DNA of 64,000 nt from Verrucomicrobiota bacterium (GTDB taxonomy: Bacteria > Verrucomicrobiota > Verrucomicrobiia > Verrucomicrobiales > Akkermansiaceae), in contig JAPLUI010000127.1 in the NCBI GenBank assembly GCA_026397725.1, positions 1 through 64,000 on the forward strand. The letters are read 5' to 3'. The notes beneath the pieces were generated by a model. It had not been told where the DNA came from. It did not search any database and worked only from the letters and a program-made list of their open reading frames with translations. Below are positions 1-64,000 of this stretch, in pieces. The position numbers and the translations under genes are program-made. Numbering within the stretch: position 1 is the stretch's first letter; each line of letters begins with the position of its first letter.

Positions 1-117
1 GCTTTTTTTTCAACTTTCGGAGGTGCGCCCGGTGCGTTCGGTCACGCACGCCTTTCAAACGCCCGCATCTAACATTCTTAACTCCGCCTGGAGCCCTCGA
101 AACCCGGTCCCGGATTT

Positions 118-3100
118 GTGTATAAAGACCAGGGTCCGGCCCCCGGCTCTTTCAACGGCCTTCACCGGAACAGCAACTTCCTAGCAGTAAGAAAAATACA
201 ACTTGCTGTTATTGTCGGCTTTCTTTCAGTTTTCTCTTTCCTAACTGCTGTAGATGCAGAAACCGGGAATAATGGCCCGAAACTTCCGGTCAAGGATGGG
301 CTTGCCTTGTGGCTGGATACTTCACAGCTTACCGGGTTGACCAACGGCCAGGAGGTGAGCACGTGGACGGATGTGTCCGGCTGTGGAAATAATGCCACCA
401 GGCAGAGTTCTTCAAACGCCGGTTATCCCCAGTACGTTGCCGGCCAGCTCAACGGCTTGCCGGTATTGCGTTTCAACGAGGGCGAACTCTCGGGCGATTC
501 ATTCAAGTTCAACAGGATCTCGAATATCCGGACAGTATTCTGGGTGGTCAAAGAGCGTGCCGTGAAGGATGTCGGATCATTTCTCCTTGGTGACAGCGAT
601 ACCGCCGACTTTCACAGGCAGTTCAACAACGACAGACACGTCTGGGAAGGGGCCAACGAAAAGGTCAGGAATGGAACGACCCGGCTCATGGGTTCCCAAG
701 CCAGGGGCCTGAACCCATCCATTCCGCCAGGGCAGTTCGTGGTGATTTCACTGGTTACTACCGGGGATGTGCAGGCAAATCAGATCACCAATGATAGGGC
801 TTTCAAAGATAGAGGCTGGCGTGGCGATATGGCGGAAATCCTGATCTATACCAAGGCTTTGTCAGATGACGAGGAGGCCAACGTAGGCCGATACCTTGCC
901 CGCAAATACGGGTTGAATACCGAATACCCACCGGAAGGAGAGCATCGTGTCCCTGCCGGCGTTGGGCAGTTGCGTGCAGCCATAAAAGACTTGATGGCGA
1001 CCTTTGGCAGCGAATATCCGGACGGGCCTAAGTTCAGCGCCCGCCTGGATGACCTGGAAAAGACGTTCAAATTTGAGGAGGAATCCAAGTGGGCAATCGC
1101 ACGGCAGGAATTTGAAAAACTTCATCGCGAAGCTCTCGTCGGCAACCCGCTGGTTGCAGGTCAGCCGCTGGCCTATGTGGTTCGTGCCCAGTACGCCGGT
1201 GATCATCATAATTCTGAAACGATGTTCCAGACGGGCGAGTGCAACACAGCATCCTTTCGCGGCCCTGGCGCTTTAGAGACCATAGACTTTAAGACCGGCG
1301 AAACCAAACTGCTCGTGGATGCACCGCAGGGTATGGTGCGGGACCCGGAAGTGAGATGGGACGGGAAGAAGATTGTCTTCTCCATGCGCAGGGATATCGG
1401 GGATGATTATCACCTCTACGAGATCAACCCCGATGGATCGGCGATAAAGCAACTGACATTCGGTGGAGGAATCACCGATATCGATCCGTTCTATCTGGCC
1501 GATGGCCGGATCGCTTTCTCTTCCACACGTGAACCGAAGTACTGCATGTGCAACGTCCACATCATGTGCAACCTCTTCGTTATGGAAGCCGACGGGGCGA
1601 ATATCCACCAGATCAGCAAGAACACGTTGCACGACGCACACGGTTCGCTGCTGGACGATGGCAGAATCCTGTATGATCGCTGGGAGTATGTAGACAGAAA
1701 CTTCGGCGATCCGCAGGGGTTGTGGACAGCCAACCCCGATGGCACCCAGCACCTCGGTTATTATGGGATCAACACACCTTCGCCGGGCGGCATAATCGAT
1801 GCCCGCCAGATTCCAGGAACAAAATCGGTCATGGCCGTGCTCGGCAGTTGTCACGACAGGCCATGGGGCGCTCTTGGAATCATTGATAGAAGCTACGGAG
1901 TGGACGGCAGGGCGCCGGTGGTTCGGACCTGGCCGGCGGCGGCAGTCGACCTGGTGCGCGATCCCGGAACTGCAAACGGGGCGTGGGACCAGTTCATGGG
2001 TGTGAGACCGCGGTATGAAGACCCGTTCCCGCTAAGTGCAAAATACTTTCTCGTGTCGCGTACAACCGGCAATGATGAACAGATGGGGCTCTACCTCCTG
2101 GATATCTTCGGGAACGAGATGCTGCTCCACACGGAAGGCGGAGGTTGTTATGACCCGCAACCGATAGCAAAGAGACCTGTGCCTCCTGTGATTCCTGTAC
2201 GCCGTGATTTCGAGAACAAGGAGGGAACTTTTTATGTGTATAATGTCTATGAAGGGACCCACATGGCCGGCGTGAAACAAGGCGCAGTAAAATCCCTGCG
2301 CGTGGTTGAGTCCCTGGAAAAGCGCAACTGGACCAACCCGGCATGGGGTGGACAGGGTGTTGAACGGCCAGGCATGAACTGGCACGATTTCTCCGCCAAA
2401 CGCATCCTGGGAACTGTTCCGGTGGAGACGGATGGCAGTGCGCACTTCACTTTACCGTCCGAACGGTTCGTCTATTTCCAGCTCCTGGATGAGCGTGGAA
2501 TGATGATTCAATCAATGCGTACAGGCACACTCGTGCAGTCGGGGGAGCGCACTGGATGTATTGGCTGTCACGAGAACCGTATTTCCGGTTCATTGCCTGC
2601 AAACACGAGCACGCCGATTGCGATGCTCAGGCCGCCCAGCAAGCTTACCGGCTGGCATGGGCCGGAACGAGCCTACGGTTATTTGGCGGAGATGCAGCCG
2701 GTCTGGGACCGTAATTGCATAAAGTGTCACGATTTCGGCAAAGAGGGCAGCAAGAAGCTGGTGCTCGCCGGAGACAAAAACAGCGCATTCAACATATCCT
2801 ACACGACGCTCTGGACGAGCGGGCTTCTGCGCGTGGTGGGCGCCGGGCCGGCCGAGATCCAGGCGCCTTACAGTTGGGGGTCCCATGCTTCGCCTCTTAT
2901 TAAGGTAATCCAGGAAAACAGGAAGCAACATACCAACGTCAAACTCAGCACTGAAGATTTTGACCGGCTCGTGACATGGGTGGATCTGAATGCACCTTAC
3001 TACCCGGCCTATGAGAGTAATTTTCCTAACAACAACTACGGCCGTTCGCCTCTAGACGCAGCACAAACCGGACAGTTGCAGGGGATCAGCGACTTGGAAA

Positions 3101-3378
3101 TCTGTTTTGACAGGCCGGAGATGAGTCCCGGGCTGGAGAAGATCAAAAGCGATCCGGCAAAATACAACGCCGCACTTGAGGCGATCAGGGCGGGGAAGGC
3201 AGCGCTGGAAAAATCTCCGCGGCCCGACATGCCTGGCTTCGTGCCATCTCCAAAGGATCAGGAACGGCTAACGAAGTATGACGAGCGCCGGAAGATCGAA
3301 CTGCGCAATCGCGAGGCAATTCGAACGGGAAAGAAACTGTACGATGCAGTGCCTGTCGGTCAACTCCCCCCGCGTTGA
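118..3378 (+). CDS. HzsA-like secreted di-haem protein with N-terminal LamG-like domain
   Basis: 1086 aa. Residues 1-24 are encoded by dispersed repeat R1; a signal peptide follows (about 25-48, hydrophobic core ending near VDAE). A LamG/concanavalin-like domain spans about 55-270 (opens GLALWLDTSQL), then a PD40/TolB-like beta-propeller with the arrangement of the hydrazine synthase alpha-subunit middle region (about 330-750). Two c-type haem sites are visible, CIGCH at 814-818 and CIKCH at 867-871. The propeller also carries a cysteine-rich patch (CMCNVHIMC). Known of the family: such proteins are widespread in Planctomycetes and Verrucomicrobia and lack an assigned reaction; hydrazine synthesis should not be inferred. 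GTG at 118 is the first start after an in-frame TAA, and no later ATG precedes the signal peptide. Sister of the 4876 gene, which lacks the LamG domain but has an FGE domain. Confidence 0.8.
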   Translation: MYKDQGPAPGSFNGLHRNSNFLAVRKIQLAVIVGFLSVFSFLTAVDAETGNNGPKLPVKDGLALWLDTSQLTGLTNGQEVSTWTDVSGCGNNATRQSSSNAGYPQYVAGQLNGLPVLRFNEGELSGDSFKFNRISNIRTVFWVVKERAVKDVGSFLLGDSDTADFHRQFNNDRHVWEGANEKVRNGTTRLMGSQARGLNPSIPPGQFVVISLVTTGDVQANQITNDRAFKDRGWRGDMAEILIYTKALSDDEEANVGRYLARKYGLNTEYPPEGEHRVPAGVGQLRAAIKDLMATFGSEYPDGPKFSARLDDLEKTFKFEEESKWAIARQEFEKLHREALVGNPLVAGQPLAYVVRAQYAGDHHNSETMFQTGECNTASFRGPGALETIDFKTGETKLLVDAPQGMVRDPEVRWDGKKIVFSMRRDIGDDYHLYEINPDGSAIKQLTFGGGITDIDPFYLADGRIAFSSTREPKYCMCNVHIMCNLFVMEADGANIHQISKNTLHDAHGSLLDDGRILYDRWEYVDRNFGDPQGLWTANPDGTQHLGYYGINTPSPGGIIDARQIPGTKSVMAVLGSCHDRPWGALGIIDRSYGVDGRAPVVRTWPAAAVDLVRDPGTANGAWDQFMGVRPRYEDPFPLSAKYFLVSRTTGNDEQMGLYLLDIFGNEMLLHTEGGGCYDPQPIAKRPVPPVIPVRRDFENKEGTFYVYNVYEGTHMAGVKQGAVKSLRVVESLEKRNWTNPAWGGQGVERPGMNWHDFSAKRILGTVPVETDGSAHFTLPSERFVYFQLLDERGMMIQSMRTGTLVQSGERTGCIGCHENRISGSLPANTSTPIAMLRPPSKLTGWHGPERAYGYLAEMQPVWDRNCIKCHDFGKEGSKKLVLAGDKNSAFNISYTTLWTSGLLRVVGAGPAEIQAPYSWGSHASPLIKVIQENRKQHTNVKLSTEDFDRLVTWVDLNAPYYPAYESNFPNNNYGRSPLDAAQTGQLQGISDLEICFDRPEMSPGLEKIKSDPAKYNAALEAIRAGKAALEKSPRPDMPGFVPSPKDQERLTKYDERRKIELRNREAIRTGKKLYDAVPVGQLPPR
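131..188 (+). repeat. R1 dispersed repeat, copy 1
   Basis: Matches the R1 core GGTCCGGCC(A/C)CCGGCTCTT, continues with AACGGCCTTCACC and ends in TTCCTAGCAGT. It lies in frame at the start of the first gene, so the repeat encodes its extreme N-terminus. The left part of R1 (CCCCATGAATC...) is absent here. Confidence 0.75.
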
Positions 3379-3413
3379 AGACTGAATGTAAGCGTCCTAA
3401 ATTCTTAGGTAAT

Positions 3414-3551
3414 CCCCCAGCTTTGCTGGGGGACTCCCAGAGTTTGACAACTGGAGATGTTTGGTGGGGCTTAGCCGCCTTCAGGCGGCTCCCAGCCCAA
3501 TCAGCCGCTTTGAGCGGCTAACATATTTCATGCCCCCGGCTTTGCCGGGGG
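3414..3551. repeat. Cluster of four perfect hairpins (REP-like)
   Basis: Four inverted repeats in 138 bp: CCCCCAGCTTTGCTGGGGG (3414-3432), AGCCGCCTTCAGGCGGCT (3473-3490), AGCCGCTTTGAGCGGCT (3503-3519) and CCCCCGGCTTTGCCGGGGG (3533-3551). They separate two convergent genes and could act as a two-way terminator. The set of short GC stems with tiny loops resembles REP elements mobilised by REP-associated or IS200-like transposases. The last hairpin overlaps the 3' end of the minus-strand hydrolase. Confidence 0.7.
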
Positions 3552-4544
3552 TATCTGAATGGCCCGCAGAATGAATTCCACGACTGGCAAGGGATCCCTC
3601 AGCCCGTGTGGATGATGGCCCACACCACCCTTAAGAATGATCGTCATGTTCCGTCCGCCTGCCTTTTCATAACGCTCCTTGAACAGCCCCGTGTTTTCTT
3701 CATAGCGCACTACTTCGTCGCGATCCCCGCAGACGTGAATGATCGGCACGTTCGCCTGGGCGAAGATGCGGGCTTTATCGACAGGGTTCTGATTGTAGGC
3801 CAGCGCCTCGGCCTCCGACTTGAATCCATAGAGTCGCAGCAATTCCTTCTCCTTGACGCCGGGCCAACTTTGGACATTCATCACAGGTGCGTCCCCGTAA
3901 ATGCACGCGACTTTCTCCGGGTTCTCGGCGGCCCAATTATAGGCTACCAGGCCGCTGCGGCTGTAGCCTTCAAGCACCACTTTCTTTGAAAATCCCCGCT
4001 TCGTCGTGAGTTCGGCATAAAGAGCGCTCCACCGCGCGACGCCCTGCGGACTGCCAAAATCGTCCGCATCCATGCCGACGAAATAGACTCCCTTTTCCAA
4101 CAGTGCCCGAGCAACCTGCAACGGGTCGGCGGCACAGCGCTCGAGCAGCCAAGGTTTGCCCGGCAATGGTTTTGCAGGGGCGACGATCCGCACTCGCACG
4201 CCGTCAAGTTCGAAGTTCTCGATGTGCAAATGACTCCAGTCGGTTTGCGGCTCGTTGTAAAAGGGAGCTGCCCCTCCGCCCGGATCATAATCCTTCAGCA
4301 ACTGCACGTCCACGCCCCGCGCCGGCGGCTGGTCGTCAGTTAGAAAGGCCAGATTCGCCCCGGGCTTGAGCAGGGTCTTGGCGATGGTGATCTGCGTGGG
4401 CCAGGGCACCAGGTGCAGGGGCCGCTCCTCCGCGGGCGCGGCGACCGGCTCCACGGCGGCCACCAAGGCGGCGGCACTGAACAGGGCAACGCCTCCGCTG
4501 ACAATTATCGATTTCGTGATTTGCATGGATTTCGTGGTTTGCAT
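3528..4544 (-). CDS. Secreted alpha/beta hydrolase
   Basis: 338 aa. The N-terminal signal/anchor segment is about 12-35. The alpha/beta-hydrolase core has nucleophile elbow GYSRSG (Ser195), an acid in HVCGDRDE (Asp274/276) and a histidine in GVGHHPHG (His310/311), so a full triad can be assigned. The substrate is unknown; an esterase or deacylase role near glycosidases is plausible. Residues 43-53 (LHLVPWPTQIT) resemble the opening of GH20 N-terminal domains and not a hydrolase, suggesting a chimeric N-terminus. The last seven residues (PPAKPGA) are encoded by a perfect hairpin. The start region contains a near-direct repeat (ATGCAAACCACGAAATCC / ATGCAAATCACGAAATCG), so initiation could be at residue 1 or 7; no clear Shine-Dalgarno is seen. 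Confidence 0.75.
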   Translation of the reverse strand: MQTTKSMQITKSIIVSGGVALFSAAALVAAVEPVAAPAEERPLHLVPWPTQITIAKTLLKPGANLAFLTDDQPPARGVDVQLLKDYDPGGGAAPFYNEPQTDWSHLHIENFELDGVRVRIVAPAKPLPGKPWLLERCAADPLQVARALLEKGVYFVGMDADDFGSPQGVARWSALYAELTTKRGFSKKVVLEGYSRSGLVAYNWAAENPEKVACIYGDAPVMNVQSWPGVKEKELLRLYGFKSEAEALAYNQNPVDKARIFAQANVPIIHVCGDRDEVVRYEENTGLFKERYEKAGGRNMTIILKGGVGHHPHGLRDPLPVVEFILRAIQIPPAKPGA

Positions 4545-4875
4545 GGATTTATACAGGCCGCCTTATCAGGAAATTTCGTTGGATTTCCGGCAGGAATCCG
4601 GGTGTGGAATGTGTTGCTTGAACGACACGATTATTGCCGCCCGCCAAATGCAAGGGCAGCAAGAAGGTGATTCATCCCAACCTCCTCCCATATCGCAGTT
4701 CTTCAGGCCGCAGGATTCTTATGGGACGTTGCCCTGGGCTATGACCGCTCGTGGAGCACAGGAAAATTTCCGCCGGGGGTTTTTTCACTTGCACCTGGCG
4801 GCGGCTGCCAGGAAGCTCTGCCCGCCGGGCCACCCCATGACGGGACGCCTTGCGAAATGAAATGACACCGCCCGT
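4545..4875. other. Intergenic region between divergent genes
   Basis: About 330 bp between the minus-strand hydrolase and the plus-strand HzsA-like gene. Presumably it carries both promoters. I recognise no gene, repeat or clear promoter box; the open frames here have no recognisable content. Confidence 0.4.
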
Positions 4876-7800
4876 ATGAAAACATCACGGATCATCTTGA
4901 TAGGATTTGGGATTGCGAGCGGCGCCCTGCTGGCGGACACTCCACCGGTGAAGCCCGGCCCGTTCGCCCCCTCGCCGTCGAGCGTCAAGGAGTTTCCGGC
5001 GCTGCGCGGCATGCCCGCCACCCGCGCCGCCCTCGAGGACCTGATCACCACCCACGGCACCCAATTCCCCCAAGGCAAGGAATTCCTCAAACGCCTCACC
5101 GACCTGGAGCAATCCGTTCAGGCCGCCGAATCCGCCTTGGCCGGCGGCGACGCGGCGGCCCGGCCCCGCCTCACCGAACTGGCCGGACAATTCGCCGTGC
5201 TGCAGCGCGACGCCCTGCTGGCCAATCCGCTGTTAGCCTTCGACAAGCTCCTGTTGATCAAACGCACGCCGGCCAAACTCGGCCTGCCCCAAAACCATGT
5301 GGGCAACTGCTCCATCCCCAACACCGGCTACGACAACGAGATCGCCGTACTCTCGCCGGTGAACCCGCAGGGAACCCTAACAACCCTGATGAAACCCCAG
5401 AAGACCGAGTTCGTGGGCGACATGAAACTGGACTTCGGCGGGGACAAACTGCTGTTTTCCATGCCCGGCAAAAACGACCGCTGGCAGGTCTGGGAAATCA
5501 AGACCGACGGCAGCGGCCTGCGCCAGGTGACTCCAGGTGAGGAACCCGACGTGGACAACTACGACCCGTGCTACCTGCCTAACGGACAGATCATCTTCGC
5601 CTCGAACCGTGCCTTCGCCAGCGTGCCCTGCAGCGACGGCACCAACACCGTGGCCAACCTCTGCAAAATGAACGCCGATGGCTCCGGCATCCGCCAGTTG
5701 TGCTTCGACCAGGACCAGAACTGGTGCCCCACCGTGCTCAACGACGGCAGCGTGATGTACACCCGCTGGGAATACTCCGACACGGCCCATTTCTTCACGC
5801 GCATCCTGTTCCGCATGAACCCGGACGGCTCCGGCCAAATGGCCTACTACGGCAGCAATTCCTATTGGCCCAACGCGTTCTTCTTTGCCAAACCCATCCC
5901 TAACCACCCCACCAAGTTCATTTCCGTCATCTCCGGCCACCACGGCGTGCCGCGCATGGGCGAATTGATCCTGTTCGACACCGCCAAGGGGCGCTACGAG
6001 GCCGACGGCGTGGTCCAGCGCATCCCGGGCTATGGACAGAAGGTCAACCCCGTCATCGCCGACCAACTGGTCGATGGCTCATGGCCGAAGTTTCTCCATC
6101 CTTATCCGCTCAGCGACAAATACTTCCTGGTTTCCAGCCAGCCCACACCGGAATCGAAGTGGGGGATCTATCTGGTAGATGTGTTCGACAACATGACACT
6201 CATCAAGGAACAGGACGGTTATGTCCTGTTCGAGCCGATCCCCGTGCGCAAAACCACCCGTCCGCCGATTATCCCCGACCGCATCGATCTGACCAAAAAA
6301 GACGCCACGGTCTATCTGGCGGATATCTATCAAGGCCCCGGCCTCAAGGGCGTGCCGCGCGGAACCGTGAAAAAAATGCGCCTCTACGAACCGCACTACG
6401 GCTACCTGTACCCACAGATGGCAGGACATATCAAAATCGGCATCGACGGCCCGTGGGACGTCCATCGCATCCTCGGCACCGTGCCGGTCGAGGCCGACGG
6501 CTCGGCCAGCTTCAAGGTGCCCGCCAACACCCCCGTCGCCGTGCAACCGCTCGACGCAGAAGGCAAGGCCATCCAGCTCATGCGCAGTTGGTACACCGCC
6601 ATGCCCGGCGAGAGCTTCTCGTGCATCGGCTGCCATGACACCCAGAACACCATCCCGCCGACCAAGCCGACCCTCGCCAGCCAACGCAAGCCCTCGGAAA
6701 TCACCCCGTGGCGTGGCCCGGCTCGCGGCTTCAGCTTCAAACGCGAGGTGCAGCCGGTGTTGGATAAATTCTGCGTCGGTTGCCACAAGGAGGGTGCCCC
6801 ACCGGTCAACGGCCAGCCTGTGCCCGACTTCACCGCCAAGAAAACCAACGGCGACCGCAACTTCACCCCGGCCTACATCGCGCTCCATCCCTTTGTGCGC
6901 CGCCCCGGCCCGGAAAGCGACTATCACCTGCAAAAACCGTTGGAATGGCATGCCGACACCAGCGAGCTGGTGCAGATGCTCCAGCGCGGCCACCACAACG
7001 TGAAACTCGACGACGAGGCCTGGGACCGCATCGTCACCTGGATCGACCTCAACGTGCCCGACCACGGCACCTGGACCGAGCAGTCCAACGGTGCGCAGCC
7101 CGTCATGCAGCGGCGCCTCGCGATGCACGTGAAATACGCCAACCGCAGCGACGACCAGGAACTGATCCCCGAACCAGTGAGCAAGGAACCGGTGGCCTAT
7201 GTCGCCCCGCCACCGCTGCCCGAGCGCAAGCCGCAGGACCTGCGCGTGGCCGGGTGGTCGTTTGACGCCGCCGAGGCGGCCAAACGGCAGGCCGACACCA
7301 AGTTAACCGCCAAGTTGAAGATCGACGTGGAGGGGGGACAAGCGTTGGAACTGGCGGCGATTCCCGCCGGCGAGTTCCTGATGGGCGAGGCCGACGGCGA
7401 GGCCGACGAACTTCCCGTGTGCCAGGTGAAGATCGACCAGCCGTTCTATCTGGGAGTGGCGGAAATCAACAACGCCCAGTATGCGCTTTTCGACCCCGCG
7501 CATTCAAGCGGCGTGATCAGCATGACCGGCAAGGACCAGAACACACGCGGCCTTGACGTCAGCCAGCCTAACCAACCGGTGGTGCGCGTTACCTGGAACG
7601 AGGCCATGGATTTCTGCAAGTGGCTTTCCAGCAAGACGGGCAAGAAATTCACGCTTCCCACCGAAGCCCAATGGGAATGGGCCTGCCGCGCCGGCACCGA
7701 CTCACCGTTTTTCTATGGCAACCGCGACACGGATTTCTCCAAGTTCGCCAATCTGGCCGACATCTCGCTCAATGGCCTGGATCGCGGCGACGCCACGCCA

Positions 7801-8109
7801 TGGCATCCCAGGGACCGCCGCTTCAACGACGGCAACTGCGTGACCTCGGACGTGGGCGGCTATCAGCCGAACGCCTGGGGCCTGCGCAGCATGCATGGCA
7901 ACGCGGCCGAGTGGACACTCAGCACCTATCGACCCTATCCCTATCAGGCCGGCGACGGGCGCAACGACCCCAACCCGTCCGACATGAAAACCGTGCGCGG
8001 CGGCTCATGGTTCGACCGGCCGGTCCACGCGCGTTCCGCCGCACGCTTGCCCTACCGGCCGTGGCAGGCGGTTTACAACGTCGGCTTCCGCGTGGCGATG
8101 TCCGAGTGA
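4876..8109 (+). CDS. HzsA-like di-haem propeller protein fused to FGE-type domain
   Basis: 1077 aa. A short signal peptide (about 1-20) is followed by a helical stretch, a PD40-type propeller/HzsA-middle region (about 120-560), haem sites CIGCH (583-587) and CVGCH (633-637), and a formylglycine-generating-enzyme/SUMF1-type domain from about 822 to the end (IPAGEFLMGE, LPTEAQWEWACRAG, GNAAEW, VRGGSW, GFRVA). Known: FGE-fold domains activate sulfatases or serve as binding/catalytic modules in many secreted bacterial proteins. Inference: a periplasmic or surface redox protein with an accessory FGE-fold module; I could not assign the copper/cysteine residues needed for true FGE activity. It is 37 percent longer than its haem/propeller core needs because of the fusion. 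Neighbour of an unrelated hydrolase on the other strand. Confidence 0.8.
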   Translation: MKTSRIILIGFGIASGALLADTPPVKPGPFAPSPSSVKEFPALRGMPATRAALEDLITTHGTQFPQGKEFLKRLTDLEQSVQAAESALAGGDAAARPRLTELAGQFAVLQRDALLANPLLAFDKLLLIKRTPAKLGLPQNHVGNCSIPNTGYDNEIAVLSPVNPQGTLTTLMKPQKTEFVGDMKLDFGGDKLLFSMPGKNDRWQVWEIKTDGSGLRQVTPGEEPDVDNYDPCYLPNGQIIFASNRAFASVPCSDGTNTVANLCKMNADGSGIRQLCFDQDQNWCPTVLNDGSVMYTRWEYSDTAHFFTRILFRMNPDGSGQMAYYGSNSYWPNAFFFAKPIPNHPTKFISVISGHHGVPRMGELILFDTAKGRYEADGVVQRIPGYGQKVNPVIADQLVDGSWPKFLHPYPLSDKYFLVSSQPTPESKWGIYLVDVFDNMTLIKEQDGYVLFEPIPVRKTTRPPIIPDRIDLTKKDATVYLADIYQGPGLKGVPRGTVKKMRLYEPHYGYLYPQMAGHIKIGIDGPWDVHRILGTVPVEADGSASFKVPANTPVAVQPLDAEGKAIQLMRSWYTAMPGESFSCIGCHDTQNTIPPTKPTLASQRKPSEITPWRGPARGFSFKREVQPVLDKFCVGCHKEGAPPVNGQPVPDFTAKKTNGDRNFTPAYIALHPFVRRPGPESDYHLQKPLEWHADTSELVQMLQRGHHNVKLDDEAWDRIVTWIDLNVPDHGTWTEQSNGAQPVMQRRLAMHVKYANRSDDQELIPEPVSKEPVAYVAPPPLPERKPQDLRVAGWSFDAAEAAKRQADTKLTAKLKIDVEGGQALELAAIPAGEFLMGEADGEADELPVCQVKIDQPFYLGVAEINNAQYALFDPAHSSGVISMTGKDQNTRGLDVSQPNQPVVRVTWNEAMDFCKWLSSKTGKKFTLPTEAQWEWACRAGTDSPFFYGNRDTDFSKFANLADISLNGLDRGDATPWHPRDRRFNDGNCVTSDVGGYQPNAWGLRSMHGNAAEWTLSTYRPYPYQAGDGRNDPNPSDMKTVRGGSWFDRPVHARSAARLPYRPWQAVYNVGFRVAMSE

Positions 8110-8385
8110 CCCAGCCGGCAACGGGGGGAATGCGCCTGTTCAACCGGTTGTCGGCAGCGTCGAGCGCAGCGGCTTCACGTTGGGTTTCATGGGATCCGGT
8201 GGGTTACCCTGAAAAGGTAAATGGAAACGGTTGTCGTGCCATTCTTAACCACAGATTTCACGGATTGAAGAGGATTACACGGAGAATATGAATACGATCT
8301 GTCAAAGCTTAGACTCACCCAGAAGGTGAACGCCATAAGACTCATAACTCTTTCATAATCCGTGTTTCTATTTTGCTATCTAGGG
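8110..8385. repeat. Intergenic stretch with degenerate CACGGATT-type repeat
   Basis: Contains ACCACAGATTTCACGGATTG and GATTACACGGAGAATATG, related to the fold-back element at 34.9-35.1 kb (ACCACGGATTACACGGATT). A preceding GGGTTACCCTGAAAAGG resembles the terminal part of that element. No gene seen. Confidence 0.45.
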
Positions 8386-9662
8386 TTACGGGGGCGCGGT
8401 GGTAGCAGGCAGCGGCGGGCGGAGGGCGGGGTCGGCATGGTCCGCGTGATAGATCGTGATCAATTCGGCAAAGGCCTGCTGGCAGCGGTCGTTGGGCTTG
8501 CCGCCGTTGGCCTTGAGTTCTGCGTCGAGCAGGGCGTGCAGATAGAGCAGCCGCCAGCGCCAGGCGGTCCGGGCCTGCGGCATCAGTGTTGGAGCGAGGC
8601 GCCGCATCGTGGCATACGCCTGATCCGCGCCCGGATCGGGCTGCGGTTGAGCGCCGCGCGACGGGAACCAATCGAGCTGGAGTTTCACGCCGTCGAGTTC
8701 GCCCGGCCACCAACGCCAGTGGTGGTTCTGTTCGAGGATGGCGATAACTTTCTCGATCTCGTCGGCCGCGTCCGGGGCGAACTCGAAGGCGAGGTATTCG
8801 CGCAGGGTTTCGGCCACCGGCCGGTCGTTCCAATACAACTGGCTGATAACCACACGTAGCGCGGCTGCAGGTCGGCGGCCCAATCGAACTCGTGGCCGAG
8901 CACCTTGAGGATATATTCCAGGCCGGCGGGTTTGCTCGGGCAGACGGCGCAGTCATACCAGCCGCCGCGTTTGGCGCTGGGATCGGCCCGCAGCGCGGCG
9001 GGCGAATCGCCATAGGCTTCGTTGGCCACCACCATCAGGGCCACGTCCAGGCCGATGTCTTTTGCTCTCTGGAGCACGGCATGAAGGCACGCGCGGAAGG
9101 CCACCGCCCTGGGATCGTCGGCCCCGTCAAAGTGGTGCATGTCATACCAGACGGCCAGGGTGTTGTAACCCCACAGCCCGAGTTCCTCCACCTAGTGTTG
9201 CACCTCCTCCACCGGCGCGTCATGATAGAAGTTATGGAAATGGGTGGCGAAGTAGATGCCGCGCACGGGTTTTTGCGGCACCGAGGTGCCGCGCCACGCA
9301 CCTGCCGTAAACCCTGCCGGATCGTACCGCGAGGAGCGCAGGAACTTGCCCACGCCGTAGAGCAGTCCGCGCTCGTCGTTGCCGACGATGCGCACGCCGC
9401 CGCCAGGACCGTCCTCGATGCGGAAGCCTTCGGCGCCGATGCCTGGCGTGACGGCCAACTCTGCGGTGACCGGGGCCAGGCCGGTGGTGCTGACTCTGGC
9501 GTCACAGCGCTGTTCCACCTGGCGCGCAAACACCCGGCCGATGTTCTCCACCATGGTGCCCGGTTGCTCCGGCAGCACGAGACGGACGGACAGTGCGGTC
9601 GAGGCATGCAGCGGCAAGCCGCAGCAACCGGCTAACAGGAAAAGACAGCGCGTTGTTCTCAT
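8386..9662 (-). pseudogene. Broken GH20/GH67-type glycosidase-like gene
   Basis: On the minus strand it opens with a signal peptide (MRTTRCLFLLAGCCGLPLHA) and an alpha/beta N-terminal domain of the GH20b/GH67N type (GFRIEDGPGGGVRIVGNDE, GLLYGVGKFLR). This continues into a barrel-like region (WGYNTLAVWYDMHHF). Two lesions are visible: an in-frame TAG between EEVQH and VEELGLWGYN near 9190, and a 2-bp insertion (GTGTGG where GTGG restores the frame) near 8860, after which the frame reads VISQLYWNDRP to the end. Repairing both gives about 425 aa. The family is inferred from the domain style only; exact GH assignment is uncertain. It is the third of three consecutive decayed minus-strand genes, probably a former operon. 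Confidence 0.6.
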
Positions 9663-9678
9663 GGAATCATCAGGTTTG

Positions 9679-11965
9679 TTATTTCACAGGTTCGGGCACG
9701 GCCAGACGCAGCCAATCGCCAGTGATCGCGCTCAATGCGGCGGGAACCGGCCCTGTCCAGTCCTGCAGCACGCCGTGCATCTGCCCGTTCGCATCGCGCC
9801 AGAGCGCCACGTCAGCCCGCGGCGATAATTCGATCGACATTCCGTCAGCCTTGAAGCGCCGCAGTCCGCCTGCCGCCATGGCCTCCACCTCGCCGCGCGC
9901 ATTGAGCCGCACGGCGGCCACGCCGACGGCATCGAAGGTGACGTCCCGGCTGCCAACCCTGAGGATCTGCTGGATCGGGTCGCCAAGCACCTCCCGCTCG
10001 CCGGTGGCCAGGATGACCGTGTCGTCAAGCAGGTGGCACTGACCGTTGGGTTTGGGCATCATCGACGGGCAGTCGAAGCCGGAATGCGTCCGCATGGTGC
10101 AAGGCGTTTGCGGGTGGCAACCGGATGCCTTCAGTTGCGCGATGATTGCAGCCGTGCAGGTGGCAGCATCACTGGCCGTCATCGCCGCCGGCAGGAGCGT
10201 CCTGGCATCGACCGGTTTGCCATCGAAGTCCATGGTCCAGTCACCGATCCGATAGAGCGCGGTCTTGCCCGTGGCGGCCGCCTTGCGGAAGAATTCGCCC
10301 GCCGATGGCCGCTCATATTGAGGCTGATAGAAAACCACGGCCGCGTAGGTCTGCGGACCATACTGGATGCGGCCGTCAGCCGCGAGCTTCAGCGCCCCGG
10401 CCTCGATTTCGCTGCTGGGAATCAGGTCGGCATAGTAGCCGTCCTTCCACAGCGCGTCGCAGACCGCAACCCCGGCGTCACCGGTTCCCGGATCCGCCCA
10501 ATTGGCGACACGGGGGTGGCTGAATACGATTGCAACCGGGCAGTCAATGGGCGCAGTCGAGATGTAGTTCAAGAGCCGGATGCGACAATCGGCCCGGAAG
10601 AGCCTTCCGCCCACGGACAATAGACTGGTGGTCAACGTCTCCGTCGGCGATGGCCAGAGCGGATGGAAGTTCATCCGTCCGCCTCCCAACGCATGGCGCC
10701 ACAGATCCTCCGCATAGGGCTCGACCGAGGCTCCGTAATACATGTTATACCACAACGGGCTGTGCCACTTCTTGGCCAGTGCGGTGCGCACGCAGAATGG
10801 TGTCACTTCATCCGTTTGCGCGAGGTCGCGTTTGACGGCCCACCAGTCCAGGCCGTTCTTGAACACCTCCGCCGTGTTGGGGTAGGGCCACCAGGTTGGA
10901 TGGGTTCCCACCATGGCGTCCTTGCCGAAGACCTGCTTGATCGCATGGTAATACTTTGTTTCGATCTCGGCGTTGCGCTGCCAATACATTTCCATGTAGT
11001 GGTTCACGGCGGCAGCCCGTTCGCCAGTCCGTCCTTTTTCGCCCTTGCTCATCAACAGAAGATCGCGAAGCAACTCGTGTCCCGGCCGGCGGTTGGCATA
11101 TTGTTTCGCCAGGCAATTGGAAAACCACAGGTCGGTGATCGAGTTTCCGCTTGGGTAAAAACCCCCACTCGTCCTTGCAAACCCCAGCCAGCGGCACATC
11201 GGCATACTGCCGCAGCACCTGCAGCTCAAAGTCCGTTAGATCGGGCGCAAACATATCCGGCGTGAGCAGATCGAACCTGGCCATCACGCAGGCCGTCCGG
11301 CCCAGGTCTTTCTCCGTGCAGGGAATGGTGACCTTGACGCCCAGCGCATCGGCCTGGTCGACCTTGCAACGGCCGGTGATATCCTCGACCGATTCGATTC
11401 CCTGCGTGCCGGAGGAATAGGAATAGACGCGCAGTAAGCGTCCGGCCATGGAATCAAAACCCTTCGTATAGAAACCATACGTGCCGCCGTTGAGCGGTTC
11501 AACTGCCAGGCTTACCTCGCCGACGCCCTGCAACACTACGTCGCGCAAGCGAACCAGTCCCTGGAGTTCATCCGGGTATTTCTCCGCAAACAGTATCCTG
11601 GAGAACGGCGCATCCAACTCCATGACGATCCCCATCCCCAGGCTGCGCGCGTATACCGCCGCCGCCTTGATCTGGTCATGCACTTTAGGGTCGGACACCT
11701 CGGCCGGGTAACGAATGCTCGTGGTCAAAAGCTTGAAAGCGGAATGTCTGGCATGCTGATCGAGAAACAGCTTATAACCCTCAGGTTTGAACTCCTGTGC
11801 TGTCCAGAACCAGCAACCGATTCCAGGCCACGAGGTCTTGATGGCGTTGTGTTCCTGACCTGACAACTCGACTTGCAGCGACCGGCACGCCGAAGTCTCC
11901 GCCGCGGCCGGCAGCGGCAGACACAGGCAAGCGCCCAGCCATGCGCACGCTAACAATTGATTCAT
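9679..11965 (-). pseudogene. Glycosidase-like gene with a single homopolymer frameshift
   Basis: Start ATG at 11965 with signal peptide (MNQLLACAWLGACLCLPLPA). The upstream frame runs to DEWGF; one extra T in the run GGGTTTTTACCC near 11160 then shifts the frame. The downstream frame (YPSGNSITDLWFSN... to ...AVPEPVK) continues the same protein, about 760 aa in total. The architecture is a barrel followed by a domain resembling the trimerisation domain of GH42-type galactosidases (PVAIVFSHPRVANWADP), so a retaining glycosidase is likely but unproven. It is a close paralogue of the next gene upstream (11992-13739), which starts with nearly the same signal peptide. With only one lesion in a homopolymer, sequencing or assembly error is a real alternative, and the gene may be functional. 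Confidence 0.6.
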
Positions 11966-11991
11966 GGTGTGTGGGGCATTCCGCTGAATTG

Positions 11992-13739
11992 CTAGTTTGC
12001 CAGAGGCACGGGCACCGCCACCCGCAGCCAGTCGCTGGTGATGGCAATCAACGCCGCAGGGACGGGGCCGGTCCACCCTTGGAGCACGCCGTGCCACTGG
12101 CCCACGGCATCGCGCCAGAGTGCCAGGTCCGCGGGTTGCGGCAGTTCGATGTTGAGGTCAGCGGCCTGGAAGCGCCGCAAGCCGCCGGCGGCCATGGCCT
12201 CGACCCGGCCGGCCGGATACAGGCGCACGGCGGCCACACCGACGGCGTCGAAGGTGACCGGATGACCGCGGATCGTGAGCGTTTGCTGGATTGGATCGCC
12301 CGTCACCTCCTTTTCGCCGGACGCGAGAATCCGCGTGCCGTCTAACAACCTGCATTGGCCAGCGGGCTTGGGCATCATCGACGCGGGGAACACGGCGCCG
12401 CCGTGCGGCGTGCAGGGGGTTTGCGGTTCGATGCCCGCAGCTTGGAGGTGAGCGATGACCTGCCGCACGACGTCGGCGGCGGCCACCGGCTTGAGGCCGG
12501 GTGGCAGCGCGGCGGCGGCGTCAAAGGGCCGGCCATCAAAATCCAGGGTCCACTCCCCGACGCGGAACCAAGCCGTCCGGCCCGTGGCGGCGGCCTTGGC
12601 GAGGAACTCCGCCACGGCGGGGCGTTCGCCTTGTGGTTGATAGATCACCGCCGCGGAGTAGTGTTGCGGGCCATAGGCAAGGCTGCCGTCGCCGGCGAGT
12701 TGCAGGCTGGCGTTGGTGATCTCGCTGCTCGGCACCAGGTCGGCATAATCATCTCCATGTAGTGGTTGATGGCCGCGGCGCGCCCGTCCGCCATGCCCTT
12801 TTCACCCTTGGCCAGCAGTAACAGGTCGCGCTCCAGGGTGCGCCCGGGACGCCGCCTGGCATACTCGTCCGCCATGCAACGCGAGTAGTAGAGGTCATCG
12901 GTACGCGGGCCGAAACGCCCGGGAAATCCCCACTCGTCCTTACACGCCCCTGCCAGGGGCACGTCGGCATACTGCTTGAGAATGTTCTTTTCAAACTCGA
13001 TCAGGTGCGGGGCGAAGACATCGGGCGTGAACAACGTGAAGGCCGCCAGGACGCAGGCCGTGCGCCCGGCATCCCCGGCGGTGCAGGGAATCGCGATGCG
13101 CACCCCGCGCGCGTCGGCCTGCTGCACGTTGCAGCGGCCGGTGATGTCACTCACCGAGTCCGGTTCGATGCCAGCCGCTCCGGCAACATACGAAAAGACC
13201 CGCAGCACGCGTGCGGCGATCGAGTCGTAACCACGGACGCGGTAGGTGTAATGGTCACCCAGGTTGAGGGGTTCCACTGTCAGGCCGGCTTCCCCCGAAT
13301 TTGTTAGGGCAACCTCGCGCAGCCGGACGATTTCCTGCAGCTCGCCAGGGTGCTTGTCCATGAACGCCTGGCGGGCGAGGCGCACGTCCAGATCCAGCAC
13401 CAGGCCCATGCCGCGCTCGCGGGCATACATGGCCGCGGCTTTGAGCTGGTCGTGCACCTTGGGGTCGGTCACCTCCACCGGATGGCGAATGCTGGTGGTC
13501 AACAGGCCGAAGCCCGAATGCTGCGCGTGCAGATCGAGGAAGCGCTTGTAGCCGTCGGGCTGGAATTCCTCGGCCGACCAAAACCAGCAGCCGATTCCCG
13601 GCCACGAGTTCTTGATGGCGTTGTGTTCCTGGCCAGGCAGCGCGACTTGCAGCGAGCGCAGCGCGGCAGGCTCCGGTGCGGCCGGCAGCGGCAGCGACAA
13701 GCAAGCGCCCAGCCAGGCGCAGGCTAACAATCCTTTCAT
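11992..13739 (-). pseudogene. Paralogous glycosidase-like gene with central deletion
   Basis: ATG at 13739 starts MKGLLACAWLGACLSLPLPA. The frame follows the neighbouring paralogue closely as far as INHYMEM, then jumps near 12750 to sequence equivalent to DYADLVPSSEI in another frame, continuing to AVPVPLAN. Compared with the paralogue about 560 bp are missing, including the segment that holds HPTWWPYPN and WYNMYYGAS, so the catalytic part is lost. Both ends remain well conserved, which argues for a recent event. It lies 26 bp upstream of the next gene's start, consistent with a former two- or three-gene operon on the minus strand. Confidence 0.65.
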
Positions 13740-13767
13740 GGCGCGGTGAGTACGGCGCGGGCGGCGA

Positions 13768-14020
13768 TCAGCTTTCAAAATACGTGTAGCCGGTCAGGCC
13801 CTCGCGGTAGAAATCGAGGATTTCCCAACGAATTTTCTTGGCAATGCGGACCAGATGCCTGATTATCTCGCTTGAGGAATTCTTCCATGGAAATGGCTTC
13901 AAACCACTGCCGCTTGCCAAAATTCGCGTTTGGAGCCTTGCGGTTTTCGAGGTCCGCCAGATTTTCCGGCTTATTGGTCCCCTTTTCCCCAGCCACCCCT
14001 TTTTCCTCGCCCTCCGGGCC
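13768..14020 (-). pseudogene. Short unrecognised ORF remnant beside R1
   Basis: On the minus strand the frame NLADLENRKAPNANFGKRQW...EEFLKRDN changes near 13860 to IIRHLVRIAKKIRWEILDFY...GYTYFES and stops. The two frames join naturally with one indel, giving about 80 codons. I do not recognise the family. Its 5' side (minus strand) begins directly in repeat R1, the same placement as the small ORF at 34.17 kb, so it may be debris that travelled with R1. Confidence 0.35.
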
Positions 14021-14069
14021 GGCCATCGGCCCATTCAACGGCCTTCACCATAAAGGCAAATTTCTGTAA
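14005..14069 (+). repeat. R1 dispersed repeat, copy 2
   Basis: CGCCCTCCGGGCCGGCCATC followed by GGCCTTCACCATAAAGGCAAATTTCTGTAAT. It lies in the 5' leader of the GH51 gene. The characteristic CTAGCAGT end is degraded. Confidence 0.7.
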
Positions 14070-14145
14070 TATCTCCCGGCCAGCGCTTCGCGAGAGCGAT
14101 GCTGGATCTGGAAAAGAAGTAAGGGAACCCTACCTCAGGAAAGAA

Positions 14146-16122
14146 ATGATCATGAAACATAATGGACACATCACGAGGACTTCAATGCTGGTGTTGACGG
14201 GACTTGGTGCCACTCAACTGGCAGTCGCGGCACCCTTGGTATTGGAGGTGCGGGCGAATCAACCGGGGCATCCTATCAATAAAACACAATATGGCGTGTT
14301 CTTTGAGGAAATCTCCCATGCCGGCGAGGGCGGGCTGTATGCGGAGCTGGTCAAGAACCGTTCGTTTGAGGACAGCACCGACTCGATTCCCGATTGGACG
14401 TTCTACAAGACCGGCGTGGCCGATGGGACCATGTCACTCGAAAAGACCGGGCTTCTGAACGCCGCGCAAGCGTGTGCGCTGAAGCTGGATATCAGCGTTC
14501 CCGGGACGGTCGGCGTGGCCAATGCCGGCTACTGGGGGATCCATGTGGTCAAAGGACGAACGTATGATCTCTCGTTTTTCACCAAGGCAAGTCTGCCAGC
14601 AAGCGCGACCATCACTGCCAAGCTCCAGAACCACGACGGCACCAAAACCTACGCCTCATGCATCGTTGGCGGTCTAACGGATGCCTGGCAGAAACACAAG
14701 GGCACCATGACCGCCGACGACACCGAACCCCAGGGCCGCCTGACCCTGGAGGTCACGACCGAAAAACCCGGCACCCTATGGCTCGACGTGGTGTCACTTT
14801 TTCCGCCGACCTGGAAAGGCCGGCCTAACGGGACGCGGCCCGACCTCGCCGAAATGGTGGCGAAAATGAAACCCGGCGTGATCCGCTTTCCGGGCGGCAC
14901 TTATGTGAGCACCAACCCGTCGGATGCCCCGCGACCGCTGAGCGAACTTGGGCCGATTGAGGAGCGTCCCGGTCATCCCGCGCCTGGCAAACAGAACCCA
15001 TGGGGCTACCACAACAACGACGGTTTCGGGCTGCATGAATACCTGCAATTCGCCGAGGACCTGGGTGCCGAACCGATCTATGTGTTCCAAGGCGGGGCGA
15101 ATCCAGGGGCGGAAATGAACAGGCCCGAGACCTATATCAAGGGCGCGGCGCTGGACCAGCTCATTCAGGAGTCCTTGTCAGTCATCGAATATGCGAATGG
15201 CCCGGCCACCACGACCTGGGGCGCCAAACGCGCCGCGAACGGACACCCCGAACCGTTCCACATGAAATACGTCCAGATCGGCAATGAGAACTGGCACAAA
15301 CCATTTCACGACAACTACATCGTCATCTACAACGCCATCAAGGCGAAATATCCCGAGATGCAGGTGATCTGGGGCGGTGACTGGATTGGTAACAACCAGC
15401 ACGGCTATAAGTCCGACGGCATCATGCCTGAAGGCTCCGCGGCGCAGATTGTTGATGAGCATTTCTACAAGGCTGATGACTGGTTCTACAACAATTCCGA
15501 GCGTTACTCTCCGCAGAACTATCCACGCGGCGTGGCGCGTGAAGCCAAGGTGTTTCTGGGCGAGGTCTCGGCGTGGAAGGACACCCTCGATGCCGCTCTC
15601 AAGGAATCCGCCTTTCTGCTCGGGGCTGAGAAGTATTCCGACAAGGTGGTGATGGCAGTCTATGCGCCTCTCTTCGCCAACGTGAATTTCATGAAGTGGT
15701 CGGCCAATGCCATCTACTTCGACAACGCGCGTGTTTACGGTTCTCCATCCTATCACGCACAGGCCATGCTTGGGAACAATGTCGGCGATGTGAACCTGGT
15801 GGTCGGAGGGCTGGAAGGGCTCCTTAACAAAAAACTGTTTGTCAACGCGAACCGGATCACCGCGACCGGTGAGGTCATCATCAAAATCGTCAACTCCGAA
15901 GCGCAAGCGCGCGAAATCCGAATTGAGGTGCGCGGCATGCCCAAACCTCCGCGCTCCGGACGTGAGATTGTTCTGACTGGTCCTGATTTGAACGCGGGCA
16001 ATTCGTTCGACAAGCCGTTGAATGTGGCACCGGTTGAAAGGAAGTTGGAGAAGCCGGGCGATTCGTTCACCTACTTGGTCAAACCCCAATCATTCACGGT
16101 GCTCAGGCTGATGAATCCTTGA
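14146..16122 (+). CDS. Alpha-L-arabinofuranosidase, GH51 family, secreted
   Basis: 658 aa from ATG 14146, chosen because AGGA lies a few bases upstream and a signal peptide follows (TSMLVLTGLGATQLAVAAPL); the longer ORF from 13930 merely reads through R1. Layout: CBM4/galactose-binding-like insert after YGVFFEEISHAGEGGLYAE, then the (beta/alpha)8 barrel and a C-terminal beta domain. The acid/base glutamate is in IGNENW (Glu381) and the likely nucleophile in FLGEVSAW (Glu473), so the enzyme looks intact. Family reaction: release of terminal alpha-L-arabinofuranosyl residues from arabinan and arabinoxylan. It is followed almost without gap by a discoidin-domain gene, probably co-transcribed. 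A second intact GH51 lies at 41.3 kb and a decayed one at 49.7 kb. Confidence 0.9.
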   Translation: MIMKHNGHITRTSMLVLTGLGATQLAVAAPLVLEVRANQPGHPINKTQYGVFFEEISHAGEGGLYAELVKNRSFEDSTDSIPDWTFYKTGVADGTMSLEKTGLLNAAQACALKLDISVPGTVGVANAGYWGIHVVKGRTYDLSFFTKASLPASATITAKLQNHDGTKTYASCIVGGLTDAWQKHKGTMTADDTEPQGRLTLEVTTEKPGTLWLDVVSLFPPTWKGRPNGTRPDLAEMVAKMKPGVIRFPGGTYVSTNPSDAPRPLSELGPIEERPGHPAPGKQNPWGYHNNDGFGLHEYLQFAEDLGAEPIYVFQGGANPGAEMNRPETYIKGAALDQLIQESLSVIEYANGPATTTWGAKRAANGHPEPFHMKYVQIGNENWHKPFHDNYIVIYNAIKAKYPEMQVIWGGDWIGNNQHGYKSDGIMPEGSAAQIVDEHFYKADDWFYNNSERYSPQNYPRGVAREAKVFLGEVSAWKDTLDAALKESAFLLGAEKYSDKVVMAVYAPLFANVNFMKWSANAIYFDNARVYGSPSYHAQAMLGNNVGDVNLVVGGLEGLLNKKLFVNANRITATGEVIIKIVNSEAQAREIRIEVRGMPKPPRSGREIVLTGPDLNAGNSFDKPLNVAPVERKLEKPGDSFTYLVKPQSFTVLRLMNP

Positions 16123-16205
16123 CCCCCCACCCATCCCATTTGAAATCGACCCGTCCGCAAACCCGCCCCCAAGCCTTGAACCCCGTTACCACCGCCTTCC
16201 CATCA

Positions 16206-17132
16206 ATGACCCGACCCACCACCGCTGCTTGCCTGCTCGCCCTGAGTGCACTGTTCACCCCCCACACGGTTTTCGCCGCCGGTCGGGCCGAGGCCGGTTT
16301 CCCGATGGCCGATCCTTTGTTAGACGATCCCGCCAAACTCAACTCGTTCACCACCGATGCCAGGAATTCCAAGCGCGATGGGGAGGTCATCCGTCTCAGC
16401 CCGGACGCCTCGAGGCTCGCGCTCGAGTGGACAATCGACCCCGCCGCAGACCAGGGACTTTTCCAATCCCTGCTCCGCAGCTACCGCAGTGAAGTCGGCT
16501 TCTGGCCCGGCAAACGCAGCGAGATGCCCCCGGCGCCCACGGCAGTCCTAACAGACGAGGAGCGGTCCCGCCCACACCAACCCCTCTCGTTGGATCTCAT
16601 CCTCGCCGCGTGGAAGACCGAATACGCCCGCCGCTTCGCCGCACACGTCGCCGCCGGCGGCCCGGTGAAACGCTTCACTGCCGTCGCCATGCAATCCCCG
16701 ATGGAGCGCGCCAGCGAAGGAGTTGCAGTCCGCACTATCGAAAACCTCGCCAGCGGCAAGAAGGTCACCTGTTCGCCCGGATCCATCCACCCCGAATTCG
16801 CCAACGACGGCAAGATCACCAACGCCGAATTTTGGGAATGCGATGCCAAGGACGCGTGGTGGCAGGTGGATCTCGGCAAAGCCATGGAGATTTCCACCCT
16901 CACCATCATCCCGCTGCACAAGGACGACCGGGCCTATCGCTTCATCGTCAAAACCTCCATGGACGGATCTAACTGGACCGTCCACATCGACCGGCACGAC
17001 AACAAGGAAACCTTCGGCACCCGCGGTTGCGAGGAGAAATTCCAAAACACCCCGATGCGCCATATCCGCATCGAAATGTTCGGCAACACCCTCAACGAAG
17101 GCAATCACCTGGTGGAACTCATCGCCCGCTGA
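16206..17132 (+). CDS. Secreted protein with C-terminal F5/8 type C (discoidin) domain
   Basis: 308 aa from ATG 16206; the ORF-track start (TTG 16119) overlaps the GH51 stop and lacks a signal peptide, whereas MTRPTTAACLLALSALFTPH is a convincing one. The central part (about 30-170) is unrecognised and lysine/arginine rich. Residues 185-305 form a galactose-binding/discoidin fold (AWWQVDLGKAMEISTLTI, STSMDGSNW-like segment, RHIRIEMFGN). Probably a carbohydrate-binding partner of the GH51 enzyme just upstream, with 83 bp between stop and start. No catalytic motif seen. Confidence 0.75.
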   Translation: MTRPTTAACLLALSALFTPHTVFAAGRAEAGFPMADPLLDDPAKLNSFTTDARNSKRDGEVIRLSPDASRLALEWTIDPAADQGLFQSLLRSYRSEVGFWPGKRSEMPPAPTAVLTDEERSRPHQPLSLDLILAAWKTEYARRFAAHVAAGGPVKRFTAVAMQSPMERASEGVAVRTIENLASGKKVTCSPGSIHPEFANDGKITNAEFWECDAKDAWWQVDLGKAMEISTLTIIPLHKDDRAYRFIVKTSMDGSNWTVHIDRHDNKETFGTRGCEEKFQNTPMRHIRIEMFGNTLNEGNHLVELIAR

Positions 17133-17151
17133 CCGCTCACCCTGACCGCCA

Positions 17152-17274
17152 ATGAACCAACTCAATCCCGGGGCCATGGTCGTCAACGGCAAATATGCAA
17201 TCCGCGCCAAAGTCAAGATCGCCGGCGGCAACGACTCCAACGGCGTCATCACCCTGAGGAAAAGATCCCCATGA
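17152..17274 (+). CDS. 40-residue ORF remnant
   Basis: Encodes MNQLNPGAMVVNGKYAIRAK... and ends in a TGA inside the first codons of R1 copy 3. Composition matches neighbouring coding sequence and the peptide looks like a piece of a beta-rich domain, but it has no recognisable family. Most likely the truncated end of a gene interrupted by R1. Confidence 0.3.
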   Translation: MNQLNPGAMVVNGKYAIRAKVKIAGGNDSNGVITLRKRSP

Positions 17275-17359
17275 ATCTTGCAACCCCCATTTCCCCACCC
17301 TCCGGTCCGGCCACCGGCCCTGGCAACGGCGTTCACCCGAAAAGCAATTTCCTAGCAAT
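17267..17359 (+). repeat. R1 dispersed repeat, copy 3 (full length)
   Basis: Full-length form: CCCCATGAATCTTGCAACC, then CCTCCGGTCCGGCCACCGGC, then GTTCACCCGAAAAGCAATTT and CCTAGCAAT. The mutS fragment begins exactly at its right end. On the minus strand it shows a Shine-Dalgarno-like GGAGGG followed by an ATG opening a short ORF (MGVARFMG). Confidence 0.75.
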
Positions 17360-17548
17360 GACGCCGCACATCGGGACGCCGTTGCGGCGGGTGAGCGCCA
17401 CGTTGAGGATGGGCGAGGCGGTCTTGGCATCCTCGAAGAACATCTCGAAAAAATCCCCGAGCCGGAACATCAGCAGCACATCCGCGGGCAGGGATTTCCG
17501 CATGGCCTGGTATTGGGCCATCATCGGGGTGGGAACGGGCACGGACAT
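17357..17548 (-). pseudogene. mutS N-terminal fragment
   Basis: Minus strand from ATG 17548: [20 protein letters not shown], then [20 protein letters not shown] and GVPMCGV. This is the DNA-mismatch-binding domain I of MutS (compare family motif TPMMQQY...RMGDFYELFYDDA). Only about 60 residues of an 850-residue protein are present. The reading continues straight into R1 (ARKLLFG) and stops. The residues retained include the Phe-x-Glu region (FFEMF), but without the other domains the product cannot work. The start and any promoter to the right seem intact, so this marks a break point and not a gradual decay. Confidence 0.8.
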
Positions 17549-17854
17549 GCCCGCAGCTTGGCCCTTTTCCCCGCCGATGAAAATCACGAAGTTGGGGAAT
17601 TCTCGGGTGGCGCGGACGACGCGTGAACGCGGATGGGCGGCGGCGGCGAAAGAACCTGCCTCAATTCTTGTCTTCATCAGCGTCGGCGCTCGCATGCTTG
17701 GCGCGGAACGGCCCTGTTTCCCCATCGTCTTCACAAAAGGTGGCTGCCGCGTCTCGCGGCAGGCCGTGCCGCACAGCTTTGCCGCTCCATCACTCGCCAT
17801 CCCACTCCACCGCTGCCCCGCGCCTCACCGCTCACCCCTCTCAGCCAGGCCAGT

Positions 17855-18040
17855 ATGACCCTCCCTCCCGTGCCCACCTCGCTGCCGCCTGCCCCGGCGA
17901 GCGCCTGTCCCAAGCTCCCACCCTGCCAAAATCTGCTCGTCAGCGCCGTCAACGAAGAGTTTCAGATTATTTGTCAGTCCCACAGTTCAAGGGCCGCATC
18001 AGTGGGACGGTCAGGAAACCCAGTATCAGCCGGTGTTTGA
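17855..18040 (+). CDS. Short unrecognised ORF divergent from the mutS fragment
   Basis: 61 residues starting MTLPPVPTSLPPAPASACPK. Opposite orientation to the mutS fragment. It has no recognisable domain and is proline/alanine rich at first, then ordinary (NLLVSAVNEEFQIIC). Might be the N-terminal stub of a gene truncated on its right side. The rest of 17549-18086 holds nothing I recognise. Confidence 0.25.
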   Translation: MTLPPVPTSLPPAPASACPKLPPCQNLLVSAVNEEFQIICQSHSSRAASVGRSGNPVSAGV

Positions 18041-18086
18041 TCTTCATACGTTCGTCGGAATTTGAATGAGTTGGGAGTTGTCGGGA

Positions 18087-19295
18087 TTACGGGGTTTGGG
18101 AAACCACCACCTGGGCAAACCGCAGCTTGCGCGGCCCCTTCGGGGTCAGGATGTAGTTGGGAAACGCCACGCTCACCGCATCGATGACCCCTGAACTGGC
18201 GGGACCGGTCAGGCGGGTGGGCGGGGCGGAACTGGCCACCCAACTGCCCTCCGTCATATCCACGCTGAACCACACCGTGTAGGTCAGGCCGGCGACTTCC
18301 CAGTCTTTGCGGCGGCCAAACACCACGCGGACGTCCACCACCCCGTTGCTTCCCATGTTGGTGGCGACGGGCTGGCCGGGCGTGGTCACATTGCCACCGG
18401 CTTCGTACGCGATCGGACCGGCGAAATTGGCCAGCGGATCGGTGCCGAAGGCAAATTCCCGCAAATTGGTCAAGCCATCGCCATCCGGGTCGTCGCCCAT
18501 GCCGTCGTTCACGCCGACGGTCAGACCGTTGGCGCCAGCCCAGATTTCGTACGGCGTGCCGGAAGCCACGGCGGTCAGTGTGATGGTATTCGGGGTGGCG
18601 GCGTCGTTGTAGTCGAGGGTGTAGTGGTTAGTGCCGTCGCTGACGGTGGCGCCGTCGGCATAGCCGGCGAAGGTGCCGGTCAGCGTGGTGTACGAGGCGA
18701 TGGTGAACTTTGTGCCGCCCGCCGGGGGGGCCGTGCCGAGGTTGCCCAGGGTGAGCGTGCTGCCTCCGAGGTTGAGCGTGCCGGTCACGGCGACTTTGTC
18801 GGCTGTGGGTGTGGGGTCGGTATTGATTTGCGCGGCGAAGGTACTGCCGGAGACCAGGGTCACGCCGCCATTCGCGGTGAGCGTGCCAATGCTGTTGGTG
18901 GCGCCGGGGGCGAGGGTCGCGCCGCTGGCAAGGCTGATGGAACCATGGATCGTCCCCGTGCCGCCGAGCGTGCCGCCATTCACCGCCACTGCGCTGGCCG
19001 CATCGAGACTGCCCGGCGCATTGATCAGCAACGTGCCCGTGCTCACAGTGGTCGCGCCGGTGTAGGTGTTCACGCCCGTGAGCGTGACCGTGCCACCGGT
19101 GGTCTTATCCAACCCGACGCTGCCGCCGAGCATGGCGCTCACGGTGCCGCCGCGGAAGTCGTAGCTGCCGCCGGGGCCGGCAAGCGTAATCGCTCCCGTG
19201 CCAGTGATGCTCGCACCGCTGAGCGTGACAGCACCGATGTTACCGGTGTTCGTGCCGAGCATGATTATCACGGCAAAGGTAAATCTCGATTTCAT
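18087..19295 (-). CDS. Autotransporter beta-strand-repeat protein with altered N-terminus
   Basis: 402 aa. Contains autotransporter-associated beta-strand repeats (TLTGVNTYTGATTVSTGTLL, GGTLGGTGTIHG, LASGATLAPG) typical of passenger domains in Verrucomicrobia. A C-terminal module begins YEIWAGANG and carries a DDPDGDGLTN calcium-binding-like loop. It ends KLRFAQVVVSQTP, related to the modules at the C-termini of the 51.2, 52.6 and 58.2 kb genes. The first 12 residues (MKSRFTFAVIIM) look like the start of a signal peptide but join abruptly to LGTNTGNIGAVTLSG, in the middle of a repeat. The base composition changes at that point, so the original N-terminus and signal peptide are probably lost. 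Confidence 0.65.
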   Translation of the reverse strand: MKSRFTFAVIIMLGTNTGNIGAVTLSGASITGTGAITLAGPGGSYDFRGGTVSAMLGGSVGLDKTTGGTVTLTGVNTYTGATTVSTGTLLINAPGSLDAASAVAVNGGTLGGTGTIHGSISLASGATLAPGATNSIGTLTANGGVTLVSGSTFAAQINTDPTPTADKVAVTGTLNLGGSTLTLGNLGTAPPAGGTKFTIASYTTLTGTFAGYADGATVSDGTNHYTLDYNDAATPNTITLTAVASGTPYEIWAGANGLTVGVNDGMGDDPDGDGLTNLREFAFGTDPLANFAGPIAYEAGGNVTTPGQPVATNMGSNGVVDVRVVFGRRKDWEVAGLTYTVWFSVDMTEGSWVASSAPPTRLTGPASSGVIDAVSVAFPNYILTPKGPRKLRFAQVVVSQTP

Positions 19296-19359
19296 ATCCG
19301 ATTCAATTTCTGCGGTTAAATTTCATACTGATTTCAGATTTCATTTAATTGTGATTTTT

Positions 19360-21828
19360 TCAAAATACACGCACCGGGCGAACTCTGTCAGCATTTTGAA
19401 CCATCCGGACTGCACTGGAACCGGTACTGAAATCCAATGCCCATGCATAAAGACTGCCTGATTGTGAAGATGAATAGTAAAATGAATAGCTGCCAGTTGC
19501 AAAACCACCTATTGCGTTTCTATTTAAGTACAATTTATCCAATTCGGCTTTGCTTGGTAAAAACCAATCGGTATATCCACCACGTTCATAATTTGCACAC
19601 ACTTTGGCAGCATAATTGTAAGAACCCGTATATGCGGCTAAAATTGCGACAGTATTGGCGCTACCAGTACCTAAAGCGGTACCTGTACTAATTGTTATCG
19701 TATGTTCAAAATCATACCAGGCTGCGTTACTCACATCAGCAACTGCTGCAATTAAACCATGTTTTTCACCGGCAACATATCCAGGATCTCCAGACTGAAA
19801 GAAATAGGCAATCACGCCGCCCTGATAGGAATCACCAATATTCAGGTTTTCAATCTGATCATCCACCCAGGTGGGAACTCCGTTTTTATATTTCAATAAT
19901 TGTCCGTTTATCCCGGCAGTTACCGTTACCCAGGCCGAACCGTTCCAGTATTGCATCTGGCCTGTGGCAGTACCCGTTGTTTGCGCATCCAATTTGGTTT
20001 TATCCGCCGCGCTCATGCTTCCGGCAGCAGAGGTGGTTGCTGCGCTAATGGATATGGCAGGGGTAACTCCTCCGCTCGAAACAATGGGAGCCGTACCTGT
20101 AACATCCGTAACCGTACCAACAGCATGAGTGGTCCAACCTACTCCCCCACTGCTATTGGTTGTCAGAACCTGCCCATTGGTACCAATCGTACTGCTGACT
20201 ACACCCGATGCGTCATTCAACAAAACACCTTTGGTGGTCAATGCGGGGATAACAATCTGGCCATTGCCCTTTATTCTCATTGTTTCAGTTAATGATGCAC
20301 TGCTGCCATATCCGAACACAACATCACTGTTACTCGAAACGGTGTATATCTGAAGTTTATAATCCTGTACTCCTAAGCCATAATGGTTTGTCGCGGTTCC
20401 AAACAATGAAATTTTATCTCCAAGAGTCGATCCGAAATTGAGAGGATAGACAGGGGTAATGCCTATACCAACATTCCCGGAAGCATAGTAAATATTCGAA
20501 CCTGAGGTAATCCACTGGCTGCTTACAAGGTTATCAACCTTTGTTTTATCAGCAGCGCTCATACTTCCGGCAGCGCTGGTAGTTGCCGCCGAAATTGAAA
20601 TGGCAGGAGCATTTCCACCGGATGAAACAATTGGAGCTGTTCCGGTAACTCCGGTAACGGTTCCACCCGCAGGAGTTGTCCAGCTTGTACCGCCAATGCC
20701 GTCGGTGGTAAGAACATTTCCGCTTGTACCTCTTGTTGCAGGCAGGGTTAGGCTTGTTGCTTTTCCATTTCCATTGATGATAAGAGAGCCTCCGATTCTT
20801 GTATTTCCATTTTTTAGAATTGAGAGAGCATCACTTCTACCATTATCTGATCCATTCCCAATCACAAAAAGACGGTCAGTTGATACAAAAGATGTTGGAT
20901 CGCCTGTGCCAACTGTGGCATTTATGCCAAGCGCCGTTTCTCCGAAAGATTGTGCGGTATTAAGATAACCTGATGCGAAAGATCTATCGCCACTTGAGGT
21001 ATTATTAGCTCCAATGGCTGTAGCATACTGTCCACTTGAGGTATTTACTAAGCCAATGGCAGTAGAATTACTTCCGCTTGCAGTGTTATTGTATCCAACT
21101 GCAAAGGAACTCTCTCCGCTTGTATGATTTTGACCGCCAATTGCAATAGAATATTGTTCGCTTGCAGTATTATTAGATCCAACTACAAAGGAACCAGCTC
21201 CGCTTGCAGTATTAGCACCTCCAACAGCAAAGGAACTAGTTCCGCTTGCAGTATTACTATTTCCAGCTGCAAAGGAAAGATTTCCGCTTGCTACTTGCGT
21301 AGGTGAACTCCTTAGCATCTGAAAATCAACTGCTTTTAGACCTCTGATTTTACCTCCTGCTGACGTTCCATCGGGTTGCTGGGCAAGTATGGAGCCGTTT
21401 CCTTTAGGCGAAATTACAAAGTCCACATCCGTTTGGGCGTCGTTTCGTGACAATAGTTTTACACCGTATTTGGTGTTATACAGGTAATTGCTTTCGGTGA
21501 AGTTCGTTAATCCCCCGATGGCAGTTAAGGCCTTCCAGACCGGTGTACCCTGGGTTCCTGAATTGTAATAATACCCGGGTATCAATCCCGAACCATCTGT
21601 GGTGTTGTAAACCAGCAGGCTTGTTGCCGGAGAAGGAACGGTGGTTGCATCGTTTACCCCGGTCAAAGCAATTTGCGGTATCAGCAAACCTTTGTTCGCA
21701 GATTTCACCTGGAGCATGGCCGAATTGTCGGGGGTGCTGCCATCGTCGTTAATGCCCACGTTTTGGGCAAATAGTCTAAGGTTCAGTATTAAGACAAATG
21801 CCACTGCTAGAGTTAAACTGGCTTTCAT
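19360..21828 (-). CDS. Bacteroidetes-like fibre/adhesin with YadA-head repeats and C-terminal fibre domain
   Basis: 822 aa with a signal peptide (MKASLTLAVAFVLILNLRLF). Region 1 (about 25-170) matches the N-termini of Bacteroidetes fibre proteins (GLLIPQIALTGVNDATTV, YNTTDGSG). Region 2 (about 180-330) has at least eight YadA-head-like repeats of about 14 residues (SFAVGYNNTASGSNSTAIG). Region 3 has two copies of a motif around GTAPIVSSGGVTPAISISAA, as in tail-fibre-like proteins. The C-terminal domain (about 690-822) is a DUF1566/Lcl-type fold (GGYTDWFLPSKAELDKLY, YYSSSQSG, VRPVRVF). The DNA is far more AT-rich than its surroundings and uses AT-rich codons. Likely horizontally acquired, or a foreign segment joined during assembly. 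Probable role: surface adhesion. Confidence 0.75.
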   Translation of the reverse strand: MKASLTLAVAFVLILNLRLFAQNVGINDDGSTPDNSAMLQVKSANKGLLIPQIALTGVNDATTVPSPATSLLVYNTTDGSGLIPGYYYNSGTQGTPVWKALTAIGGLTNFTESNYLYNTKYGVKLLSRNDAQTDVDFVISPKGNGSILAQQPDGTSAGGKIRGLKAVDFQMLRSSPTQVASGNLSFAAGNSNTASGTSSFAVGGANTASGAGSFVVGSNNTASEQYSIAIGGQNHTSGESSFAVGYNNTASGSNSTAIGLVNTSSGQYATAIGANNTSSGDRSFASGYLNTAQSFGETALGINATVGTGDPTSFVSTDRLFVIGNGSDNGRSDALSILKNGNTRIGGSLIINGNGKATSLTLPATRGTSGNVLTTDGIGGTSWTTPAGGTVTGVTGTAPIVSSGGNAPAISISAATTSAAGSMSAADKTKVDNLVSSQWITSGSNIYYASGNVGIGITPVYPLNFGSTLGDKISLFGTATNHYGLGVQDYKLQIYTVSSNSDVVFGYGSSASLTETMRIKGNGQIVIPALTTKGVLLNDASGVVSSTIGTNGQVLTTNSSGGVGWTTHAVGTVTDVTGTAPIVSSGGVTPAISISAATTSAAGSMSAADKTKLDAQTTGTATGQMQYWNGSAWVTVTAGINGQLLKYKNGVPTWVDDQIENLNIGDSYQGGVIAYFFQSGDPGYVAGEKHGLIAAVADVSNAAWYDFEHTITISTGTALGTGSANTVAILAAYTGSYNYAAKVCANYERGGYTDWFLPSKAELDKLYLNRNAIGGFATGSYSFYYSSSQSGSLYAWALDFSTGSSAVRMVQNADRVRPVRVF

Positions 21829-21952
21829 GTTTTCGTTTTATGTTAAGGGTTACTGCTGAGAATTTGCTTTTTCGGGTTGGTTGGGATGAGGAAGCCAGCC
21901 GGCATCGGTGGTTTCATCACGCGCCGTATCCAAGCACAATTCCGGCCCGGGC

Positions 21953-21976
21953 AATGAGAGGGATTTCCCTCTCATT
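21953..21976 (-). terminator. Hairpin downstream of the response regulator
   Basis: Perfect inverted repeat AATGAGAGGGAT / TTCCCTCTCATT, 10 bp beyond the stop of the minus-strand regulator gene. It lacks a clear T-run, so intrinsic termination is only likely. Confidence 0.5.
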
Positions 21977-21986
21977 CGGCGGGAGT

Positions 21987-22613
21987 TCAGAGGAGGGTGG
22001 ACCCGGCGATGTCGTGAATGGCCAGGCGGCGCAGTTCCTTGATGCCCTGCAAGCTGAGCTTGTCGGTAATGCGAACGCAGTAGGATTCCAGGGTGCGGAC
22101 GCTGATCCCCAGTTGGTGGGCGATCTCCGCGTTGTTCAGGCCCTGTCCCAGCAGCTTGAAAATCCTCTGTTGTTGGCCGTTCAAGGTATCCAGTGGTGTC
22201 AATTCCCGCAGGGCTGCCATCACGCGGGGGCTCAGGTAACGATCACCCGCCAGCACCGCCCGGATGGCCTCGAGCAGTGATTGGGCCGCCTCCCGTTTGG
22301 TGACATAGCCGTCGGCCCCCGCGTCCAGCGCCCGGCGGATCACCGTGGAAACCTCGTGCATGGAATAAACGACCACAGCCAGCCCGCGAGCGGTCAATAG
22401 TTTGATGAGATCGATGCCGTTCTCTTCGCCCAGCGTAAGATCAACTACGGCCAAGCGGCTGGCAGCGAGCGCCGGATGCGCCAGTGCTGTTGCGTTGCCG
22501 TCCGCCTGTCCTGCCACCGCGAACCCGGCACCCGTTAGCAAATGGCCCAAGGCCTCCCGAACCAACGGATGGTCGTCCACCAGGAAAACCAAGGGTCGCT
22601 CGGAGGGGCTCAT
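21987..22613 (-). CDS. NarL/FixJ-type response regulator
   Basis: 208 aa from ATG 22613, whose ATGA overlaps the stop of the upstream kinase by 4 bp; the longer ORF start lies inside the kinase gene and is a shadow. The receiver domain (about 7-125) has acidic pair VDDH, phospho-acceptor Asp in LAVVDLTLGEENG, Thr/Ser in VVVYSMHE and Lys in YVTKREA. The LuxR-type HTH (about 145-205) shows QQQRIFKLLGQGLNNAEIAH and LGISVRTLESYCVRI. Function: DNA-binding output of the pair with the adjacent histidine kinase. No target sites can be named from this sequence. Confidence 0.9.
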   Translation of the reverse strand: MSPSERPLVFLVDDHPLVREALGHLLTGAGFAVAGQADGNATALAHPALAASRLAVVDLTLGEENGIDLIKLLTARGLAVVVYSMHEVSTVIRRALDAGADGYVTKREAAQSLLEAIRAVLAGDRYLSPRVMAALRELTPLDTLNGQQQRIFKLLGQGLNNAEIAHQLGISVRTLESYCVRITDKLSLQGIKELRRLAIHDIAGSTLL

Positions 22614-23980
22614 GGGGCGACCTCCGGTCCTGGCAGGCGGCAGGTGACCCGCATGCCGCCGTTTGCATCCGCCGCCAGCCACAGCGTGCCACCGATCAAC
22701 TTGGCGCGATATGTCATGATGCTGAGGCCCAAGCCGGCGACCGGGACCGCGCCGGGAACCGCGGCTTGGCCGTCGTCGGCGATTTGCAGGGTGATTGCGC
22801 CGGCATGTTGTTCCAGGGTGATCGCGACCCGCGAGCAACGCGCGTGTTTGATCGAATTGGTGACCGCCTCGCGGGCGATCCGATAGAGATGCAGCGCGTG
22901 TTCGGGGTTCTGGATGGCCAGCTCGTGATTAGCCCGGAGATCGCAAGCGATCCCGTGGTGGTCGCGCGCTTCACGGCACAAGCCCTCCAGCGCGGGGAGC
23001 AGCCCGTCAGGGTCCATGGCCACCGGGCATAGGCCCTGGGCCACGTCATAAGCAAGGCCGATGGCGTCCTGAAGCGCCACCCGGATCTTCGTCACGGCCG
23101 GGGTATCGTCCGCGCCTGCCACTCGCCGCTGATTTTCCAGAGTTAAACAATTCAGCAGCGCGGCGGTCAGGTGCTGGCACAGGCCATCGTGCAATTCCGC
23201 GCCAAGGCGCCGCCGCTCGTCATCGCCGAGGCGGCTGAGTTCCTCCTCGAGGCGTTGCCGGTCCGCCGTTTCCACTTCCAGTTGCCGCAGTGCCATGCGT
23301 TCGGCGATCATCGTGCGGCGTTGTAGGGTTTGGAAGCGGGTGAATAGGATCATCAGGATCAGCCCGGAGATCAGCCACAGCAGCCATTGCAAGGCCCAGT
23401 AGGTGGGCGGGGAGGAGACACCAGCCACGGACTCCCCCAGATCTGCCAGCAAACCGTAGTGGAGCAACAGCGGCACGATTGCGAACAACAGAGCGCACAG
23501 CCCGGCCGCCAACCACCCGGCCTGCGGACCGGCGAGCAGCAAGGCCAGCAATGGCACAATCAGGAGGGAAATCCGCCCGTGCCCCGCCAATTGTCCGACT
23601 GCCAATTGAATGGCGCCCACCCCCGCACACACCGCCAGGAAGATGCTGAGGCGCGTCCGCAACTCCAAGCGCGTCCGGAGCGTCGCAAGCAACATGACCA
23701 AATAGAGCAACACGCAAACGGCACGCAGCGGCCACGGCACCACCACCACCCGCCCGGCGACTAGGGCGGACAGCGGCACCAGCATGATCGTCGAATACAC
23801 CGCCAAGAGGACACGCAAGACCCGCTCCCGCCAAGTGGCAAGGATGGCATCCACCTCGCTCGCCACCGCTGCCAGCGTGGCCGCCGCACCAGCAGCGGGA
23901 TTTTCCAGTGGCTGCCAGCCGCCGGGCTCTCCGGTCGGAGCGCGGTGCTGGAGCGCGGGTAGTGTGCTGGAAGGGGTCAC
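22610..23980 (-). CDS. Membrane sensor histidine kinase (HisKA_3 type)
   Basis: 456 aa. Six or so hydrophobic segments between about 55 and 220 form an integral membrane sensor. They are followed by a coiled segment and the HisKA_3 dimerisation/phospho-acceptor helix with DDERRRLGAELHDGL (His in ELHDG). The HATPase_c domain has AVTNSIKHA (N box), IADDGQ (G1) and GLGLSIMTYR (G2). This is the NarX/DegS-like class that partners NarL-type regulators, and the two genes overlap by 4 bp, indicating translational coupling. The ligand is unknown; the sensor is embedded in the membrane without a large periplasmic domain. The next gene upstream (GH106) is divergent, with about 210 bp between. Confidence 0.9.
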   Translation of the reverse strand: MTPSSTLPALQHRAPTGEPGGWQPLENPAAGAAATLAAVASEVDAILATWRERVLRVLLAVYSTIMLVPLSALVAGRVVVVPWPLRAVCVLLYLVMLLATLRTRLELRTRLSIFLAVCAGVGAIQLAVGQLAGHGRISLLIVPLLALLLAGPQAGWLAAGLCALLFAIVPLLLHYGLLADLGESVAGVSSPPTYWALQWLLWLISGLILMILFTRFQTLQRRTMIAERMALRQLEVETADRQRLEEELSRLGDDERRRLGAELHDGLCQHLTAALLNCLTLENQRRVAGADDTPAVTKIRVALQDAIGLAYDVAQGLCPVAMDPDGLLPALEGLCREARDHHGIACDLRANHELAIQNPEHALHLYRIAREAVTNSIKHARCSRVAITLEQHAGAITLQIADDGQAAVPGAVPVAGLGLSIMTYRAKLIGGTLWLAADANGGMRVTCRLPGPEVAP

Positions 23981-24193
23981 TGTTCAAGCCGGGTTTCCTC
24001 GAACGCGACACTAAGATCTGCCCTTCCCATTCCAAGATCAATCGGCACGGGACTCAAAAATAGAAACATCCGACTTGAAAGATCCCACCCCCTGAGCACG
24101 ATTCTTATTCCACTCCAATGATGCTCATTCCACCCTCACTCCGTCGGCTGCTGCACCTTGCGATGAGATCACCTTCATCCCCGGAGCCTAAAA

Positions 24194-27004
24194 ATGAAAC
24201 ATCGATTGACTGCCCCATCCTCGCGAACCATCAGGTGGCTTTCATCCACGCTGCTCTTGGCTTTCATCATTCAAAGCGGTCTCGGGCAAGGCAGTGAGGA
24301 AGTGACTGCCCTTGCCACCACCGGGAATCCAACCGCAATCGCACCGGCTTCGGCCAGAGCCGGGGACCGGTTGTCGCCGGCGGAGTTTGCCAACCCGCCG
24401 GTCCATGTCAGGCCCGGTTCGTATTGGGATTGGCTCAATGGATCAATCACCCGGGAGCAAATCACCCGCGATTTGGAGGCGATGAAAAGCAGCGGCATGC
24501 GCGGCGGCGACATTTGGGATGTGGCCGCCGCTGCCGATCCCGACCGGCGGGTGCCTGCCGGGCCCGCGTTTCTCGGGCCGGAGTCCACCCAACTCATCGG
24601 CCATGCGATCCGCGAGGCCGACCGGCTTGGCTTGGAGATTGGCCTGGTTGCCTCCAGCGGCTGGAATGCGGGCGGCAGTTGGATTCCGCCGGAGCACGCT
24701 GGCAAGGGCCTCTATCATTCAATCACCGCGGTGACCGGGCCCAGCGAGTTTCATGCCGAACTGCCCCTGCCGGAGTTGCCGGAACATTGCCCGCGCGATG
24801 CGCAAGGCCGGCCGGCCTATCTACGCGAAGTTGCGGTGCTGGCCGTGCCTCATGGCCAATCGAAAACGCTGACCGATGTGAACCAGGTGGTGGACCTAAC
24901 GGAAAAGATGGCCCCCGATGGCAGGCTGCGATGGAACGCGCCCGCGGGGGAGTGGGATATCCTGCGTTTTGTGTGCATGAATCACGGGCAGCAGTTGATC
25001 GTGCCGAGTCCGAATTCCGGCGGGCCGATGATCGACTTCTTCGACCCCCGGGCCACTGAGTTTCATCTCCATCATATCGTCACCACGATTCTGAGGGAAC
25101 TGGGGCGCAAGTCGTTCGAGGGGACCAGTTTCAAGACGATCGAGTTCGACAGCATGGAACTCGACGGGTTCACGCCATGGAACGAGATCATGGCCGCCGA
25201 GTTCGAGCGCCGCGTGGGTTATCCGATGCGCCGGTATTTGCCCCTGTTAGCGGGATGGAAGTTAGAAGATGACGCGGCTCAGCGGCAATTTCTCTACGAT
25301 TGGCGCAGGCTCGTGAGCGACCAATTGATTGACTCGCATTACGTGACGGGCCGGAAGTTTCTCGAAGCCTACGGATTGAAACTCATCGCCGAATCGGGCG
25401 GGCCCGGGCCTCCGATCTGGGCCTCCAATCCGGTGGATGGAATCAAGGCGCTCGGGGCGGTTGACATCCCGCGGGGCGAATTCTGGAACCGCCATCGCGG
25501 GATCTTCCTAGTCAAAGAAATCGCTTCAGCCGCACATGTCTATGACAAACGGCTGGTGGATGCGGAATCGTTCACCACCTGGCGGCGTTGGATCGATGGG
25601 CCGCTGAGTCACAAGCAACTGGCCGACCGGGCGCTCTGCGAGGGTTTGAATTGTTTCTCCTTGGCCACGTTTGCCAGCTCCCCGCCCGAGGCGGGCCTTC
25701 CCGGTTGGGCCTTTCATGCCGGCACGGATATCAACCCGGCGGCCACTTGGTGGCCGATGGCCAGCGGCTTGATGGACTACCTGGCGCGGTGCTCGTACAT
25801 GCAGCGCCAAGGGTGGTTTGTGGCCGATGTTTGTTATTATTACGGCGATCAGGCGCCGAATTTTTATCCACCGTTGTGCGATGTCGAGGAAAAGCCGTTG
25901 TTAGAACATCTCGCTCCGTGCCACGATTATGACGTCTGTTCGTCAGAGGTGATTCTTGAGCGGATGCGCGTGGAAAAGGGACGGATCGTGCTGCCGGACG
26001 GCATGAGCTATGCCGCACTCGTGCTGCCCGAACAGGATCATATCCCCGCCGGCGTTCTCGAGAAAATCCGCTCGCTCGTGACCGAGGGTGCCACGGTGAT
26101 CGGCCACCAAAGCCCGACGCGTGCCCCGGGCATCAAAGACCAGCCGGCGGAAACCGCGAAAGTGGCACGCTTGACCGAGGAGCTTTGGGGACCTGACAAA
26201 CAGTTAGATGAGCGGGACAAGCCAGCGGTTCTGATCCGGCTGATCGACAAGGGCCGGTTCATCATTGCCCGCGACCGCAGTGCGGCGCTGCGGGAAATCG
26301 GCGTGATCGCGGATTTCGAAATCGCCGGGCGCGGCCAAGGGGACCTGGGGCCATTGGACTTCATTCACCGGAAAACAACGGATGACGAATTCTATTTCAT
26401 CCGCAACAAGCCGTTGGATCCGATCGCCTGCCATACCTTCGTGGCGGCGGAAACTCCCGCGCCGCTGACCCTCGACGGCCCGTGGCAGGTCGAGTTCCCG
26501 GAGGGCTGGGGCGCACCGCGAACGACAACCTTCGACAAGCTGCGAAGCTGGACCGAGTCGGACAACGAGGGGGTCCGGTTCTTCTCGGGCATCGCCACCT
26601 ACCGGAAAACCGTCGAAGTGCCGGATTCATTGGCGCAACAGCAACGCCTATTTCTGGAACTCGGCGACCTGGCGGAGACCGCCGAAGTCGCGCTCAACGG
26701 CAAGCGCCTCGGGCTGACCTGGCTGCCGCCTTATCGGATAGAAATCTCCGGCGCGGTTCATGCCGGCGCGAATCAGTTGGAGATCCTGGTCGCGAACCTC
26801 TGGGCCAACCGGCTCAATGGGGATTCGTTGCGGCCCGAATCAACCCGCTTCACGCGCAGCAACCTCGATCGGATTCAAACCGATCCCACTTCGGACAGTT
26901 CATACGGCAGAGTTCCCGGCGGCAAGACCCGGCCCGTTTACACCGCAATCCCACCGCTGATGAAGTCGGGCCTGTTTGGTCCGGTTAGAATGATTGCACC
27001 CTGA
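24194..27004 (+). CDS. Alpha-L-rhamnosidase, GH106 family, secreted
   Basis: 936 aa with signal peptide (about 10-31). The N-terminal signature is FANPPVHVRPGSYWDWLNGS followed by REQITRDLEAMKSSGMRGG and the barrel segments GLEIGLVASSGWNAGGSWI, typical of GH106. A C-terminal galactose-binding jelly-roll (VALNGKRLGLTWLPPYRIEI, NQLEILVANLWANRL) is followed by the usual ending YTAIPPLMKSGLFGPVRM. Family reaction: hydrolysis of alpha-L-rhamnosyl linkages, as in rhamnogalacturonan or glycosides. Length fits the family. A purine-rich GGAG is 10 bp before the ATG. It is divergent from the two-component pair, which makes that pair a candidate regulator, but no operator can be shown. All four TTA codons occur as GTTAG. 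Confidence 0.88.
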   Translation: MKHRLTAPSSRTIRWLSSTLLLAFIIQSGLGQGSEEVTALATTGNPTAIAPASARAGDRLSPAEFANPPVHVRPGSYWDWLNGSITREQITRDLEAMKSSGMRGGDIWDVAAAADPDRRVPAGPAFLGPESTQLIGHAIREADRLGLEIGLVASSGWNAGGSWIPPEHAGKGLYHSITAVTGPSEFHAELPLPELPEHCPRDAQGRPAYLREVAVLAVPHGQSKTLTDVNQVVDLTEKMAPDGRLRWNAPAGEWDILRFVCMNHGQQLIVPSPNSGGPMIDFFDPRATEFHLHHIVTTILRELGRKSFEGTSFKTIEFDSMELDGFTPWNEIMAAEFERRVGYPMRRYLPLLAGWKLEDDAAQRQFLYDWRRLVSDQLIDSHYVTGRKFLEAYGLKLIAESGGPGPPIWASNPVDGIKALGAVDIPRGEFWNRHRGIFLVKEIASAAHVYDKRLVDAESFTTWRRWIDGPLSHKQLADRALCEGLNCFSLATFASSPPEAGLPGWAFHAGTDINPAATWWPMASGLMDYLARCSYMQRQGWFVADVCYYYGDQAPNFYPPLCDVEEKPLLEHLAPCHDYDVCSSEVILERMRVEKGRIVLPDGMSYAALVLPEQDHIPAGVLEKIRSLVTEGATVIGHQSPTRAPGIKDQPAETAKVARLTEELWGPDKQLDERDKPAVLIRLIDKGRFIIARDRSAALREIGVIADFEIAGRGQGDLGPLDFIHRKTTDDEFYFIRNKPLDPIACHTFVAAETPAPLTLDGPWQVEFPEGWGAPRTTTFDKLRSWTESDNEGVRFFSGIATYRKTVEVPDSLAQQQRLFLELGDLAETAEVALNGKRLGLTWLPPYRIEISGAVHAGANQLEILVANLWANRLNGDSLRPESTRFTRSNLDRIQTDPTSDSSYGRVPGGKTRPVYTAIPPLMKSGLFGPVRMIAP

Positions 27005-27190
27005 AACTACCGGTGAGGCACCGTTCATGAAAATGTCCGACCAGGTTCGGTTGCTGTCCCAGAAGGGATCGCTGAAGCTGCCGCTGTCGAGCACCACCTT
27101 GAAGATGGCATCGGTCGCATGGCCACCCACAAGCGGCAGGTTCAGGGCATCGTACTGACCATCCAGGAAGTTGCCGCGACCCTCGGCATC
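27003..27190 (-). pseudogene. Remnant of an autotransporter-type repeat protein C-terminus
   Basis: Minus-strand reading ARGNFLDGQYDALNLPLVGG then FKVVLDSGSFSDPFWDSNRTW and SDIFMNGASPVVSG resembles the distal part of autotransporter-associated beta-strand proteins. It has no start or stop of its own and runs into the GH106 3' end. Confidence 0.35.
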
Positions 27191-27290
27191 GCAACACCTT
27201 TCCCCTGAAATGCGCGAGTTTTCGGGGACAGCTCATCTTTCACGGCCGGTTTCTGATTGCCAAAGGCTTGGCGAGAAGGTAGCGTGCGAA

Positions 27291-27629
27291 ATGGCAGACG
27301 GCAGTGACCATGTGACCCGCATCCTGATCGACCGGGCGCGGCATCGCAAAGCCGTCCGGCATGGGGGAGAATTGCAGCGGACCGAGTTCGCGGAAGACAT
27401 CATCGCCGTTCCTTCGGTGAAAGATGACGAGATTCTTGCCATCAACGAAATCCTCGATCGCTTCGCCCAAATCGAACCACGCAAGGCCGAGGTGGTCAAG
27501 TTGCGCTATTTCGTCGGCATGACAATCGAAGAAACCGCCGAGGCCCTCGGCATTTCGACACCCACTGCGAAGCGCGACTGGATTTTTGCGCGGGCCTGGT
27601 TGTACCGGGAACTGCAACGGGACGGTTGA
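27291..27629 (+). pseudogene. ECF-type sigma factor lacking region 2
   Basis: 112 aa from ATG 27291 (the frame is open from 27171). It contains the ILIDRARHRKAVRHGGE linker and a complete sigma-70 region 4 HTH (EVVKLRYFVGMTIEETAEAL, GISTPTAKRDWIFARAWLYR). This matches the ECF group found beside Ser/Thr kinases in Planctomycetes and Verrucomicrobia. Normal members have about 190 residues with region 2 (promoter -10 and core binding) in front; here that region is absent and the preceding sequence is unrelated. It may be inactive, or a free region-4 module. The kinase gene follows after 130 bp, the usual partner arrangement. Confidence 0.7.
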
Positions 27630-27689
27630 GCGGGGCATTCGGATTTTCCGGATCCATGGCGGACGCCGGAATAATTTGATCTTTTCTCC

Positions 27690-27720
27690 GGAGTTATTCC
27701 GCATAGGCTGATCGGGGTCA
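27690..27720 (+). promoter_or_regulatory. Element shared upstream of the kinase and the small secreted gene
   Basis: CGGAGTTATTCCGCATAGGC followed by TGATCGGGGTCAG lies about 45-70 bp before the kinase start. A closely similar block (29745-29774) precedes the 152-aa gene. The common pattern is CGGAGNNATTCCGCATNNGC then TG, GGGG and CAG. Candidate promoter or operator shared by the module. Confidence 0.4.
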
Positions 27721-27760
27721 GATAAAAGACGGTCTCAACTCCCACCAACAACCACCCGTC

Positions 27761-29659
27761 ATGCCGAATCAACTCACTCCGGAAATCATCCTGCTGGTAG
27801 CCTTGGAAATCCCGTGCACGCAGGACCGCGCCGCCTATCTCGACGAGGCGTGCGGGGGCGATCCGGCGCTGCGGGAAGAGGTCGAGTCGCTCATCGCCGC
27901 TCACTTTGCGGCCGAGAGTTTCATGGATTCCTTGGTCAATCCGGTCTGGCGCGAAGTTCGTAGCGAGCAGGAGGGCGACATGATCGGGCGCTACAAGCTG
28001 CTTCAGCAGATCGGGGAGGGCGGGTTCGGGACGGTCTATCTGGCCGAACAGGGCGAACCGGTGAAGCGGCAGGTGGCGCTCAAGGTGATCAAGCCGGGGA
28101 TGGACTCCAAGGAAATCATCGCGCGCTTCGAGGCGGAGCGCCAGGCGCTCGCGTTGATGAACCATCCCCACATCGCGAAGGTCTATGATGCGGGGACCAC
28201 CGGGGGCGGGCGGCCCTACTTCGTGATGGAACTGGGCGATGGGGTGCCGATCACGAAATACTGCGCCAAAAGGAACCTCGATACCAAGGAACGGCTGGAG
28301 CTTTTCACCGAGGTGTGCGCGGCAGTGCAACACGCGCACCAGAAAGGCATCATCCACCGGGACCTGAAACCGTCCAACATCCTGGTCTCGCCCCACGATG
28401 GCAAGCCGGTGGTGAAGGTGATCGACTTCGGTATCGCGAAGGCGATCGGGATGGAACTCACTGAGAAAACGGTCTTCACCCAGTTCGGTCGGATGATCGG
28501 AACGCCTCAGTACATGAGCCCGGAACAGGCGGAACTCAACGCGCTGGATGTGGACACCCGCAGCGATATCTATTCGCTAGGGGTGATCCTGTATGAGCTG
28601 CTGACGGGAATGACGCCGCTGGACGGCGAGCAGCTTCGCAGCGCGGCCTACGGCGAGATGCAGCGCCTGATCCGCGAGGTGACTCCGCCGAAGCCAAGCA
28701 CCGCGCTCGCCGAATCGCTTGCGCATCCCGAGTCAGCGAGCCTTTCCCGTCCCGGAGTCTCGCCTCGCGCCCTCCGTGGTGATCTCGACTGGATCGTGCT
28801 GAAGGCTCTCGAAAAGGATCCCGGTCGCCGCTACGAGTCCGCAGGGGCGATGGCGGAAGATCTGGTCCGCTTTCTCCAACATAAGCCGGTTGAGGCCCGT
28901 CCACCGAGCATGACTTATCTTATGCTGCGCTTCACCCGCCGCCATCGCGGGCCGGTTTTTGCAGGGGCGGCGCTGTTGCTGGCGCTGGTGTTGGGTGCGG
29001 TGGGAACTTCGATCGGCATGAAGCGGGCGCTCGACGCCAAGGAGGAGTTGATTGGGAAGAACGAGGAGCTGGACCGGCAGAAACTGGTGCTCGTCGATTA
29101 CAAAGAGCGTCTGGCCGGTCTGCTTGAATCGAACCAGAAGATGTTGGGCGAGATCAGCAAGATGAGCACCAGCGAAGCGCGGCTGCCCACGGAGTTCGAG
29201 GCGCTCCGGAAGGAGAACCAAGCCCTGCTGGACAAGGTCGGCAACGAGTCGGCGAATCAGGAACGCTACGCGGAGGAAATCGAGAGGCTTCAACTGGCAA
29301 ACGCGCGACTGGAAAAGTTGGTGATGGAATCCAAAGACACCGATGCGGCTGTCGAATGGGTGCGCGTTAGGCTTTTCGAAGACCGCATCACTTCCCTGAC
29401 CGCGAACGAACGCGGACAGTTCTACCTCAACGGAAAACTGGTCCCCTTTCCCACGCTGCTCAAAGCCTTCGCCGCACCGCCTGACGATGATACCCAAGGG
29501 AGAAACCCGCCACGCCGGCTGATAGTGACCTTGCCCGAAGGCGCGAAACCGACGGATGCCGTCTTCCATTTCCGCCTCAAACAACTCGCGGCCGCCGCCG
29601 ACCAAATCGGACTCCGACACGGGCTGTTTCCGAAGCCGGATGAAAAATCGGGCAATTGA
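27761..29659 (+). CDS. Membrane-anchored Ser/Thr protein kinase
   Basis: 632 aa. The kinase domain is about 82-390: glycine loop IGEGGFGTVYLAE, Lys in VALKVI, catalytic loop HRDLKPSN, DFG in VKVIDFGIAK, activation segment GTPQYMSPEQ and DVDTRSDIYSLGVILYELLT. A single membrane helix follows (about 405-425, VFAGAALLLALVLGAVG). Then comes a coiled coil (about 430-530) and a C-terminal alpha/beta domain resembling the periplasmic part of ExbD (about 540-632, LIVTLPEGAKPTDAVFHF). All catalytic residues are present. The ECF sigma fragment lies upstream and a small secreted protein downstream. In this family pairing the kinase is thought to control the sigma factor or a shared signalling route; here the sigma factor is truncated. 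Confidence 0.88.
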   Translation: MPNQLTPEIILLVALEIPCTQDRAAYLDEACGGDPALREEVESLIAAHFAAESFMDSLVNPVWREVRSEQEGDMIGRYKLLQQIGEGGFGTVYLAEQGEPVKRQVALKVIKPGMDSKEIIARFEAERQALALMNHPHIAKVYDAGTTGGGRPYFVMELGDGVPITKYCAKRNLDTKERLELFTEVCAAVQHAHQKGIIHRDLKPSNILVSPHDGKPVVKVIDFGIAKAIGMELTEKTVFTQFGRMIGTPQYMSPEQAELNALDVDTRSDIYSLGVILYELLTGMTPLDGEQLRSAAYGEMQRLIREVTPPKPSTALAESLAHPESASLSRPGVSPRALRGDLDWIVLKALEKDPGRRYESAGAMAEDLVRFLQHKPVEARPPSMTYLMLRFTRRHRGPVFAGAALLLALVLGAVGTSIGMKRALDAKEELIGKNEELDRQKLVLVDYKERLAGLLESNQKMLGEISKMSTSEARLPTEFEALRKENQALLDKVGNESANQERYAEEIERLQLANARLEKLVMESKDTDAAVEWVRVRLFEDRITSLTANERGQFYLNGKLVPFPTLLKAFAAPPDDDTQGRNPPRRLIVTLPEGAKPTDAVFHFRLKQLAAAADQIGLRHGLFPKPDEKSGN

Positions 29660-29744
29660 CCCGAGCGAACGCCGGGCTCCCAGGCCGTTCGACTGCCCCC
29701 GGCGGAAGAATTTCGAGGATCGAAATTTTTTCTGATCCCTTTGG

Positions 29745-29774
29745 CGGAGGAATTCCGCATTTGCTGGGGGACAG
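29745..29774 (+). promoter_or_regulatory. Second copy of the kinase-module upstream element
   Basis: CGGAGGAATTCCGCATTTGC followed by TGGGGGACAG, matching most positions of the block at 27690-27720, about 95-120 bp before the 152-aa gene. Confidence 0.4.
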
Positions 29775-29867
29775 GTGATGTCATTCCGACCCGCCAACTG
29801 ACAATCCGGTCATGGCGGGCTGGCAAGGGCACTCCTTTCAAACCAACCAACCAAACCAACCAAACAA

Positions 29868-30326
29868 ATGAAACCAATCACACTCCTACTCGCATCACTG
29901 TTCGCCACTGCCGCACTCGCTCTCGCCGAGGGGGTTCCAGTGGATCGAAAGACTGAAAAGGCAGCCGATACCCCGGAATACACGGGGCCGGATGACTGGC
30001 CGGCCATGATGGCGCACGTGGAACTGCAGAATGCCGGACTGATCAATAACGACGACGTCGTTTCCAGCCCACCAAAGGTGATTCGGATTGCTTCGGAGAA
30101 AATTGGCGAAGACCTTTATCGGCAGGTTCACCTTATTACATTCAAGCGAAAGTCAGGACAGATCCTGAAGGTCATGACAGTCAACAATGTTTCGAGCGTT
30201 GAAAGCTCGAAGAGCGCAGTGGATGTGTACATCATCAGTGCGAAGTACAGTACCAACTCGCTTAAGGTGGAATCGTATGACAAGGCCACAGAGCCACCGG
30301 TAAAGCCCAAGGCTGATTCAAAGTAA
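29868..30326 (+). CDS. Small secreted protein of unknown function
   Basis: 152 aa with a clear signal peptide (MKPITLLLASLFATAALALA). The mature part is about 130 residues, hydrophilic, with no cysteines, predicted mixed alpha/beta (YRQVHLITFKRKSGQILKVM) and a basic tail (PVKPKADSK). I do not recognise the family. It follows the kinase by about 210 bp and shares an upstream element with it, so it may belong to the same regulon. The stop is followed at once by R1 copy 4. Confidence 0.6.
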   Translation: MKPITLLLASLFATAALALAEGVPVDRKTEKAADTPEYTGPDDWPAMMAHVELQNAGLINNDDVVSSPPKVIRIASEKIGEDLYRQVHLITFKRKSGQILKVMTVNNVSSVESSKSAVDVYIISAKYSTNSLKVESYDKATEPPVKPKADSK

Positions 30327-30340
30327 GCGCGGCCCAAGGC

Positions 30341-30388
30341 GGGCGTTTCCCCGGCCATCCGGACCGACCACCGGTTCTTTCAACGGCC
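30341..30388 (+). repeat. R1 dispersed repeat, copy 4 (partial)
   Basis: CCGGCCATCCGGACCGACCA then CCGGTTCTTTCAACGGCCGTCACC. The right end of R1 is replaced by the last codons of the AAA-ATPase fragment, whose TGA stop lies inside the repeat (minus strand). Confidence 0.6.
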
Positions 30389-30389
30389 G

Positions 30390-30660
30390 TCACCCCATCC
30401 ACATCTCCAAATCCGCCATTGCGGCCCTGACGTTGCCCTTGGCCCCTTCCGCGATCTGGCGGGTGATGGCGATGGGAGCGCCCCAGCGCCGGGCGAGGAA
30501 TGCCGCGAGAACCTCGTTTTCCGGTGGCTGGAGGCGGACCGATTGGAAGCGGGTCTGGAAGCGTCCCGTTAGGCTGGTCACGTCGAGGTTGGTGGTGCCG
30601 AGGAACGCGTGACCCGGTCTCATGCGGTCGATCATCGCAAATCGCTTCAGAAATTCCCCT
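30390..30660 (-). pseudogene. AAA+ ATPase C-terminal fragment
   Basis: Minus-strand frame: RPGHAFLGTTNLDVTSLTGR, FQTRFQSVRLQPP, then LAAFLARRWGAP, IAEGAKGNVRAAMADLEMWM and stop. The pattern (sensor-1 TTNLD, arginine-rich TGRFQTRF, lid domain with GNVRAA) is that of the C-terminal half of an AAA+ ATPase of the clamp-loader/DnaA-like type. The Walker motifs are missing and the sequence to the right is unrelated. A second, shorter copy of the same 3' end is at 33236-33272. Confidence 0.6.
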
Positions 30661-30958
30661 TGGCATTGAGGAAAGCGTGGGTATAATTGCCCCCGAAAGG
30701 AACCAACACTATGAATCACGGTCCAATTCTACTTCCCGATCCTTCGTTCCCGTACCGAGCGAGGGCTTCTGACAATTCGTTCTTTCGGCATGGCAGCTTT
30801 ACCTCGGCGACTCACTCCCGAACTCTGATACGCGCTTTGGACTTATTATGCGCGGGTACCCCAAGGGCGACTTCCTAGGGGCGGATAGGTTGGTTTCCGA
30901 ACAAACGTACCCACGAAGGGAGGTCGGTTCGAATATTTGCCACAATCGTGATATCCCG

Positions 30959-32962
30959 ATGAACCCCAAAATAGATCTTAGCCAACTAGCCAGCCGAGAA
31001 AGCGAGCAGGTCGAGTGGAAGAAGAATGTTGCCGATATCGACAATGTTCTGAGAACCATCTCAGCCTTCGCCAATGATTTTCAGAACCTCGGTGGAGGTT
31101 ATGTGGTCTGTGGTGCCGAGGAAGTAAAGGACGAACACGGTTTCCCCAAAGTAGAATTTCCCGGCATTACTTCGGCTAGGTTCAAGGAAATTGAGAATAA
31201 AGTTCTTGCGGATTGCAGAGCGAAAATTGATCCGGAGCTTGCCCCGATTGTCGAGGAACTTCCCGGCACTGAGGAAGGTCATCGGGTACTCGTATTCATT
31301 GTTCCTGCCAGCAACAACGCCCATTGCTACAGGGCCTCAGGCAAGGATGCCTCTACCTATTTTGTCCGGGTAAGTCGTGAAACAATCGAGGCAAGAAACG
31401 GTGTGCTGAGGGAACTCTTAGTTCGTAAGGGAGCGCAGGAACCTTGGGATCGCAGGCCCAATTCACACGCCACACTGGCTGACATTGATCTCCTGGTCTT
31501 CCGTGAGGTTCTGCAACAGACAGGTAGTTGGAATCCTTCCCTTGGAGTCGACGACTACTTCGAGGAGAGGATGCGTCTTTCCGCCTTGGTGCCATCCCTT
31601 GGAGCGCGCAAGATGCTAGACAAGGAAATACGCCCCAGGAATTTTGCGCTGATCCTCTTTGGTCGCGAACCGACGCGCTTATTTCCAGGGGCTTTCACCA
31701 AAGTCTCGTTTTATCCCGGAAAGGACCGCAGCGAACCTACATCAGAGAGGAAGGAACTTTTCGGGTCGGTGGTCGAACAAGCCAGAAATGCATTGGATCT
31801 ACTAAGAACACACTCATCTACGGCTTTTGACAAGGAGTCAGCTGAGCCGAATGCGGTGAAATATCCCGAGCGTGCGTTACAGGAGGCAGTAGTTAATGCA
31901 ATCGCCCACCGTGACTATGAGATCGACGAGCCAACCAGCATAACCATTTTCGCGGACAGGGTCGAGATTCGCTCTCCCGGCGGACTCCCTCGCACGGTGG
32001 ATCGAAATAAATTTCTTGCGGGGACGGCTTCGCCATCCTGGCGCAATCAGTCATTGGCCTATTTCTTAAACAAACTTCAGCTCGCACAAGCAGAGGGACA
32101 GGGAATTCCTACGATTCTGAGGACGATGAAACAACTGGGATCGCCAGATCCCATGTTCGAGCTTGAAGAAAGTGCCGTCACCTGCGTTTTGCCTGCGCAT
32201 CCGCGGCACGAGATGATGCGCCACGTAGTTGAGATTGCAAGGCTCCTCGTGCAACAGGATGTTGAGCAAGCGGAGGCAAAGCTTGTTCCTCTTTTGGAAT
32301 TGAATCCAGCTTCGCCCCAGTTACTGGAGCTTCTGGCTCAGATTGCATTCACCAAACAACGGCCGGAGTGGATATCGACGTTTATTTCGCGGCACGGACT
32401 GAGGCCCAATGATTTGCCCTCCGGCACGGTATTCCAATTGGCAGAGGCTCTACAACAATCGCTTAAGCCAGGCGACGCTGAACTTGCCAAACAATGGCTG
32501 CAAGCCGTAGCCCAACGGTCGCTCCAAGCCGATGAGGTGCGTCGTGTGACTGTCGCATTGCGGAAAATCGGTCGTGACGAGGAGGCCGTTCAAGTGATAT
32601 CACGATTTATCGGCGCGGCTGAATCTCCGCTTGCAATTCCCTCTGCCCTTTACGACGTAAGAGCTCGCGCCAAGATTGACCTCGCAAAGAAGTGCATGGA
32701 TACAGGCAGGGGCAAAAACGTCGCTCCCCCTCTGCGCGCGCGCGCTTGGGATCAATGCAGATGCTACCTCAACGAGGCCGAGTCCGACATCATCAAAGCT
32801 CTAGAAAGCGAGACCCATCCCAGAGAGCGCGAATATTACGAAAAAGATCTTGAGTTCGTTCTCATGATGCAACAGCAAGCGAAGCGTCCTTCTGAACGCC
32901 CACATCAGCAGCATCGGCCTAGGAGGATTCCGCCCCGCCGTCGTGAGGACGGCATGCGCTAA
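30959..32962 (+). CDS. AlbA_2 (Schlafen-type) / GHKL ATPase protein with helical repeat C-terminus
   Basis: 667 aa from ATG 30959; the 37 residues before it in the ORF do not look like protein of this family. The AlbA_2 domain (about 8-125) has RESEQVEWKKN and the LGGGYVVCGAEE turn. After a linker, a GHKL-type ATPase region like the HATPase_c_4 of RecG-like regulators spans about 280-420 (LQEAVVNAIAHRDYEIDEPT, DRVEIRSPGGLP, GQGIPTILRTM). Residues 440-640 are alpha-helical repeats, TPR-like. Known: such proteins act as regulators, and AlbA_2/Schlafen domains recur in phage-defence proteins. GC content and codon use are lower than in the flanks, and debris of mobile genes lies on both sides, so recent transfer is likely. 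No partner gene is evident. Confidence 0.72.
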   Translation: MNPKIDLSQLASRESEQVEWKKNVADIDNVLRTISAFANDFQNLGGGYVVCGAEEVKDEHGFPKVEFPGITSARFKEIENKVLADCRAKIDPELAPIVEELPGTEEGHRVLVFIVPASNNAHCYRASGKDASTYFVRVSRETIEARNGVLRELLVRKGAQEPWDRRPNSHATLADIDLLVFREVLQQTGSWNPSLGVDDYFEERMRLSALVPSLGARKMLDKEIRPRNFALILFGREPTRLFPGAFTKVSFYPGKDRSEPTSERKELFGSVVEQARNALDLLRTHSSTAFDKESAEPNAVKYPERALQEAVVNAIAHRDYEIDEPTSITIFADRVEIRSPGGLPRTVDRNKFLAGTASPSWRNQSLAYFLNKLQLAQAEGQGIPTILRTMKQLGSPDPMFELEESAVTCVLPAHPRHEMMRHVVEIARLLVQQDVEQAEAKLVPLLELNPASPQLLELLAQIAFTKQRPEWISTFISRHGLRPNDLPSGTVFQLAEALQQSLKPGDAELAKQWLQAVAQRSLQADEVRRVTVALRKIGRDEEAVQVISRFIGAAESPLAIPSALYDVRARAKIDLAKKCMDTGRGKNVAPPLRARAWDQCRCYLNEAESDIIKALESETHPREREYYEKDLEFVLMMQQQAKRPSERPHQQHRPRRIPPRRREDGMR

Positions 32963-33066
32963 TTCGCTGATACCTTCTGTCGAACAATCTTGCGACAGGA
33001 TTCCACATCCGCTTTCTCAATCAAAGGGCGCCAATGAACTTGGTCGGGTTGCCGATAGAGTGCCGC

Positions 33067-33205
33067 ATTGCCTTAGGCGGCATCACCGGCCTCCTTGCTG
33101 CCGCGCATCTGCATCAGCATCTCGGCGATGGCTACCGCGTTCTTCAGAAAGACGATCTCACCAGCAGCTCACCATCGACATACACGGCCAATGGAGGGTG
33201 TGATA
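33067..33205 (-). pseudogene. Frameshifted copy of the VYVDGELL small gene
   Basis: Minus strand: VYVDGELL, a 1-nt shift, then VEIVFLKNAVAIAEMLMQMR and SKEAGDAA with a TAA stop. It is homologous to the ORF at 33880-34030. It starts about 45 bp after the stop of the short AAA-ATPase tail remnant, giving the order AAA tail - small gene. Confidence 0.5.
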
Positions 33206-33235
33206 AGTTGCACGCGTAATAATCAAGAGTTTCAC

Positions 33236-33272
33236 CCCATCCACATCTCCAAATCCGCCATCGCGGCCCTGA
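33236..33272 (-). pseudogene. AAA-ATPase 3'-end remnant, second copy
   Basis: CACCCCATCCACATCTCCAA followed by ATCCGCCATCGCGGCCCTGA is nearly identical to the 3' end of the fragment at 30390 (last residues AAMADLEMWMG). Only about a dozen codons remain. Confidence 0.6.
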
Positions 33273-33561
33273 AACGTTGTTCCAACCCAAGGACTCCTCA
33301 GTAGGCAAGCGAGCGTGTCCACTCGCGGGCAACGTCCAGGCCGACTTCCCGACCGTTCACGTCCTTGATGGCGGCGGGGTGGCTGGCAAGCGTGCGGGCG
33401 AAGAGAAAGCGAAACGCAGAACCGAGCGGAGCGAGATAGACTTGAGCGAAGCGAAAGCCCCGCAGGGGGACCGCCGGAGGGCGGGATCAACCGCGGAGGT
33501 TGCGGAGAGAAGCGCGGAGTTTCTTGGGTTGTTACTACTCATTCCTTGAATGAGGTTGGAC

Positions 33562-33640
33562 TAACCACAAAGAACACAAAGGTCACAGAGAATATCCTCC
33601 AAGCTTCCTTTTTGTGCTCTCTGTGCTCTTTGTGGTTAAA
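33562..33640. repeat. Fold-back repeat (ACCACAAAGAACACAAAG type)
   Basis: AACCACAAAGAACACAAAGG on the left is mirrored by TGCTCTCTGTGCTCTTTGTG then GTT on the right, with a short loop. A family of similar fold-back repeats is common in genomes of this group; a related half-element (CAGCGTCCTCCGCATCTCCG) follows near 33727. Confidence 0.65.
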
Positions 33641-33879
33641 CCCAAATGATTCAGCCATAAACTCCGCATTACCTGATTAGTCTGCCAGAAAACCACAGTT
33701 CCCTATTTCCACTCAGCGTCTATCTCAGCGTCCTCCGCATCTCCGCGTTTCGCTTCTATCAAAATCCGCAGGGCAGGACGGGACGAAGCAGGAAGTCTGC
33801 AACCTAAGCACAGGCCAAGCTCTGGCATCACGCCCACGGGGGAAAAGTGCGACGGTCATAGACGCGCCGCTACAGGCCG

Positions 33880-34030
33880 CGGCATCACCGGCCTCCTTTC
33901 GGCTGTGCATGCTCAGGAGCAGGTCGGCGATTGCCGCCGCGCCCTTGCGATAGACGACCACGGCGAGCAGTTCCCCATCGACATACACGGCCCAGAACCG
34001 GGTGTGGCGGTATTTGCGGATTTCGATCAT
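33880..34030 (-). CDS. Small protein, VYVDGELL family (C-terminus altered)
   Basis: Starts ATG 34030 ([20 protein letters not shown]), overlapping the stop of the preceding small ORF in an ATGA. The recognisable part runs about 50 residues ([29 protein letters not shown]). The stop codon seen in the other copy (GDAA then TAA) is lost here, and the frame runs on to 33725 through unrelated sequence. I do not know the function. The recurring order with an AAA-ATPase and a small HTH-like ORF suggests a phage- or plasmid-type module. Confidence 0.5.
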
Positions 34031-34170
34031 GCCGCCCATCCTTCCCGTTTGGCACGCGCTTTCAGTTCGCGGAGCCCGATGCCGTATTTGTCAGCAATCT
34101 TCTTGCCATGCCCGAACGGTGGGGTATTCTTGCCGGCGATGAACCACCCCATGAATCCCGAATCCGCCAT
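34027..34170 (-). CDS. 47-residue HTH-like small ORF starting inside R1
   Basis: [20 protein letters not shown] then [20 protein letters not shown] and EGWAA. The [20 protein letters not shown] segment resembles the helix-turn-helix of small terminase or DUF1804-like proteins. The ATG (34170) and a Shine-Dalgarno GGAGGG 4 bp in front are both provided by the lower strand of R1 copy 5. Its stop overlaps the next ORF by 4 bp (ATGA), so the two are translationally coupled. Too short for the ORF track's best call. Function unknown. Confidence 0.5.
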
Positions 34171-34240
34171 TGTTCCCTCCGGGCCGGCCACCAGCCCTTG
34201 CAGCGGCCTTCACCCCGCGAGCGAATGCTTCACAGTCGTC
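34147..34240 (+). repeat. R1 dispersed repeat, copy 5 (full length)
   Basis: CCCCATGAATCCCGAATCCG, TCCGGGCCGGCCACCAGCCC, GCGGCCTTCACCCCGCGAGC. The right end (CAGTCGTC) is diverged. Upper strand: in frame with the acetylesterase remnant. Lower strand: Shine-Dalgarno and ATG of the 47-residue ORF. Confidence 0.75.
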
Positions 34241-34751
34241 CGCCGTGTATCCACCGCGGGCAGAACCAGAAGCCTTGCGATGTGTTGCCACAAGTGGTTG
34301 CGAATCGCCGTGTTAGGACTGTTAGCGGGGTGCTGGACGTCGTCCGCACCGGCGGCGGTCAAGTTACCGGCGGTGATCGGCGACAACATGGTTCTGCAAC
34401 AAGGTCGGCCCGTGCCCATCTGGGGTTGGGCCGACATCCGACATCTACAAGTCGATGACCGTTGAGGGAAACAAGATTCGGCTGCAATTCGATCATGTCG
34501 GCGGCGGGCTGGTCGCCTCCGACGGCAAGCCGCTGGTGGAGTTCACCATTGCCGGAGCCGACCAGAAGTTCGTGCCCGCCAAGGCCGAAATCGACGGCGC
34601 CGCGGTCGTCGTCTCCGGCGACGGGGTAACCGCACCGGTCGCTGTGCGCTACGCCTGGCAGGAAACCGCGCAGCCCAATCTGGCTAACAAAGAGAGCCTG
34701 CCTTCCTCGCCGTTCCGCACCGACACCTGGAAATGCGTGACGGAGAAATAG
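34151..34751 (+). pseudogene. Sialate O-acetylesterase gene with central deletion
   Basis: The upper-strand R1 ATG (34151) leads into a signal peptide ([20 protein letters not shown]) and the acetylesterase opening [20 protein letters not shown] then WGWAD. At about 34436 the sequence jumps to the family C-terminus in another frame ([20 protein letters not shown] ... PASPFRT-like ending LPSSPFRTDTW). About 350-400 residues are missing, including the GQSN and QGE catalytic blocks. A short direct repeat (CGACATC CGACATC) sits at the junction, as expected for deletion between micro-homologies. The ORF track lists the two halves separately (ends 34465; 34455-34751). Confidence 0.75.
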
Positions 34752-34902
34752 CAGGCCTGGCACACTTCGTTGCCGGTGGCGTGGCCGTTGAAGATGATGC
34801 GACCTGCCATAGGAATTAGCCGCCAAAGAACCCACAGGCGAAGTGTTTTCTTGGCTGTCCAACCTCAGACTGCCGTAGTAGTTTCCCGCTTTTTGGGATT
34901 AC

Positions 34903-35100
34903 CCTAGAAAGGAAAATGAGAAACCACGGATTACACGGATTTAACGGATTAAGAATGAGTTATGGCTTTCATGGCATTAACCTGTTGAGTGACTGGATAT
35001 TTTGATAGAACACAGACATATTCTCCGTGTAATCCGCTAAAATCCGTGTAATCCGTGGTAAGGAATGCCGCTTTCCCCAATTCCATTTTCCTTTGTAGGA
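34903..35100. repeat. Fold-back element with CACGGATTACACGGATT arms
   Basis: Left arm CCCTAGAAAGGAAAATGAGA followed by ACCACGGATTACACGGATTT. Right arm AATCCGTGTAATCCGTGGTA followed by CATTTTCCTTTGTAGGATC. The arms are imperfect inverted repeats around a roughly 90-bp centre. The right arm abuts the stop codon of the GH127 gene. MITE-like; a degenerate relative is at 8.2 kb. Confidence 0.65.
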
Positions 35101-37026
35101 TCACTCGTCCTTGATCCACACCAACGAGCGTCCGCCACGGTTGTTGCGGGCGTAATTCGGAATCGCCTTCAGCTTCGTGCTGTCGGCAAAGGTCCCTTCG
35201 ATCACCGTCACCCCGCCTAACAAATCCGGCTGCCAACTCGTCGTCAGTGGGGCATCCGGCTTGAGGACGGCATCGACATTCTGGTCAACGCTTTCGATAT
35301 TGTAGATCAAGGGTCCGCAGCGCAGGGCAACCCGGCCGAGGTTCGCCTTCACCTGCGGGATGGTCTTCACGCGCTGGACTTGCAGTGGCAGAACCAGGTC
35401 CACCTTGTCGCCTGGTTTCCACTCGCGGGTGATGACCGCATATCCATTGACGATTTCCGGGGTGACGGGCTGGCCGTTGAGCGCGAGCGAGGCCAGGGCA
35501 CCGGTGGCGGGGGAGTTTTGATAGAGCGTACTGGCCTCGTGGCGGGGCACGCGCACATGGAGCGCGAAGGACGCGGGTTTGGCGGGGTTCACGGTGATGC
35601 TCACCTCACCCTTCCACGGATAGTCGGTTTTCTGCACGATGCGCACCGGGGTGCCGGCGACCTTGCCGACGTTCACGGTGCTGCCGATGAACAGATTCAC
35701 GTATAGACTGTCGGCACCGCGGACATACATCCATTCCGGCAGCCTCAACAAGGTGCGCGGAATGTTGCCGACGCAGCACGGGCACCCGTGCCACGGGTAG
35801 CGGGCCTCCGAGGTGTCGAGGGCATTGGTGTAGGTGAAATTGTCGCCCGCCAGGTCGATGTCGCTGAGCACCGCGTTGTAAAGCGATTCTTCTAGCAGGT
35901 CCGCGTGGCGTGCGTCACGCTCGATCATGTTGAGCTTGTGTTGGAAGAAGATTTCGCCGCAGCCGGAGCATGACTCGCAGTAGGCGTTGTGGGGGAGTGA
36001 ATATTCGGCGCCGAAGCCTTCGGCGGATTCGCCGCTGCCAATGCCGCCGGTGACATAGTATTTCTTGTTCACCAGGTTTGACCCAATGGCACGCACGGCC
36101 TCGAGGTAGTCCGCATTGCCGGTCTCCATCGCGACATCCGCCATGCCTGAATACAGGTAGATGGCGCGCACCGCGTGGCCGAGCGCCTCGCGCTGGCGGA
36201 TGACCGGCAGGTGCGATTGTTCGTATGAATCGCCGCCGCCGCGCTGGTCTAGCAGAAACTTCGCCAGGGCCACATATCGGGTGCCCTTGCCCGGGCCGTC
36301 CTTGTCCTCAATGATGCGGGCCAGCCGCACCAATGCCTGTTCGATTTCCTCATGTCCGTCGAACCATGATTTTTTCGGCGCCGGGCCGATGTTGCGGTCC
36401 CAACAATCGGCCAGGCGCACCGCCGCGTCCAGCATCCGGCTATCCTTGCGGTCGGTGAGGAGGAAGTGCGCGATGGCCGCCTCGATGAAATAGCCCGCCA
36501 CATATCCCTCGTGGTCGTTGCGCAAGGTCCAACGCGGAACACTGCTTCCTTGTTCATTGGCATGGCCGAGCGTGAAGCGGGTTTGCAGGTAGCCGTCTTT
36601 TTCCTGCGCGGCGAGCAACACCGGCAGCCATTGCTCCATCGTGGTGCGCAACGCGGCCTGCGCCTTAATCATATCGGCATCGCCTTGCGGATCGAGCAAC
36701 TGGGCCACGCAGATCGACTCGAAGGTATTGAGCAGATAGGCATTCGCCCAGGGCGCGCCGACATGCGGCTGTGACGGCTTGCCGGCAAGCTTGTCGCCGG
36801 CATTGATGAAATTCGCGATTCCACCTTCGGCGACCTGCGGGTCGGAAAGCTTGGCGACGCAATGCGGAATCCAGCGGGTGATCAGAGCCTTGGCACGGCT
36901 GTTCCAAAGCTTGCTGTCGAGTTGATAGGGTTGCGTGTAAACCGGGTCCAAATGGGGGGCCGCACGGGCGGTCAAACCGGCCCCGGAAGCCACCATCGCG
37001 ACCATCATGCATGCATGTCGTTTCAT
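35101..37026 (-). CDS. Beta-L-arabinofuranosidase, GH127 family, secreted
   Basis: 641 aa from ATG 37026; the ORF extension to 37398 is unrelated. Signal peptide MKRHACMMVAMVASGAGLTA, alpha/alpha-barrel core (WANAYLLNTFESICVAQLLD, KKYYVTGGIGSGESAEGFG) and C-terminal beta domains. GH127 catalytic and zinc residues are visible as Glu and Cys in NAYCESCSGCGE and the paired cysteines in HGCPCCVGN. Family reaction: release of beta-L-arabinofuranose from arabinooligosaccharides, such as those on hydroxyproline-rich proteins or pectin. It looks complete. The fold-back element touches its 3' end. Together with the GH51 enzymes it indicates use of both alpha- and beta-linked arabinose. Confidence 0.9.
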   Translation of the reverse strand: MKRHACMMVAMVASGAGLTARAAPHLDPVYTQPYQLDSKLWNSRAKALITRWIPHCVAKLSDPQVAEGGIANFINAGDKLAGKPSQPHVGAPWANAYLLNTFESICVAQLLDPQGDADMIKAQAALRTTMEQWLPVLLAAQEKDGYLQTRFTLGHANEQGSSVPRWTLRNDHEGYVAGYFIEAAIAHFLLTDRKDSRMLDAAVRLADCWDRNIGPAPKKSWFDGHEEIEQALVRLARIIEDKDGPGKGTRYVALAKFLLDQRGGGDSYEQSHLPVIRQREALGHAVRAIYLYSGMADVAMETGNADYLEAVRAIGSNLVNKKYYVTGGIGSGESAEGFGAEYSLPHNAYCESCSGCGEIFFQHKLNMIERDARHADLLEESLYNAVLSDIDLAGDNFTYTNALDTSEARYPWHGCPCCVGNIPRTLLRLPEWMYVRGADSLYVNLFIGSTVNVGKVAGTPVRIVQKTDYPWKGEVSITVNPAKPASFALHVRVPRHEASTLYQNSPATGALASLALNGQPVTPEIVNGYAVITREWKPGDKVDLVLPLQVQRVKTIPQVKANLGRVALRCGPLIYNIESVDQNVDAVLKPDAPLTTSWQPDLLGGVTVIEGTFADSTKLKAIPNYARNNRGGRSLVWIKDE

Positions 37027-37597
37027 ATGATTTGTTTGCTTGTTTGGTACAACTGTAAAACGCGGGCGAAAAGTGCAGCGGGTGACGGTCGAAAAGTGAG
37101 TCACCCCTGTGGCGGAGAGAGAACACAAAGCTGGCGTGCGGGTCAAGCTCGAAATGAAGACCAACCCAGCGCATGCTCGTTGGCTGGAGTGGAGCGGAAG
37201 CCAACGAGCATGCGCGGCCGCCGCCCCCTCCCCGGGGTCTTGCACGGTGGTTATCCGAACTACCGGCAGGTCATCCCGCATCTGGTGCCGGAACTGGTCA
37301 CCATCGCCGGCGACCGGCGGCCCGGTGTGATCGCCTGGCTGCGTGCCCTGTGCCCGGACACATTTGTCACATGGACGGTGAAAGATCGTCTGGGGCAAAA
37401 CCGTAGCTTGAGGAACCGGATGCGTTAATTGCGCTCGTCCAGTTCAGTGCGTCGTCGTCGTCCGGCCTTCGGGCCGGGCGGCCCTGTCCCGGATAGCAGT
37501 CAGTCAAATGTACAGCAAGGTGCGTGTGGTCAATCCTTTCCTGGTTTGAATCGCACGGGTCCTCTTCCTATTCGCACATTCCAACAAATTCCCAGCC
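37027..37597. other. Long intergenic region with two strong hairpins
   Basis: Contains a 17-bp perfect inverted repeat (37169-37217), a terminator-like CCGGCCTTCGGGCCGG stem near 37460-37475, and a short plus-strand frame ending at 37428 (LHGGYPNYRQVIPHLVPELV ... LRNRMR) that I do not recognise and that may be a gene remnant. The promoter of the 37598 gene should lie in the last 100 bp. Confidence 0.4.
37169..37217. repeat. 17-bp perfect inverted repeat
   Basis: GCGCATGCTCGTTGGCT, a 14-bp spacer, then AGCCAACGAGCATGCGC. Too long and too exact to be chance; no T-run beside it. Confidence 0.65.
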
Positions 37598-39817
37598 ATG
37601 AAGAAACAAATGATAATTCGCAACACCTTGGCAGGCGGCCTGTTATGGGCCGCCCTGACGGCGGGCACCGGCGCGAAGGACACGGACTTTTTCCTCCACG
37701 ATGGCGATGCCGTGGTGTTCCTGGGCGACAGCATCACCGAGCAAAAGTTATACACCACCTATCTTGAAGCTTACGCCCTAACCCGTTTTCCGAAATGGAA
37801 ATTCACCTTCAGGAATGCCGGCTGGGGAGGTGACACGGCGTGGCTGCGCCAGCGCGCCCATCCGGATGAAAACACCTTGTTCGCCGCCAAGGGTGAGGAC
37901 CAACAGAAAATGGTTGAACTCGCCGTAGGCACCGGGCTGGAGCGCGATGTGCTGCCGCTCAAGCCCACGGTGGTGACCGTGGACTTCGGGATGAACGACC
38001 ATGCCTACACGGCATTCCGTGAGGATATTTTCAGCGCCTATGCGCGCAGCCAAACCGAGATTGTCAAGGTGCTCGCCAAGCACGGTGCGCGGGTCGCACT
38101 GCTGACCCCGCAGCCGATCGAGGAGCGCCGGGCCGACCCGGATCAGGATGTGCGCAACCAGTCGCTGCGGAAGTTCTCCGACGGCCTCAAGGAGATTGGT
38201 GCCAAGAACCAGGCGTTGTTTGTCGATCAGTTCGATCCCTATATGGCCATCATGCTCAAGGCGCGCGCAACCAACCCGCAGGCCGCCATCGGCGGCGGCG
38301 ATGCCGTACACCCGGGACCTGCCGGACATACCCTGATGGCATGGGCCATTCTGAAAGGGTTGAGCGCACCCGCGCTCGTCTCACTGGCCGAAGTGAATGT
38401 GGCGGATGCCAAACAACCCAAGGTGACAGCCGCCGAAAAGTGCCTTCTAACCAACCTGAAGTTCGACCAAGGCACGCTGGGTTTTGACCGTCTGGATGAC
38501 GCGCTGCCCATGCCGGTTGACGCGCGCGCCGAGCCGGCACTCAAGCTCGCGCCGGTGCTGGACGACCTGAGCCGCTACGACCTCAAGGTGACCGGGCTTG
38601 CTCCCGGCGATTACGAGCTGACCGTGGACGGGGAGGCGGTCGCCACGGTGACTGCGGAGGATCTGGCAAAAGGTTACAATCTGACAGCCTGCACCGGACC
38701 GGTCACCAAACAGGCCCAAGCGGTTCTGGCACTCGTGTTCAAGAAGAACGACGTGTATTACGAACGCTGGCGCAATGTCCAACTCAACGGCGGCACTGCG
38801 GAACGACTCCAGGAACTCGACAAGCAGCTCGGCGGGCTGGAAACGGAAATCAATGCCGCCCGCATCCCGAAAATCCATCACTACGAGCTGAAGCTGGTGG
38901 CCAAATATTTCCTGATGACATCGTTCGGCGAACCGGGGGGGAACGGGCTGCGGCTGGCCTTGAGCACGGACGGCTATCGTTGGTCGGCGTTGAACCAGGA
39001 CCGCACGGTGCTGACGCCGCAGGTCGGCGCGGCAAGGTGTTTGCGCGATCCGTCCATCGGGCTGGACGCGCAGGGCACGTTCCACATCGTCTGGACCCTC
39101 GCTTGGGGCGCGCAGCCCGACAAAGGCATCGGCTACGTCTGTTCCAAAGACCTGATCCACTTCGAGCCACAGAAGATGATTCCCGTGATGGAGAATGAGC
39201 CGGAGACGATCCTCGTCTGGGCGCCGGAGCTGTTCTGGGACGAAGTCCAGCAGCAGTGGATGATTTTTTGGGCTTCCACCGTCAAGGGAAAGTTTCCCGA
39301 AACCCTGCACGTCGTCGACGGGACCTTGAACAGCCGGATCTACTACACGACGACCAAGGACTTTCAGCGTTTCCAGCCCTCGAAGCTGTTGTTCGGCCCG
39401 CGCGAGATGATGGCCATTGATCCCTGTATTTTGCACCCGGCGCCGGAAAAGTACATCATGTTCGTCAAGGGCGATCGGGCCGAGGCACCCAAAAGTGGTT
39501 TTTTTGCGGCCACGGCCACCAGCGCCGAGGGACCATATACGCTGGACCCCAGGCTTATCTCGGCCCCAAATCATGGCGGTGACGAGGGCCCCTCGGCGAT
39601 GAAGATCAAGGATGAGTACCTGCTCTATTTCGGCTGTGTCAGCTCTGGAAATATGTGCGGGGCGTATCGCTCCAAAGACCTGAGCCATTGGGAAGACTGC
39701 ACCGCGCAGATGGTTCCCCTGCCGGGATACCGGCACGGCACGGTGATCGAGATCCCGGGGACAGTGGCTCGAACACTCATCGGGCACTATGGCTATGGCA
39801 CGCAACCACACCCGTAA
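37598..39817 (+). CDS. SGNH hydrolase fused to GH43-like beta-propeller
   Basis: 739 aa. Signal peptide (about 1-26), then an SGNH/GDSL hydrolase (about 30-275) with block I FLGDSITE, block II NAGWGGDTA, block III GMNDHAYTAF and block V DAVHPGPAGH, so the serine, asparagine and Asp-His are present. Residues 275-440 are a beta-rich extension usual for these esterases. From about 447 a five-bladed propeller of the GH43/GH117 style begins without a linker (GGNGLRLALSTDGYRW, CLRDPSIGLDAQGTFHIVWT, WAPELFWDEVQQQWMIFWAS, HGGDEGPSAMKIKDEYLLYF). Both parts are usually separate secreted proteins, and the join KIHHYELKLV / AKYFLMTSF omits the second signal peptide. Inferred activity: removal of acyl groups coupled to glycosidase action; the propeller's substrate is unknown. 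Confidence 0.75.
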   Translation: MKKQMIIRNTLAGGLLWAALTAGTGAKDTDFFLHDGDAVVFLGDSITEQKLYTTYLEAYALTRFPKWKFTFRNAGWGGDTAWLRQRAHPDENTLFAAKGEDQQKMVELAVGTGLERDVLPLKPTVVTVDFGMNDHAYTAFREDIFSAYARSQTEIVKVLAKHGARVALLTPQPIEERRADPDQDVRNQSLRKFSDGLKEIGAKNQALFVDQFDPYMAIMLKARATNPQAAIGGGDAVHPGPAGHTLMAWAILKGLSAPALVSLAEVNVADAKQPKVTAAEKCLLTNLKFDQGTLGFDRLDDALPMPVDARAEPALKLAPVLDDLSRYDLKVTGLAPGDYELTVDGEAVATVTAEDLAKGYNLTACTGPVTKQAQAVLALVFKKNDVYYERWRNVQLNGGTAERLQELDKQLGGLETEINAARIPKIHHYELKLVAKYFLMTSFGEPGGNGLRLALSTDGYRWSALNQDRTVLTPQVGAARCLRDPSIGLDAQGTFHIVWTLAWGAQPDKGIGYVCSKDLIHFEPQKMIPVMENEPETILVWAPELFWDEVQQQWMIFWASTVKGKFPETLHVVDGTLNSRIYYTTTKDFQRFQPSKLLFGPREMMAIDPCILHPAPEKYIMFVKGDRAEAPKSGFFAATATSAEGPYTLDPRLISAPNHGGDEGPSAMKIKDEYLLYFGCVSSGNMCGAYRSKDLSHWEDCTAQMVPLPGYRHGTVIEIPGTVARTLIGHYGYGTQPHP

Positions 39818-39907
39818 ACCGCTCCTGTGCGCAGGATGATTTCTCTTGCATGCGCGGCGCCAACTTCACAACTCTTGACACACCCCCTATTCTGGAATGC
39901 CAACCCC

Positions 39908-39980
39908 TTAGTCCCCGCCCTCCGGTCCGGCCACCGGCTCTTGCACCGGCCTTCACCATAAATGCAGTTTCCCAGCAGTC
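39908..39980 (+). repeat. R1 dispersed repeat, copy 6
   Basis: CCGCCCTCCGGTCCGGCCAC, GGCTCTTGCACCGGCCTTCA, then AATGCAGTTTCCCAGCAGT. Lies 8-10 bp upstream of the next gene's ATG and is not in frame with it. Confidence 0.75.
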
Positions 39981-39987
39981 CGAAACC

Positions 39988-41241
39988 ATGCAACCTATGA
40001 ACATAAAACAGTTAGCCAGCACCCTCATCCCCGCCCTCGCCGCCACGGCGTATCTATCAGCCAACCCCGCCGCCGGCACCTCGAAGTGGCCGGAGCAGAC
40101 GCCGGCCGGATGCCCGTTCGTCCGCTCGGGCGACCTGCCTGGCATGGAATTCACCGAGCGCCACGCGGAATACACCAATGCCGACACGTGGTATCCGTCG
40201 TGGGCGGCCGATGGCGACTTGTATTCGCCATGGACCGATGGCTCGGTCAATGGGTTGGGCTCCAACTCGGCGGGAAAGGATGCCACCACCGGCTATGCCA
40301 AGATCCTTGGCGATGATCCGCTCAACCTCAAGGTGGTGGACCAGGCGGTTTACAAATCCGATCCGGCACCCTATCAGAGCCGCTATCCATGTGGCAGCCT
40401 GGTTCATGACGGCGTCTGGTATTACGGCACCTATTGCCTCTACGGAGGACAAGTCACGGCAAAGGACGGCGTCACCTACAACTGGCCGTGGTTGGGGCCG
40501 TTTGTCGGGTTCCGCTGGTCCACGGATTTCGGCAAGACCTGGACCCAGACGCCCTGCACGCCGGCCAAGCCGTTGTTCGGCGAGGCATGCCTGAATGGCG
40601 AGCCGGTCAAGATCGGCGCGCCGCATTTCGTTGACTTCGGCAAGAACATGCAACACTCCCCCGACGGCAAGGCATATCTCGTCGCCCACGGCGCGTCCGA
40701 CGGTGTCAAGCGCCGCTTCGGCTATGACAGTTGGATCACCGGCGATGAGATCTATCTGCTGCGCGTCACCCCCACGATCGGGAACATGAACGATGCCTCG
40801 AAATACGAGTTTTTCGACGGCAGCGGCTGGACCAAGGATTTCAGCAAGATCAAGCCCATCGCCGCCTGGCGCGATAACATGGGCTGCGTCACCATGACCT
40901 ATAACGCGCCGTTGAAGAAATTCCTGATGTGCGTTACCGACGGCATGACCACCGGGTGCCGCTTCAACACTTATATCCTCGAGTCGAATCAAATCACCGG
41001 GCCGTTCAAGCTGGTGCAGTATCTGCGGTATTTCGGCGAGCAGGGTTACTTCGTCAATTTCCCGTCGAAGTTCATCAGCGCCGATGGCCGCACCCTCTGG
41101 CTCTCCTATTCCGGCAACTTCGCCACGTCATGGGATGGGCAGCAAATCAAGAAGAACCCGCCCCCCAGCAGCTATGCGTGGTGCCTGCAGGAGGTCAAGC
41201 TGCCAGCACCGGGCAAGACCCCGACAACCACATCCCCATAA
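39988..41241 (+). CDS. Secreted beta-propeller protein, probable glycosidase-like
   Basis: 417 aa from ATG 39988 (alternative ATG 39997); the longer ORF start at 39655 lies inside the previous gene. Signal peptide about 1-30 (LASTLIPALAATAYLSANPA). The rest is rich in propeller-type strands with Asp-box-like turns (GFRWSTDFGKTWTQTP, LWLSYSGNFATSWDG, YWPSWAADGDLYSPW-like opening). It resembles DUF4185/sialidase-like folds more than any single GH family, so no reaction is assigned. It sits 170 bp after the SGNH-propeller gene and directly behind R1, and is followed within 90 bp by GH51; these genes may form one transcription unit for polysaccharide breakdown. Confidence 0.65.
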   Translation: MQPMNIKQLASTLIPALAATAYLSANPAAGTSKWPEQTPAGCPFVRSGDLPGMEFTERHAEYTNADTWYPSWAADGDLYSPWTDGSVNGLGSNSAGKDATTGYAKILGDDPLNLKVVDQAVYKSDPAPYQSRYPCGSLVHDGVWYYGTYCLYGGQVTAKDGVTYNWPWLGPFVGFRWSTDFGKTWTQTPCTPAKPLFGEACLNGEPVKIGAPHFVDFGKNMQHSPDGKAYLVAHGASDGVKRRFGYDSWITGDEIYLLRVTPTIGNMNDASKYEFFDGSGWTKDFSKIKPIAAWRDNMGCVTMTYNAPLKKFLMCVTDGMTTGCRFNTYILESNQITGPFKLVQYLRYFGEQGYFVNFPSKFISADGRTLWLSYSGNFATSWDGQQIKKNPPPSSYAWCLQEVKLPAPGKTPTTTSP

Positions 41242-41327
41242 CAGATGCAACATGACCTTAACCACAACATTGCAGGGCACAACCGTGAAGAACCAAATCA
41301 CGTTCCCTCCCGCGTAGTGAAAAACTT

Positions 41328-41420
41328 CCCCATGAATCCCGAGGCTTCCATTTCCCCGCCCTCCGGTCCGGCCACCGGCCCTTGCAACGGCTTTCCCCCG
41401 AAAAGCGGTTTGTTAGCAGT
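41328..41420 (+). repeat. R1 dispersed repeat, copy 7 (full length)
   Basis: CCCCATGAATCCCGAGGCTT, CCTCCGGTCCGGCCACCGGC, CCCGAAAAGCGGTTTGTTAG then CAGT. Upper strand gives the start and first 30 residues of the following GH51 gene. Lower strand shows GGAGGG then ATG opening a short frame (MEASGFMGKFF). Confidence 0.8.
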
Positions 41421-43317
41421 CAGGTTGCTGGGGTTTGCGGCAATCATGGCTCTGTTGGGCCCTGTGCCCGCCGTTGCCGCCGAGACGGTCGCGAACGGCG
41501 CGCGGCCGACGACGCTTTCGATTGATCCGACCAAGACTGTCAATCGTATCGACGAGCGGGTCTATGGGCACTTTTTGGAGCACATCTATCATTCCTGCAA
41601 CGGCGGGTTGTGGGGCGATTTGGTCTGGAATCGCAGCTTTGAGTACAATGCCGCCGATGGGTCGGCATCGCATAACTGGACGGCCTATGGGCCGGGCAAA
41701 GCCACCCTTGCCAAGGACCATCCGCTGAACAGCAACTATTGCCAGCAGATCGTCGCTGAATCCGGCGAAACGGGACTCGAACAAACCCCTTTTTGCATCC
41801 GCCAAGGCGAGACCTATCGCGGCTCGCTCTGGGCCCGCGGCGAAGCTGCCGAGGGCCTGGTGGTTCGACTGCTCGACGGCTCGCAAACGCTGGGCGAAGT
41901 GACGCTGCCTCGCCCGACGGCCGAGTGGGGAGAGTATCCGTTTGAATTCAAGTCCACGCGCGGCACCGACAACGCCACGTTGCGGATTGGCGTCCGCGGC
42001 AAGGCCGAGGTCTGGCTGGACCAGGTGTCGATGATGCCCGAGAGTTGGGCCAAGGCGGGCGGGTTTCGCCCGGACTTGCTCAAGGCCGTCGCCGACCTGC
42101 GGCCGCCGGTCATCCGCTGGCCCGGCGGCTGCTACGCCAGTTGGTATCGGTGGAAGGAAGGCATCGGGCCGCAACACAAGCGGCAATCGTTCCCCGTGGA
42201 AGTATGGGAAGACCGGGACGTCAACTCCCTGGGCACTGACGAGTTCATGGCCCTCTGCCGCAAAGTGGGCGCCGAGCCACTGTTCGTGATCACCCTGGGT
42301 TTCGGTGAATTTCCTCGCGCCTATCCGAATGTCACGGCGGACGAACTCCTGCAGGATGCCCTCGATTGGTTAGAATACTGCAACGGCCCGGCTGACTCGA
42401 AGTGGGGCAAGGTTCGCGCGGCCAACGGTCATCCCGAGCCTTACAACGTGAAGTACTGGGAGCTCGACAACGAGGTGTGGGGAATAGGTGCCGAACGCTA
42501 CGCCAACGCAGTCCTCAAGTTCGCCCCTCCGATGAAGAAGGCCTATCCTTCGATCCAAGTGGCCATCTGCGGCAGCGCCGGCTATGATATTGCTTGGAAC
42601 AAGTTCATGATCGACCACTGTGCCGAGGTGATCGACTACCTGAGCCTCCACCATTACGAGAATCCCAGTGGGTATGCCGACGGGCCGCGAAACTATGAAG
42701 ATGCCTTCCAAAAGTCGGGCGAGTTGATCCGGCAGTCGAAGAACCCAAAACTCAAACTCTACATCTCCGAGTGGAACGTCCAAACGACCGACTGGCGCAC
42801 GGGCCTCTATGCGGGCGGGCTATTGAACAGCTTCGAGTGCTGTGGTGATTTCCTGGCGATGGGCTGCCCCGCACTCTTTCTCCGAACCACGGCCTCCAAG
42901 GAGCAAAATTGGAAAGCCCTCATCACCTTCGACCATCGTACTTGGTTCCCGGCACCTAACTATGTCGTGATGAAACTCTGGCGCGACCACTACGCGCCCA
43001 CCCGGGTGAACCTCGACGGAGATTGCCGCGGGTTGAATGCCTTGGCCACGAAGTCGGCCGACGGCCGGGCGATTTATTTCAAGGCCGTCAACCCGACCCC
43101 GGAACCCGTGACGGTCGAACTCAACATCATGCCGGGGTTTGCCGTGGGCAAGGCCGAGTTGGAGCTTGTCGCTCCCGACTCGCTTGACGCCCAGAACACG
43201 CTGGACAAGCCCCATGCGGTGCAACCTGTGGCCGGCGCCGTCGAGCGCAGCGGCTCCACGTTGCGTTTCACGCTTCCCCGCTGGTCGGCAGCCGTGCTAA
43301 GCGTCCACTCCACGTAG
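41332..43317 (+). CDS. Alpha-L-arabinofuranosidase, GH51 family, with R1-encoded N-terminus
   Basis: 661 aa from ATG 41332. Residues 1-30 (MNPEASISPPSGPATGPCNG...) come from R1; the hydrophobic core LLGFAAIMALLGPVPAVAAE follows and should serve as signal peptide, although it now sits 30 residues in. An internal TTG within R1 (LLAVRLLGF) is a possible alternative start. Layout: N-terminal strands (VNRIDERVYGHFLEHIYHSC), CBM4-like insert, barrel with acid/base Glu381 (ELDNEVWG) and nucleophile Glu480 (YISEWNVQ), then a C-terminal beta domain. All catalytic residues are intact. Same reaction as the 14.1 kb enzyme but only moderately similar. The 49.7 kb pseudogene is closer to this one. Confidence 0.87.
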   Translation: MNPEASISPPSGPATGPCNGFPPKSGLLAVRLLGFAAIMALLGPVPAVAAETVANGARPTTLSIDPTKTVNRIDERVYGHFLEHIYHSCNGGLWGDLVWNRSFEYNAADGSASHNWTAYGPGKATLAKDHPLNSNYCQQIVAESGETGLEQTPFCIRQGETYRGSLWARGEAAEGLVVRLLDGSQTLGEVTLPRPTAEWGEYPFEFKSTRGTDNATLRIGVRGKAEVWLDQVSMMPESWAKAGGFRPDLLKAVADLRPPVIRWPGGCYASWYRWKEGIGPQHKRQSFPVEVWEDRDVNSLGTDEFMALCRKVGAEPLFVITLGFGEFPRAYPNVTADELLQDALDWLEYCNGPADSKWGKVRAANGHPEPYNVKYWELDNEVWGIGAERYANAVLKFAPPMKKAYPSIQVAICGSAGYDIAWNKFMIDHCAEVIDYLSLHHYENPSGYADGPRNYEDAFQKSGELIRQSKNPKLKLYISEWNVQTTDWRTGLYAGGLLNSFECCGDFLAMGCPALFLRTTASKEQNWKALITFDHRTWFPAPNYVVMKLWRDHYAPTRVNLDGDCRGLNALATKSADGRAIYFKAVNPTPEPVTVELNIMPGFAVGKAELELVAPDSLDAQNTLDKPHAVQPVAGAVERSGSTLRFTLPRWSAAVLSVHST

Positions 43318-43406
43318 GATGCGGGAACATAACCTGCATTGGCCTGTCGGTGTGTGTTTTTACCTTACAACCTTTGCCCTCTTAACCTCCCCAGGAAAGA
43401 TAAAGG

Positions 43407-44924
43407 ATGAATCTGAAAATTCTTAATTCGCTCAAAGCAAGATGCTTGGACGTAGCGACCTTGGCGCTGCTTGCGGCAAGCCCGTTGGCAAATGCCGTGG
43501 AAGCAACGAACGTCAAGGATGTCCGCCTGCCGAAGATACTGACGGATCACATGGTACTCCAGCAAAACGCCGAGGTAACCCTTTGGGGTTGGACCACCGC
43601 CACCGGGGCCACCGTTGATATTGAAACTTCGTGGGGCGCCAAGGCGCAGGCACGCTCTGACAGCAACGGAGAATGGCGGGCAAGACTGAAGACGCCGGCC
43701 GCGCGGACGTTAGACAAGGGATTGCACCCGGAGACGATCACCTTCACCAGTGGGAGCAAGGCGGTATTGAAGGACATCCTCATCGGCGAAGTGTGGCTTT
43801 GTTCGGGGCAATCGAACATGGAGATGTACGCCGGCTGGGATCCCCCTTTGCAACCCAACCTCGTCTGCGGCGACGACTCGTGGAACCACGGGGAATCGGC
43901 AAAGGCCGACCGACCCGGTTTGCGGTTTATGGATGTGGCCAACACGATGGCCCTGACACCGCAGTCCGATTGCAGGGGCGGTCCAGACAACCCCGTCTGG
44001 ACGCGGAGCACCGCCGCCAGCGCCGGGCATTTCAGCGCCGCGGGCTATTTCTTCGCCGCCTGTCTCCAGGAAAAACTCAACGTGCCGGTGGGAATGATCT
44101 CCGCCGACTGGGGGGGTACACTGGCGGAAGCGTGGACAAGTATGGAAGCACTTCACGCCTTGCCAGACTTCGCCAAGGCGGTTCCTTCCGTTGATAACCC
44201 ATCGACACCCGCCGTGCTCTTCAACGGAATGATCGCGCCGCTGACGCCCATGACGATTCGCGGTGTGATCTGGTATCAAGGCGAGGCCAACACGCAGCGA
44301 CCGGCGCAATACGCGACGCTCTTTCCCGCCTTGATCAAGGATTGGCGTCGTGCCTTTGGCAACCCGGACATGCCTTTCTATTTCGCCCAAATAGCTCCCT
44401 GCACGAGTTATCAGCCGCTCGGTACCCTGCCCGCCGAATTGCGCGAGGCGCAGGAGGCCGCGTTCAAACTCCCGCATACCGGCATGGCGGTCAACACCGA
44501 CACGACAAACGTGAGCGAAGGGCACCCCCGCAACAAACGTGCCGTCGGCCAGCGACTTGCAGCGCAAGCCCTGGCAAAGACTTACGGATTCAAGGATGTC
44601 GTCGCCGACGGTCCGTGTTTCAAAAGTCTCAAAGTGCAAGGCGATACCCTGCATGTCAGGTTCACCGGCACGGGTGGTGGACTGGTCACGCGCGACGGCG
44701 CACCGCCGACTTGTTTTGAAATTGCCGCAGCCGAAGGCAATTTCGTTCCTGCAAAAGCCGAGGTGGTTGGCGAGGAAGTCGTCGTCAGCAGCAGCGCTGT
44801 CAAGTCACCCGTGGCCGTGCGATTTTCCTGGGGGGCGGCGGATGTTTCCAACCTGATGGGCATAAGCGGCCTGCCTGCATCGCAGTTCCGAGCCATTGCT
44901 CAGAACACGCCGACGAGCGGCTGA
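43407..44924 (+). CDS. Sialate O-acetylesterase-type carbohydrate esterase
   Basis: 505 aa, signal peptide about 10-31 (VATLALLAASPLANAV). The typical opening LPKILTDHMVLQQNAEVTLW leads to a jelly-roll part and an SGNH-like esterase with LCSGQSNMEMY (nucleophile Ser) and IWYQGEANTQ. Near the C-terminus NVSEGHPRNKRAVGQRLA carries the catalytic His. The domain is full length and intact, in contrast to the two acetylesterase remnants at 34.2 and 48.6 kb. Known role of the family: removal of O-acetyl groups from sialic acids or, in plant-degrading bacteria, from hemicellulose and pectin. A GG-rich AGGAAAGATAAAGG precedes the ATG. It lies 90 bp behind GH51, probably in the same unit. Confidence 0.87.
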   Translation: MNLKILNSLKARCLDVATLALLAASPLANAVEATNVKDVRLPKILTDHMVLQQNAEVTLWGWTTATGATVDIETSWGAKAQARSDSNGEWRARLKTPAARTLDKGLHPETITFTSGSKAVLKDILIGEVWLCSGQSNMEMYAGWDPPLQPNLVCGDDSWNHGESAKADRPGLRFMDVANTMALTPQSDCRGGPDNPVWTRSTAASAGHFSAAGYFFAACLQEKLNVPVGMISADWGGTLAEAWTSMEALHALPDFAKAVPSVDNPSTPAVLFNGMIAPLTPMTIRGVIWYQGEANTQRPAQYATLFPALIKDWRRAFGNPDMPFYFAQIAPCTSYQPLGTLPAELREAQEAAFKLPHTGMAVNTDTTNVSEGHPRNKRAVGQRLAAQALAKTYGFKDVVADGPCFKSLKVQGDTLHVRFTGTGGGLVTRDGAPPTCFEIAAAEGNFVPAKAEVVGEEVVVSSSAVKSPVAVRFSWGAADVSNLMGISGLPASQFRAIAQNTPTSG

Positions 44925-44930
44925 ATCAAC

Positions 44931-44984
44931 CAGACACCCAACCAGACACCCAACCAGACACCCAACCAGACACCCAACCAGACG
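44931..44984 (+). repeat. 12-bp tandem repeat (4.5 copies)
   Basis: Unit CAGACACCCAAC, four perfect copies from 44931 to 44978 plus a partial one. Located between the stop of the acetylesterase and the GH20 remnant. No spacers, so not CRISPR. Confidence 0.9.
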
Positions 44985-45467
44985 ATGCACACTTCCATCC
45001 AATCGGGTCATTGCAGTGCCCTGATGCGGGCGGGCCTGAACATTGAGTGCATCCTTGACGGCAAACCGGCCCTTGGGCGCGGCGAGCTCTGTCCCGGCAA
45101 CGACAACACGTTTGTGGTGCTCCAGAACATCCTCGACGAGGTGTTGGCGGTCTTCCCGAGCAAGTACATCCACATGGGTGGCGACGAGTGTGGCACGGGC
45201 ACTTGGGAAAAGTGCGAAGTGGCGAAGGTGGATCCAAAACTATCGCTCGGCGTGCAGGCCAACCTCTGGGGCGAACGGATGAAGTCGTTCCCCCAAGTGC
45301 TCTACATGACCTACCCCCGGGCCTGCGCCCTGGCCGAAGTGGCGTGGTCGCCCGACGGCCCGCGCGACTACGCCGGATTTTTCAAGCGGGTGCAAACGCA
45401 ATTCAAGCGCCTGGACGCGGCTGGCATCAACTACCGCCAACCCACCGCGACCGACCAGCCCGAGTAG
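44985..45467 (+). pseudogene. GH20 beta-hexosaminidase fragment (N-terminal and central deletions)
   Basis: 161 codons. The N-terminal domain and first barrel strands are gone. The remaining part reads GELCPGNDNTFVVLQNILDE, FPSKYIHMGGDECGTGTWEK (with the Asp-Glu catalytic pair GGDE), then CEVAKV joins directly to DPKLSLGVQANLWGERM, skipping about 130 residues of the usual family sequence, and finishes MTYPRACALAEVAWSP ... GINYR. The join is in frame here. The 12-bp tandem repeat occupies the position where the missing N-terminus should be. Unlikely to be active. Confidence 0.7.
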
Positions 45468-45529
45468 GAATCGCCATGGTGCTGTTTCTTAAAAAACATC
45501 GAACACTGAAGTTATAGGAGTAACCGAAA

Positions 45530-45588
45530 ATGAAAAAAACAACCCCTTTTTCACCGCCCTCCAGTCCGGCCACCGGCTCTTTCACCTG
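45530..45588 (+). repeat. R1 dispersed repeat, copy 8
   Basis: ATG 45530 with AGGAG upstream opens MKKTTPFSPPSSPATGSF, the same peptide pattern as other R1 copies. Core CCTCCAGTCCGGCCACCGGC then TCTTTCACC. The TGA of the minus-strand DUF1254 gene lies inside the right part (minus GGTGAAAGAGCC). Confidence 0.7.
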
Positions 45589-47054
45589 CGAATCTGGAGT
45601 TCGACGTTGGGCGGCAACCAGGTTCCGTCGAGGATCGCTTGCTCGGCCCAGTAGCAGCGCATATACAGCGAGAACGTTCCTTCCGGTGCCGGCACCCAGT
45701 TGGGTTCCTTGTCTTTGCCCGGCGACTTCGCGCCGAAATACAGCGTGAGCGACCCGTCCGGGTTGGTTTGCATGCCTTTGTTCTTGGTGCCGAGCGAGTA
45801 GCGGTTCAGCGGGTTGGGGTGGAAAAGGTGTTGTTCGTTGTAGAGCGTGATCGACCAGAAGCCTTTCACCGGCGGGAGCTGGCCCTTCGGGAAAGTGATC
45901 GAGTAGAGACTACTGCCAACCAGCGGCTGGCCCTGGCTGTCGAAATCGCGGTAGAGGTATTTTGTTTCCGTGGGCTTGTTTTCAAGGATGTTGGACTTGG
46001 CGGTTGCGGTGCGGTTGAGGTAGTCGGTGCCCCACTGGGCGTTGTTCACCGGCGAGTTCCAGCCGTTGCCTGCGGGCCGGCCGTTGTAGCGCCACTGGAA
46101 AAGCGGGGCGATGATTTCCTTGTCGGTGGTGATGAAAGATTCAACCAGTGCCTTCTTGATCTCCGGATCTTTCGCCGCGGCCTCGAATACGGAGCGAATC
46201 CAGCCGTAGAGGGCCTCCTCGCCCGGCAGCGGCGGCACGAGTTTCATCACCATCGGGAGTTCGTCACAATAGGCTTCCGGCACCACCCACTTGACCTCGC
46301 CTACAACGCCCGCCGGCACCGGGAAATGGGGCAGCTTGCTCCAATCCGTGGTTTTCATTTTCCCATCGAACCGGCTTAGCGGATAGAACATGATCTGATG
46401 CAGCAATGGCTGGACGGCCGCAGTGTCCTCCGCGGTGTCGTCTTTGAAAATTCGCGGGGCAATGGCTGCCATTTCCGTCGGACAGCGCACCACTGCCGTG
46501 ATGCCCGCGGGAACCTCACCCTTCCAGTTAGGTCCCACCATCAGATAGAAACCGGGCTTCGTGCCATAAGGCTTGCCGATGTCGCCGAACTCGTCGGTCC
46601 GGGCGTCATACATCGCATAGACCCAGAAGCGGTCGCCGAAATCCGGCACCTGAAAGACGGCCGGCTCCTTGTCCAGCGCAAAAGTTCCCCCGCCATAGAC
46701 CACGTCCTGGTTGGGGCACGCGATGAAGTTTTGGTCCGGTCTCATGTAATCGGTCAGCATCGCGTTCTGCCCAACCGGGGCAACCGGGATCACGCCGCCA
46801 TTGAGGCCGGGGCCGGGCAGCTTGGCCAGGCTGGCACGACGATTGTAGGTGTTGACCATCGGCCAGCCCCAAAGATATGCCATGCGGCCGATCATCTGAA
46901 CGTACTCTTTCGTCATGGCGGTGCCGGCCGCCGGACCGGGCACATCGCGGGCGGTCTTTGGTATCGCCACCGATTGGGCCAGCAGGCTCAGCGGCGCGAT
47001 CAGGGTTGCGGCCAATATGGCGGACAATAGGCGTTGTTTACCGGTGTTCTGCAT
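45582..47054 (-). CDS. DUF1254/DUF1214 protein, secreted
   Basis: 490 aa with signal peptide (LLSAILAATLIAPLSLLAQS). The DUF1254 domain (about 60-180: YLWGWPMVNTYNRRASLAKL, VVYGGGTFALDKEPAVFQVP, DRFWVYAMYD) is followed by a linker and DUF1214 (about 370-480: GFWSITLYNEQHLFHPNPLN, SLTLYFGAKSPGKDKEPNWV). Length and order are standard for this family, whose reaction is not established. It is adjacent to a paralogue (47118) with a similar signal peptide, so the pair arose by duplication. Its stop codon falls within R1 copy 8. No link with polysaccharide use can be shown. Confidence 0.82.
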   Translation of the reverse strand: MQNTGKQRLLSAILAATLIAPLSLLAQSVAIPKTARDVPGPAAGTAMTKEYVQMIGRMAYLWGWPMVNTYNRRASLAKLPGPGLNGGVIPVAPVGQNAMLTDYMRPDQNFIACPNQDVVYGGGTFALDKEPAVFQVPDFGDRFWVYAMYDARTDEFGDIGKPYGTKPGFYLMVGPNWKGEVPAGITAVVRCPTEMAAIAPRIFKDDTAEDTAAVQPLLHQIMFYPLSRFDGKMKTTDWSKLPHFPVPAGVVGEVKWVVPEAYCDELPMVMKLVPPLPGEEALYGWIRSVFEAAAKDPEIKKALVESFITTDKEIIAPLFQWRYNGRPAGNGWNSPVNNAQWGTDYLNRTATAKSNILENKPTETKYLYRDFDSQGQPLVGSSLYSITFPKGQLPPVKGFWSITLYNEQHLFHPNPLNRYSLGTKNKGMQTNPDGSLTLYFGAKSPGKDKEPNWVPAPEGTFSLYMRCYWAEQAILDGTWLPPNVELQIRR

Positions 47055-47117
47055 GGTCTGCTCCTTTTCTTATGACATCCTTCTTTTCGGCGTTGTTTCC
47101 CTTCGATTTGCCTGACC

Positions 47118-48614
47118 TCACTTCACCCGCTCAAGCGGCGGCAGTTTCCATTTGTGCTCCAGTACTTCCGACTCGGGCAGGTACAGCCGCATCAGCACCT
47201 CGAACGGTCCGTTCGGTGTCGGCAGCCAGTTGGATTCCAAGTCCTTGCCCGGCGAGTCGTGTTGGATGTGGAGGGTCAAGCCGCCGTCGGCGTCACGCTT
47301 CAGCGAGGGAAGCATGGGCGAGTTGATGAGATAGCGATTGATCGGGTTCGCCACCAACAGGATGGTCTTGCCGTCGTACATCGTGAGCGACCAGAAGGCC
47401 TTCGCCGGCAGCGGTTTTCCGGCCGTCAACCGTAGCCGGTATTGGTGTTTCGCGCCGTCGAGCGGCTGGTTGTCGGAGTCCAACAGGTACTCGGGATAAA
47501 TCGCTTCTTCGCCCGAGTTGCCATAGAGTCCGAGGATCGTGCCCATGGCCCGCAGGACGTGGAAATTCTTCAGGTTGGTCCGGTGCGCCGCGGCTTCGTA
47601 CTGCTCCCGCGAGCCAAACGTGTCGAGGGAGGCCAGGGTCGTGTCCGTGAACGGGAGATCACTCTCGAGCTTCTTCTGGATGGCCGCGCGCATGTCCGCC
47701 ATGCCGGCGGCCAGGGCTGCCTTCAGCTCCGGCGAAAGCTTGTCCGTGTTCAGGGGCGTCCCGCCACCAATTCCAATGGCGGCGAACTGTTTCCGTAACG
47801 CCTGTTCCGATGGGTGAACCGGGCAAAGCCGCAGCATGAAGTCCATGTACTCGAGAAAACCCAGCCCTTGGGCCTTTTTCTCGTCCCAGGCGGGAAACGC
47901 CAGAACCGGTGCGGCCGGCGCGGCCGCCGTGCTAAGAAACGCCGACAACGTCCGAACCTGGTAGCCAGCCTGGATCCTCCTGACGTTGCCCAGATCGTTT
48001 GGATCTAACAACTGGGTGCGGTAGAAGGCAAGAACGAACGGCGTCTCGCTGACGATGACGCTGGCAATGCCCTTGGGCCTGTCTCCTTTCCAGTCCGGCC
48101 CGGCAACCAGATAGCTGCCGGCCGCTCCCTTCGTCGCGCGGGTGCCGAGGTAGGCGAAGTTGTGAGTGTAGGCGTCAATGAGTTGCACCGTGAAATACCG
48201 GTCCGCCGCGATGCGCGGTATTGTGAGCACCACCGGTTCCGCACGCAGATCCAGATAGGCCCAGGAATATGGGGTGTCGGCGTTGGGGGCGACGATAGCC
48301 GTGTCTTCCGGCGTCGAAACGCGGGCCACGCTCTTGATCCGGTTGAGCGGTGCTTTGAACTCCGGGGAATCCTCCCGGATGGCGCCCAGATACATTGCCT
48401 TGTAGTTCATGACCAACGGCACGCCATAGACATAAGCCTGCGCCGCAATCGCCCGTGCCTGTGCCGGGCTGACCTGCCCGGGAATGATCGCCGGGCCGGG
48501 TGGGTCGGCGGCGGTCACGGGTATTGCCACCGCTTGGGCCAACAGGCCCGTCGGGGCGATCAGAGTTGCGGCCATTACGGCGACCCTCCAACATGATTTG
48601 CCAAGTATCTTCAT
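47118..48614 (-). CDS. DUF1254/DUF1214 protein, secreted (paralogue)
   Basis: 498 aa; signal peptide VAVMAATLIAPTGLLAQAVA. DUF1254 about 60-190 (AYVYGVPLVMNYKAMYLGAI, NADTPYSWAYLDLRAEPVVL, RYFTVQLIDAYTHNFAYLGT); DUF1214 about 390-490 (FWSLTMYDGKTILLVANPIN, LTLHIQHDSPGKDLESNWLP, FEVLMRLYLPESEVL). Only 64 bp separate it from the paralogue downstream, so the two are probably one operon. The start (ATG 48614) lies a few bases from where the acetylesterase remnant ends, with GGAGAAACCG as a good ribosome site. Confidence 0.82.
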   Translation of the reverse strand: MKILGKSCWRVAVMAATLIAPTGLLAQAVAIPVTAADPPGPAIIPGQVSPAQARAIAAQAYVYGVPLVMNYKAMYLGAIREDSPEFKAPLNRIKSVARVSTPEDTAIVAPNADTPYSWAYLDLRAEPVVLTIPRIAADRYFTVQLIDAYTHNFAYLGTRATKGAAGSYLVAGPDWKGDRPKGIASVIVSETPFVLAFYRTQLLDPNDLGNVRRIQAGYQVRTLSAFLSTAAAPAAPVLAFPAWDEKKAQGLGFLEYMDFMLRLCPVHPSEQALRKQFAAIGIGGGTPLNTDKLSPELKAALAAGMADMRAAIQKKLESDLPFTDTTLASLDTFGSREQYEAAAHRTNLKNFHVLRAMGTILGLYGNSGEEAIYPEYLLDSDNQPLDGAKHQYRLRLTAGKPLPAKAFWSLTMYDGKTILLVANPINRYLINSPMLPSLKRDADGGLTLHIQHDSPGKDLESNWLPTPNGPFEVLMRLYLPESEVLEHKWKLPPLERVK

Positions 48615-49353
48615 CGGTTTCTCCTTCGATTGTTGTAACTCAATGTCCCTTCGTTTGCCATCCTGACGGACTTGCCAGCGATTTCGGCAGAGGCGGAGAG
48701 GAATTTGCCGTCGGCTCCGGCGATTTCAAAGCAGGTGAGCGGTTTTCCGTCACGGGAAGCGAGGCCACTGGCGGTGTGGTCAAAAGCAATCCTGATCTTG
48801 TTTCCTTCGATCGCCATGGCCTTGAAGATAGGGCCGCAGTCGTCGGTGAATTTGAACCCGTAGGTGCGGGAAAGGGCCAGGCGGGCGAGGCGCTCGCCGA
48901 CCGGCTTCTTGTTTTTGGGATGAATGTCCTGGAGGTCGGTGACGAGATCATTGACAACCGCCATGCCGGTGTTGGTGATTTGTTTGGCGGCCTCGGTCTG
49001 GGCTTCCCATATCTCGGGGAGGGCCAAAGCGGGGATCGGTTGTTTGTATTGCTCATAGTTGTGCGGTTCTCGGCGGAAGCGGACATGGCGTTAAGCTTGA
49101 CCGACCACTTGCCGTCAGCGCCGCCGGTGGTTTCCTTAACCTGTCCGCCGAACGCGACGGCGACTTTGGCGCCTGCCGTGGCCGCACCCCATACCGGAAC
49201 CGGCATTTCCCGCTGGAGAACCATGCCGTCGCCGAAGGCAGCGGCCACGGACAAGCGGCCGGGCGCCGGCGGCGGTGCGGAGTCCGCGGCGCAGGTTACT
49301 CGCCCCGCAAAGACTGCGGCTATGACAAAGGGAATGATAACTGGTCTTTTCAT
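48611..49353 (-). pseudogene. Sialate O-acetylesterase gene with central and 3' deletions
   Basis: ATG 49353 starts a signal peptide (MKRPVIIPFVIAAVFAGRVT) and the family opening FGDGMVLQREMPVPVWGAAT. It continues to NAMSASAENR near 49060, where the frame changes; the other frame gives NYEQYKQPIPALALPEIWEA and onward GMAVVNDLVTDLQDIHPKNK (His block) to SAEIAGKSVRMA. About 270-300 residues with the GQSN and QGE blocks are gone. The 3' end is also lost: instead of the usual SPFRT ending the frame runs into the leader of the DUF1254 gene. The ORF track shows the two parts as 48640-49353 and 48611-49027. Confidence 0.75.
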
Positions 49354-49712
49354 AAGGGTGGTCTTTCTGAGGGGCGTTCAATTTTCCGTTGGTCCGCTAG
49401 AAGCCCGAAGGGCTGGCTAACGGGATGAGTGATGGCAGTTGCGGCGCCGGTTGGGAAGGAAATTCCTCCTGGTGGGCGGTTTTTTCCTCTCTTCCCGCGC
49501 TCCACGCCCGACTCCGGCGGCGAGGAGGTCCAGGTCTTCCCGGATTACGACAACTGCCCCGATCCCGAACCCGTTTGCGACCGAGTCCCGTGGACCGTCG
49601 CTGTCGGGTCTATCCTCGTACCGCCCATTGCCGCCGGCGGCGCGATCCGGCGTGCCCTGTTCGGGCTGGATAAAGGGATTGACAGACCCATCCGGCAGGT
49701 AATAATCGCCGC
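49354..49712. other. Gap without recognisable gene
   Basis: About 360 bp open in several frames on both strands, as expected for this GC content. No frame gives a protein I recognise, and there are no clear repeats. It probably holds the promoter of the minus-strand acetylesterase remnant and the damaged 5' end of the GH51 pseudogene. Confidence 0.35.
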
Positions 49713-51180
49713 ATGAAAATTTATGGCACCTTGGCGGCACGAAAAACGGCACTCCCACAGCGGGCGCGTCGAAGCAATTTATTGTTTGCGAGTGTTGCAC
49801 ATCTTACGGGAAATGTTATTGGCAGGCCATTGAGTCAAACAATAGAAGAGGGAAGAGCGATGAAACTCAAAGGCAAACCGCTTCCGGCATGTGTGGCAAC
49901 AGTGATGCTCTCGGGAAAGTATTCGGGGTCGCTGCATATCCGTTCGGCAGACAAGGCGGCGGTGGTTGTGGTGCGGGTGCTGGATGACGCCGGCACGCTT
50001 GTTTTCGAGAAGAGAATCAGCGACTTGTCTTCACAGTGGAGGAGATACGAATTCGAATTCAAGGCGGTGAAGGAAGCCGTGAAAGCGATCTTCCAGGTTG
50101 GTGTTGCCGGGACTGGTGAGGCGGTTATCGACGCGGTGAGTCTCTTTTCGAAGAGCGCCCTCGATGGTGGCGGATTCCGGCCCGACTTGCTGGCTGAGAT
50201 CGCTGAGCAGAAGCCCGCGACGATCAGGTATCCCGGCGGCAGTTTTGCGTCTCGCTATCAGTGAAAGGATGCGATCGGTCCGCGCGAGAAACGGACGTAT
50301 TATCCTAGCGAGATCTGGGATGACCGGGATCCGAATCAGATGGGAACTGACGAGTTCATGCTCCTGTGCGAGAAAGTCGGCGCCGAACCGATCCAGGCGA
50401 TCAATGTCAGACGCGGCGAGAATGAGGCATTGGACTGGATGGAATACTGCAACGGCGATGTTTCCACGACCTGGGGTAAGGCACGCGCGGCCAACGGCCA
50501 TCCGAACCCCTACCACGTGAAGTACTGGGAAATTGACAACGAAACCTGGGGCATGGGCTCCGAGGGGTATGCCGGCTTCGTCACGAAATTCAGCAAGGTG
50601 ATGCGGGCCAAGGACCCTTCGGTGAAAATCATCGCCTGCGGCAGTTATGCGTATGATGATGGGCCGGGCCAGGCGGATCATAAGGACTGGAACAAGCGGC
50701 TGCTAGACAAAGTGGCAGCCGATTTCGATTATCTGAGCATCCATTATTACAACGGCATCGGGCCCCAGCAGGATTACATCGATGACCCGCGGAAGTTCGA
50801 GGCCTTCATGAAAGACAAAGTAGGCGGGTTGATCAAGGCTTCGGCCAATCCGGCGATTCTGATCTACTGTTCGGAGTGGGGGATGATGAACGCCACGTGG
50901 CGGGCGGGGCTATATACGGGCGGAATCCTCAATTTACTTTAAGGCCGTCAATGTTGGAAAGGACGCGGTTGATGTGGAGTTAAAGATCGCCGGCGGGGCG
51001 AAGGTGCATGGCGCGGTGTTGCTGCTTGCGGCGCCGGGCAGCGAGGACGCGCGCAACAATCTCGACACACCGCACGCGATCTGGCCGAAAGAGATTCCGG
51101 TGAAGGTTGATCAGCAGACGATCTCGTTCAGTATGCCGGCGCTGTCCGCCGGGGTAGTGAAATTGAAGGAACTGCCATAA
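49713..51180 (+). pseudogene. GH51 arabinofuranosidase pseudogene with three lesions
   Basis: From about 49863 the frame matches GH51 (CBM4-like part SGSLHIRSADKAAVVVVRVL, then GGGFRPDLLAEIAEQKPATI, RYPGGSFASRYQ). Lesion 1: the signal peptide and first domain are missing. Lesion 2: TGA at 50262 where relatives have Trp (RYQ-stop-KDAIGPREKR). Lesion 3: after GLYTGGILN (50935) about 90 residues are missing and the C-terminal domain resumes out of frame with IYFKAVNVGKDAVDVEL, ending KLKELP at 51180. The acid/base site (EIDNETWG) and nucleophile (YCSEWGMM) survive, so decay is recent. Closest in the window to the 41.3 kb enzyme. Confidence 0.78.
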
Positions 51181-51248
51181 CTCGTGGAGCCCCGGATTGG
51201 ATTTCCACGGTCACCCGGAATAATTCGCGACCCTCTGGTTCGCCCCGG

Positions 51249-52277
51249 TCAGGGCATGACCACCAAGCGGCAGAATTGCTTGGCCGCACCAGCGGGCAAG
51301 GTGTAGGTCACCTGGGTCGGGATGGACTCGTCGATCGCCGCGTTGGGCGGCACGACATCCGTCCAGGTGCTTAGGTTGGTGGAAACCTGCACCTTGAAGG
51401 ATGCGATCGCCGAGGGATCGCGCGGCCAGGTGACGGTCCGGACCCCGGCGGTGGTCACCACCGGCGGACTGATGGCCGCGAGGGTTCCGGCGGCACCCAT
51501 GTAATATCTCAGGCCGTTGGACATGCCGTCGTGGTCGTAGTCCTCATTGGGAGCCCCGCCGCCCGCATTGGTGGACGCCCAGATTTCATACGAGGTGCCT
51601 GCGGGGAGCACAACGACGCTGCCGGAGCCGGTCACAAACGCGCTGTTGGAGGAAGTGTAAGTGCCTCCAGGCTGGACAACGCCAGCAACTGTTAGTGAGT
51701 TAGCAGTGAGCACGCCGCCGGCGCCGGTATTCACCAAGGCGCCCGTGGCGAGGGTCAGTCCGGCGATGGTGTCCGCCTTGCCGGCCAAAGCCAATGAAGC
51801 CGTGGCGGAGAGGGTCATGTTCGAAAGGTCGCTGATCTGGTTGGCATAGGACCAGTTCAGACTGGCCGAGGCGCCCACCGAGATGTCGCCGCACAGCGCG
51901 TTGCCGGCAGTCTTCTGGAGTGTCACGGAACCGCTTACCGTGGTCGTACCCGTGTAGGTATTGCCGGTGCTGCCAGCGATATTGCCTTTCACGATCACCA
52001 CGCCGTTGCCGGAGATCGCACCATTCTTATTGCCCCCGTTAAGGGTGAGCGTGTAGCCATTGAGGTCCAAAGCCGAGGTGAAGGCGCTGGTAGCGGTGGA
52101 GGTATCTCCAATCAGGCGGCCCGTGTTGCCAGCGCCGACCACGGTATCGATGTTGATATTGGTGCCGCTGATGTCGATCACAGCGGCGTGGGTGGTTCCG
52201 GCGCCCAGCCCCAGCGCGACGGCACAGGCGAGGTGTTTGAGCGGGGCTCGAAGATGAATGCGATCAAGGATTTTCAT
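51249..52277 (-). CDS. Secreted beta-strand repeat protein with shared C-terminal module
   Basis: 342 aa from ATG 52277; the ORF extension upstream has no signal peptide, while KHLACAVALGLGAGTTHAAV is a good one. The middle (about 35-240) is a beta-helix/autotransporter-like stretch (GNTYTGTTTVSGSVTLQKTA, TLATGALVNTGAGGVLTANS). The C-terminal 100 residues form a module found in several proteins of this window: YEIWASTNAGGGAPNEDYDH, DGMSNGLRYYMG, FKVQVSTNLSTWTDVVPPNA, AKQFCRLVVMP. No membrane anchor, PEP-CTERM motif or barrel is seen, so how it is sorted is open. Probably an extracellular structural or adhesive protein. Confidence 0.7.
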   Translation of the reverse strand: MKILDRIHLRAPLKHLACAVALGLGAGTTHAAVIDISGTNINIDTVVGAGNTGRLIGDTSTATSAFTSALDLNGYTLTLNGGNKNGAISGNGVVIVKGNIAGSTGNTYTGTTTVSGSVTLQKTAGNALCGDISVGASASLNWSYANQISDLSNMTLSATASLALAGKADTIAGLTLATGALVNTGAGGVLTANSLTVAGVVQPGGTYTSSNSAFVTGSGSVVVLPAGTSYEIWASTNAGGGAPNEDYDHDGMSNGLRYYMGAAGTLAAISPPVVTTAGVRTVTWPRDPSAIASFKVQVSTNLSTWTDVVPPNAAIDESIPTQVTYTLPAGAAKQFCRLVVMP

Positions 52278-52528
52278 GGGATGGTTGTTGATTGTTGGTT
52301 TTCGGGACGGTGGCTTGATTTCCAGGGTGGATGGAAGCATCGGAACTGCCGGATCGAGAACTGCACGAATGTTCGCACAATGAAGATATGTGAAATACTC
52401 GCGGACTTTTTCCGGGGGCACAAGGAATTTCTTGAGGGCTTGTTGGGCATTCATTGGCGCATCGCGCCGCGTGGCGGCGGCGGGAGCAAGGCGAGGGATG
52501 GCTGCCATTCACGCCACCATGGGGATGG

Positions 52529-52593
52529 ACCCGTGGTTCACGGGTTTCATGAAACAACGAAAACAGGTGGCAACCCGGACGGGCTGCCACCTG
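52529..52593 (-). terminator. Two hairpins downstream of the Ig-repeat gene
   Basis: ACCCGTGGTTCACGGGT (52529-52545) and CAGGTGGCA ... TGCCACCTG (52564-52593) lie just past the stop of the minus-strand gene ending at 52622. They are plausible terminators; no strong T-run. Confidence 0.45.
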
Positions 52594-52621
52594 ACTGGTT
52601 ACCCTGTTAGATCGGGAATGC

Positions 52622-54868
52622 TTACGGGGTGACCACCAAGCGGCAGAATTGCTTGAGCTCGACCTTGGGCAGGGTGTAGATCACCTTGGTCGGGTCGGTG
52701 ATGTCGATGTCACCCGGATCGACCGGCACCCAGTCCTTCAGGTTGGCGGAGACTTGCACCTCGAAGGAGGCGACCGGATTGAGGTGCGGCCAAGTGACCT
52801 TGCCATCTTTCAAGCCCGGATTGGTGGCGAGGCCTCTCTCGTCCATGAAGTAGGCGACGCCGTTTTGCACACCGTCGTTGTTGGAATCCTCGCCAGGCGT
52901 CCCGCCGCCCGCGTAGTGGCCAGCCCAAGTGTCGTACGGGTTGCTTACCGCGCCGCCCTCCACCGTGACCAGCACGTTGTCGAAGGTGTTAACTCCGTTA
53001 CTGTTGAGGGCCACGTAATTAACGGCAAAGGGTGTCATACCCGACTGGGTGTAAACCGAGGCCCCATCGACGAAGAACGTCTCTGACCACGTGGGATTCG
53101 TAGTGTCGAGAACGATCTTAAAGTTATGGGTGGCAGGAGTTGTACCAGCGACATCATACCCCACATAGTCGGGGTTAAAAACCTGAACAGTCCCACCATT
53201 CGACCTCATTCCCCACAGTCCCGTGTCAGGAAAGTTAGGCGAGGTATTAGCAGTGGAAAATGCCAGGCCCAGCCAATACCAACTGCCCCCCTGCGTCGCA
53301 TCCACCGATGCAGTGTAGATATGACCCGAGGTTACAGCACCAATCGGGATGTAAGCGCTCCCATTAGTGATCTGCACAGCTCCACCTACGATCGACGATG
53401 CACCTGATCCTACACTGTTCCACGTGCCGGTCCCGGTCTCCGGTGCAATGCCGTTTAACAAGGCGTCGACTCGAGTGAAGGTGTCGGAGACGATGGCTGC
53501 TTGCCCGATGGGGAGCACGTTCTGGTTGGGACTGAGGGTGCCGGTACTGGTGAAGAAACCGGAACCGGTGGCAGGGAGGTATTCGGCAGTGATCACGTGC
53601 GCCGAGCCGGCAGGGATGGTGGTGATGCTGGTAGTCGCCGCGGTGCCGTGAGAGGTGCTCCCGACCTGTGTGACCGCAACCAGCCCTAGATCCGTCGTGC
53701 CATCCAGCGTGAACTGGATATTGCCGGCGGGGAATGCCCCGCTGTCAGGATAAGGAACGATCATGGCGGTGAAGGTGACCGGGCCGCCAAAGGTGGACGG
53801 GTTTTGCGAGCTGGCCACGGTGGTCGTGGTGGTGCCGTCCGGGATCAGCACGGTCTGGTTGGGACTGAGGGTGCCGGTGCTGGTGTTGAAACCGGCGGCA
53901 GGGATGTATACCGCAGTGACCACGTGCGCCGAGCCGACAGGGATGGTGGTGATGCTGGTAGTCGCCGCGGTGCCGTGAGAGGTGCTCCCGACCTGTGTGA
54001 CCTCAACCAGCCCTAGATCCGTCGTGCCATCCAGCGTGAACTGGACATTGCCGGCGGGGAATGCCCCGCTGTCAGGAGTAGGAACGATCGTAGCGGTGAA
54101 GGTGACCGGATCGCCAAAGGTGGTGGTGTAGTTCGAACTGACCACGGTGGTGGTGGTGGTGACGAGCGGGGTGCCCTCATCCACCGTGACCAGCACGTTG
54201 TCGAAGATGGAGGTGGTACCACCGCCGTTGTTACTGTTTAACATCACGTAATTTATGTCCAGTGATGGTGCTACCGTCATTGTGTAAATCGGGTCCACAC
54301 TCCCATTGAGGAAATACCTGATTGTCCATGCGGAACCACTCGTCGTGTCGAGAACCAATTTAAATTGGTTGTTGACCGTGAAATCGGCATAGGCGGCTGA
54401 GCCTTCGTAGTTCCCATTTTTCCAAATCTGTAGTTCCCCACTATTCATCCTCAGTCCATACACTCCAGCGGCAGGGATATACGTCGAGGTATTAGTATCG
54501 GCAAACGCCAGGCCAGCCCAATACCAGCTACCGCCGTTCCGCGCATCCACCGTAAACGTGTAGGTCTTACCGGAGGTCACATGACCAATCGGGATAAAAG
54601 CGGAACTCTCATAAGCAGGAGACACAGCCTCTCCACTGTTTATGTTCCAAGCTGCTGTGGTGTTCCATGGTCCCGGCCCGGCTTCCGGCGAACTGCCGTT
54701 TAAAACGGCGTCGTCTCGGGTGAAGGTGTCGGAGACGATGGTTGTGGCTTGCGCAGGCACGGCCAATGCCACCATCCCAACCACGAACGCAACCGCGAAC
54801 AACCAAATCCAATTCTTCGTGAACATATTACACCTTTTCCACAACGAATTTTTTCTGCTCATTTTCAT
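52622..54868 (-). CDS. Secreted protein with two LamG-like and two Ig-like domains
   Basis: 748 aa from ATG 54868, picked for its AAGGAGA site 8 bp upstream and the signal peptide WIWLFAVAFVVGMVALAVPA. Order: LamG-like domain (about 45-215, SGKTYTFTVDARNGGSWYWA); two tandem bacterial Ig-like repeats of about 105 residues (each with FGGPVTFTA or FGDPVTFTA, FPAGNVQFTLDGTTDLGLVE, HGTAATTSITTIP); a second LamG-like domain (HIYTASVDATQGGSWYWLGL); and the shared C-terminal module (YDTWAGHYAGGGTPGEDSNN, DGVQNGVAYFMD, LKQFCRLVVTP). Presumably an extracellular binding or adhesion protein. The two Ig repeats are nearly identical at DNA level, a site for recombination. Confidence 0.78.
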   Translation of the reverse strand: MKMSRKNSLWKRCNMFTKNWIWLFAVAFVVGMVALAVPAQATTIVSDTFTRDDAVLNGSSPEAGPGPWNTTAAWNINSGEAVSPAYESSAFIPIGHVTSGKTYTFTVDARNGGSWYWAGLAFADTNTSTYIPAAGVYGLRMNSGELQIWKNGNYEGSAAYADFTVNNQFKLVLDTTSGSAWTIRYFLNGSVDPIYTMTVAPSLDINYVMLNSNNGGGTTSIFDNVLVTVDEGTPLVTTTTTVVSSNYTTTFGDPVTFTATIVPTPDSGAFPAGNVQFTLDGTTDLGLVEVTQVGSTSHGTAATTSITTIPVGSAHVVTAVYIPAAGFNTSTGTLSPNQTVLIPDGTTTTTVASSQNPSTFGGPVTFTAMIVPYPDSGAFPAGNIQFTLDGTTDLGLVAVTQVGSTSHGTAATTSITTIPAGSAHVITAEYLPATGSGFFTSTGTLSPNQNVLPIGQAAIVSDTFTRVDALLNGIAPETGTGTWNSVGSGASSIVGGAVQITNGSAYIPIGAVTSGHIYTASVDATQGGSWYWLGLAFSTANTSPNFPDTGLWGMRSNGGTVQVFNPDYVGYDVAGTTPATHNFKIVLDTTNPTWSETFFVDGASVYTQSGMTPFAVNYVALNSNGVNTFDNVLVTVEGGAVSNPYDTWAGHYAGGGTPGEDSNNDGVQNGVAYFMDERGLATNPGLKDGKVTWPHLNPVASFEVQVSANLKDWVPVDPGDIDITDPTKVIYTLPKVELKQFCRLVVTP

Positions 54869-55618
54869 TTTTCGGATCTCCTTTTTCTGTTTTTTCTGTT
54901 CATTGCTATGGCTTTTCGCCAGTACGCGCGAGACTGAGCGAATTTTTTTTGCTGTCAAGCCCTAAAATGCGAAAAAAAATTTGCCCTGCAAACATTGGGT
55001 TTTTCCGGGCAAAATATTTTTTCGCCGTTCAGGCGCGGAACCGCCGCCGGGCACAGCCGGGCAAACCGGGCGCCGCGACGCCGGGCAGGCTGACTCACCC
55101 CCTCACGCCCGATCTTGCGAGCCGCGCAATACGGTCGATTTTGCGCCCTGGCAGGAGAACAGGCTTCCAGCCTGTGAGCCTCCCCACTAACTTCAGGGCC
55201 CAGTTAGTCCCGTCGTTGTCAGCCCATCGGCGGTGCAAGCTCCCGACTAACTTGAAATTCACTACTGATTTCCAATGGGTTACAAAATGGATTTTTCCGG
55301 CTTTTCCCGCCAATTCGCAACCAAGTTACTGCCGGTTCCACCCCCGCGCCGCGCCGGGTTCTGGTGCTAAAGAGGAAAATGGAACCGCAGAGCAAAGCAG
55401 GATCTTTCCCGATAACCCATTCCCCTTTGCGCGACTTTGCGTCCTTTGCGGCTCTGCGGTAAATCTTCAACTTAGTCGGGAGGCGGGATGGTTCGGCTGG
55501 GCTGGCGGAGCTTTCAACCGCTCCGCCGGCCTGCGCAGAGTTCCGGTTGCATTGCGGGCGGACACTGGCGAAAGTGACGGCATGACCCGATCCACCGGGG
55601 CCATGGTCCGCTGGAGGA
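54869..55618. other. 750-bp intergenic region with dispersed-repeat pieces
   Basis: A-rich leader (runs of A/T at 54938-55025), the hairpin ACAGGCTTCCAGCCTGT (55159-55175), a half-element CTTTGCGTCCTTTGCGGCTC then TGCGG (about 55435-55460) like the fold-back family near 33.6 kb, and a 27-bp block repeated at 57869. The plus-strand ORF 54949-55695 has no recognisable protein and is not called. Confidence 0.5.
55559..55585 (+). repeat. 27-bp direct repeat, left copy
   Basis: CGGACACTGGCGAAAGTGAC followed by GGCATGA; identical copy at 57869-57895. The pair brackets the decayed GH20 gene. Confidence 0.85.
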
Positions 55619-57735
55619 TCACTTGCCCGCGCTGTCGGGTCCCCAGGCGCGGAGTTCCACCAGATGGACGCCGGGGTTGGCGCTGTTATGGGTGACGGTC
55701 ACGCGGATGTATCTGGCAGGCGTGGCTTCAAAGGTGTCGGTCAGGCCCTTCTCCTGGGGGGCTTTGGTGTTCTTGGTCTGGTCGATCACCTTCTTCCAGG
55801 TCTTGCCATCCGCCGAGACTTCAACATAATACTGGTAATAACGGTCCCCGTCCCAGTAGGGCACCACTTGGATTTTGTTCACGCTGCAAACCTGCTCCAG
55901 GTCCACCTGCAACCAGCCGGGACACGGCGGGCCGGCCCAGAAGCCCATCCCGTCCACAAACCCGTCGCATACAAAGTCCGGCCGGTCCGTCTCCTGCACG
56001 CTCCGCGAGGTGGTCACCGGCTTGCCGGTGGTCAGGCTGCGCTCGAAGTTGCCCAGCACCTCGAACTTGCGCCGGTACGCCTGTCCTACCGGATTGTTGG
56101 AAGCGTCGTAGTATCCGGCGTTCAACTCGGCGTTTTGGTCAATGACGATGCCCGCCTGATAGGCCGGCGACGTGGCGGTGACCGGCGCGTTGAGGGCGTA
56201 ACGCAGCGTGCCGCCGCTGAGGCCGGGCGCGGCCAGGGTGACCGTCAGCTTGGTCCCTTTTTCAAACAGGTTGGCCGTCACCGCGGGCCAGCGCCAGTCG
56301 CCGTCCACCCGCAGGATCAGCCCGCTGGCCGCCACCTGGTCGGTGATGGCCTTGAACTGATAGGTTTCCCACAGCATCTGGCCGACGGCCTTGCCTGACG
56401 GGTCAAACGCCTGCGGCTTCAGCACGGTCTCCGGCGCGGTGCAGCGCAAGGGTTCCGCGGCGGCCGGCGAGGCAACCGTCGGCGCCGACCCGTCGAGCGT
56501 GTAGCGGACTGTGGTGCCGGCGATCACGGGGGTCATCGTGATCTGGAGCGGCCGGTTGTGCCAGGACTCGGCGTGGCTCGGCTTGCGGGCATTGGGATCG
56601 GTCAGGCCGTCGAAGGTGAGACGGATAGGTGTCATCAAGCGTGCCACCTTGGCGTCCAGCGGCAGCAGGCGCTCGCGGAAGTCTGTCAGGGAGCGGCCGG
56701 CGGCGGGGTTCCAGATGCGCTCGCTCATGGCCGCCAGCCGCTGGCGCAGGAATGGGATTTCCTCGGTGTCTTCCTTTTGTTCCCAGACGCTCATGTTGGC
56801 GCCGATCACTTTCTGCCCGATCTTGGTGCCATCGGGCAGCACGGTGTCGGGGGCCAGTTGGATCGGGATGAAGGAGGGCGCGTGGCGGAAGTGGTTCTTC
56901 CAGAGCAACGGGTTCCATTGATAGACGGTTTCGGGGTCCCGTGATTCGTCACCGACGATATATAGCGGACGCCATGCCGCATTGACCAGCGTATAACCGT
57001 TATTCAAGAGGCTCTGGGGCGTCTGATACATGGTTTCCCATGCGAAGACGATGACGTTGGGGGGAATGACACAATTTTCGGATCCCTTGCCCTGGAAGCC
57101 TTCCCACACCAGGGTTTGTTTGCCATGCTTGCGGACGATTTCGTTCATGCGCACGATGAAGTGATCATACAGGGCGCTCGCGTCGGGCACGTTGTGCGCC
57201 TTGATATAGGCCATTACAATTGTAGCAGCGTGGCCGTTCCCATGGCTACGGCATGCGGATTGCCGCCGACCACAACGGCCCGGTCCCCAACCGTCACCGT
57301 GTATGACTCTTCCCGTTTGCCGTCATCGCAGACGATGGCTGGCACGTCGGTGCGCGGCTTGTTGCGCGCCGCATCCAGTTGCAGCACCCAATCGCCGGCT
57401 TGTGCCGGGCCCGCAACCGCCGTCAGACGCAGACCGGTCATGAAGGCGATTTCTTCCGTTAGAACCTGGGCCAACGGGACCAGTGACGGGTCCATGGCCA
57501 CAATCCGGCACTGCGTGCTGAGCGCGAGACGGCCGCTGCCCATCTCCACCGAGGTCGGCCAGGGAATCAAATTCAGCGCCTCCGCGCCCCACGCACCCGG
57601 TGCCAGCGCCACCACCAGCAATGCCAGGACCGCCTGGCGGAGTCCGCGGGCGCCATGTTTGTTAGGACAGGGCGCGGGGCCGGTACGGCGAACCAGGGAA
57701 CGGGCAAGGCGTGCGAACAGGTGCTGATGGATCAT
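55619..57735 (-). pseudogene. GH20 beta-hexosaminidase gene with central deletion
   Basis: The 5' part (57735 to 57214) has a signal peptide (AVLALLVVALAPGAWGAEAL) and the GH20b N-terminal domain (NLIPWPTSVEM, YTVTVGDRAVVVGGNPHAVA, ATLLQL) and then stops. The other frame resumes at once with late-barrel sequence (MAYIKAHNVPDASALYDHFI, HGKQTLVWEGFQG), so about 170 residues holding the Asp-Glu catalytic pair are missing. The 3' ORF (531 codons) is otherwise complete: rest of the barrel, a chitobiase-type C-terminal beta domain (VRYTLDGSAPTV), and an F5/8 type C domain at the end (GWLQVDLEQVCSVNKIQVVP, ARYIRVTVTHNSANPGVHLV). Inactive as GH20 unless the loss is an assembly error. Confidence 0.75.
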
Positions 57736-57868
57736 GGTGGGTGGGCAGGGTGACTTGTAACACCATCAACGTGGGAAAACCGACCCATATTTCACGCGGG
57801 ATGCCCCGGCCCGGCCAGGACTGACCTGGCTTCCGCCGGCCCGCCGCAAGGACTGGATGCATCACCGA

Positions 57869-57895
57869 CGGACACTGGCGAAAGTGACGGCATGA
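57869..57895 (+). repeat. 27-bp direct repeat, right copy
   Basis: Identical to 55559-55585. Confidence 0.85.
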
Positions 57896-57980
57896 GTGCG
57901 CCTCCCGGGCGAAACCAGCGAGACCATCCCGGTCACGATCATTGGCGATGAAACCGCTGACGTCGGCAACAACCGCATGC

Positions 57981-58101
57981 CATTCTGCCAAAAAACCGAT
58001 GATTTTCTGCCAAAAAACCCATAGACGGCCGGGAAAATTCGTGCTTGTCTGAACGCCACCGCAAGCAATGCCTTCCCCGGTTCGCGTCCAGCGCGCGCCG
58101 C
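57981..58101 (+). promoter_or_regulatory. R2 upstream region, copy 1, with two TTCTGCCAAAAAACC sites
   Basis: TTCTGCCAAAAAACC at 57983 and 58005 (22 bp apart), then CATAGACGGCCGGGAAAATT and GCAAGCAATGCCTTCCCCGG. About 120 bp are shared with 62875-62997, which also precedes a secreted-protein gene. The paired direct repeats two helical turns apart look like an activator or repressor site within a conserved promoter region. Confidence 0.6.
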
Positions 58102-58151
58102 CCACCGGTCCGGCCACCGGCTCTTTCAACCATCTTCACCCCAAGAGCAAA
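58091..58151 (+). repeat. R1 dispersed repeat, copy 9
   Basis: CGCCCACCGGTCCGGCCACC then GGCTCTTTCAACCATCTTCA, CCCCAAGAGCAAATTCCAACC. Sits between R2 and the start of the next gene. The upper-strand R1 frame ends in a TGA that overlaps the gene's ATG (CCATGA). Confidence 0.7.
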
Positions 58152-58174
58152 TTCCAACCAACAAAAACAACACC

Positions 58175-60220
58175 ATGAAAACATCGGATATCATCAAGCC
58201 CACAAGGCCTCATCTCAAGCACCGTGCCCTGCCGCTGGCAGCCCTGGCACTCGCCACGGCCTGCGGCCTCAACTCCGCTCAGGCCATCGTCTGGGATACC
58301 GCCCGGGACAGCTCCTTGGATACGGACGTCGTTACTACGGGAACCTTGGTTCGCGCGGTGGCCGGGTCGCCCGTAGCGGGATATGGCGCGACGGTCAACG
58401 GCGTGGAGTTCACGCCTTACGCATCGACACCGTCGAATGATTACTCGTGGAATGGCACCCAGTATAACACCCTGAGCTGGGGTGTTGCGGGTGTGGGCGG
58501 CTGGACGGACAGCCTTGCCAAAACCACAACCGATACTTGGGGCCTGGCCCAAGGTAACGAGTATTTTGCCAACGTCCTACCAAGCGGGTTGACAGCGGAC
58601 TATACGAAGCTTCTGCGTGTTGGACGTTATGGCGGCGCGGACGATACCATGACCCTCGGTGGCCTGACCCTTGGCCAGTCCTACCTGGTGCAATTGTGGT
58701 ATTGTGATGCGAGAGGCTCTGCCAACGGGATGCCCATAACGACGATGTATTTGGACAACAACCCTAGTACGGTGATGTTGACCAACCGTGGCGCCTCGGG
58801 CGACCCGGGGCAGTATATCATCGGACGTTTCGTGGCCGCTGGCACCGTACAGTCCTTTGCGCTCACTGGCGCAGTGTTGGTCAATGCCTACCAGTTGAGG
58901 GCGATTGATCCTCTGCCCGAGAATCCGGTGGTCGCCATCACCAGCCCGGCCGACGCTGCGCCGGTGTTCTCCAACTTCACCATCATCGCCAATGCGGAGA
59001 CCTACAACGACACAATCAACAACGGCACAATCACCCAAGTGGAATTCTACGATGGTGCCACACTGCTCGGCACCGCCACCACCCCGCCCTACACCTGGGC
59101 GGTCACCGGCGCGGAACTGGGTGCCCACGTGCTAACTGCCAAGGCCTTTGACAGCGGCTCCCATGAGACCACCTCGGTCGCGGTCCACGTCACGGTGGTG
59201 GCGCCGGTTGCCATCGTCTGGGATACCGCCCAGGACAGCTCCTTGGATACGGACGTCGTTGCTACGGGAACCTTGGTCCGTGCGGTGGCCGGGTCGACAC
59301 AAGCAGGGAATGGCGCGACGGTCAACGGCGTGGAGTTCACGTCTTACCCATCGACACCGTCGAATCTATACCAACACGAGGGCTACGACCAGTATAACAC
59401 TCAGAGCTGGGGTACGGGTGAGGGCGGCTGGACGGACAGCCTTGCCAAAACCCCAAGCGATGATTGGGGCATTAACTGTCGTGACGGGTATTATAACAAC
59501 ATCCCCCCAAGCGGGTTGTCAGAGGCCTATACGAAGGTTCTGGGTGGTGTACGTGATAGCGGCACGCCCGCTACCATGACCCTCGGTGGCCTGACCCCCG
59601 GCCAGTCCTACCTGGTGCAATTGTGGTCGATGGATCCGCGAAACTTGGGCCAAAGGACGATGTATTTGGACGGCGATCCAAGTACGGCGATGTTGACCGC
59701 CCGAAGCGATGGCGACCCGGGGCAGTATATCATCGGACGTTTCGTGGCCAATAGCACCGAACAGTCCTTCGCGCTCACTGGCTCGGTAGTGGTCAATGCC
59801 TACCAACTGCGGGCGATTGCAGCCCCGCCTGCCGGCGGCTACGATGCCTGGGCCGGCAGCCCAGACGGATACGGGCTCACTGGTGGGGCCGCCGCCCGTG
59901 GTGCCGACCCGGATGGCGATGGCTTCACCAACCTTCAGGAGTTCCTCTTCGGCACCTCGCCGGTCGCTGGCAACGGCACCTTGGTGACGAGCGAAACAGT
60001 TGGCGGAGATCTCGTCCTGCACTGGCTGCAACGCTCAAGCGGATGCAGTTATCTGTTTCAGGAAAGCCTTACCATGGGCGCAGGCGAGTGGAGCCCCAGC
60101 GTGATCGTGCCGGTACTCGACGATCCAAGCGGCGTACCCACCGGCTATGAACGCTACAAGGCGACCATCCCCATCGGCGTCGCACGGAAGTTCTTCCGCG
60201 TGGAGGGTACCGAGAACTGA
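58175..60220 (+). CDS. Secreted protein with duplicated beta domain, Ig-like linker and C-terminal module
   Basis: 681 aa; signal peptide about 15-38 (LPLAALALATACGLNSAQAI). Two homologous domains of about 200 residues (about 39-245 and 345-550) both open with IVWDTARDSSLDTDVVTTGT or a close variant and contain GGLTLGQSYLVQLWYCDARG and PGQYIIGRFVA. Between them is a bacterial Ig-like domain (VVAITSPADAAPVFSNFTII, VEFYDGATLLGTATTPPYTW). The C-terminus has the shared module (YDAWAGSPDG, ADPDGDGFTNLQEFLFGTSP, ARKFFRVEGTEN). The duplicated domain looks like a lectin/CBM-type jelly-roll; no catalytic residues seen. Likely surface or extracellular binding protein. Its promoter region R2 is shared with the 63119 gene. 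Confidence 0.75.
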   Translation: MKTSDIIKPTRPHLKHRALPLAALALATACGLNSAQAIVWDTARDSSLDTDVVTTGTLVRAVAGSPVAGYGATVNGVEFTPYASTPSNDYSWNGTQYNTLSWGVAGVGGWTDSLAKTTTDTWGLAQGNEYFANVLPSGLTADYTKLLRVGRYGGADDTMTLGGLTLGQSYLVQLWYCDARGSANGMPITTMYLDNNPSTVMLTNRGASGDPGQYIIGRFVAAGTVQSFALTGAVLVNAYQLRAIDPLPENPVVAITSPADAAPVFSNFTIIANAETYNDTINNGTITQVEFYDGATLLGTATTPPYTWAVTGAELGAHVLTAKAFDSGSHETTSVAVHVTVVAPVAIVWDTAQDSSLDTDVVATGTLVRAVAGSTQAGNGATVNGVEFTSYPSTPSNLYQHEGYDQYNTQSWGTGEGGWTDSLAKTPSDDWGINCRDGYYNNIPPSGLSEAYTKVLGGVRDSGTPATMTLGGLTPGQSYLVQLWSMDPRNLGQRTMYLDGDPSTAMLTARSDGDPGQYIIGRFVANSTEQSFALTGSVVVNAYQLRAIAAPPAGGYDAWAGSPDGYGLTGGAAARGADPDGDGFTNLQEFLFGTSPVAGNGTLVTSETVGGDLVLHWLQRSSGCSYLFQESLTMGAGEWSPSVIVPVLDDPSGVPTGYERYKATIPIGVARKFFRVEGTEN

Positions 60221-60315
60221 TCGCCCCGCAACAGGTTCCTTAACACCAGTGCCCGCCTCTGGTCCCCCCGCGGCGGGTATTCTAACACCAAAATCAAAAA
60301 CCAAATTCTAGCAGT

Positions 60316-61650
60316 ATGAAAATCAAAGTCAGATATTGGATCGGGGTCGCGGTGGCAGTTTTCGGTACGCTCCCGCCCACGCACGTCTCGGCGGCCCAGC
60401 CGCCCGCTCAACCCGCATCCTCGCTGGCGCGGCCGACGCCTCAGCAGGTCGCGTGGCATGATCTGGAGCTGGGCATGTTCATCCACCTGGCACCGCAAAC
60501 CTGGCAGGACACCGAACAGGACCGGATGACCATCGAGCCGGCGGCGATGAACCCGGCGAAGCTCGACACCGATCAGTGGGTCCGGACTGCGGAGGCGATG
60601 AGCGCCAAGTACATCGTCTTCGTCGCCAAGCACGAGGGGGGCTTCTGCTGGTGGCAGACTGAGACTACGGACTTCGGCGTGCGCAACTCCCCCTGGCGCG
60701 GCGGCAAGGGCGACGTGCTGGCCGATCTCACGGCTTCGTGCCGCAAGCGCGGAATGAAGCTCGGGGTGTATATCTCGCCGATCGACCGGAAGCTCGGCAT
60801 TGACGTTGGCGGGCGTGCCTCCGATCCGGCGCGGCAGGCAGGCTACGAGAAGCTGTTCCGGCAGCAGTTGACGGAGGTGCTCAGCCGTTACGGCGACATG
60901 GTCGAAGTCTGGTTCGACGGGAGCCTGATCTTCGACGTCGGCGACCTGCTCTCCCGCCACGCGCCCAACGCGGTGGTCTTCCAGAGTCCCCAGGCGTCGA
61001 TCCGCTGGGTGGGCAACGAAGACGGCGTGGCTCCGTATCCCGCGTGGAATGCCGTCCTCTTCCCGAAGACCGGGAAAAAGTGGGGCGAATACACGGCGGC
61101 CGAAGGAGACCCGAACGGCAGTCGGTGGCTGCCGAACGAGTGCGACGCGCGAATTCGCTCGACGTGGTTTTGGCGCACCGACAACGCGGACACACTCAAG
61201 AGCGTGGACCAGTTGATGGACATGTACTACAAGTCCGTCGGCCACGGGACCGTGTTCCTGCTGAACCAGACACCCGATCGGACCGGACTCATCCCGGAGG
61301 CCGACGCCCGCCGCGGCGCCGAGTTCGGGGCCGAGATCAGGCGGCGGCTCGGGACGCCGCGAGCGGAATCGCTGGCGACGGGCGCGGAGGTCACGCTCGA
61401 CGTCACCGGCGACGGCCCCATTGATCACATTGTCATCATGGAGAACATCGCCGCCGGCGAGCGCGTGCGCTCCTACGTCGTCGAAGGCATGGTGAACGGC
61501 ACCTGGCAGCAGCTTGCCGCTGGCTCGGCCGTCGGCCACAAGAAGATCGATCGGATCGCGCCAGTCGTTGCGACGCGCGTGCGCCTGCGGATTCCCGAAG
61601 CCGTCGGCACACCGGAAATCAAGCGCTTCGCGGTCTATGGCGCAAAGTAG
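60316..61650 (+). CDS. Alpha-L-fucosidase, GH29 family, secreted
   Basis: 444 aa from ATG 60316; TTCTAGCAGT, identical to the R1 right end, touches the ATG. Signal peptide about 5-26. The barrel (about 40-340) shows LGMFIHLAPQTWQD, AKYIVFVAKHEGGFCWWQTE, SCRKRGMKLGVYISPIDRKL and VEVWFDGSL (nucleophile Asp in WFDG), all in GH29 order. A short C-terminal beta domain follows (ATRVRLRIPEAVGTPEIKRF). The enzyme looks complete; members release alpha-linked L-fucose from glycans or algal and plant polysaccharides. It is convergent with the SGNH gene, with 45 bp between the two stops. Confidence 0.87.
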   Translation: MKIKVRYWIGVAVAVFGTLPPTHVSAAQPPAQPASSLARPTPQQVAWHDLELGMFIHLAPQTWQDTEQDRMTIEPAAMNPAKLDTDQWVRTAEAMSAKYIVFVAKHEGGFCWWQTETTDFGVRNSPWRGGKGDVLADLTASCRKRGMKLGVYISPIDRKLGIDVGGRASDPARQAGYEKLFRQQLTEVLSRYGDMVEVWFDGSLIFDVGDLLSRHAPNAVVFQSPQASIRWVGNEDGVAPYPAWNAVLFPKTGKKWGEYTAAEGDPNGSRWLPNECDARIRSTWFWRTDNADTLKSVDQLMDMYYKSVGHGTVFLLNQTPDRTGLIPEADARRGAEFGAEIRRRLGTPRAESLATGAEVTLDVTGDGPIDHIVIMENIAAGERVRSYVVEGMVNGTWQQLAAGSAVGHKKIDRIAPVVATRVRLRIPEAVGTPEIKRFAVYGAK

Positions 61651-61695
61651 CAGCCAAGAGCGGCCCTTGGTGGTGTCCTCCGCGGTGGCGCTCTG

Positions 61696-62688
61696 TCATT
61701 TTCGATTTCCACTGGTCTGTTTCATCGCATCGATCTTTGCCTGGATTTCCCTGGCGGCGGTTTCCACAGCTTCGATGTTTCCGGTTTTGGGGGCGACCGT
61801 GCGTTCCCGGGTGTAGCCGATGTAATTGAGCCAACCGTTGGAGCGGTTGCTGCGATGCTGGCAGACGAGATCGAACAAGGCATCGGCACGGGCAGCTTCT
61901 TGCAGCTCTTCGGCGGTGCCCCGGGGCATGGAGATGCCAAGGCCTTGCAGGATCGCTTGCGCCATCACGATGTGGCCGAGCGGGCCGGGATGGACGTTGT
62001 CGCCGGTGAAGCGGTACCCTGGGTCCGCCTTCTGTCGTTGGGCCCGGGCGGCGTTCATGGCCGTATGGAGATCGGCAACGGCGACGACTCCCTTGGGGGG
62101 ATGAGTCACCTCCCACTCGGCAAACTTGCCAAGCACCTGGTCGTAATCGCCGCCCTCAAAGATCGGCGGCGTGACGAGGATCACCTGGGCACCTGCGGCT
62201 TTGCAGGTAGCGGCGAGCTTGCTGATGCCATCCACGAAGGCTTGCATGTTGGCTGCGCTATAGGTTTGATAGATGCCGTCGTTCATGCCATAGCAGGCGA
62301 CGACGACCTGTGGCTTGAGCGCATCGAGAGCCCGTTGCAGCCGTTCATGGATACAAGGGCGGGGAAAGGCACCGCCGGCGTGACCTTGTTCGGATAGTCC
62401 CGAGGCAGTCTCGCTGGCGAGGCCGACGTTGATGATATCGAACGACTTGTCGGGATGGGATTTGGTCAGGAAGTATTCGAGGTAGCTGACATAGGTGCCA
62501 TCTTGGGTGATGCTGTCACCAAGGATCATCACCCGCTTGCCGGCCAAAAGATCAAGATTCTTCGTGGCATTCGTGGCTCCCATTGCGGGGACCTGGCGTA
62601 CCGGAGCGGCCCCAACGGTTTGGGCTGGTGCGGTCGCGGCAAAACCGGTGGCTAACAGAATGGCGAGTGCGGTCGAAATCGTTTTCAT
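61696..62688 (-). CDS. SGNH/GDSL hydrolase, secreted
   Basis: 330 aa from ATG 62688; the ORF extension to 63063 runs through R2. Signal peptide ISTALAILLATGFAATAPAQ. SGNH blocks: VMILGDSITQDGT (Ser), NVGLASETASG (Gly), VVACYGMNDGIY (Asn) and DNVHPGPLGHIVM (Asp-His). A C-terminal helical tail (AAREIQAKIDAMKQ) completes the usual length. Family role: deacylation of polysaccharides or lipids; here a carbohydrate esterase is most likely, given the neighbours. Complete, and not obviously a paralogue of the SGNH part of the 37.6 kb fusion beyond family level. Confidence 0.82.
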   Translation of the reverse strand: MKTISTALAILLATGFAATAPAQTVGAAPVRQVPAMGATNATKNLDLLAGKRVMILGDSITQDGTYVSYLEYFLTKSHPDKSFDIINVGLASETASGLSEQGHAGGAFPRPCIHERLQRALDALKPQVVVACYGMNDGIYQTYSAANMQAFVDGISKLAATCKAAGAQVILVTPPIFEGGDYDQVLGKFAEWEVTHPPKGVVAVADLHTAMNAARAQRQKADPGYRFTGDNVHPGPLGHIVMAQAILQGLGISMPRGTAEELQEAARADALFDLVCQHRSNRSNGWLNYIGYTRERTVAPKTGNIEAVETAAREIQAKIDAMKQTSGNRK

Positions 62689-62874
62689 GGATTGCTTTCC
62701 CTCAATTGGTTCCGTTGATAGCGCAACGCTCCGTCCACCCAGCGCCTGGCACTTGCCTGCCACGCCGCCGCGCAGAATCCCACCGTCCGTTTGAGTGCTT
62801 GCTTCGTCATCCTTTCTCACGCGCCGCCCCGGCGCGATCCGATGATCCATCCACCGGCATCGCTTGTCGAGTGC

Positions 62875-62997
62875 CATTCTGCCAAGAAACCGAGCTTTTT
62901 CTGCCAAAAACCCCATAGACAGACGGGAAAATCTTTGCTCGTATGAACGCCAGCGCAAGCAATGCCTTGCCCGGTTCGCGTCCATCCCGCGCCGCCG
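62875..62997 (+). promoter_or_regulatory. R2 upstream region, copy 2
   Basis: TTCTGCCAAGAAACC (62878) and TTCTGCCAAAAACCC (62899), 21 bp apart, then CATAGACAGACGGGAAAATC and GCAAGCAATGCCTTGCCCGG. Same layout as 57981-58101. Located in the divergent interval before the 63119 gene. Confidence 0.6.
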
Positions 62998-63118
62998 ATG
63001 GAACTTGCGCCATCGGCATCCCGGTCTAACATAATCAAACCCGCCAATGAACCACCGTAACACGGCCAGTCATCACGAAAACAACCAAAAATCACAACCA
63101 ACAAAGGAGCAACAAACC

Positions 63119-64000
63119 ATGAAGACAACCAATCAGACAAACAGCGCCCCTCCGGGCCAAACCACTATGCCAAGGAAAATCCAGCGGAGGCGGATGGTTT
63201 GGGGGGTGATGCTGGCGGCGATGTTCCATGCGCTTCTGGGGCCCGGAACCGAAGCCAGGGCCGCCGACGTGGTTCTCGCGCAAGCGAGGGCCGATTTCAG
63301 CTCGGTCACCCCGGCCAACGGCAACACCACCGCCGCCTGGGATGGCGGCTCGGGCATCCCCGACACCTACGGCCGCACCGTGTCAACGACCGGCTGCGGG
63401 CACTGGAACTACTATCAATCGGACAACGCCAACCCGACGTCGGGCACTCTGGCATTGCTATCGTGGCAACCGGTTGGGAACGCCGGTAATTCAGGTTATG
63501 GCGGCACTGCGAACTTTTCCGGGTTCATGCTTCCCTCCGTTGGGGCCAGCAAGATCTTCGATGATAGCGCCAACCCGGCGGCGGACCAAGTAACCTGGCA
63601 TCCTTATCTGGGTGGCCAACCTTATGCCGTCTTGCGCTGGACCGCCGGTGCCGTTGAAGGCGGGGTGCTCCTGATCGAAGGGGCGATCGACAAGACCGGC
63701 GAGGGCGGTGATGGAAATGATAGTTTCGCCGTCTTCGTCAATGGGGTTTCGCAATTCTCCGTGGCATCACTCCGTAACGGCGACTCACACGCATTCAGTT
63801 TTTCGCTGACCGTCAGTGCGGGCCAGAATGTGGATTTTGTGCTCGGAGGGATCTCCTTCGGCGCCAACGAGGCGAAGTTGAGCGCCACCATCTCCGGCCC
63901 TGGTCCGACGCAGGTGCCGGCGGCACCGACCGGGCTGGGCGCCACGGCTGGCAACAACACGGTCCTCCTGGGCTGGACTGCCTCAACCGGGGCAACCGGC
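63119..64000 (+). CDS. Secreted protein, partial, ends outside the window
   Basis: Not in the ORF track because it has no stop before the window end. ATG 63119 with AAAGGAG about 10 bp upstream; 294 codons are visible. A long basic N-region precedes the signal peptide core (MVWGVMLAAMFHALLG, cleavage near ARAAD). The mature part is a beta-rich domain of about 200 residues (DGNDSFAVFVNGVSQFSVAS, VDFVLGGISFGANEAKLSAT), followed by the start of a fibronectin type III domain (VPAAPTGLGATAGNNTVLLG, WTASTGATG). Probably a large carbohydrate-binding or multi-domain extracellular protein. Its upstream region shares R2 with the 58175 gene. Confidence 0.7.
   Translation, partial: MKTTNQTNSAPPGQTTMPRKIQRRRMVWGVMLAAMFHALLGPGTEARAADVVLAQARADFSSVTPANGNTTAAWDGGSGIPDTYGRTVSTTGCGHWNYYQSDNANPTSGTLALLSWQPVGNAGNSGYGGTANFSGFMLPSVGASKIFDDSANPAADQVTWHPYLGGQPYAVLRWTAGAVEGGVLLIEGAIDKTGEGGDGNDSFAVFVNGVSQFSVASLRNGDSHAFSFSLTVSAGQNVDFVLGGISFGANEAKLSATISGPGPTQVPAAPTGLGATAGNNTVLLGWTASTGATG

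Follow-up and report, generated by a model that had tools for sequence, protein, structure and literature searches.

Mobile promoters in prokaryotes are similar short sequences found upstream of unrelated genes. Among transposons, IS801 of Pseudomonas syringae, a member of the IS91 family, has left one-ended right-end fragments of 229, 360, and 679 nt (PMC3189936). ISCR1 carries outward-directed POUT promoters on its oriIS side (PMC6218425). The locus described here, R1, is very probably the 5'-truncated, decayed right (ori-side) end of an IS91-family rolling-circle transposon. The kind of element is thus a known one; what is new is this member of the family, with its unusual number of solo ends.

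The window, i.e., the whole stretch of 64,000 nucleotides that was analysed, contains nine copies of a dispersed repeat, R1 among them, all in the plus orientation. Copies of the terminal module lie at 133-190 (with a TAGCA end at about 186) and 17278-17362. One copy (13974-14066) stands upstream of an arabinofuranosidase gene (14185-16122), one (39900-39986) upstream of a gene for a DUF4185-like secreted protein, and one (41345-41428) is in frame with the signal peptide that an arabinofuranosidase gene encodes. A truncated minus-strand open reading frame (ORF) terminates in the antisense of the decayed copy at 30345-30420, and a DUF1254/DUF1214 gene (45582-47054, minus strand) ends inside the right-truncated copy at 45537-45589. 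The last copy (58098-58166) is situated in a promoter region, the paralogue of which (62872-62996) lacks the module. This promoter-like region (CAAGCAATGCCTT..CCCGGTTCGCGTCC) is itself repeated, at 57978-58102 and 62872-62996 in the window and also in loci L095 and L138; it precedes differing secreted-protein genes and is followed by either the R1 module or a different insert.

The genome from which the window was taken (12.56 Mb in 584 contigs) belongs with freshwater Akkermansiaceae/Verrucomicrobia. It holds at least 118 matches to the repeat at up to three mismatches, while a reversed-pattern control gave none, an abundance far beyond chance. The repeat is common within the same genus, where roughly half of the species sampled bear it, and nearly absent in other families, and the named relatives bearing it are lake MAGs. 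In the aligned copies, a module of about 80 nt stands out sharply: AACCCCCTTTTCCCCGCCCTCCGGTCCGGCCACCGGCTCTTTCAACGGCCTTCACCCCAAAAGCAATTTCCTAGCA. Around a quarter of the sampled copies from the same genome continue leftwards into a promoter segment, which in long copies comprises a TTGRCA-like-N16-TATTNT site, GAGGAG, and ATG, reading rightwards on the upper strand. The left end of the element was located roughly, and deletion derivatives (L093, L097, L133) keep both the module and a motif of that end. A second terminal type (GCTCTGCGAGCCCCGCTTTCGCTCTC), present in L079, L110, and L119, is a sister subfamily, and the tail GGAAAGCAATTTCTTAGC is common to both types. Copies are strongly co-oriented within contigs (G000): two more in L138 share the plus orientation of the nine in the window, and 29 of 32 neighbouring pairs, counted by hand, agree in orientation. 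Single-strand transposition with a bias for one replication strand could be one cause.

The assignment to IS91 relies on the intact element L359, in which a transposase gene is followed by the promoter segment and then by the module. Its 508-aa transposase (ORF 2879-4402) scores 178 bits against NF033538 (IS91), for which the cut-off is 125, matches Y2_Tnp (4.7e-23) and Zn_Tnp_IS91 (1.2e-18), exceeds the cut-offs of PF04986 and PF14319, and displays the HPHLH and YYGVY motifs. Several copies of the repeat retain, further to the left, protein pieces of the IS91-family transposase found in L158 and L359. The transposase is followed, some 300 nt further on, by the constant right end, ...AATTTCCTAGCA: in loci keeping the transposase C-terminus, the distance from there to the module end is mostly 287-323 nt, including loci found via the transposase rather than via the repeat. 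BLAST depth along L359 is approximately 8-27 over most of the transposase, rises to 85 at 4400-4500 and 325 at 4600-4690, and falls sharply to zero at about 4700, where the repeat ends. Around 260 matches end at 4690-4699, with scattered starts; the left ends of family copies vary widely, and truncated right-end copies are abundant. The right flanks of 213 copies reveal a four-base target preference, RTMR, of the kind known from IS91 elements, immediately beyond the terminus (181 have R at the first position and 173 have T at the second), and are flat from position 5 onwards. In three loci (L374, L372, and L180), a common captured sequence stands on the left, and the similarity ceases precisely at the right end. 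In L359, an NAD-epimerase gene (1372-2322) neighbours the transposase and is perhaps captured cargo; fragments of it recur next to modules.

The family resembles IS801 (PMC3189936) in its Y2 transposase, constant right end, 5'-truncated right-end miniatures, left-side DNA capture, and tetranucleotide at the end, but its copy number is far higher and many of its solo ends are only about 80 nt long. Several points nevertheless weigh against the IS91 assignment. The RTMR target differs from the GAAC, GGAC, CAAG, and CGAC targets of IS801, and the left edges of the 80-nt copies gather at a fuzzy [C/G]AAC that precedes a pyrimidine tract, with no clear target tetranucleotide. There is no transposase remnant within the window itself, and a joined-flank search between sister genomes, in which the flanks were mostly absent, found no clean empty site. 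The literature collection searched for IS91 in Verrucomicrobia contained nothing relevant.

R1 occupies 34091-34238 on the plus strand and is composed of a promoter segment, the 80-nt terminal module, and target bases; it carries no transposase. Positions 34091-34160 align to the promoter segments of the full-length L093, L097, and L073 with scores of 72, 64, and 45, against shuffle maxima of 25, 23, and 28, respectively. The diverged module (34169-34234) is matched at 34175-34241 with an E-value of 8e-14. The right terminus, the exact position of which was placed by eye, lies near 34234 and is followed by a target-like GTCG (34235-34238). The promoter segment includes an outward-facing promoter-like site, TTGCCA-N16-TATTCT (34103-34130), found once where 0.2 would be expected, and full-length copies conserve a site of this type; judging from its sequence, it would act as a promoter. 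Beyond it, an upper-strand leader ORF of 104 aa begins at the ATG at 34151 and extends to 34465, as read from the translation. It crosses the module without a change of frame, continues into an N-terminus resembling a signal peptide, and is then broken. A Pfam search of this broken gene gave no match; it may be sialate O-acetylesterase-like. On the other side, the left edge of R1 coincides with the end of homology to neighbouring repeated small genes (33725-34090, minus strand), the first part of which R1 has replaced. A small repeated gene, also on the minus strand, is found at 33077-33189 and 33879-33992; it has no Pfam match and is widespread in the genus.

Such a structure could have arisen as follows. 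A Y2/HUH transposase would nick at the right end, and rolling-circle copying would often stop early (one-ended transposition), or copies would decay, either of which would leave right ends standing alone, approximately 80 to 300 nt long. As the long form appears to bear an outward sigma-70-type promoter, a Shine-Dalgarno (SD) sequence, and an ATG on the upper strand, its insertion could donate a promoter and a start codon to whatever lies downstream, often, it seems, a gene for a secreted protein. In R1, the left edge would have cut into the small minus-strand gene, and the resulting fusion would have produced the lower-strand ORF.

This ORF was noticed in the original prediction, which read the lower strand of R1 as a ready-made gene junction, made of a stop, a hairpin, an SD sequence, and an ATG. 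The motifs are indeed present on the minus strand, where GGTGA occupies 34214-34210, next comes a stem rich in G+C, then GGAGGG (34180-34175), and the ATG stands at 34170; likewise, the three FMG-containing peptides, at 34170, at 41.35 kb (MEASGFMGKFF), and at 17.3 kb (MGVARFMG), are real. Of 102 copies, 79 retain GGAGG and 61 GGTGA, but an ATG follows GGAGG at 4-14 nt in only 24, the ORFs opened by such ATGs are mostly shorter than 60 aa, and none of the 102 copies has a called minus-strand gene starting there. For the lower strand, this is the very outcome that the original prediction had named as its refutation, namely copies losing the SD sequence and ATG or the stop. The supposedly shared GGTGA stop falls apart on alignment into two separate features: one, at 30.39 kb, comes from the TTCACC column of the repeat, and the other, at 45.58 kb, from the TTTCAAC column, which reads TTTCACC in that copy. 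The small gene's homologues share its C-terminal end and differ in their first parts, and the homology stops at 34090; the ORF at 34170 is therefore chimeric, with antisense R1 running into the end of a small gene unrelated to it. A lower-strand initiation region is accordingly highly improbable, and the apparent gene start is an accident. What survives of the proposed mobile initiation region is that the repeat is mobile and that its long copies bear initiation signals, but on the upper strand; the alternative, the scar of a former operon spacer, is superseded by an IS91-family right end. If the repeat were an integron-type recombination site within cassette arrays, this would account for the co-orientation of modules in contigs and for the turnover of neighbouring genes between sister genomes, and integron integrases above the curated cut-off occur in all six genomes concerned (G000, G006, G036, G057, G111, and G112), G000 also holding many integrase fragments. 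Nevertheless, seven integrase loci together hold a single module, far from an attC array next to intI/attI, and no R' or R'' core sites were seen by eye at the module ends, which leaves this identity about as improbable as a lower-strand initiation region. Even less probable is a REP/RAYT-type palindromic repeat or terminator. The short G+C stem and intergenic location would suit it, but the sense fold is weaker than that of shuffles (z +1.5), the copies exhibit neither a consensus fold nor compensatory pairs, and the repeat is tied to an IS91 transposase. A structured RNA was likewise rejected, with no conserved or covarying fold and no Rfam match.

In a rival reading, selection keeps the repeat as a portable promoter/leader module: the family would owe its spread to the promoter and start codon with which it provides secreted-enzyme genes, and many solo copies would be functional 5' leaders. 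Of the 97 copies with a called gene downstream, 77 have that gene on their own strand, often with a signal peptide within about 130 nt; the reading frames of 24 of 44 nearby genes continue without a stop through the module; and long copies keep the promoter, SD sequence, and ATG. ISCR1 offers a parallel, with an outward promoter near the constant end able to drive an adjacent gene, to which the present unit adds an SD sequence and an ATG, with leader fusions as the predicted outcome (PMC6218425). On the other hand, the module lacks a conserved fold and is read in all three frames, for which reason a conserved leader peptide was rejected. Given its composition, a stop count of zero or one is nothing unusual (58% of shuffles), and selection for a stop-free linker was thus discarded. 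Seven homologues, in other species, of the gene at 39997, which follows the 39.9-kb copy, have no upstream module. Between two sister genomes, L153 and L188 are identical from the left edge of the module onwards and unrelated before it, the pairs L162/L212 and L174/L194 show insertions at that edge, and in L174/L194 the module diverges far more than its flanks, which also speaks against a selected leader. An L117 paralogue without the module was considered as an empty site, but remnants of the module's left edge make a deletion likelier. Maintenance by selection is, on balance, doubtful, although host genes plausibly use the promoter and start signals of the repeat.

The puzzling 'junction' at R1 is now replaced by a known class of mobile element. 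ORFs antisense to such repeats are annotation traps. With the parent transposon identified, unlike in the case of mobile promoters in prokaryotes, the repeat illustrates how a single IS91 family can populate a genome with its solo right ends, and these may give their neighbours promoters and start codons. Somewhat more speculatively still, and rather unlikely at present, the right ends of the lake clade could constitute standing portable promoter-plus-start-codon leaders, repeatedly co-opted for newly arrived secreted glycan-degrading enzymes.
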